NCBI GenBank assembly: GCA_025201705.1
Contig: MU616808.1
Span: 1-40,580, forward strand
From: Dissophora ornata
Lineage: Eukaryota; Mortierellomycota; Mortierellomycetes; Mortierellales; Mortierellaceae
DNA: 40,580 nt
Direction: 5' to 3'
The translations under genes and the position numbers were made by a program. Numbering within the stretch: position 1 is the stretch's first letter; each line of letters begins with the position of its first letter. The notes under the pieces are model-generated. The model saw nothing but the letters and a program-made list of their open reading frames with translations, searched no databases and was not told the DNA's origin. Positions 1 through 40,580 of the stretch are shown here, in pieces.

Positions 1-52
1 CCCCCTCTCCTCTCCCCCATTTCTCCCCAACACCACAAGAGACGTACCCACA

Positions 53-2289
53 ATGCTTCGCTCGCTCTCCACAACCGCCGCTACCTTTGCCAAGCGTGCC
101 GTCACGCCCGCTATCTCCACCCGCGTCTTCACGGTAAGCATTTACAAAAAATCGATCGCCGCACACTTTTACAAGGATAGCAGCGGTTTTTTTTGTCAAG
201 AACAGGACGGATCGACCAATTCCTCGTGGAACGGAAGCGTGAATACCCCGTCTGTGGATATGGAACCACGGGAGAAGAGGCCCTAGATCAAAACACTGCT
301 GCTGGAAGTGAGACGAAGATCTGGGGAATATACTCCAGGAGGGCTTTTTTCATGGTAGCGATAAGGCGTTTGGTCATGACCGAGCTGACGATGGCTTTTT
401 CCTGTTATTGTTTTAACATTAGCGCGGTATGGCCTTCCCTACTGGTCAGAAGGAGGTAAGAGACAGGAGATATCAGACGGTCGCTTATGCGTTAGAAAAT
501 AAAAGTATAAGCTAACGCCCAACGTCATGCTTTTTTAATAGCTCCTCAACAGGCCCCTGAATGAGCAGGATCCCGAGATGTTTGATATCATTGAGCGCGA
601 GAAGAAGAGACAGCGCGAATCCATTGTCCTGATTGCTTCCGAGGTATGCCGATTTGCATATGACAGCAACTTTTTGTATAACAGGAGCGTGGGACAAATT
701 CCCTAGATCGGATAAAGCGAGTTCCCAGAGTTAACGGTCACTGTAATTCGAATTAGAACTTTACCTCGCGCTCCGTCATGAGTGCTTTGGGATCCGTTCT
801 CCAGAACAAGTACTCGGAGGGCTACCCCGGCGCCAGGTACAGGAGCACTGTCAATGATACAGCCAGAGCGCAAAATGCTTGATCGCATCTTTCAATGGTG
901 GCTGAAATTTCTGTTGCCATGTATATCTCTCTCTCTCGATAACTGATAGATACTATGGTGGTAACGAGAACATTGACATGTCGGAGCGTCTGTGCCAGAA
1001 GCGCGCCCTCGAGGCCTTCAACTTGAGCCCCGAGGAGTGGGGTGTCAATGTTCAGTCCTTGTCCGGTGCCCCCGCCAACCTCTACGTCTATGGTGCCCTC
1101 ATGAAGCCCCACGAGCGTTTGATGGGTCTTGACCTCCCCCATGGTGGACAGTAAGTCGTCGCATCTGGGTCGAAAGTAGTACCGGATGGACATTGAATAT
1201 CCACTGTATCGCAAGATGCTGAAGCTAATTTTCATAATTCACTTTTACTTCAAAAACCGCAGCTTGTCCCACGGATACCAGATCCCCGGCAAGAAGATCT
1301 CGATGGTGTCTGCCTATTTCGAGACCTTCCCCTACGAGATCAACCAGGAGACTGGTGTGATCGACTACGACACCTTGGAGAAGAACTCCAAGCTCTATCG
1401 CCCTAAGATCATCATTGCTGGAGCCTCTGCCTACCCTCGTGAGATCGATTACCCTCGCATGCGCAAGATCGCCGATGGTTGCGGTGCCTATTTGATGGCG
1501 GATATGGCCCATATCTCTGGTTTGGTCGCTGCCAACGTTTTGAAGTCGCCTTTCCCTTACTCTGACATCGTCACCACCACGACCCACAAGTCCCTTCGTG
1601 GACCTCGTGGTGCCTTGATCTTTTACCGCAAGGGCGTCCGTGGCACTGACAAGAAGGGCAAAGAGATCATGTACGACCTTGAGGAGCCCATCAATGCCTC
1701 GGTCTTCCCCGGTCACCAGGGTGGCCCTCACAACCACACAATTGGAGCTTTGGCCGTTGCATTGAAGCAGACCAAGGACAAGACCTACAAGGAATACCAG
1801 GAGCAGGTTTTGAAGAACAGCAAGGCCTTTGCGGACGCATTCAGCAAACTCGGCTACAGCATGTCGTCAGGTGGTACGGATACTCATTTGATTTTGGTCG
1901 ATCTCCGCTCGAAAAATATCGATGGATCCCGTGTGGAGCGTGTTTTGGAGTTGGTGAACATTGCCTCGAACAAGAACACGGTTGCAGGAGACAAGTCTGC
2001 AATGAACCCTGGCGGAATTCGTGTCGGTACTCCTGCCATGACCTCGCGTGGCTTTACCGAGAAGGACTTTGAGCAGGTGGCAGCTTTCATTGACCGGGCT
2101 GTTAACATTACAAAGGATTTGAAGAGCAAGTCGCCCTCGAAGATGATTGCAGGCTTCAAGGAATATGTGGCTGACGGAAGCCATTTCCCAGAGATCCAGG
2201 CGTTGAAGAAGGAGGTTGCAGACTTTTCTAAGCAGTTCCCTACTGCTGGTTTCAGCGAAGATGAGATGCTCCCCCAGTATCGCGACTAA
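53..2289 (+). CDS. Serine hydroxymethyltransferase, mitochondrial type
   Basis: Converts serine and tetrahydrofolate to glycine and 5,10-methylene-THF, using PLP. Exons by hand: 53-133, 542-643, 757-836, 950-1150, 1263-2289; all junctions keep frame and give 496 aa. The first exon (27 aa, [17 protein letters not shown]...) is rich in Arg/Ser/Thr/Ala with no acidic residues, like a mitochondrial presequence. The mature part opens [20 protein letters not shown]. Also visible are the YYGGNE and HGYQIPGKK blocks, [11 protein letters not shown], and the PLP-lysine motif [13 protein letters not shown], with the Schiff-base Lys near residue 264. Length and motifs fit eukaryotic SHMT fully. Intron 1 is long (408 nt); the others are about 110 nt. 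Whether a cytosolic isoform comes from the same locus is not visible: the ATG just upstream of exon 2 (527) runs straight into a stop. Symbol left blank because SHM1/SHM2 orthology cannot be settled here. Confidence 0.96.
134..541 (+). other. Intron 1 of the SHMT gene (408 nt)
   Basis: Starts GTAAGC and ends TTTTTTAATAG. It separates the presequence exon from the conserved enzyme. Its short open frames show no family resemblance. A GCTAAC branch-like site lies near 512. I see no structured RNA in it. Confidence 0.85.
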
Positions 2290-3007
2290 GCAAACACGCT
2301 CAGATCCGATTTGATTGATGGACATATCAAGCGCCCCCTGTACAAAAAAAAAACCAACAACATTAGCTTCGATTTGCAGCCCAGTTCACTTCCTATTAAG
2401 CCAGCCAGCTGTAATACATACTCACTCCACTCATATCTCCGCTCTAGCATTCCTCCCCTTCCTTCTTTAATAACTCCATTTTGATGAATGATGAATTTGA
2501 TGACAACGACATAGCCATGACTTTGAAGTACATCCCATAAGAGTTTTTACTCAAGCCAGCATTTTTCAGTAGCGCATCAATTCATTTCTCCTAAATAAAC
2601 CGATCAAACTCACTTTTTCCTTTTTTTTTTTTTTTTGGTGGCGAGAGATGACATCCCTCGGTAAACGCGTGAATTCGCACGGTATTTTTTTTTTATCAGT
2701 CTCGCTGGAGAGCAAAACATTTTTCCGCCGTGGGCAAACGATAATGATGTTTATCCTTGCTTGTCAGGAACACTCCTCGGTAAAGCTTATCCGTTTTATT
2801 AGATGGAGGAAAAAACACTAATCTTGCACTCACTCTTTTTCTCTCCCCTCTCTCCCCGTCTCTTTCCTTCTACGTTCACCACACCCACTCATACGCACGC
2901 TCTCTCGTATCTCCAAAGGTCAAGCACCTCTACTGCACTTCGTAAACTTCCTCGACACCTACTCTTCTTAGCATTTTGCTCAACCTACACCTCTTATTCA
3001 CCCACCC
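2290..3007. other. Intergenic: SHMT 3' flank and promoter of the DUF202 gene
   Basis: No supportable gene. It contains an AATAAA at 2594-2599, T-runs near 2621-2635 and 2685-2693, and from about 2835 a C/T-rich tract typical of fungal leader regions just before the ATG at 3008. Confidence 0.6.
2594..2599 (+). terminator. Candidate poly(A) signal, SHMT gene
   Basis: Perfect AATAAA about 305 nt after the SHMT stop. It is the only perfect hexamer I noticed between this stop and the next gene. Functional use is inferred. Confidence 0.35.
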
Positions 3008-4039
3008 ATGGCGCGTTGTTCACTCAAGGAAAACCGCGAGTTGGACCACATCGTCACGAACGACTACATACCGCCACCACCACAAACAGCAGCACCTGCA
3101 GCCCAGTTCATTCAAAACAGCCGTGATGGGACCTATCGTGGAGACCACCTTGACTTGCCTGAATACCGCGGTGGACAGTGGACCAAACAGAGCAGTACTC
3201 AACAAATGCACAACATCGACCTTGACGAGGGACAAGAACACAACCGTTACAGCGACCGAAATAATACACCTAATCGTCAGAATATAATCACGGAAAGGAG
3301 TGGAAGAAGGAGATCGTTGTTATCATCCAGAGAAACGGTGCGCTCTTCTAGCAGTGATAGCACCAAAAATCGCACACCCAGTCAGACCCCATACCAAAAA
3401 AGCGCAACAAGAGTCCGTTCGCAACTCAAGCAACGTTTTCGTTTCCCAGTCTTCAAGCACTATGACCCCTCGCGGTACAAGATGAAAGGCATGGGTCGGC
3501 TGGCGCAATTTAGCAACGAACGTCTGTATTTGCACTGGATTCGGTTCGGGGTCCTTCAGGGCAGTATTGCTGTGATGCTATTGAGCTTTGGAATCGGGAT
3601 TGCGAGTTTCGTAGGGGTGGGGGCCTTGGTGTTGTCGTTGATGACTTTAATCTATGGAACGACAGTATACCATAAGCGGCACCTGTATCTCGTGAAGAAG
3701 AGACAAGATGTGAAATATTTTGCGAGGACGGTGCCAACGCTCTTGACCATGGGATTGTTTGTGCTGTATGGCGCGAACTTTGTCAGTAAGTATTTTTTAT
3801 TGTTGTCAAGTTCTCTTTCGTGCTCGTGTGTTGTGTGCGTCATTTCCATTGTTGATATGTGTGGATTCTCTAGAAAACGCAAGATGTTGTGTTAACCAAT
3901 GGATTGCGTGGATTTCATACATGCTCATGCTCTAACTGCCATTTTTGTACATGTAGTAACACTCTCCTACGGAGAAGATGCAAGGAGTCCTCCGCCATGG
4001 ACTCAACACGACGACAGTAACTTCGACGATTACTTTTAA
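3008..4039 (+). CDS. DUF202 / VTC1-like membrane protein with long N-terminal extension
   Basis: Exons 3008-3785 and 3957-4039 give 286 aa; the split codon A|TA restores Ile, and the tail ends ...NFDDYF. Residues ~165-265 match the DUF202 module of vacuolar transporter chaperones: SNERLYLHWIRFGVLQGS resembles the Vtc1 start, followed by three hydrophobic segments (~178-197, 201-221, 241-262) with a short basic loop between the second and third. Known Vtc1 is the small membrane subunit of the polyphosphate-synthesising VTC complex of the vacuole/ER. Here ~160 residues precede the domain. They are hydrophilic, Ser/Arg/Gln/Asn-rich and probably disordered. No SPX and no VTC catalytic domain is present, so this is not Vtc2-4. 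The ATG at 3008 sits in good context (acccATGGC). It could be an accessory VTC subunit or another DUF202 protein. Confidence 0.8.
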
Positions 4040-4249
4040 ATAACACCGCTTAGTGAATCTGCACTCGTATTTTCTAAAACAAAAGCAAAGATGCCCAATG
4101 ACACTTTCCATGTCGTACAGTCGCATGTTTGCGAGTCTTTTCATCTCCTCTCCCCGGGGGCCTCCGCGCTCTTCTTACTATTCTTTTTTGTCATCGCTTC
4201 CAAGGCTGGATCCATATTTTTATATTCCCCCCTCCCTGCTTATGTAGTA

Positions 4250-4255
4250 AATAAA
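4250..4255 (+). terminator. Candidate poly(A) signal, DUF202 gene
   Basis: AATAAA about 210 nt after the stop codon and just before the 3' end of the convergent Alb1-like gene, so the two 3' ends lie very close. Confidence 0.5.
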
Positions 4256-4327
4256 CTGCCCTGAAGAAAAAGGTCAATTGATCCACAGGTCTTTTTTTCT
4301 TTTTTTCTTTCAATGATGTGAGTATTT

Positions 4328-4949
4328 TTATTCCCACATTTGCTTACCCCGCTTCTTGAGCGTGACTTTCTCATGATGTTTATCTACCCTTTTCACGTCC
4401 TTCTCTGTATTCATCAATCCACGTTCCAGTGTCTTTTCTCGGCGCATCTTGGCCTTTGTGCTGAGGGGCTTCTTTTTGATCGTCTTCTTTGGCTTGTCGC
4501 TAGTATATATACAAGGATTTATCAGAGTCGTCAGCATATGATATAAAACAATAGAAGCTTAATAAAAGTTGGGCGCAATGAACAAATGGCTAGACAGAAA
4601 CTTACACAACAACCTGCTTGCGAAGCTTCGCAAGTTCCAACTCACGAGAAACCTTGTCCTTCATCGATTGAGGTTCTATAGATTTTTTTTTTTTTTTTTT
4701 TTGGTAAGCCCAATTGTTATACCAAAACTAGGTCTGCTCTTCTGTCACTTGTCTCTTTTTTTTTGACGAGTACAATCAAAGCATGTATGTTTTTTTTGTC
4801 TCAACCATCGCTCTGTCATCGCTCGCCACTGCTTACCATCCTCGCCCGGTGCTAGCTTCCGCTTGTTATGTGGCGCATATTTCGACTGGTGAATATCTGC
4901 GATAGAGTGTTTGGTTTGGTTAGGGCAAATGAGCAACACTGTCCGACAT
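4328..4949 (-). CDS. Small basic Alb1-like ribosome-biogenesis protein
   Basis: Proposed exons on the minus strand: 4949-4940, 4896-4837, 4675-4606, 4499-4328; phases agree at every junction and give 103 aa. The protein starts MSDNIHQSKYAPHNKRKLAP and ends ...RGKQMWE. It is very basic and has no transmembrane segment. The pattern of an N-terminal SK..PH..R/K motif, a central KKK(K/P)L(S/T) run, R.R.EK..ER, and a closing K...R...WE resembles fungal Alb1, the Arx1 partner on pre-60S particles. That match is from memory and weak, because the protein is short and Lys-rich. The last three exons are firm (good splice sites, consistent frame). The 10-nt first exon and its 43-nt intron (CCTAACC branch, GTGTTG donor) are less sure. 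The gene lies 3' of the FHA gene in the same orientation. Confidence 0.55.
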
Positions 4950-5112
4950 GAGATTCATGCAAGCCGATGCACCGATTCCAGTTTCTCCATCGAGATCTCC
5001 ATACTTGGTCGTGACTTTCCCATGGCGTCCTGTAGAGTATATGTTTGTGTAGAGGTTGATGAATGATGAGAAAAAAAAAAAAAAAAAGTGCCTTTGGGTT
5101 GACTGGGCGTTG

Positions 5113-5118
5113 TTTATT
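5113..5118 (-). terminator. Candidate poly(A) signal, FHA/PP1-docking gene
   Basis: AATAAA on the minus strand (TTTATT on plus), 24 nt past the stop at 5142-5144. It supports transcript ending here rather than splicing into the downstream candidate exon at 5029-4925. Confidence 0.5.
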
Positions 5119-5141
5119 AAGAAAGGGGAATCATATTTTTT

Positions 5142-8100
5142 CTAGCAGTCACCCAGGAAAGTCTGCACCCTCACACGCTTGGGCGAGATCATCAGCACCA
5201 TGTCATCCTCGTCCTCCTCGTCCTCGTCCTCGTCAGCCTCTTGCTCGTAGTTCCGGAACGCAGGAGAAGCTGACCCTAGCCGTTGCTTGAATGACTGTCG
5301 TCTCTTAATCGTAGGCGTTCCCTCCCGCGATCTGCTGAACGTTGACGAAGTCCGCCGCGGGAACATCTTTGGCTGTGGCGACGGTGCTTCGTTATTGAGA
5401 AGAGACTCCATATTACCCTCCATTTCCATTCCTGCATCATCAAGGTCCTCCATTCTGCTCTGCTCAACCTCTTCCTCGACCTCCTCCTCCTCACCAAGTT
5501 CTTGATCTTCATTATCATCTGCAAGGCTGGCACCTTCGCCCAGTAACCGCAAGAGCTCTGCTTGCTCTGCATCCTCTTCATCGTCTACATGTACTGCGTT
5601 CCGATGAGATAGTCCCTCAATTTCATCCATTGGCTCAACCACAGAAGTTTTCCCAGAGCGACTGGTCGTGACATCGGCCACCAAAGTTGACCTTGATGTT
5701 TCCTGGTTAAACTCAATTAGCGAACTGGTCCTCCTCCGCCTGGTTGTTCCATTCAAGTCCTTGGTAAGCTCTCCCTCCTGCCGCTCATCATCCATAGCAT
5801 CGCCATCCTCACGGCTCTGGCTGTGGTTCCTGATGGCGATCGTCCTCTTCTGTGGAAAGATATCTGACCGTCTGCCTCGCGCCTTACTTTCTTCCAATGA
5901 TGACTCCTTTGCAAACGAAAACTCTTTGGCCTTTGGTGACGGCTCACGAGGGTGTCCCATCAATATTGCCATGACGTCCTGATGAGAGGCTATCCGCCGT
6001 TTTGGAGTTGATGCGGGGGAGAGAGTTGTCCTGGGCTTGGTTGGCGTCTTCTGGACGACAGGGGCCTCGCCGTCCAAATTTACGTGATTTGCGCTTTCCT
6101 CTGTTTCCAAACCTTCTTGAACCTCCAGTGTTTCCACTGCGCTTTCTTCTGATGTCTCACTAGATTCGTCAGATCCCGGTATCACTAGGCCCTCCTCTTC
6201 ATCCTCCTCATCGTTCTCGGGAGATTCTTCTGCGCTCTTATCTTCCATAGATTGTTGCCAATATGGCTGCTGAATAGGCGGCTTGGTTGGCGTCATGACA
6301 AAATTACGGAAACCTGTAAACCCCGCAAAACAAGATTCCACCACCTTCTGGGGTGTCCAAAATACGCCACGGAGTCCGGAAAATATGGGGCTTTCGTTGC
6401 GGCCCCTCATGGTCGTTGCTGGCGCACTCGCTCGCCGCTTAGGGTCGACCCTGCTGACCGTCAGCACTGTGTTACGGGGATTTGGCTGTTCACTTTGATC
6501 GACTGCAGAAACATCGTCATCCTCCGCATCTACTTGAGTGTCCTTATGCGCCAAATTACTTTCCTCCGCCTCCTTGACAATGCGTCTCTCAAACCCATTA
6601 TCACCGGACTGACCTAATAACGACAATATCGTCGATGGGCGAGTGGGCGTATTTGACGTCCAGCCTGTGTTCTCGCGATCTTGTGCTGGAGACTCTGGTA
6701 AATGAAGCATGTCCGATAATCCTTTGACCTTTTGAGCCGAGAGCTGCAAAAGCGCAAGTCTGGATGCCGATGCCGGTGCCGGTCGATAAGAGCTTGATTC
6801 TCGCTCCTGGAGATCCCTGGATACTTGACGATGGACAGGAGTATGTACAAGTGATATGTCGATGTTGTTGGTATTACGAGGAGGTGGCGTGGCGAGTGTT
6901 GTGGCTCTTTCTTTTGAGGTTCTCGTGGGTGTTGAAGGTGGAGTTGTATCGTCGTCTAGTATATCATCTAGAAAGGGGCTGGGACCGAGATCATCCACCT
7001 CTTCCCAATAGTTAGCACCACTGCTTCCACCGTTGTTGTCGCTGGAGGCAGTAGCGTCCTCTGCAGTCGCCCTGTTTTCCATGATTTCCTGCATGGCTCC
7101 ATCGTGATCGGCCACGATTGGGACGTCCTGACCCTTGATGGTCCGTCTCTCCTGTGCTGCAAAGATTTCAAGTTGTTCCGGCATAGTCTGCCTGTAAAGC
7201 TTCGCCATCGGGCTCTGCACCTCAGGTAAATCATCCTCAGCGGACTCGTCTGTGCATGCGAGCAGATTGAGCGGCGCAGGTTTTTGTAGATCATGGAAGA
7301 TGGACGTTCGGCCAAGTCTGGATGGCGTTAAGATGGGTTTCGCTGAGGGTCTGATAGAACCTAATTTGGAGAGCAGAGATGGCGTAGAGATACCTCTCCG
7401 TCTTGGTGTTTCTGGACCCTGTTGCTGGCCGCGTTTGACAGGGGTGCTTGGGGGTTCGGCCTTGTCAAAAACCTCTGGACTAAGCGCCGGACCAAACGAA
7501 ACTTTCTTTGGCGTCCTTCCTGTGCCATCATCCTCAAAGTCGATTGGGGCCTTCCGCTTTTCTTTTGTTGGAGTGTACTGTCCTGACTCGTCATATGTCT
7601 TGGATGAAGGCATTGTTACTGAACTGGATGTCGGATTCAGGATAGAGGGTTCATCAATCATTGTGAGAACATTCCTTGCCATAGTTGTGTGTCTGGGAGA
7701 TTTGGCGAGGAATGCGGGAAGGGGAACAGGCTTTGGCGAGACAAGTAGACTAGAGAGTTTTGCTGCTCTGTTAGGCGTGAAGAGCCCCAGTGCTGACTCG
7801 AGAGCGGCAGCGCTCCTGGCGGTGTTTTTTGTTGGCGTTGATAAGCCTCTGCCGACATGTGGCGACGGTATCTCTGCGAGGATCTGAAGATCGTCGTCGA
7901 TTGTTTCTTGTATATAGATGATCTGTCGCGCCGGTGTGTTGCCACTTGTAGATTGCAAGGGTGCGCGAGGAATAGGCTACAGAGGTGTAGCATATGGAAT
8001 CCGGAATTAGCGCCGGTAGTTGCAGCATTGAAGGCCAGCGTTCATTGACATGGGGTCTAGGTAGGATCTTACCACTGAGCTTTCGAATCTAAATTTCCGC

Positions 8101-8865
8101 CCAGCGATTGTCATGATATCATTGTGCTGGATAGGCCGAGCAGTGTCATGGACAAGGACGTTATTCAGCAGCGTTCCGTTCGTCGACGTGTCCTTGAGCC
8201 AGACCTATGTGCATGTGATTGGAAATCGGCGTCGTTATTCGTATTGGTTTTCATCTTTCCCGTGCGTACGCACGGGACAGTTGCCCTCGTGCAATCCAAT
8301 GTTTACTTGTCCTAATTACCTCGCCATCGTCTCTTCGGATGAGTTTACAGTGCATCTCCGAGACTGCGTCAATCTGGACTCGAATGTCATTCGAGTCGCT
8401 CCTGCCAAAAGAACAATATGACTTGTCGATAGGATAACGGTAGTAGACGCTTTCGTCGTGCTTCTTGAGTCCCACAATATGGCCCCAAACGCCTGTCTTG
8501 AGGATAGTCTTTTTCCTTGGTGTCGTTGGTAGCACAGGTCTCTTCGGTGTGCTCGTGCCTCTACTACTTGATGTGCTGGTGCTGCTGCTGCTGCTGTATA
8601 TTGCGCTGAGTCTCGCTGACTTTCGTGAGGGGCTGTTCTCCAGTGGTGATGCCTCCTCTACCAAGGTTTGTATGTCTGTGCTTATTGGTCGGGGGGAAAG
8701 GAATGGATTTACCATTGAAGAGGTAGATGCAGAGTCCACATGATGTCTGGAGAGAGTGTCTCCGGATGTAGTTGCATTGCTGTGAAGGGATTTGATGGGT
8801 GCTCCAAAAGGGGACGCCTGGAGAGCACTTTTCCGCAAAAGCCTCCTCTTTGGCGTGTCTGACAT
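5142..8865 (-). CDS. FHA-domain protein with Ki-67/RepoMan-type PP1-docking motif
   Basis: Exons 8865-8320, 8204-8073, 7976-5142 (all phase 0) give 1,170 aa. An FHA domain spans ~128-222, encoded by exons 1-2. It carries the expected FGR (153-155), the VSEMHC segment (Ser169, His172), TNGTLLNN with the core NG (191-192), and ITIAGRKFRFE-like closing strands (MTIAGRKFRFE). FHA domains bind phosphothreonine peptides. At ~382-409 is KKVSFG, then SPEVFDK and PPSTPVKRG. This is an RVxF PP1-binding motif followed by the second docking block known from animal Ki-67 and RepoMan. The rest is long, disordered, Ser/Thr-Pro rich and acidic near the C-terminus, with basic clusters suggesting a nuclear location. 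Inference: a mitotic-chromatin PP1 scaffold regulated by CDK-type sites. No leucine/arginine-rich chromatin-binding tail was recognised. The C-terminus may differ if the downstream exon at 5029-4925 is used. Confidence 0.88.
7428..7505 (-). other. Ki-67/RepoMan-like PP1-binding motif
   Basis: Encodes residues ~384-409 of the FHA protein. It opens with KVSF (RVxF class), then G-P-A-L, then SPEVFDKAEPPSTPVKRG. In animal Ki-67 and RepoMan, an RVSF is followed at nearly the same spacing by a P-E-L/V-F-D...LPPNTPLKRG segment that contacts PP1-gamma. The order, spacing and invariant FD, PP, TP, KRG residues match. The phosphorylatable Ser in V-S-F and the TP site are also kept. Confidence 0.82.
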
Positions 8866-9167
8866 TGTCGATCCTGTTGCAGGTCTGGCGGGTAGAAATG
8901 AATTGACGGAGGAGAAGTAGTGGCGAACAAGGATCCAAGGGAAGGGAGCTCAGTGAGAGGAAGTGTGACAACAAAAAAAAGAGGATGTGGTCATTGTAGA
9001 GGTTTTTGTTGTGCCAGGGGCAGCAAGACGCGACAGACTTGAGGGGTATTAAATAGTAGTCATGTGATAATAGCATGCAACGCGTCTATGAATGTACAGA
9101 AAACGAAGAGGGCATATTTTTATACATGGGAATAAGGTATTTTGGGCACTATTGATAAAACTACATG
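8866..9167. other. Intergenic between the tandem START and FHA genes
   Basis: About 300 bases hold both the 3' end of the START gene and the promoter of the FHA gene (minus strand). No gene and no clear signal beyond A/T-rich patches. Confidence 0.6.
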
Positions 9168-12100
9168 TTACAAAGATATGGACAAAGACACTCCGCTTGC
9201 GAACACCATCAAAAACACAAACAACGCCGCAACCTGGACCTGCATCGACTTCAGCTGCTCAACAAATAACTCTATCGCCGTCTGCCACACTTCCTCGTAG
9301 TCTCGTAGATGATCCATCTCCATCGTTGAGGCGCTCTTCCTCGGAGCCTCCATCTTCTCAAACACCACAGTTTCAGCTGCAAACTCGCTGTGACTGACAT
9401 TCTTGTCCAACTTCTCCGCTGCTGTTTCCTCGTATAGCTCTGACTGAGCCTCAACAAACTCTGCTTCATCACTCTCATACTCTTGCTCATCCTGAACCTC
9501 TACGGTTCCAAAACACGCCACTTCGCCAACGACCTGCATAACTTCAACTGCTGTTGACGCGGCGACCTCCTTCACGACTCCGTTATCGTCCTTTGAGATG
9601 TCATCGACTTTCAGGCCCTGCAGATCAGAAAGTGGGCTGGTTGCTGACGAGATCGACCTCTTCCGGTTCTTTCTGATGCGAGTGGGCGGGGAACGGTTCT
9701 CAGAATTATCGACTACATCCGGAGAGAATGTTACGCGACGCGATCCACTGGTCGAGTCGGTAGAGTTGGTGTGTTTGAGGTCGCTAGAAGGCTCCAGTAT
9801 GTCCGTGGGGTTCGTTTGCGCTGGAAGAGGCGACGCCAATGGCGAATTCATGGATGCCAGCGAGCAATCCACATCTTGAGGCTCTGTCTTTGTCGCCTTG
9901 GTCAGGATAGCATTAATGTCGGCGTTTTCCAGTTGTGCCAAAGCGAAAGCGATGGTATCAGGTAAGGGCGAGATTACTGCTGCTGTTGAGGCAAATGTTC
10001 CAATTACAGGACCAGACTCGGGAGAGAGGGGGCACGGCGAAATTTCACCCGCTGGCTGTAAGATAGAAGATTCTGTTGAACAACTGTCAAACAAGCTGGC
10101 TGAAATGGCCTCCTGCGGTAGAACTGCCTCGAGATCTGCTTTGATTTCCGGTGAGAGGCCGATAGTTAAGGGTTTGTTGAAAAGTGGGGCCACAGGTTCG
10201 ATTGGCATGTGTGGAATGTGGAATGGGCCGAGTGTGGGACTGCACATAGGCGAAAGTGTCCGTGTCGTTTCCGGAGAGGCAATCATTGTTGCGTTGGGGT
10301 CAGTTAAAGAGTCTCTTGTACGGGTGTTGTCATTTGGGGATGCCATGGAAGATGTGCTGAAGGGAAGTGGTGGCGCATCTCCTTGAGAAAGATATGGTGA
10401 AATGGGAATAGAGTGTCGGCCAAGGGAGCTAGAACGACGGGGGAGTGAAGGAGCGGGGGCGCCTCCGGGCGCGCTCACTAGGTTGTGCGGAGTACGACTT
10501 CTAGAGCGGCTCCTCTCGGACTCCTGCGAGGCCATGGATGCCGTTGGGGCCTGTGGTGGTACATCGGGTCGTTCAGAAGAAGAGGCAACAACGAGATTAG
10601 GGTCAAAGGCACTCAAAGTTGTGTAGCTGGCGCTTCTCCTCTTACGACTGATGGACGACGGCGCACCATTCCGTCGTAGGTCGGATCCGCCACCAGCGTC
10701 CGCAGAGGAACCATCATATACCTGCTCAGTGATTTGATTCTGATCATTACTCTTTAGATGGCTCGACGACTTTCGTGGGGACGGACCGCCATACGTCGGA
10801 GTAGCCATCTCGAAGGCTCTGCTGTCTCTTGGGGGTTGCGGTAACAACGAATCCTGCTTGCGTCGGCGTGGCTTATCGTCCTCGTCCTCGTTGTCATCTA
10901 GCTTGAACTGAAACGGGTTCTGCTTGGCAACGTCGCCTGCGTTCAGACCCTTCCTAGTCACTTGGGCGACAATACTCTGGCCCTCGTGATCCAGTGTCGT
11001 AAAAATACGGACGCCTCCGAAATCCGGAGCAAGTTCGACGCGCACAGATGGGTCGTCTGGCTTGATGAAAACGTCGTAGCCTTCCCTATAGACCTTTCGG
11101 CCGACTCTGATCTCGGTCCATCCTGGCGCTGCCTTGAAGCACAGCTCAAAGTGGCCAGTCTTGGGATCGAACGTGTCGAAAAGTCGGTTTCCAGCGATAT
11201 GGGAAGCATAGGGCGGGTATCCTGTCTTGTTCATAAAATGATTCAGGCGAGGGACGGCGGTCATCATGCTGGCAGAGATTGATTTGACAACCGAGTTTGG
11301 TAGCGTTCCTCGGATGTCGATCTGGATCACATACGTGACGTTGACAGAGACGGTATTGCCTTGGCCATCAAAGATCGGCCTTAATGACCAACCCGAAAGC
11401 TCCAGGAGTGCGCGAATGCGGCCTGGGTCTTCAGGGATGGTTGTGTCGAGAACGGAGGTGGAAACGTTGTACAATGCTGATGTTTGGGGATCCCGGTCGA
11501 TGATCGTAACTCCAGCCAAGTCTCGACCACTATATCGAAAAAAGAGATTATAGAATTCATTGAATATCTTGTTGTTTGTGGCCTTAAATGACCAGAAACG
11601 ATAATACAGCATATAAACTTACGTTAGAGAGCCTATACCCTTGAGGGTGATATGGAAGAGATACTCGTTTGAGTTGAAGGTCTCAGCGATAGACATGTTC
11701 TCGAAACGCTCATCCCAGGCTTGACGACAGCCTGAGGACTCAATGACGGCGTTGATCTGCTCAACAGACCAACCGCCAGTAATGACTCCTTCTCCTCGAA
11801 GCATGGGGAGACCTGCTCCAGAAATAATCCTGCTGTAGCTCTTAAAGGTACCATCACTCGATACTGTCCTCCAGCGGTCCTCAGGACTTGAAGCAAGTAC
11901 CTTGAACATGGCCAAGGCCTTGCGGGCTGTCTCAGAGTGACGATGTGGGAGAGCTAGGGATGACGCAAGCTGTGTCGACGAACGATTGGAATCCACGCTG
12001 GTAGCGGTCGAGTTTCTCTTCATCGCGTTTGAGAGCGCACCATAAGAAGACATCCTAGTCAAGCCATGGAGGGTTACGTTGGTGTTGTTGCGGAGGGGTA

Positions 12101-14024
12101 TGACATGGCTGTGGCGCGGTGCGAACGAAGCACTTCGGCCGATCAAAGTACTATGACGGCGAGCCTCCATGATATCAGATGGTGAACGCATGCCATATGC
12201 AGCAAAAGCCATCGAGCTTGGCCGTGAAGTCAGTGCGGTGTCGACAGGCACATGGTGTTTTGGTGTTCGTGGGATAGTCTTAATCCTGGATGTTACAGAC
12301 GCATCTGAGTCAGACGCGGCGTCTTTGCCGTCTATAGAGGTTGTTGGCGTCAGAGGAGGAGTCGCTGGTGTCACGACATGTGGCGGTGTCGGTCGCTCTG
12401 CTGACATGGGCAGAGTGTTTCTTTGAGAGGAGGTTGATCTAGCTGTCTGTGCCAATTGTCCTGACCCCGAAGATAATGTCCTCGAGCTCTGTGGCGGTAA
12501 TAGTGGCCGGGCACGCTCCTGAGCAAGAAGTGGCGTCTGGACTGGTTGTGGGGAGTGCGACCGAGATCCGTTGTTGGACGTGACAGACATCTCGTCGTGA
12601 TGTCGCATAATTCCGCCCTTTCCGAACAACTGGGAATCCCCGAAGAGCGCCGTGTCCCCAAGGCGGGCGTTGTTTTCCAAGAATTCTGGCGTGAAGATGG
12701 AGGGGGCAAGTGCTCGGTTTGACGCGAGACTGGGCGCCAACGAGTTCCGTGATGTCCTGTCTATTGAGCTCTCGTTGTACCCGTCCATGGTGAACTGAAA
12801 CTCCTCATCGCCTGAATCATCCCTGTCGTTCAGCTGCTCCGCTTCCATTTCCGAGTCGATTGGGCCAAGGGGCGAGAGGAATGCTGATCCAGACAGGACA
12901 ACATCCTCGTTGTCTGGCTCAGGAAAGAGGAACTTCTCAGGCTTGAGTGGCTCGCTGAGACTCCTGTGGCGGTGAGTTGTTTGTGAGACGAGATTGGACA
13001 TGACCATCGGTACTCCGTTCTTCCTGAGATGGGTTTCGATGGTGGTGATGACTAGGGGTCGTTTTGCAAGGGACCTCCTGGCAATGAACTTTGGCAGTCT
13101 ATTCAACAGGTCGGTTTGGATGATGTAGGTGATCTTGGTGATGGGCGGATTGGAGGGAAGAGGCTGGATGATCCATCCAGCGATAAAGATGTCAGCCCTG
13201 ACTTTGCCTGATATCCGTGGAATTTTGCTCGAATCTACAGAGCATGAAGCAAAGTATATTGTCCCGTCGCGTTCCATCTCGATCCTCTCCACCATGGATA
13301 TATCCCGCGTTCTAGTTCGGTAGAACAGATGTGTTAGGATATGCGTCTATTGTAACCGTGCATGACATGCATCAACGATAACGATATCCAGATACGTTAC
13401 TTTGAGGAAAGGTTGCTTTTCATAACCATGTACATCAGTTTCGTCGCGTCATCGTAGGACTCCACATAGCTGAGCTCATCATACCAATCACTTGAAACCA
13501 AAAAAAGAACAGTCAAAACATAGTTAATATTTTGAAGAACAAAGAAAATCTCCGTTGATTGAAATTTATCCGGGATTTGTCAATACTTACTCCCAGAGTT
13601 TCCGCACGCCTACTACGGTGAACACATCCTGTGCGCGGTATCCGCGGATAACATGTTCGCCCTTGAAGGTCGGCTGCTTGTCGCCATTGCCTGTGGACTG
13701 GTAGACAAGACATCCTGATTTGTGCTTCAGAACCTTCTTCCATCCGGTTGGTTTCGAAGCTGCTTTAAGGAGCTTTATTGCCTGGATTGCTTGCTCGATG
13801 TGATATTCCTTTGTTCGCTTCAGTGGGTCGGGTGCGTAAAGGTGAGATTGAGGGCCTCTCTCTGCAGAGTCGGATTCGTCCCCACTTTGGCTATCGAGCG
13901 TCTGCGATAGTTGCGTTTGGCTGATGTTTTGGATGCTCCTGTGGCTAAAGTTGCGGTGGTGCTGCTCGACCCACTCCAGATTCTCCTCCCCATTGACCAT
14001 CTCTGATCGATGTGTTCCCTTCAT
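9168..14024 (-). CDS. Tail-anchored protein with two START lipid-binding domains
   Basis: Exons 14024-13591, 13490-13401, 13311-11623, 11529-9168 give 1,524 aa with consistent phases. START-1 (~75-285): GWKKVLKHKSGCLVY, then FKGEHVIRGYRAQDVFTVV, WDDWYDEL, and a typical strand/helix C-half (AGWIIQPLP...ITYIIQTDL.NRLPKFI). START-2 (~640-870): DRWRTVSSDGTFKSYSR, LRGEGVI, WDERFENM, then GWSLRPIF and YVIQIDIRGTLPNSVV. A further beta-rich segment (~880-970, ending VRIFTTLDHEGQSIVAQVTR) follows. After ~500 disordered Ser/Pro residues, the protein ends with one hydrophobic segment (~1503-1522, VAALFVFLMVFASGVSL) two or three residues from the C-terminus, so it is probably a tail anchor. START domains bind lipids such as sterols or phospholipids; a membrane-contact-site lipid-transfer role is inference. 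Ligand cannot be told. Confidence 0.88.
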
Positions 14025-14732
14025 GACTATATATGTTGCTGCTGGTGCTCGTTATGCGATGAGACGACACAGACTTGCCCGAGAAGGATAGCCAACCTCG
14101 GGATGCAATTGAAATTGAAAGGAAAGGAAGACGAATAGAAGTGAAGGCAAAAGGTATAAACAAGTGGGCGTCCCCGCCAAAAAAAAAAGAAAAAAGAAAA
14201 AAGAGAGCGGCAAAATGCAAGTGATGTGTATTTATATCGAGATGTTTATGTCGAATAATAGATGAATACAAAGATGGGGGCGATAGGCTAGTTTAATTGC
14301 AGCCTTGCTCTTCTTTGTCGCCAAGGAGTGGTAGGGACAAAGGATAGGGGGGGGGGGAGTTGGGTAATAAAAGGAAGGAAAAGTAGCAAGTTGCTGGGGA
14401 CGGATGGAGCTAATACACAGTGGATAGGAACATAGAGTGGGTATATTTGTGCAACAGATGAAGCGAGATGAAGAAAATATAATGCGGGTGTGGATGAAGG
14501 ATGCGAGTAGAATGTGGATGTGTGGTGCTCGTTTGGAGTGCCGAGGTTTGTGGGTTACTTGGCCCTGAAGGCAAACACAAAAAAAGAGGAATGGGTGAAG
14601 CAAGATGAGCTGGGATGAGCGGAGATTGGGAGGACTGAGGACGCCAGGATGGCAGAGGGGTGGAATGGGGCGTTGGACTAGGAGTGGTTCGAGGAGTATC
14701 TTTCGAAGCCGTGTAGAGGCACGAGTAAGAAA

Positions 14733-14765
14733 GGGAGGGAGGGAGGGAGGGAGGGAGGGAGGGAG
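14733..14765. repeat. GGGA tandem repeat (about eight units)
   Basis: Uninterrupted GGGA units on the plus strand. Four or more G-triplets at one-base spacing make it able to form a G-quadruplex. A separate run of about ten G lies near 14348. Confidence 0.9.
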
Positions 14766-15389
14766 AAGTGTGATGGGAGGGCGGATGCAAGTTGCAGGAT
14801 CACAGATGAGAGATGGTGAGAGCGAAAGCTATTAGAGAGAAAGAGAGAGACAGATGGAGAGAGCAAGATAGACAGAGAGTGAGATAGAGCGGAATCGGCT
14901 CCACTAGCCGGCAACAGCAGCTTTGCCCTAACATGTCGTCGAGAACTGTTCCGACAACCGTTGAGCACCATCGGTATTGGCACTGGCATTTCGTGCTGAC
15001 AGATACATTTGTGCGACACTCGCAAAGGCAACTCCTTCCATCGTCGTCCGCCCAATTCCCTCCTTTCGTTGGCTGAGAAACAAAAGCCCATGCATCGATC
15101 CACGGATCGACACCGACTATTATTATGGTTCTCTCAGCTCGTGTATAGTTTGTACCCAATTCTGTAGCATCAAAGCTCATCTCGGATTTCGTCCCAGTTG
15201 TTCGCCAATGACCAAAGGAAGCCTTCTCATCAATGGTTTCATCCGCACATGCAGCAGGCTTTGCTATTGATCCCTCCATTACGATAAATACCACATTATC
15301 CCCCAAACAACTGTGCTCCTGCGTCTGCCTCTTACCCTGTTTATGTCTCTGCCCCCTGTTCCCCTGTTGCCTGTTCCGTTCCTGCTTCA

Positions 15390-15494
15390 TTCCTGCTCCA
15401 TTTCCCCCTTGTTCGGTTCTTGGCCTCCTTGCCTGTCGGGTTTGAGTCTAAAACGAGCCAGCGACAGAGCATCTTTGTCAATATCACAGAGCCT
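15390..15494 (-). pseudogene. Possible EH/EF-hand domain remnant
   Basis: Following a good acceptor (TTGTGCGCAG at about 15495), the minus strand reads LCDIDKDALSLARFRL. EH domains typically read WxLxDIDKDGxLxLxEF; here the key loop glycine after DKD is missing. The frame then becomes low complexity and stops. No convincing preceding EH exon was found, so a decayed fragment is more likely than a gene. It may also be chance. Confidence 0.25.
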
Positions 15495-16079
15495 GCGCAC
15501 AAAATCATTTGAGTGAGATGTGAGCACATTTCTGAATCTCCAAACATGCAAGTAAGTATACTGAATTGAGCGGAAGACTTTCAGCGGCCACAAGGTTTAC
15601 CCTCGTCAACTGTCTACTGTACATGTGCAACGCGTGGCAGGATTTGAATGTTGTCGTAATTACAATACCAACTGTTTCAATCACTTAGCGGCAACGTCAA
15701 GTATAGGGTCTCGGGGCGGCAGATAATGAAGGCCCATCAAGCTATGGCTAGAGTATGGCATGTGACCATCAGTCCACTATCATTATCGCGCTGCGCTGTG
15801 TCGTGTTTGATCCGCTGAACAGTGAACGCGACCCAGGAACTGCCGCCACCAAAAACTACGTGGCTGAAATGAAAATGATAATGTATTATTGAGACCACAG
15901 GCCACGTTCCACGTATTCATCTGTGTGGTGGTGTACGTGTTCGCTTGTCATCTCTCCCATTGAAGGCGGGAATGTAATTTCTCTTTTCAACCATCGGAAT
16001 TCGTGCTTCTTCTCCTCATCTTCTCTACCTGTCAGACGTTCCTCTCAAACTCATCTTGGACATAAAATCATAATCACGA

Positions 16080-19000
16080 ATGACTGAAGGCCCGACTCCC
16101 TCGGTCCTGCCGTCAAAGGCACAGGGCACAATGGAGCCGGCTACTGTTCCTCCAACCTCCTCCGTCTCCTCCGCCCTTGGTAGCAGACTCGTTACACAGA
16201 GGCCTATTCAGAACGTTCAAGTTGACGACCCAGCTGCCCCAGGATACGAACTGCAGTGGTCACATCTCGTCCATGCCGAAATCATCTCTGTCACAAGTGC
16301 CATGCGACGAAACTCGCTCTGGTCAGGTATGAGCGTCAGTGGCCTGAGTATGGGCAGCCTGGGCATGAACATGGGACTCCGTGGGCGCGAAAATCAGAAA
16401 GACGGTACCTATCGGAATCAGGTATGTGTGTTGGGATGTGGTATTTGCCTCTCCAACTCGTCCGGCACATTCACCGACGTACCAATTGACTCGCGAACTG
16501 ACATGCTGACGCGATATAAAAAATATAGGAGAGTCCGCTCATGGTTGGTTTCAATGAACTGCGGTCACGCCTTGCTTCAACTGCCGGTATGGAAGAATCC
16601 ATTGTCCATCTTGGGTATAAGGGTGACGCACCTTTGCCAGCAACCTAAACATTTCCTATGTTGCTGTATTGTAGCCGCTCAGGACATGGACGCTGTCGCG
16701 TTATTGGATCCATTCCTGGAAGTTATTCAGTCAGGGGATACAAATGGACCCATCACAGGCGCAGCACTGAGTTCAGTTGAAAAGTTTCTCATGTACAAGA
16801 TCATCAGTACGTTCCTTTGGGATATCGATATATTGTGTCAATTGTATTTTCCTACCTGTTATGAAAGACACAGAAGAGACCGTTGACCTGTGTCACCGAC
16901 TCTACACTCTGCCAAACACCATAGACAAAGATTCCACTAATGTGGCTCACGCGATGCAGAAATTGGCGGTAGCAGCGACTCACTGCAAGTTCGTGGCGAG
17001 CGACTCGGTGTCAGATGAGATTGTGCTTTTGAAGATTCTTCAAGTCTTGCGCATAGCTTTGACAAGTGGCGCTGGGAACCACTTGAGCGATGAGTCCGTT
17101 TGTTCCATGGTCGAGACTGGGCTTAGCATGTGCTGTCAATTGCAACTGAGCGGTATGTGTCAAAGAATTTTGGCCATTTGATGTTGATGCAGTCTTGAAA
17201 TACTGGTAAAATTGGGTCTGACACCTAGTTTACACTCATTCTAGAGATGCTGCGAAAATCTGCAGAACACACTATGGCAGTTATCACAAAAGCCATGTTT
17301 GAGAAGTAAGACGGTGTCCCTGTGGACTGTCAAAAGGAAGCGTTGTAGCTGCGGTGCTAACTTTGCTTCAAAATGGCGTATTTAGACTTCGAACAATTAC
17401 CGTTCCAGTGGAGACTACAAACAAGGAATCTGGAAAGACTGAAGAGAATGAGACTATTCTTGTGCAAACAGCCAATATTCAGGAGAATGCTGAACAAGTC
17501 AACCTCACAATCAGTCACAGCCTCCTCACTGCAGAAACTGAAGCCGAAGCGTTGCTATCCGACAAGGCAAAGGAACTTGCCAAGGAGAAAGATGGCGCAC
17601 AGGAGGCTGCGAAAGAAGATTCCACATTGAACAGCGACGCAGGCCTGGCGGAGACAGCGCGTAAGTTGAGATGTTCTTGGAGCTAATTGTGCACCGTATA
17701 TGCATTTGCGAATAGAGAACTAACATAGCGTCCCTGATCGTCACAGCACCAAAATCCTACGGTCTTCCCTCGATCCGTGAGCTCTTGCGAGTGTTGGTTT
17801 CGCTTTTGAACCCCCATGACCAGCAACACACAGATCGCATGCGTCTGATGGCTTTGAGCATTTTGGATGTGGCGCTGGAAGTGGGAGGACGAAGTATCGT
17901 CAAGTTCAATGTGCTCATGTCGCTTGTTGCCGATGATATGTGCAAATATCTCTTCCAGGTATTTAGCTTGAATCTTAGGGAGCAACTCATGCGAAACATA
18001 TTTTTTTATCCCTCTAACGCAATCCACAATGACGCTGTTTCTAGTTGGCAAGGACAGACAATATCCCTGTCTTGACTCTGACGCTGCGCGTAATTTCCAC
18101 AGTATTCGACACAATGAAGCAAAACCTTAAGCTGCAGCAGGAACTTTTTCTTTCATTTTTGCTGGAGCGTCTGAGTCCACCGGCCTTTGCACTTAAGCCG
18201 CTTCCACTCCATCCTGATTTCGGCGAGTCACTTCGGCCCGCTATTTCCACTCCCGAACCGGAGAGCAGTTCACGCTCTGGCTCGCCAAGCCCGTCTGTCA
18301 AGAGCGGGAAGGGAGCGAAGGTTGATACCACGACAGCTCACGGAGAGGTTCGAGAGTTGCTTCTGGAGTGCCTTGGGCAGTTTGCGCGAGCACCAACGTT
18401 CATGGTTGACCTTTGGGTCAACTATGACTGCGGTCTGGACTGTGGTGATATGTTCCAAGACATGATCAAGTTCCTGACTAGGGTGAGTATGGTGCCTAGA
18501 TCCTCAGTATGCCTATTCAATAGTCGGCATGGATCTGATCTGATCTTTATCTAACACGACGATTTCTACGCTACGTCAATAGAACTCGTTCCCGGATTCA
18601 ACCACGTACTCCGCTAGCAATTCGCACATGCTCTGCATGGACTCTTTACTGCTCTTTATCAACCACATGGTGGACCGTCTCTCAATCCCACAAGTAAGCA
18701 AAAGCTGACGATGACTTCATATCTTTGCGATATTCTCAGTGACAAAGTTAACATGTAGTTGTATACACCTGCAGGAAGAAGCTGAAATTCTAGACAAAAG
18801 CTTGGAGAGCTATGAAACTTTGTATCAACGAAGGCTACAAAAGGAGATCTTGGTCAAGGGCGCCGCAAAGTTTGACGAGAGTCCCAAGGCTGGCCTTGCT
18901 TATTTGGAAGGTAACTAGTAGGAAGCGACTGAACCTGACAGCTTTATGTCGCCTCTTGAGCGCACTAACGCCGTTTGTAATATCTCCTTAGCCCATAACA

Positions 19001-22000
19001 TGATCTCGAGCTTGAACGATCCAGCTGGCGTGGCTCATTTCCTCAAGACGAGCACGCGCTTGAGCAAAAGTCTATTGGGCGAATACCTCGCCAAACCTTC
19101 CAATTCTGAGGTCCTCAAAGCTTTCATCCAGCTCTTTGATTTCCACGGGGTAAGTTATTGGCCCAATACTTTGGATTTGCGCTCCAAAATCCACCATTCT
19201 GTGTGCTAACAATTTGCACGCTCGCACCCAGAAACGTCTCGATGAGTCCTTGCGCGAGCTCCTAGAGACATTCCGTTTGCCTGGTGAATCACAGCAGATC
19301 GAACGCATTATGGAGCTTTTTGCAGAGACCTACTTTGCCACCCAGCCAAGGGCTATCGCCTCACAGGACGCTGCATTCATTCTCGGCTACGCTGTTGTCA
19401 TGTTGAATACAGATCAGCATAATCGAGTAGTCACGGGACGCATGTCGCTCGAACAGTTCAGCAAGAATCTGAGAGGAGTCAACAACGGAGAAAACTTTGC
19501 TATTGAGTACTTGGCAGAGATTTATGATGCTATCCGAAAGCGCGAGATTGTGCTGCCTCAGGAGCACGAGGGTCAACTTGGATTCAACTACGCATGGAAG
19601 GAACTTTTGCGCCGGGCCGAGACCGCAGGACCTCTTGTCGTCTCGAACACTTCCATGTACGACAAGGAACTTTTCGTGTCCTCTTGGAAACCCGTCATGT
19701 CTGCCATCTCTTATGGTGAGTGGAGCTTGGCTGGAGCGCGATTGCTTGTTATGGGATTTATCCCAATACACGGCTCATAGCTCATATTCATTTTATGTCT
19801 GTATAGCTTTCAATATGGCGCAGGATGATGCAACATTGCAAAAGTCATTGACGGGCTATTACCAGTGTGCTATGATAGCCGCTCAATACCAACTGCCCGA
19901 AATTTTTGACCGTGTAACAATGTCATTGGCAAGGATGACTGGACTGTTGGACACTCCCAACAACCCCGCTGACAACCGCGACGTCGTTGTGGACGGCACG
20001 ACGATCACAGTCAGCGATCTGGCTGTTCAGTTTGGAAAGAGCTATAAGGGTCAGTTGGCTGCGGTGGTAGCGTTTGGAGTGGCGAATGAGCATGGCAACA
20101 TGATTCGGTCTGGATGGAAGCCTATCTTGGAGATTATCAAGAATTTGTTTGTTAATAATCTCCTCCCCGGTTCCATGTTGGAGGTCGAGGACTTTTTGTC
20201 AGGAACAACCATGATCCTTCTAAAGGCACCCGTCGTACCCGAAGTAAAGGATAAGGTTCGACAGGATAGTTCGTTGCTGTCGACTCTTTCCTCATACTTG
20301 CTCTCATCCTCATATTCGTATGAGACTGCACGCGAGGAGCCAACGCCGGAGGAAATCGAATCGACGCGCTGCACTGCCGACTGTGTTGCGGCGTGCCGAT
20401 TGGAGGAGCTGTTCACGGACATTCGACTGCTGGAGGACCTCCCATTGACGCAGTTGATGGAGGCTATAAAGTTTGTGGCAGACGGAAACTCGGTTACCAA
20501 GCCAACAAAACCACCCACTCCCTCCAAACTGTACAACCCAGCCAGCGTGTTCTTGTTGGAGCTTATGATCAGCTTGACTGTTCAGAACCGATACCGCGTC
20601 CAAGCACTCTGGCCCATTGTTTTTGAGCATTTGAGCGACATTATTCGCGAGGCTGGATCTCAGAGCGTGTTGCTCGTGGAGCGCGCGGTGGTGGGTCTGC
20701 TGAGACTCTGTATTCGTCTGGCACACAATGACGACATGTCAAAGGAGGTCTTGGATGCTCTGGACCTTTTGCTCGGTCTTCCTATCGATGTCGTCCCCGA
20801 GGTAGCAGAGCAAATGATGGCCGGTGTGTTGACCTTGTTAAAGGCCGACACCTCGTGCGTTCGACCCAACTTGAACTGGGATGTCCTCTTTGCGCTCTTG
20901 TCTTCAACCTCGAACCACCCGGAAGCTGCAAAGTATTCATTTGAGGCTATTAGCATGTTTGTCGCTGAGAACGATGGAGAGAACGTGAGCGTCGAGAACT
21001 ATGCCGACTGCGTGGATTTGCTGATTCGCTTTGCAGCTGCAGGAGCTGTCGGCGCTGAAGGCGCCATGAAGCAAGAGAGCGGTCAGCGTGGAAGTAAGAG
21101 CCACATGTCGAAGGCACAGGCCAGTGCAGTTGAGCGTGCCAAGAAGGCTGTCGAGATGCTTTACCGTCTTCACAGCCAAGCGCCTCGGCTGATCTCGCAG
21201 TCCAAGATGAACCCTGAATTGACGTGGTCTGCGTACTGGTTCCCGATCCTGGTGGGCTTGACGCAGCAGTGCTCCAACCCCTGTCGCGAAGTACGCAATC
21301 ACGCCATGATCTACCTTCAGAGAGCGCTGCTCTTGCCAGAAATTGTGACAGACAAGATCACAGAATGGGTGGTTGTGTTTGATAAGGTCTTGTTCAAGTT
21401 GTTGGAGGATCTGTTGAGGCCCGAGATTGTCCAGCAGGATCCTGCAGGCTTTGAGGAGACTAGGAGCAAAGCCTGCGCGATTGTGTGCAAGACGTTTTTG
21501 CATTATTACTTCCGTCTCTTGGAGTGGGAGGGACTGCAGGCTCTGTGGATGAATGTGCTGGATTATATGGATGCCTTTATGCAGACTGCACAGAGCGACC
21601 AATTGGTAAGCGCTGTTCTTTGATACTAACACGTTTACTCATTGCGGTAAAATTTACAACGCTAATGCTTTACCATCGACCTCTTTGTTTTTTGCTGATT
21701 AGTATGAGGCCGTGCCAGAGTCCCTCAAGAACTGTCTGCTAGTCATGTCTACTTCAGAGGCCTTTTCTGAAGCGTCAGCCAGCAGCCCGGACAGCCTCTG
21801 GAATGTGACCTGGAATAGGATCAACAAGTTCTTGCCCAACCTCAAAGCCGAGATCTTCCCACCCCACGCCTCAGAAGGTGGATCGTCATATGCAGCATTG
21901 ATGATGGGTGTAGGCAAGAACTTGTTCTCTGTTGTCGGAGCAAGTGAGTCCACGCCTGTGTCCACGCCAGCACCTGATACACCAGTGCCAGCAAGCGCAA

Positions 22001-22119
22001 GCACTTCGGACGTTATTGCGGGATTGGATCAGGTCCTGAGTCTTCAGCAGGAGCCGGCGGCAGCGCCTCAGCACCACGATCTTGCACAAGAGCAGGCACA
22101 AGAGCAGAGTTTGCTTTAG
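16080..22119 (+). CDS. GBF1/Gea-family Arf guanine-nucleotide exchange factor
   Basis: Fourteen exons: 16080-16421, 16529-16586, 16675-16806, 16874-17152, 17245-17305, 17386-17660, 17747-17958, 18045-18482, 18583-18693, 18775-18910, 18992-19149, 19232-19715, 19807-21605, 21703-22119. All phases agree; 1,633 aa. The DCB domain begins near residue 58 (HAEIISVTSAMRRNSLWSG) and includes DPFLEVIQSGDTNGPITGAAL, close to GBF1. The HUS box is at ~579 (VNYDCGLDCGD). The SEC7 domain (~680-870) has FRLPGES with catalytic Glu753 and GYAVVMLNTDQHN, both GBF1-like. HDS regions follow. It should activate Arf1-type GTPases at the early Golgi for COPI budding. The Tyr, Met and Asp around the MLNTD motif match brefeldin-sensitive family members (inference). 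The Gln/Glu/Ala-rich tail is probably disordered. Confidence 0.95.
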
Positions 22120-22125
22120 AGACGT

Positions 22126-22131
22126 AATAAA
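22126..22131 (+). terminator. Candidate poly(A) signal, Arf-GEF gene
   Basis: AATAAA only 7 nt after the stop. The next gene starts at 22259, so the 3' flank is very short. Confidence 0.4.
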
Positions 22132-22258
22132 TTCTACATGTAGACTGAGACATGAACATGCAGGCTACCTACAAATGCACGTCACTCTGGGCGTCAAAAA
22201 CGTCCGCGTTCTACTTTGTTCCACCATTCTTCACCAGAACAATACAATACACATCACC

Positions 22259-24287
<2,029 letters not shown>

Positions 24288-24682
24288 ACAATCAAGTCTT
24301 ATGGAGATCTCTCTCTGCTGACAACAACGCAAGCGCTTGCACCAAAGTAAAAATAAAAATAGATTATCTATGGTTCTTGGAGTCCTGTAGTGTTGTATCA
24401 ATAGCTTGAGGATCGACATTTAAGCTGTGCTTTGAAACTGGGCTCCCAGTATCCAGCACGGTGGATTTGCGTCCCCCTGCCTCTCCAATGTTTCTTCGCT
24501 GCAGTCACACCGCCGTCCCCTGCAGCTTGTTTCTTTCGTCCTCTGCAGCTTATTTCTTTCGTATTCCGTAACGTTCTTTTCGCGGACTATGACGTTCGTT
24601 TGCAGCGCAGCATCGACCCATTCAAAGAAAGAAGGAAAAAAAAGAACTCCCATCGCCAATTGAATCAGACCATTTCAACGCC
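24288..24682. other. Intergenic: ADH 3' flank and promoter of the SMYD gene
   Basis: Contains a candidate AATAAA at 24352-24357 for the ADH transcript and a C/T-rich stretch with a direct repeat of TTTCTTTCGT near 24530-24560. No gene. Confidence 0.6.
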
Positions 24683-27600
24683 ATGGACGACGCGATTGAA
24701 GCAACCTCGCCTTTGGCAGAACCTACAGTCGCCCTGCGACCCAGTGGTAAAGCAAGGCGCAACTACCGCTCCAAGAGACGCGATAGCGACAACGAGGATG
24801 AGGACCAGCAGCAGCAGCAGCAAGGCGAGGGTATGAAGGAGCAAGGAGAACAGCACTCCAAGGACACCAACATCGACGACGCTTCTTCATCAACTGCCAG
24901 TTCTACACTTCCCTATATCCAGTCTCAGAACGCCCAGAACCTTGGTGAGGTGTATCCAGGTTTGGCCAGACTGAGTTTTCTGGATCAGGAACAAGGATCG
25001 GGCGAAACTGGGGAAGATGTTGATGGTAGCAGCGGTACACCGTTGAGTATTAAGAAATCTCGACGCCCACTCCAACAAAAGCCCCAGCCACATCGTGCCG
25101 AGAACGAAGTCGAGGGATCATCTGCAGAGAAGAGTGGCCAAGAGGAAGAGGGGAAATCGACAGTACCAGAAGCATCAGCGGTGGTAGAACTGCCACCTGC
25201 GACCTCTCCATCTGCTCTATCGTCAGGGACTGGGTCGAACATGGTGGAGATCGGAGATACTGGATTGGCTGGTAAGGGACGGGGACTCTATTCAGCAGCG
25301 AAGGAGGTTTTGAAATCGGGCACACTTGTTTTCAAGGAACTTGGATACTGTCAGGTTGTGAACGATGCGTCTCTGTCGCAGGTGTGCTCGGCCTGTTTCA
25401 AGGATGTGAGGGAAGAGCTTGGGGAAGGTGAACCAGCTGCTTCATCGGGTGCTGTACCTGCTGGTGGTCAGAGGAAGCTCGTTCGGTGCGCTGGATGCAA
25501 AGTCGTTTGGTACTGCAATAAGGTAAGTGGGCGTAAAACACTCCAAGCAGTTTAATATACGAATGCCAGCTGCGATTGTAAGGTTCTAAACTATACCTTT
25601 TTTTATTGGTATTATAGACCTGTCAAATCAAGGACTGGAAGTTACACCATCAACTCGAGTGTCAGGGCATCCAAAAGTCGATGACGAACTCAGTTATGAA
25701 GGAGGTCTGGACAAAGCGCACTATGGAGACGACTAGCGCTAGGGCACTGTGCCGAATGATCCGAAGGCGCGAGCGCGTCAAAACATCGGTCACATACAAG
25801 GCAGAGCATGGAAAGCTGGATGCCGCACAAAAGCAAGTCAATGAAGTGTATTTCTCTGGACTAGATCAGAAAGAAGACGAGTGGCTTGATGAACACGGGT
25901 CAACGTGGATCGAGCGATATCTCAACACATATGAGCAAGAGCGGGAAAGCGCAGCGATAGCAGCAGACTCATCAAAGGGCACATTGGAAGAGTCCAGTCA
26001 ATTCGCAAAGACAATGGCTGTTGTTATTTCGTGTGTGGTCACGCCAAAGGAGGATCGGCATACGTTTTTGAAGGGCGTGGGTGAGGTCGACTTCGACAGT
26101 GAGGTGTCAACTGGGGCAGGAGGGTTTGATCTGCTTCGGAAAATGGACTCGTATGGCTTTGCTATCACAAACTTGGAGACCACCGCCGCTATTGGTCTCG
26201 CGCTGTACGTCCAGTGCATGCCATATGTGAACCATTCGTGTGTTCCAAATTGCGTTTATACCTTCAGAGGCTCCAGAGTCGAATGCAGGGTGATACGTGA
26301 TATTCAGCCTGGTGAGGAGGTAATTCACATGGCCTATTAACATCATTATTGTCAATAATATCATGAAAGATCCTGGCTAACAATCATATTGATCCTTTAG
26401 ATGACTATCAGCTACATCGATCAGATCGGCACCACGCAGGAGCGTCAGGCGCAGCTCAAGGCACAGTACCACTTCACCTGCGATTGCCCGCTGTGTAAAT
26501 ACTACCCTGCCAACCCACTTATTAAAACAGACGGGCAGACTTTGAAGCACGTCGTGTCTGGACAGCTACCCGAGCCACTACTGGATCCTAAGCAAGGCTT
26601 CGTTTGCCCCAAAGAAGCATGCAAAACCTCCGATGGACGACATTCAGTATTAGTCATCGAATCTCAGCTTGAGATCTACAACAAGGTTGAGTTGAAGTGC
26701 AAAGAATGCGGACATATTGCAGATCTCACCCAGGAGCTCGTGCAGGAGAATGAAGAGGATGTAAAGCGCCTCATCACTGGATTTGTGCGCGAGATGAACG
26801 GAGGTGCAGCAAAATCAAAGTCCAACTCTAGGAACTTTGAGCTCGCTAAACTCAAGGTATCGCCAGCCAGTGAACAAAGTGCTAGCGATGGCGCTGCGAA
26901 GCCTGCTGTTGTTGGAGGCATGGCAACAGTACAGGAACCTTCTTCTCGGGCTCTACAGCTCTTTGATGATGCCTATACGGCTTTGACCGGAGTACTACCT
27001 CCCACCACAAAGGACGCGACAGCCGCCAACACCTTTGCAACCATTGAGGAGGATCCAGTCTGTCGTAGCGAACTCCATCGTCTTGTTCGTCAACTGGAGC
27101 AAACTGGATTCGACGAGGCAGTGAGCCGGAAGAATTGGATCTTTGCGCTTCACCGATCGGTCGAATTGGGGCGGATATTGAACGAGACCTATGTTGGCCA
27201 CCATCCATTGAAGGCTATCCAGGGATATTACACCTGCAAGATTGCCAATCTTTTGGCGAATCTGCTCTTGGAAGAGTCGACAGTGGAGATCGAAGACAGC
27301 GATCATGAGAGCGAGGACGAGGATCAAGGGATGCCCGACAGCGATGACGAACGGGATTTAAAGGCCTTGCGCAACGCCATGGGTAAAGGCAGCCAAGCCG
27401 GTGCTGCTGCTGTGTCAGAGACTGGTAGTGGTTCAATGCAGGAGCAGCTTTTGAGGAGGAAGCGGAAAGAGAAGGAGGGCGGAGCCACAGAAGAAACCCG
27501 GCACAAGAAGAAGGCGCAAGAGATGAAGGGAAATAAACGGACACAGGCAGAGTCATCTCGAGAGCTGCTGCAGTATCTTAAGTCGCTGATCGTGGAGATC

Positions 27601-27732
27601 GAAGATCCTCGTATCCTGCACGAGTTTAGGGTGTGCTGGGGCAAGGACGGCAAGTTAGGGAGTCGATATCGCTACCAAGTCGATTCGCTGAAGCAGGCAT
27701 TGCACTACGCCGGGCTGCCGCTTACGAAGTAG
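24683..27732 (+). CDS. SMYD-like protein: split SET domain with MYND zinc finger
   Basis: Exons 24683-25522, 25618-26319, 26401-27732; all phase 0, 957 aa. The first ~185 residues are disordered, with a Gln run. The SET-N half (~187-225, GDTGLAGKGRGLYS..EVLKSGTLVFKE) is followed by the MYND finger (~235-295; Cys pairs CSAC, CAGC, YC..TC, LEC). The SET-C half has PYVNHSCVPNC (NHSC 485-488) and GEEMTISYID across the exon 2/3 junction, then post-SET CDCPLC (541-546). A second Cys-rich segment (CPKEAC, CKECG) and a helical TPR-like C-terminal region with an acidic/Lys-rich insertion follow. The family methylates lysines of histones or other proteins; substrate unknown here. It is larger than animal SMYD1-3 (~430-490 aa), owing to the N-terminal tail and insertions. 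Stop codons after each uncut exon show the introns are real. Confidence 0.9.
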
Positions 27733-27769
27733 TGAGGATTGAAGCGGTCTGACACTACAGAAATAACGT

Positions 27770-27775
27770 AATAAA
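27770..27775 (+). terminator. Candidate poly(A) signal, SMYD gene
   Basis: AATAAA 38 nt after the stop codon. Confidence 0.5.
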
Positions 27776-27960
27776 CTGAGGCGTGGAGTGGTGTGAACAT
27801 GATATGGATATGTGGCGCACGTGTGCCTGAGCAGCCCGCTGTTTATGTTTGTGACCTCGTCCCCAATTTCCGAGAGCGGAATTGCGAATCGCATTCAATC
27901 ACTGACCTCATCTCTCATCTCTGTCCATCTTACATCCTCACTCATTCTCGATAATTGACC

Positions 27961-28954
27961 ATGGCCAAATCTGCCTTTTGGAACTCGGTCCGCAAGGCCC
28001 TCACTGTGGTGCGTTCCCCATATCAACGAGCCACCATACATATTTGCTTTCCGAACCTACCGATGAAGACCGACATTTTCGACTAGGAACACGGAAAATA
28101 ACGCGACTTGTTTTAATTACTCATCAATCAACAGAACCCCAAAGTCACCTCCGGTATGCCCGATGCCAAGGTGTTCCGTTTCGTCGCCCCTGGGTAAATT
28201 TACCATCCCTTTTGCTGCAGTTAAATCCGTGACGGATCATGGTTGTCAATTGACAGTTCTTAAGGCACCAGAGATCAGCTCCGGACTAAATAACGTATCG
28301 TTCCTTTGTCTTTCATAGTGGCCAGCCCCCAACCCACGTCCCCCATGACTCTTTGGCCAGCGACATTGCACAGAACCCTTACTACGGACGTGATTTCAGG
28401 AGAAACTACCCTCGCCTGGCCGTCTATTCGCAGGAGGAAGTTGCTGGATTGATCACTGCCAAGGAGGCTTTGGCGTAAGCTTTTTTTTTTTATGTTCCTG
28501 TTTCTCTGGCTTTCGCTCTGAGAGACTTTCTCGTGAATCCGATTGGCAGGAAGGATGCCAGAGAAACTACACGGAAGAAAAATATGAGAAGTAATATCTG
28601 ACATGGAAACACATCTGCCTCCTGGTGAATTAGTATCGAATCCGGAGACTCTGCTGTTACCAAGGCTGCAGAGAACGTTTCCTTGACCGAGGTTCTCAAG
28701 AGCGCAAAGTCTCCTCTGTACACCCCCGCTAACTTGCCCCCTATCCCCGTCATCCGCAACTACAAGTGGGTCGTCTCTGCAGACCAGCCCCCAGTTGACC
28801 AGGGTAAGATAGAGACGTGCATTGCACGGAAGAGCGTAGACCAAACAGCGCGAGGTATACATTGGGTGGCGCCGGAATTGACCCATCTCGGACACTTCTA
28901 TTAATTTCTCTAGGCAGCTACTGGACCATGCGCAACATGAATACCGCCAAGTAA
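27961..28954 (+). CDS. Mitochondrial complex I 21-kDa accessory subunit
   Basis: Exons 27961-28008, 28135-28193, 28319-28474, 28634-28803, 28914-28954; phases agree and give 157 aa. Accessory subunit of NADH:ubiquinone oxidoreductase found in fungi (the ~21-kDa family of Neurospora/Yarrowia). Recognisable features: short basic N-terminus MAKSAFWNSVRKALTVNPKV, then FRFVAPGGQPPTHVPHDSLASD, IAQNPYYGRDFRRNYPRL, and a C-terminal VIRNYKWVVSADQPPVDQGSYWTMRNMN. There is no catalytic motif; it is structural. The protein is encoded in five small pieces, so no single long open frame shows it. The assignment is from memory of conserved motifs; the exact subunit name (for example NUXM) is less sure than the family. 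Confidence 0.82.
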
Positions 28955-29582
28955 TTCTACACCATACAAAACGCAACCTACAGCTACAGCAGCAATAGAT
29001 TTGTAAAAGGATGTCAATTGGAATCTGTCCGTTTTCACCCTCCACCCTCCACTCCACCCTCCACTCCACCCTCTCTCTCTCACTCACACACACACTCTCT
29101 CTTCGCCACTATTTACCTATATCCTCCTGCAAAAGATAAAGACTATAAGAAAGGCGCAGAAAAGCAGGACTTTTTTAAACAGCGATCATCAACTCCATAG
29201 ACGATGTCGACACGTCCTTCAAGAACGCGTTATTCCTCTTTTATTTCTTTTTTTGTCATCAAAATAAATCAAGAAATGAGAACGAATAGAATGATAACTG
29301 AATAGACGATCATAGGAGTAAGTGATAGACAAGCCTGTATGGAGTATGGATTAAGCCACCATAGCAGATTCATCATACACAGAGAATGCAAACTAGAAAC
29401 GTGAGTTTGATCTTCAGGATGCATAAGAAAGCTACTGGGTTCCTCAGTCGATTTATCAGCACTCTATCCTCTCGCAATCTGCCGTCAAAAGGAAATATCG
29501 CGTCAAATAAGGCATGAATAAAAGGAGGACCTCAGGTTTTCAGTGTAAACATCCACATGTAATAATGCAACAACCTTCTCTA
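28955..29582. other. Intergenic with CT-rich minisatellite
   Basis: After the complex I gene comes a short tandem CCTCCACTCCAC-like repeat (~29038-29074) running into CT and CA dinucleotide runs (to about 29100). The rest is A/T-rich with no gene. AATAAA occurs near 29263. Confidence 0.6.
29038..29100 (+). repeat. CT-rich minisatellite and dinucleotide run
   Basis: Three close copies of a 12-base unit (ccctccactcca), then (CT)n and (CA)n stretches, about 85 nt past the complex I stop. It is probably within the 3' UTR or just past it. Confidence 0.75.
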
Positions 29583-30341
29583 ATGACGCGCTTCCTTGGC
29601 TACTCTCACATCCCTTTGATCATGGTCTCCGTAGCAGCGGTTGCGATACTTTCTAGGTTACTCGCAACAAATGCGGCTACTTCTTTCACCAAAGCCGAAG
29701 ATACTAAAGCTGTACCGTCAAGAACATCTCCCGTGCCGCCTACCAGCGCGTATGGCTCCGCAATAAACCCTTTGCTCGCGATGATCCAGTCCAACGCGTT
29801 ATTATCGCCTTTCGAATTTACGGATCAAGACGGCGTGGCGCTGCTGTTGACAACCCCTTCTTCTTCTTTCTCCGACCAGTTGCAGCAAGACCAGGATTCA
29901 CAGCTGCCCCAGTTTTCGTCGCCACCATTATCTGTGTCGCTACCAACTCGCATATTGACACCATCAGATCAGCTTGCTCGAATTTTAATATACCCTCAAT
30001 CCAGCGCCAACGACCGCCCTTCAACGGATGGCGGAATCCAACTTGGATTTGGTCATGAGGATTATTACCAGTACAAATTCGCGAGGCGACAAGACGATTC
30101 TGGCACCAATGCTCGCGTTCTTAGCATCCCAAACGCTGACGGCGAAACTAGTCCTGAAGGAGAGGGTATGGTGATTCAACCCATTATCACCGCCCATCCA
30201 CATGTCCTGGAGTCTCATTTAGAACCTGTCCCGGTTCCAGCACCAGATGATAATCCAGTTGGCGAGGAGCCTGGTGCGTGTCCCGGTATTGCGCCAGTAC
30301 CGAGGTCTTCTTTTCGAGAAAATGATGACGATAGCGGATAG
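29583..30341 (+). CDS. Hypothetical secreted or membrane-anchored protein
   Basis: Single open frame. I prefer the ATG at 29583 (252 aa), because it places a basic/hydrophobic N-terminus (MTRFLGYSHIPLIMVSVAAV, continuing AILSRLLA) at the start like a signal peptide with cleavage near ATNAA. ATGs at 29514 and 29565 are in the same frame and would add up to 23 residues. No family is recognised. The body is Ser/Pro/Gln-rich and has a P-V-P-V-P-A-P segment near the end. There is one Cys in the mature part. The frame ends in NDDDSG, and acidic reading continues beyond the stop (see findings), so the C-terminus may be truncated or mis-modelled. It may not be a gene. Confidence 0.45.
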   Translation: MTRFLGYSHIPLIMVSVAAVAILSRLLATNAATSFTKAEDTKAVPSRTSPVPPTSAYGSAINPLLAMIQSNALLSPFEFTDQDGVALLLTTPSSSFSDQLQQDQDSQLPQFSSPPLSVSLPTRILTPSDQLARILIYPQSSANDRPSTDGGIQLGFGHEDYYQYKFARRQDDSGTNARVLSIPNADGETSPEGEGMVIQPIITAHPHVLESHLEPVPVPAPDDNPVGEEPGACPGIAPVPRSSFRENDDDSG

Positions 30342-31298
30342 GAGAGCGAGGATTTGGAACGATGAATTCGGCAAGGACAACAATGGTCAACATTAAATGA
30401 CAGCGGGGACTAACACGATGACAAAGATTATGAGGGCTGGGACTCTGGTGATAAGAGCGACGAAAAAAGACAATGATGAGGGCGATAACAAGGACTGAGT
30501 TGCGAACGGACGATACATAGAGGTGAGCATTTTGGGGGTTTCTAAGTGAGAGGTGTACGCGACGGAAGAGGGACAATCAAGCGAGACGGAAGAGGAGGTG
30601 CAAGAGGATAACGCTCTGTGGATGTGGATGTGAATGTTCTTCCTCTCGCTGTTGCATCTGCTCTGGAAGGCGCTGTAGAAAAACTAGACGGAAATAATAA
30701 ATGTTTTATGAGAAAAGTTTAGTGCTCATTCTATGTATTTCTACCGCGTCTTGAGATCGCGATGTGCGCTTAACCTTGAGTTTTTGTCACAGGTCGTGTG
30801 CACTCGCAGAACAATGAGATACTCGGAAGGGGCCAATGCGTCGTATTTGGTCTTCCTTTCCCGTCCTGGTGGGGCGGAGTTGTCTCGCGATCTGTGTAGG
30901 AATGCCTGCAGCTGTCGTAGTTGTGATCAGATCATAGTTTAGACCGAACGCGTCGTGTCTGCCGCGGATCGGCATTGCATCCATGTCAAGTATTTCTGTC
31001 CCTCTGCTCGGTATCGGCGCCATTATCGGCCATGTTCGGACTTCCCAGCTTCAATGAGAAGGCTTACTTCCCTGTGCAACGATGCGCCCGAATTCGTCTT
31101 GGAGATGCTCTCCATCTTTCCCAAACACGCACTAGGATACATGCTGCACATGAAATACAACAAGGTCTTCGGAATAAACACTGGCTGTATGCCTTGCCCC
31201 ACTCACTCTTTTCTCTCTCTCGCTTTGTCTCCAACATCGTTCCTGGCCACTCCCCCCTCCCTGGCTGTCAGACCAGCAGCGTAGAATCTGTATTCCTG
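30342..31298. other. Gene-poor stretch with relic coding signal
   Basis: Just after 30341 an acidic Asp/Glu/Lys-rich reading persists to ~30500 but is cut by several stops. AATAAA lies at 30696-30701. From ~30955 to 31200 short plus-strand frames look weakly coding but match nothing I know; they may belong to the broken oxidase downstream. Confidence 0.45.
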
Positions 31299-31569
31299 TC
31301 TTCCAGGTCGTTGAACGCAGTAGTGGAATTTACGACGACTCGAGTCCCTACTCATATTTCAACATCACATATACCCCCTTCACCGTGATGCTGTTCTGAT
31401 TCCACTAAAGTCAAATGCGGCTATCCGGTTCCAGGCCAACAACCCTGGCGTGTGGCTGTTCCAGACCAAGTCAACAGTGGTGGGGTACTCGCTCGATGAC
31501 GAGGTGACTGAAGAGCAGGTTAGGAAGATTAGGAAGACCTCTGCGCAGGATGCATCGTCTCGTGAATAG
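31299..31569 (+). pseudogene. Multicopper oxidase C-terminal fragment, broken
   Basis: Two frames joined by a shift read like the third cupredoxin domain of Fet3/laccase-type oxidases. The first frame reads FQVVERSSGIYDDSSPYSYF (31301 onward) and, after a shift near 31379-31385, the second reads HRDAVLIPLKSNAAIRFQAN then NPGVWLF. In the family, NPGVW[FL]F is followed by the copper-binding HCHIxWH; here QTKSTV follows, so the type 1/type 3 copper ligands are gone. A short tail VGYSLDDEVTEEQVRK then ends at the TAG at 31567. The frame break plus missing ligands argue for a relic with an internal deletion. Upstream domains were not found in the window. Confidence 0.6.
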
Positions 31570-32058
31570 AGACCGAGGTTTTACTTCGAGGTCTTTGATA
31601 TCGTATCTGCATGTAGATTGCCAATTCTACTCTGTGCATCATATAACCCGTTGACTCTTCTTCTACTCCACGCCATCCACATACACGTTGGCGACTGTGC
31701 AGGAGGTAATTGTATATGCATCACATGACCCGCAGTGCTCACCCACCCATGATTATCCTGCAATCAACCAAGGGAAGTCAGAATAGAGGATACACGGGCT
31801 GGAATCTGTTTCTCTCTCTCACTGCTCCATCGCACTTTCCTGTGAAGGCACTCTATCGTTGCCCCAGCCCATTGTCCTTGCCTGCACGCCTCCCGCCATC
31901 GCCGATCAGTTGATTGCTCCTCCTTACTCAGCGCACACTCGCCAGCTCCCTCCAGCCCAGTCGCGTCGCTGCTGTACACCCGCGCCCTATTTCCCGCTGC
32001 GTGCCCTGCCCACCCCTCCCGTCCCCCTCCCACCGAGAACACAGACCGCTTACTATAC
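31570..32058. other. Intergenic/leader of the ankyrin-bromodomain gene
   Basis: No gene. From ~31860 the plus strand is C-rich (cc, ct runs), typical of a 5' leader, running to the ATG at 32059. Confidence 0.6.
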
Positions 32059-35000
32059 ATGAGCTCCAGCAGACGAAACTCAAAGCAGATCTCGCCGGAG
32101 GACGACTCGAACATGCAGGTAAGACACACTGGCATCCGCCCTCCCTAGCCCCCCCTCCCCCGTCCCCATTCCCGCTACAATATCAAACTAGGAAGAAGCT
32201 TGTTTCCCGCCACGAACGCGAAAAATAAAGAGAGGAACGTGTTTTGTAGGGGGGAAGGGTGCCCAAGCACTATTCAGGGTAATTGCGCCTCCCTGCCTAC
32301 GCAACGTAGAAAAGGAAGCGTAGTAGAGGAATGGAAAGGGAGCGGATGAAGGGCGCAAATGGAATGGAAGAAAGGAAGGAAAGAAAGATCAAGATCAGAT
32401 CAAGCATTGTGAGCTCGCACGAAAGCATCTCTGCACGTTATGATCAGATGGTTCGGGAACGCGTTATGCCTCACGCTCTGCATTGCTTCCCTCTTTCAGC
32501 TGCATGGCGCTTGAGAAACACAGAAAGAAAGAAAGAAGAAAGGAAAAAAAAAAAAACTCACACTCTCCCGTCTGTATATAACCGACTACTAGGCTGTCAA
32601 GGGTCCCGAACCTCCCAGGCTCAAGTTGAAGCTGAGGCAGCCTGAACAGACAGGGCTACCTGAAAGTGGTGCGTGGGGTTTTTTCATGCTCGAATAGGCT
32701 CGTTCGTTCGACGGCTTACCGCCTTTGTTTTCGCCAAAACCCTGACATGTGTTTATGGTGTCATATCGTTAGATGTGAAAAAGATGTTCCTTGCTGTCGA
32801 GGAGAACGACACCAAGACGATGAAGCAGTACCTGACCCAAAAGAATATTGACCCAGACACGCTCTTCGAGACCAACGTCTTTGAGGACAACGCCTTTACC
32901 TGGTCAGCGCTGCATGCGGCAGCCTACTACGGATCGAAGCAGATCGTCAACCAACTTCTGGAGCACGGCGCGAATGTGGAACTGGAGGATACCTGGTACC
33001 AAGGTCGGCCTCTCGCCTGGGCTGCATTCGGAGGCAAGCATACATTTTACCCAGATGTCATTGCCTTGTCCTTGTTTGATTAATGGGAATAAGTCGCTGG
33101 TCTTAACGCAGTGAGTTTTCACAATATCTGATCAATAGGCCATCTGGATGTTGCAAAGCTGTTAATCGAGAAATACGGAGCTGATAAGAAGGCGAAAAAC
33201 GAGCATGGTCAAGTTGCGTTGGATCTCGTCTATGAATTAACGCCAGAGTGGGAAAGCCTGTTTGGAGAGGTAATTACTTCCGTCGACCCGTTTCCAACAC
33301 TATTTATTTCACGAGTATAGAATGAACTCACATGCTGACGCTTTTCCTCCCCACTCTGTATCTCCTTTATTCGATTCTTTTATTGTTTACTGATCGACTC
33401 AGCAAAATGGATCAAAGGCATCTAGGCCCTCAAAGATGAAAAGGAGTGGAGACGACCATGGCAAAATGCATCCAAAGGATAGCAAGCAGACAAAGGAGGG
33501 CAAGAACACTGTGACCATCCCAGGGAGTCCACTAATCGGCGCCTTTACCGAGCTCTACAAACTCGTCTTGAACCACAAGGACAAAACGTAATGATCGTTT
33601 TTAGTTTATATTTTTTTTCTCGGAGTGCATCCCTCTACATGTGGACAACAAAATTTACACCTTTTTCTTGGCCTGAATATGGTAGTGGACGGGAACTTGC
33701 GGATATCTTCTTGGCGCTTCCGTCCAAGGAAGAGTACCCAGAGTACTATGAGGTCATCAAGTCACCCATGTCGCTCCAGCTCGTACTTGTAAGTTGTACA
33801 TAAAACAGCTGTGATAGAAGGGATTAGTAGGGCAAGAGATCAAGATGAATAACGAAGCATTGCATTTTGCATGTATTTATTTTCGTAGTCGAGGATAAAA
33901 TCGGGACACTACAAGACCGTGGACGACTTTGACAGGGAATTTCAACTCATTTTTGAAAACGCACTCATCTTCAACGAGGATGGGTCGCGGATCAACAAGG
34001 ACGCAAGGGTCTTGTTGAAGCTATTCAACACCCGGAAGAAAGATATTTACGCTTCCTATAAACTCGTTCAGAACCCGAAGGCTGCGGCAGCAGACAAGGT
34101 TAGTGACCTTGGTGGTTTGATCTTTTCGTTTACAGCTTTGTGTTTAATCATGTTTCAAAATAATTAATGCTTTCTTTGGGAATGAACGTTGAAAATAGGC
34201 CGACAGACAAAAGGTGCCATCACATACTAAGGGTGGCGTTACCTATCAAGTGGGGGAGTTTGTGCAACTGAGCGATCCTGCCAGGACTATTATTCTTATT
34301 GAGCGACTAGAGGTGGATTCAAAGTAAGGCAAAGCTTCGTCTCTATGGCTCATAATAATTAGCGATTACACTCTCAGCACTGACATCCTCGACATCCTTC
34401 GTTTTGTGCACCATAGGAAGAACAGGTTCATTGCAGGATCAAAGTTCCTTCGACCGGAGCAAATTCTCCAGGTTCCAGGACAGATGTTCTATGAGAAGGA
34501 GGTGCTCAAAACCTCAGGAGAATGGGAGTTCGATTTTGCATTGGTCGACCACAAAGTGTACGTCCAGGCGCACAAGGACTATGTTCGTGGCCTCGCCTTC
34601 ATCTTTGATCCCAAGGATGTATATGTTTGCGAGAATCGATACTCTGAGACTGGAAAGTCGGCATTTTTGATCAAGGACTGGAAGAGGGTGTACACGATCG
34701 ATCCTCTGCCAACGCAAGTTCGCCCTTACCCCACAGCGCTCAAGCTTCCAAAGTTCCCGGTTAAAAGCACCGTTACGGCCGACTCGACTGTAGACACCGT
34801 CGGTCAGTTCAACGGCAGAAGGTCATCCTCAACAGTTCATCATGATTCAGCAAAGAGGAGTAAACGACCCCGGCCGTCGACGAGACCCAAACCCGCGAAG
34901 CGCAAGAGCCAGAGCAATGGCAACAGCGACGACGATGAGGATGAGGATGATGAAGACGAAGAAGAGGAGGTTGATGTCGATGGAGTGACCTCACCAGACC

Positions 35001-36096
35001 CGCAAAGACGTCGCTCCAGTCATATGCAACGGCAGCAAGTTCAACAAGCGCAGCACCAACAACAGCAGCACCAGCAACAACAGCTACAACAACAGCAGCA
35101 GCAACAACAATTCCAGGCACCCCATATGCAGCAACAACAAGCACATCATCTCCAGCAGCAGCAATACATTCAGCAACAGCAACAACAACAGCAGCAGCAG
35201 CGGTCGCGTCGAGTCTCGAACCAGAACCAGATGAACAATGCCAATGTCATGCTTCAACAGCAACAGCAACAGCAACATCAGCAACAGCAGCTCCTACTGC
35301 AGCAGCAGCAACATCTCTTCCAGCAGCAGCAGGCGATCCAATATCAGCAGATGCATCCCCACCTTCAGCATCCTCTGCAGTCACTACCCTTGTCCCAGAG
35401 CCCAAGTAGTTCACAGTCGATGGGTTCGCCCGGATCACCCGGTCGGATTCAAATGCAGATGCCAATGGCGGCACCAATGACGGCGCCAATGACGGCACCA
35501 ATGATGGACCCAAGGGCAGGAATGATGATGCAGATGGGTTCACCACAGGTTTTTATTCCAGCAGACGTATCTCTAGTATATGATCCCAATGTCGGACCAA
35601 GAAAAGGTACCAGTCTTGTTGCTTTTTCTGATTGATCTTGCCCGCATCGAAGATCCCCTGCTGACGTATGTTGTCAATGTTTGGCAACTTGGAACTAGGT
35701 TACGCTATGCTTCAGTCCATTACATTGGATGCAGAGGACAAATCTTTCATGATGAGTTTGAGTACCGAGACGTTCGCACACAGTGTTGCGGTTCATCACC
35801 AGGTTTCGAGCATCACGGTGACTCCGATGTTGGCACCACAGCTGGCGCCTATCCAACCGCAGGTCGGTGTATCTCTTTTCCAGAATGGAAGAAAGTTAGT
35901 GCCAACTGGAGTATTGCCCCAACCAGGGCCGCCGATGATGGGACACCCTATCTTTACGATCCCGTTGGTGCCTGGACAGAACACGATCGACGTGTGGATC
36001 AGTGCTCAGGTCGGAGGTCTATTCCAGGGCGGTGTACCAGGTGGCAAGACGGAGACCCAGCAGTTCTACTTGTTTGTTCAGCGTAATAGCGTTTAA
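32059..36096 (+). CDS. Ankyrin-bromodomain-BAH protein, RSC/polybromo-like
   Basis: Ten exons: 32059-32118, 32593-32668, 32773-33033, 33139-33269, 33403-33587, 33686-33788, 33889-34098, 34199-34323, 34417-35606, 35699-36096; 912 aa, phases agree. Ankyrin repeats occupy ~46-170 (SALHAAAYYGSKQIVNQLLE, PLAWAAFGGHLDVAKLLIEK). A single bromodomain lies at ~213-330, with YPEYYEVIKSPMSL and NALIFNEDGS carrying the acetyl-lysine-binding Asn. A BAH domain (~350-500) has VGEFVQLSD, WEFDFALVDHKVYVQAHKDY and YVCENRY. A basic/acidic linker, polyglutamine, Met-Pro repeats and a C-terminal beta-rich segment (ITVTPMLAP...NTIDVWIS) follow. Bromodomain plus BAH is typical of Rsc1/Rsc2 and polybromo in SWI/SNF-type remodellers, so a chromatin role is likely. 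Intron 3 uses a GC-AG donor. Intron 1 is 474 nt. Confidence 0.9.
32119..32592 (+). other. Intron 1 of the ankyrin-bromodomain gene (474 nt)
   Basis: GTAAGA donor to TACTAG acceptor. Contains purine-rich AGAAAGAAAG tracts and no coding signal. The 20-residue first exon (MSSSRRNSKQISPEDDSNMQ) is supported mainly by its start, donor and phase 0. Confidence 0.65.
35028..35350 (+). repeat. CAR-rich polyglutamine tract
   Basis: In-frame CAG/CAA runs coding long Gln stretches with interspersed His, inside the ankyrin-bromodomain gene. The CAG/CAA mixture makes it less slippage-prone than a pure repeat. Leu-rich antisense frames here are its shadow. Confidence 0.95.
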
Positions 36097-36171
36097 TGAA
36101 GAGTTGTCTGGAAGAGGAGAAAGAGAAGGAGGAGGAAGTCTCTCGAGAGGAATGCAATTTTGCAAACTAAA

Positions 36172-36177
36172 ATAAAA
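36172..36177 (+). terminator. Candidate poly(A) signal, ankyrin-bromodomain gene
   Basis: AATAAA about 75 nt after the stop codon. Confidence 0.5.
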
Positions 36178-36341
36178 TAGCACCCATTAAAAACAAAAGG
36201 CACTCAGCACATTGGCCCATGGCGTTGGAAGAAACAGGAGAGTATGTACCACGTGATGCGTTCTAATTTTTTCGAGACGATATGAGGCGGGTCGAACCAC
36301 TGGCGACGAGCTCTCTCTTTCGATTCAGTCTTTTAATCACC

Positions 36342-37664
36342 ATGGTACATAACGCGGATCAATTTGGATGGGTTGAAGCCATAGCCATCGATCCATCGAT
36401 CATTTACAGATATGGATATGGGATTTGCGGCACGCTGTCTGTTACCCATCGACCCCCTCCACTCGCATCAGAAACCAGTCTTGGGAAGAAAGCATCTCTC
36501 ATCGGCATCAGAATGGAATGATTACTACACATGGCAAATCCAGAAGTCGCAAGGAATTAGGGATCAACAGAGGATCCCATGATGGCACTTTGATCATGAC
36601 CTATGCATCGTTCAGGGAGTAGGATCAGGATCGAAATCATGAAGGAACTCGTTAGTTCTAGACTACAGCATCGCACGTTCCATCATCACCCTGTCTGGAT
36701 TCAGTACAGGCACTCTTTCGCTGTCGTGAAGGATCGCACGATCAGGCTATTGTCAGTGGCAAAAGCAATACGGATGCATCAGAAGTCGCCTCAGCACATG
36801 GAGAGACCTTGATCTATAAGGATTAACTTGACTCGCTCCAAGACACTCCATCCTTCCATCACACACATCGTGGCTCCAAGTGTAAATCGAGTTCCATATT
36901 CCTGACGAAGAAATATCATTTTTTTTTTGGTACACTATTAGCCTAAGCAAGTTCAAGACATCAAGCAGTTCCTCGAGATTGCCCGCAGAAAGGACGCCAA
37001 GTGTACGTACCCTTCCTTATCTTTTACCAGGAACCCCCCAACTCACCTTCAATAACAGGATAAACCAAATCAGCGAACAGGAAGGAACGCGCTAGTACAG
37101 GACATTCAACACCCTGAACACTACCGATCGTTCTCTAGTAGAACCTATCTGCAAGCGCTTCAATGGTCCCTTGGATCAATTGAAGCTGAGGATAGCGACT
37201 GAATATCTCGAGCTATGAAAATTACCATCTTACCCTCCCGCAATCTGGCGTCAGGATTATCGGGGCCAGTTGTAGCGGACGAAACACAACGATACACGAG
37301 ATCGTCACGAAAACCATTATCACCACAATACACTCACTGGTCAGACTGGAAGTACTCACCTTTGTTTGTTTTCTTGTCGATTTTATATAGCCGGCCGCAT
37401 CAAGAAGAACGGCAGCCAGACCAAGTTCAAGGTCCGTTGCTCCCGCTACTTGTACACTCTCGTCATCAACGATGCCGCCAAGGCCGAGAAGCTCAAGCAG
37501 TCTCTTCCTCCCAGTAAGTCGCTGCATTATTTATTTTTTTCCTATCCGTCCCCCTGAAAGCGGACAGAGTGACAGTAGAGACACATTGCAATTGAACCTG
37601 AAGCTAATTCCTATCCTTTATTTCATCATGCTTAGCTCTCTTGATCGAGAACATCAAGAACTAA
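36342..37664 (+). CDS. RPL38: Ribosomal protein eL38 (60S)
   Basis: Exons 36342-36344, 36942-37002, 37391-37513, 37636-37664 give 71 aa (family ~70). Exon 2 reads [20 protein letters not shown], exon 3 [20 protein letters not shown] then [20 protein letters not shown], and the last exon LLIENIKN; this matches eukaryotic L38e along its whole length. The start codon must lie in an earlier exon, because exon 2 begins at the Pro after Met and has an acceptor (CTATTAG) directly before it. The only ATG followed by GT in the upstream 850 bases that I found is 36342 (CACCATG|GTACAT), preceded by a pyrimidine-rich leader typical of ribosomal protein genes. The start exon is inferred; the rest is certain. 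Confidence 0.93.
36345..36941 (+). other. Long first intron of eL38 (597 nt)
   Basis: Directly follows the ATG. Ribosomal protein introns often host snoRNAs. I looked for paired C/D boxes (RTGATGA...CTGA) and found only partial ones (for example ATGATGG near 36580), so no RNA is called. Confidence 0.6.
37003..37390 (+). other. Intron 2 of eL38 (388 nt)
   Basis: GTACGT donor to TATATAG acceptor; no coding or RNA signal recognised. Confidence 0.8.
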
Positions 37665-37711
37665 GCTTGCTGTGTATTGTTCACAATTGCTTTGGAATCT
37701 GATTTTCAGAT

Positions 37712-37717
37712 AATAAA
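37712..37717 (+). terminator. Candidate poly(A) signal, eL38
   Basis: AATAAA 48 nt past the stop. The convergent coiled-coil gene ends at 37879. Confidence 0.6.
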
Positions 37718-37786
37718 AAACCAACTGATCAGCAGCGGCATGCTTGCTTGGCCAACCACAAAAAAAAAAGAAAAAAAGAAAAAGGA

Positions 37787-37811
37787 TTATACGTTTATAC
37801 GTTTATACGTC
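37787..37811. repeat. Short 8-9 base tandem repeat (TTATACGT)
   Basis: About three copies of TTATACGT in the narrow convergent gap between eL38 and the coiled-coil gene. Function unknown. Confidence 0.7.
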
Positions 37812-37878
37812 GTTGCTGGTTTTTTTTTTACAAACTTTTACGATACTTGACAATATTATTTTTTTTGGAAATTATGCG

Positions 37879-40439
37879 TTACTGGCTGCGTGTTGGCGGC
37901 AGTGGCAGTATTGTGTTGGACATGCCAGTACCAGCAGTAGAATTCCAGACTTTTAAAGGAGATAGCGGGGCAGTCTTAGTTTGGATGCTTCTTCTAGATT
38001 TCGACCATTGGTGTTGTTTGGGGAAGGAGCGAAAGGCAAGGTCGCGACAGAGCGCGTCTACATCCAAGACGGGCTTACCGTCCGGTCCACAAACCAACCC
38101 GCTTAGACCTGGCGAAGAAGGGATGGACAGGCCACCGATATTGATGTGGGGGAAGGAGCGACCAGAAGAGGACGATGAAGATAGGTAGGAGGATGTGATT
38201 AGCGAGGAAGCTGTAGAAGTGCAAGAGAGAGGACGGATGGGGTCGCGCTGCTGGGTAATGATGTTCTCTAGACGTGTCCTTGCTTTGCTAGTGTTGGTAG
38301 CGATATCAAGGTCGCTGCTTTCGCCGCTCTGCAAGATCTCTGCTGCGGATAAAGACGGTGATGGTGATAACGATGTTGATACGTCTGCTTCTGTCACCTC
38401 TCTTGCTGGTGTAGTGCTACTGGAGTTGTCTGACAGTCCATCTCGAATCAGCTGGAGGAGTGTCTCCAAGTCTTTCGCTTCTGTCTTGACGTCGACCTCT
38501 ACTGAAGCAGTGGGCGATAACACGATATAATTCGTCTCTGCGCTCATTGATGATACGTCCGAAATACCCAGGGACGTGATCTCATCTTCGGTATCCATGG
38601 TGATCTCGGGAGCAAGATTCTTCTTTGCAGCAGATAAGTTGTTTTTAGATTGGGGGCGAAGGTCAATCCACTCCACGACTTGCTTTAGAATCGTCTTGAG
38701 TCGTTGTGCGCGCACTATTTGGGCAGCCAGATTCATGTCAATTGGAGCTGTCGCCTGCACTTGGTTGTCTGCTTCGTCAGACGGCGCAGCTTTCTCGGAT
38801 ACTTCCCCATGCCGACCGACTGCATCCGATCCTTTAGAAGAGAGATTCTCTCCAGGAGGTTTAGCCTCTTCAGTTGATGATGTCTTGGTCTCTTGAACAT
38901 CCACCGGGCGTTTCTCGTCCTGACCAGCCGCCATGCGCGTCAGTTCCACAATCCGTATCTGGAGCTCCTTCTTTTCCTGAGCAAGGTCCTCTACACTCTT
39001 GACACATTCTTCCAAGAATGCGTTCGCCAAAAACCTGCGCCAGACAAAGACCCTTTGACTATGGCTGTTATCCAAAACCGGCATACTGTCTTGTTCAACA
39101 CTGTCGCTACTGCTGGGGGTCGTGGTGGTCTTTGACGTTGAAAGAATAGAGTGCGCTGAGCTGATACTTCTTCGATGCTGTCGATCCCAATAATACGCTT
39201 TACCGACGCTGTTGTTGTTGATTTTACTTCCCCCTGACTCCATCGTCAATTCTAACTCTTGCAATTCTTGCTGCTTCATCAAACTTCTCTCCAAATCCAT
39301 CAAAATCATTTGCACCGCAATCTCACACTGCTCCCACTCTTCGATAATACTTGACACTTCCAATATCTGAATCGTCTGTCGTACGGGGCCCATCACCTGC
39401 TCCAACTTCAGTCTTGTCTGCTCCACATTGTGAAAGAACCGTTCCAACATCATCAAACTCGCCTCCAGTAACGAAGCCATTTCCTGTTCGGTCTTTGCAC
39501 GCGAGATCCGTTCTCGACAGGATTGGTTTGTGAGCTGCTCAAACTCTGCGGCTTGCGTGTGGATCACGACGGTGGAGAGGGTCTCGAGAACTTGGTCGCG
39601 GGATTCGAGACGGACTTGTAGATCTGAAAGGTTTGCGCAGAGTAGGTTGATCTCGGCTTGGGCGACAGCCAGAGCGTTGGTTTGCTTCTTTTGGAGACTT
39701 TCGAAAAGGGACATGTATCCCTTGATCTAAAGTTCGAGTGAGGATGGAGGGTGTCAGCATCAAATGGCGCAAGTTGTACTCTCCTAGAGGGACACGCGTC
39801 AATCTTTTGGCCTTCAGCCTTACGGAATCCTTCTCGGCTTGACGGCGATACCGTAGGTCCTGGAGCTCCATTTTCATGGCGACGTTTTCTTCCTGCAGCT
39901 TTTCACAAAATTTTCTCTGTGCTTCCGTCGCTTCCAATGTCGATAGCGCCTGTTGCTGTGGTTGCTGAGCGCCCTTTCTTTGATCTGTCTCCTTTACTAG
40001 CATGATCTCGGCATCTCCCCCTCTTCCCCCTCCTTGATTCTGCGGTTGCTTTGAAGCGTCCTGCAATGTCAAAACATCCTCCGTCTCTGTTGCTAAAGCA
40101 CTTTTCACAGAGCGCGCACACTCAACATCCGTGCTGAGGCTGCTTTTGTTCTTACGATGACCGCCTCTCCAAAACGACACAAACGACGAGGATCGTACAG
40201 AAGTCGGTGAGGCAGAAGGTGAGGCAGATGCCTGTATTGTCGCTGCCGCTGTTGTGTTTACCACTGTTGCAAATGCTGCGGCGTTGCTCAATTTGAAGCG
40301 TAAAGTCTCATGCTGCAAAGCCGCGTGTTCTTGCTCCAGCGCCTTTCTGGATCCGATCTCCAAGTCGAGTCTACTTTGTAGCTCTGCGAGTAGTTGAACT
40401 AATGCTTCTCTTTCTGGATGGTGATCTATGTGCTTCTTC
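37879..40439 (-). CDS. Coiled-coil protein, 5' partial
   Basis: Exons 40439-39824 and 39726-37879; at least 820 aa. The 5' end is missing: the first base of the 40439 exon completes a codon started in an exon upstream (acceptor CCTGTAG at 40440), probably outside the window. It is heptad-rich and charged, with likely coiled coils at the start (EALVQLLAELQSRLDLEIG, EEN.AMKMELQDLRYR) and in the middle (AVAQAEINLLCANLSDLQVR; EKKELQIRIVELTR), separated by Ser/Thr-rich disordered stretches. The C-terminus is Ser/Pro-rich. No enzyme motif, signal peptide or membrane segment is seen. Possibly a cytoskeletal, septation or trafficking scaffold, but no family is recognised. Confidence 0.8.
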
Positions 40440-40580
40440 CTACAGGTTGAAACATATAAAAATATGCATTGGGGACGCGTTCAAAAAAAATGTTAGACTA
40501 AGGGTCAACTGCCTCCCTATTTCTCTGTTCTTGCATCTTTTTCTGTCTCTCTCTTTCACTCCGTCTCCCCTCTTCCCCTT
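40440..40580. other. Window edge, likely intron of the coiled-coil gene
   Basis: Reverse-strand sequence ends in a clear acceptor at 40440. A Glu/Arg-rich minus-strand reading near 40512-40580 could be the 3' end of the preceding exon, but its phase is ambiguous. Confidence 0.35.

What the first reader, a model, noticed from the sequence alone, without database searches (positions are those of the whole stretch)
5142..8865. Fungal protein with Ki-67-like plan: N-terminal FHA plus RVxF/KiR-type PP1-docking motif
Seen: an N-terminal FHA domain, then KVSFG and the SPEVFD...PPSTPVKRG block at the animal spacing, then a long disordered S/T-P-rich body. Known: in animals Ki-67 combines an FHA with this exact docking module, and RepoMan has the module without FHA; they recruit PP1-gamma to mitotic chromosomes. 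From memory Ki-67 is treated as an animal (mainly vertebrate) protein, so an early-diverging fungal counterpart would push this PP1 scaffold back to before the fungus-animal split. Inference: mitotic exit or chromosome-periphery function.
Basis: partly seen in the sequence, partly recalled or inferred. Interest (0 to 1): 0.82.

Follow-up and report, generated by a model that had tools for sequence, protein, structure and literature searches.

The report
Fungal Ki-67/bridgin-like phosphatase-docking protein
A soil fungus carries a relative of the animal cell-division marker Ki-67 that keeps the phosphatase-docking stretch almost unchanged but ends in an acidic tail where the animal protein has a basic one; fungal relatives of Ki-67 were already published, so what is new is the mix of parts.

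Summary
Window 8865-5142 (minus, three exons) encodes 1170 aa, identical to a public Dissophora ornata protein (Mortierellomycota). FHA: Pfam E 2.8e-13; closest PDB sequence human Ki-67, E 1.9e-12, next family CHFR 1.5e-5. Docking block 381-412: PP1_bind E 1.2e-8, gapless to the RepoMan and Ki-67 peptides solved with PP1, present in 36 of 36 Mortierella-type proteins. Three PP1-type genes of the genome keep the pocket residues.

The novelty claim is largely overtaken: bridgin (2021) is a published fungal Ki-67-like FHA protein with an 'unconventional' docking site. What remains is a mirror-image variant: Mortierella-type proteins keep the animal-type block but end acidic (pI over 9 in 0 of 32), with a basic N-terminal extension; basidiomycete-type ones end basic (56 of 61) but lack the block. 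The bridgin survey screened for a basic C-terminus. A Ki-67-repeat-like motif is suggestive only.

Most likely a mitotic-exit PP1 scaffold gated by CDK and Aurora; binding and localisation are untested.

The parts
8320..8865 (-). Exon 1, residues 1-182: basic N-terminal extension and first part of the FHA domain
   Evidence: Open frame with GT donor at 8319, phase 0; spliced protein identical to public P0001
8512..8865 (-). Basic extension before the FHA, residues 1-118
   Evidence: pI 11.21, net +9; stretch before the FHA basic in 15 of 15 aligned proteins with more than 30 residues there, pI 9.95-11.59; 4 of 19 annotations lack it
8320..8511 (-). FHA domain, part in exon 1 (residues 119-182)
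   Evidence: PF00498 152-215, E 2.8e-13; closest PDB sequence Ki-67 FHA
8073..8204 (-). Exon 2, residues 183-226: rest of the FHA domain
   Evidence: AG acceptor ending at 8205, GTAAG donor at 8072; frame kept
5142..7976 (-). Exon 3, residues 227-1170 and TAG stop: S/T-P-rich body
   Evidence: Open frame; 40 [ST]P pairs against 18.4 expected
7698..7823 (-). Conserved island of unknown role, residues 278-319 (LFTPNRAAKLSSLLVSPKPVPLPAFL)
   Evidence: Mean column identity 0.88 in 19 aligned proteins
7419..7514 (-). PP1-docking block, residues 381-412: RVxF-type KVSF, EV pair, KiR-type FD...PPSTPVKRG
   Evidence: PF15276 E 1.2e-8; gapless match to 5inb, 5j28, 5ioh; in 36 of 36 Mortierella-type proteins
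7497..7499 (-). S386, the x of RVxF, counterpart of the Aurora B sites Ki-67 S507 / RepoMan T394
   Evidence: S in 36 of 36; Aurora B control of the animal sites in eLife 16539
7443..7445 (-). T404 (TPVK), counterpart of the RepoMan CDK1 site T412
   Evidence: TP in 36 of 36; RepoMan CDK1 sites in eLife 16539
6690..6728 (-). Ki-67-repeat-core-like motif 1, residues 643-655 (VKGLSDMLHLPES)
   Evidence: 12.0 bits with an animal-trained matrix; suggestive only
6345..6383 (-). Ki-67-repeat-core-like motif 2, residues 758-770 (FSGLRGVFWTPQK)
   Evidence: 8.4 bits; in conserved island 757-784; suggestive only
6282..6320 (-). Ki-67-repeat-core-like motif 3, residues 779-791 (FTGFRNFVMTPTK)
   Evidence: 7.4 bits; suggestive only
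5145..6017 (-). Acidic C-terminal region, residues 880-1170, where Ki-67 and bridgin have a basic tail
   Evidence: pI 4.65; last 290 aa with pI over 9 in 0 of 32 Mortierella-type, 56 of 61 basidiomycete-type and 6 of 6 animal proteins

Best explanation
This is the Mortierellomycota version of an FHA/PP1 scaffold whose other versions are animal Ki-67 and fungal bridgin. Shown by sequence: a Ki-67-type FHA domain and a complete RVxF plus KiR-type PP1-docking block in one long, mostly low-complexity protein, in a genome whose PP1 enzymes keep the matching pocket. Inferred: in early mitosis CDK1 (T381, T404) and Aurora (S386) phosphorylate the block and keep PP1 off; at anaphase these marks fall, PP1 docks, and the FHA, bound to a phosphothreonine partner on chromosomes or kinetochores, delivers it to substrates there. 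The basic C-terminal tail is missing, so tethering would rest on the FHA and perhaps on the basic N-terminal extension.
For: FHA: of 23 PDB sequences matched at E up to 1 the best are Ki-67 (1r21 1.9e-12, 2aff 2.1e-12), next CHFR 1.5e-5. A bird Ki-67 FHA finds this gene first in the genome, E 3.1e-6 against 1.7e-3 for the next of 4 matches. An HMM of 6 animal Ki-67 FHAs gives 19 of 19 Mortierella-type FHAs 50.6-65.7 bits, 18 of 18 basidiomycete ones 23.9-42.0, and 4 of 4 other FHAs of this genome 22.2 or less. Docking block; 36 of 36; profile match to the block of 6 animal and 2 unnamed proteins 99.2% probability, 68% identity over 31 columns. Phosphosites: T381, S386 and T404 in 36 of 36, S392 in 22 of 36, S386, S392 and T404 matching published Aurora B and CDK1 sites. 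PP1: 3 of 3 PP1-type genes (L011, L012, L013) have the Arg20 equivalent (read across an inferred splice junction) and R74, E77, Y78, F81, Q294 (pocket residues from eLife 16539). FHA residues R155, S169 and H172 in 19 of 19.
Against: No binding, localisation or phosphorylation data. The FHA tree did not resolve the family: 4 other FHAs of the genome fell among the fungal groups, and the constrained trees were neither favoured nor rejected (p-AU 0.22, 0.28, 0.35). The HMM separation is clean only with the animal profile: with the Mortierella profile one other FHA (L004, 25.3 bits) beats 5 of 18 basidiomycete ones, and with the basidiomycete profile another (L002, 24.1) beats 3 of 6 animal ones. 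The KiR part departs from the published general motif FDxxLP(P/A)N(T/S)PL(R/K)(R/K)G at both L positions (E, V here) and has S for N. FHA residue N191 is replaced in 6 of 19. Missing Ki-67 features: basic tail, CD motif, Pfam repeat. AlphaFold2 gave a poor model (mean pLDDT 36.3; blocks of 32-67 over the FHA), which neither supports nor refutes the fold.
Confidence: 0.72

Rival explanations
1. It works as a bridgin: a kinetochore linker recruited by the outer kinetochore that contacts centromeric chromatin, with PP1 docking secondary.
For: Bridgin is the only fungal relative with experiments: it is at kinetochores from G2 to M, peaks in anaphase, and PP1 was listed in its immunoprecipitates. 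Basidiomycete-type FHAs score 23.9-42.0 bits with the animal Ki-67 profile. The long acidic middle resembles bridgin's.
Against: Bridgin's chromatin contact needs its basic C-terminal domain; here pI over 9 in 0 of 32. In basidiomycetes bridgin goes with loss of other linkers, whereas this genome has matches over the cut-off to CENP-C_C (2 of 2), CENP-T_C (4 of 8; histone folds can cross-match) and Ndc80.
Confidence: 0.3
2. The docking block, or the whole gene, reached Mortierellaceae from an animal by horizontal transfer instead of descent from the fungus-animal ancestor.
For: The block is 68% identical to the animal-type one and, among named fungi in three capped searches, was found only in Mortierellaceae.
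Against: The gene has introns splitting the FHA, is spread through many Mortierellaceae genera, its FHA is only about 31% identical to the animal profile (hhalign), and basidiomycetes have an FHA relative of their own. Search sensitivity is limited, so absence elsewhere is not shown.
Confidence: 0.08
3. The basic tail is not lost: it is supplied by splicing into the neighbouring downstream gene, so the working isoform is Ki-67-like after all.
For: 4 of 19 aligned annotations (P0005, P0014, P0018, P0026) continue into a lysine-rich tail. In the window a donor-like GGTGAC at 5152 would join in frame to the downstream exon at 4896.
Against: The other 15 of 19 annotations do not continue; several end alike at SPKRVRV..FLGDC. 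The downstream stretch has its own ATG at 5023. Even the four fused models have last-290 pI of 5.36-6.59.
Confidence: 0.07
4. Chance: an unrelated FHA protein with a fortuitous RVxF-like stretch.
For: Short motifs arise easily in long disordered proteins; FHA domains are common (15 matches in this genome).
Against: PP1_bind E 1.2e-8, only match found in the genome, 36 of 36 conserved, reciprocal Ki-67 best match.
Confidence: 0.01

Closest known systems
Animal Ki-67 (MKI67)
   Same: FHA closest among PDB sequences; RVxF plus KiR docking block, gapless to 5j28; S/T-P-rich body; repeat-core-like motifs, suggestive
   Different: No basic C-terminal tail, no CD motif, no Pfam Ki-67 repeat; basic extension before the FHA; 1170 aa against 1198-2570 aa in the six animal proteins fetched
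Bridgin (Bgi1, Cryptococcus) and its basidiomycete relatives
   Same: FHA followed by a long unstructured acidic body; a putative PP1 site after the FHA
   Different: Canonical block here; basidiomycete-type proteins have a degenerate LRLSMIQSAQVFTPRPS stretch that does not align with it (0.4% probability) and a basic C-terminus in 56 of 61. Bgi1 itself was not fetched.
RepoMan (CDCA2)
   Same: Docking block; 5inb is the best PDB match; CDK1 and Aurora B sites at matching places
   Different: RepoMan's only homology to Ki-67 is this block (eLife 16539), so it has no Ki-67-type FHA

Membership tests
Ki-67 (MKI67) | N-terminal FHA domain of Ki-67 type | tested here: met
   it lies after about 118 extra residues; the tree is unresolved
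Ki-67 (MKI67) | RVxF plus KiR PP1-docking block | tested here: met
   PF15276 E 1.2e-8; gapless to 5j28; 36 of 36
Ki-67 (MKI67) | Tandem Ki-67 repeats (PF08065) | tested here: not met
   No match at E up to 1; also none in the Schistosoma, Artemia and crab proteins, so the Pfam model may be vertebrate-biased
Ki-67 (MKI67) | Ki-67-repeat core motif | tested here: inconclusive
   Family level 1 of 1000 permuted matrices, but this protein's 27.9 is near the best control, 25.1, and with a vertebrate-only matrix below it, 29.1 against 29.9
Ki-67 (MKI67) | CD motif (TGHAxSPA) | tested here: not met
   HMM from 4 animal proteins finds only those 4 of 106 proteins above the inclusion threshold; the two Schistosoma proteins lack it too
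Ki-67 (MKI67) | Basic LR-type C-terminus | tested here: not met
   pI 4.65; 0 of 32 relatives over 9, animals 6 of 6
Ki-67 (MKI67) | Perichromosomal localisation and PP1 recruitment at anaphase | not testable with these tools
   Needs experiments
Bridgin | Amino-terminal FHA and unstructured middle | tested here: met
   disorder judged from composition only, the AlphaFold2 model was poor
Bridgin | Basic C-terminus (screening criterion of the bridgin survey) | tested here: not met
   criterion read
Bridgin | Kinetochore recruitment by the KMN network | not testable with these tools
   Needs experiments
Bridgin | Repeats of the 'bridgin consensus motif' | not tested
   The motif is in supplementary files that were not available
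RepoMan (CDCA2) | Docking block without an FHA | tested here: not met
   An FHA is present

The most novel reading that the evidence does not exclude
The common ancestor of fungi and animals already had one FHA scaffold with a KiR-type PP1 dock and Ki-67-repeat-like motifs. Its two functions then came apart: Mortierellomycota kept the phosphatase dock and gave up the basic chromatin tail (moving basic charge to the N-terminus), while basidiomycete bridgins kept the tail and let the dock decay. PP1 delivery at mitotic exit, not chromosome coating, would be an original and separable function of Ki-67.
Probability: 0.42. Interest if true: 0.65.

Novelty: new variant of a known kind. Interest (0 to 1): 0.5.

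Why it matters
The KiR docking motif was described as used only by Ki-67 and RepoMan (eLife 16539), and the published fungal relative has only an 'unconventional' site. A fungal clade with a near-animal block supports an origin before fungi and animals split, and offers a natural protein in which PP1 docking occurs without the basic chromatin-binding tail. That makes testable which part of Ki-67 does what at mitotic exit.

Tried and rejected
Ki-67 as animal-only: rejected. FHA phylogeny to settle orthology: unresolved; used 6 of the 7 longest other FHA loci of the genome, L003 left out because it was read in the wrong frame by my script. In one search I read four minus-strand loci on the wrong strand; corrected. 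In one search I missed the third PP1 gene for the same reason; corrected.

Ki-67-repeat homology: a loose pattern written after seeing the sequences hits 35 of 37 Mortierella-type, 33 of 61 basidiomycete-type and 6 of 6 animal proteins, against 0.02-0.04 per shuffled protein. A stricter animal-trained matrix passes the 99% shuffle level in only 3 of 37 and 20 of 61. A softened matrix on the top three sites gives 1 of 1000 column permutations for 7 of the 37 and 0 of 1000 for 11 of the 61, but real control pieces from this window reach 25.1 (this protein 27.9), and with a vertebrate-only matrix 29.9 (this protein 29.1). Kept as suggestive. In basidiomycetes the copies look like a short tandem array, judged by eye.

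Basidiomycete degenerate site as a shifted form of the block: pattern found in 58 of 61, but profile alignment to the canonical block fails (0.4%); strict [RK]V[ST]F in 1 of 61, inside its FHA. Full-length AlphaFold2 model: too poor for a fold search, so none was run. Pfam on the downstream tail: no family.

Limits: the three protein searches are word-based and capped; absence in Mucorales, chytrids or Glomeromycotina is not shown. One search's FHA search listed 15 matches but not this gene, whose FHA is split by an intron. A1 used 19 of the 37 Mortierella-type proteins, A3 18 of the 61 basidiomycete-type. P0035 (a START gene model fused to this gene's N-terminal half) was left out of the docking count of 36.
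Full report
1. Gene. D. ornata is in Mortierellomycota.

2. FHA. Pfam FHA 152-215, E 2.8e-13. Closest PDB sequences are the two human Ki-67 FHA entries, 1.9e-12 and 2.1e-12; next CHFR at 1.5e-5. In reverse, a bird Ki-67 FHA finds this gene first in the assembly, 3.1e-6 against 1.7e-3. A profile of 6 animal Ki-67 FHAs ranks 19 of 19 Mortierella-type FHAs (50.6-65.7 bits) above 18 of 18 basidiomycete-type (23.9-42.0) and 4 of 4 other FHAs of the genome (22.2 or less). The separation is less clean with the two fungal profiles, and the tree is unresolved. R155, S169 and H172 are kept in 19 of 19, N191 in 13 of 19.

3. PP1 dock. PP1_bind E 1.2e-8, the only match found in the genome. The block aligns gaplessly with the RepoMan and Ki-67 peptides crystallised with PP1. 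It is present in 36 of 36 Mortierella-type proteins, this one included and P0035 left out, with T381, P382, K383-P389, L391, P393, E394, F396, P401, P402, T404, P405, R408 and G409 invariant. It matches the block of 6 animal and 2 unnamed proteins at 99.2% probability and 68% identity over 31 columns. S386 corresponds to Aurora B sites Ki-67 S507 and RepoMan T394, S392 and T404 to RepoMan CDK1 sites S400 and T412. T381-P-K-K beside the RVxF is an extra CDK-type site (consensus recalled).

4. The receptor. The KiR-SLiM paper ascribes isoform choice to PP1 Arg20, with R74, Y78 and Q294 in contact and E77 and F81 holding Arg20. PF16891 finds four loci. Three are PP1-type and keep all six residues, Arg20 read across an inferred splice junction; the fourth looks Ppz-type (name recalled).

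5. What is missing or moved. The last 290 residues have pI over 9 in 6 of 6 animal and 56 of 61 basidiomycete-type proteins but 0 of 32 Mortierella-type ones. The stretch before the FHA is basic in 15 of 15 aligned proteins that have it. The CD motif is absent from the fungal proteins and from two Schistosoma proteins, and PF08065 is absent here and in four invertebrate proteins. Conversely the 61 basidiomycete-type proteins carry no PP1_bind in the listing, and their stretch at that place does not align with the canonical block.

6. Repeat-like motifs. Three sites (643-655, 758-770, 779-791) resemble the core of animal Ki-67 repeats. Family-level tests favour it, stricter tests and real controls are weak for this protein. 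Suggestive only.

7. Prior knowledge. Bridgin (PMC7794384, passages) is an FHA protein of Cryptococcus with an unconventional PP1 site, an acidic middle and a basic C-terminus; Ki-67 is called its metazoan homologue. Its survey screened hits for a basic C-terminus, which these proteins lack. A later review (PMC9252888, passages) says bridgin occurs in other fungal phyla without naming Mortierella. Neither main text contains 'Mortierella'; their supplements were not seen. In a search pairing Ki-67 with Mortierella none of the 15 listed papers of 17 contained 'Mortierella'. Other searches. eLife 16539 was read as abstract, passages and one part of nine; PMC8354752, PMC8786303 and PMC4841783 as passages.

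8. Verdict. A real, conserved homologue of Ki-67/bridgin with a canonical PP1 dock, most likely a mitotic-exit PP1 scaffold. It fails tested defining features of both strict Ki-67 and strict bridgin, so it is filed as a variant of the wider FHA/PP1 family, not as a member of either.

Noticed in passing
window 4331-5023, minus: A small lysine-rich gene starts 118 bases after this gene's stop (MGKSRP......KKRGKQMWE). In 4 of 19 aligned relatives it is annotated as a fused C-terminal tail; no Pfam family for the equivalent tail of P0018.
   Followed up: partly
window 9168-13295, minus: Two START-domain frames lie just upstream on the same strand. In Dissophora globulifera P0035 carries a START domain together with a match to this gene's N-terminal half, probably a gene-model fusion; P0031 is the rest.
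   Followed up: partly
P0046-P0106, e.g. P0073, P0095, P0103: Basidiomycete-type FHA proteins carry a short array of TP..xGVRELF-type units about 20 residues apart, reminiscent of the short repeats of bird Ki-67 (by eye). Might be the published bridgin consensus motif.
   Followed up: partly
P0044 and P0045: Two unnamed proteins with a PP1_bind block, no FHA match, and an array of basic units like LRKTKRSLPTPLR: a RepoMan-like plan in an unidentified organism.
   Followed up: no
P0019-P0032 range, FHA residue 191: FHA residue N191 is V, I or D in 6 of 19 aligned proteins, mostly Linnemannia, suggesting altered phosphopeptide binding there.
   Followed up: no
G000 (own genome): Matches over cut-off to CENP-C_C (2), CENP-T_C (4 of 8) and Ndc80 (2), so a bridgin-like protein coexists with other linker candidates here.
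   Followed up: partly
L011, L012, L013: Three PP1-type catalytic genes and one Ppz-like gene in this genome.
   Followed up: partly
window 1186-2289 +, 3008-3895 +, 19497-21623 +, 34406-35635 +: Other genes: SHMT, DUF202, GBF1-like repeats, and a weak below-cut-off BAH match in a glutamine-rich frame.
   Followed up: no
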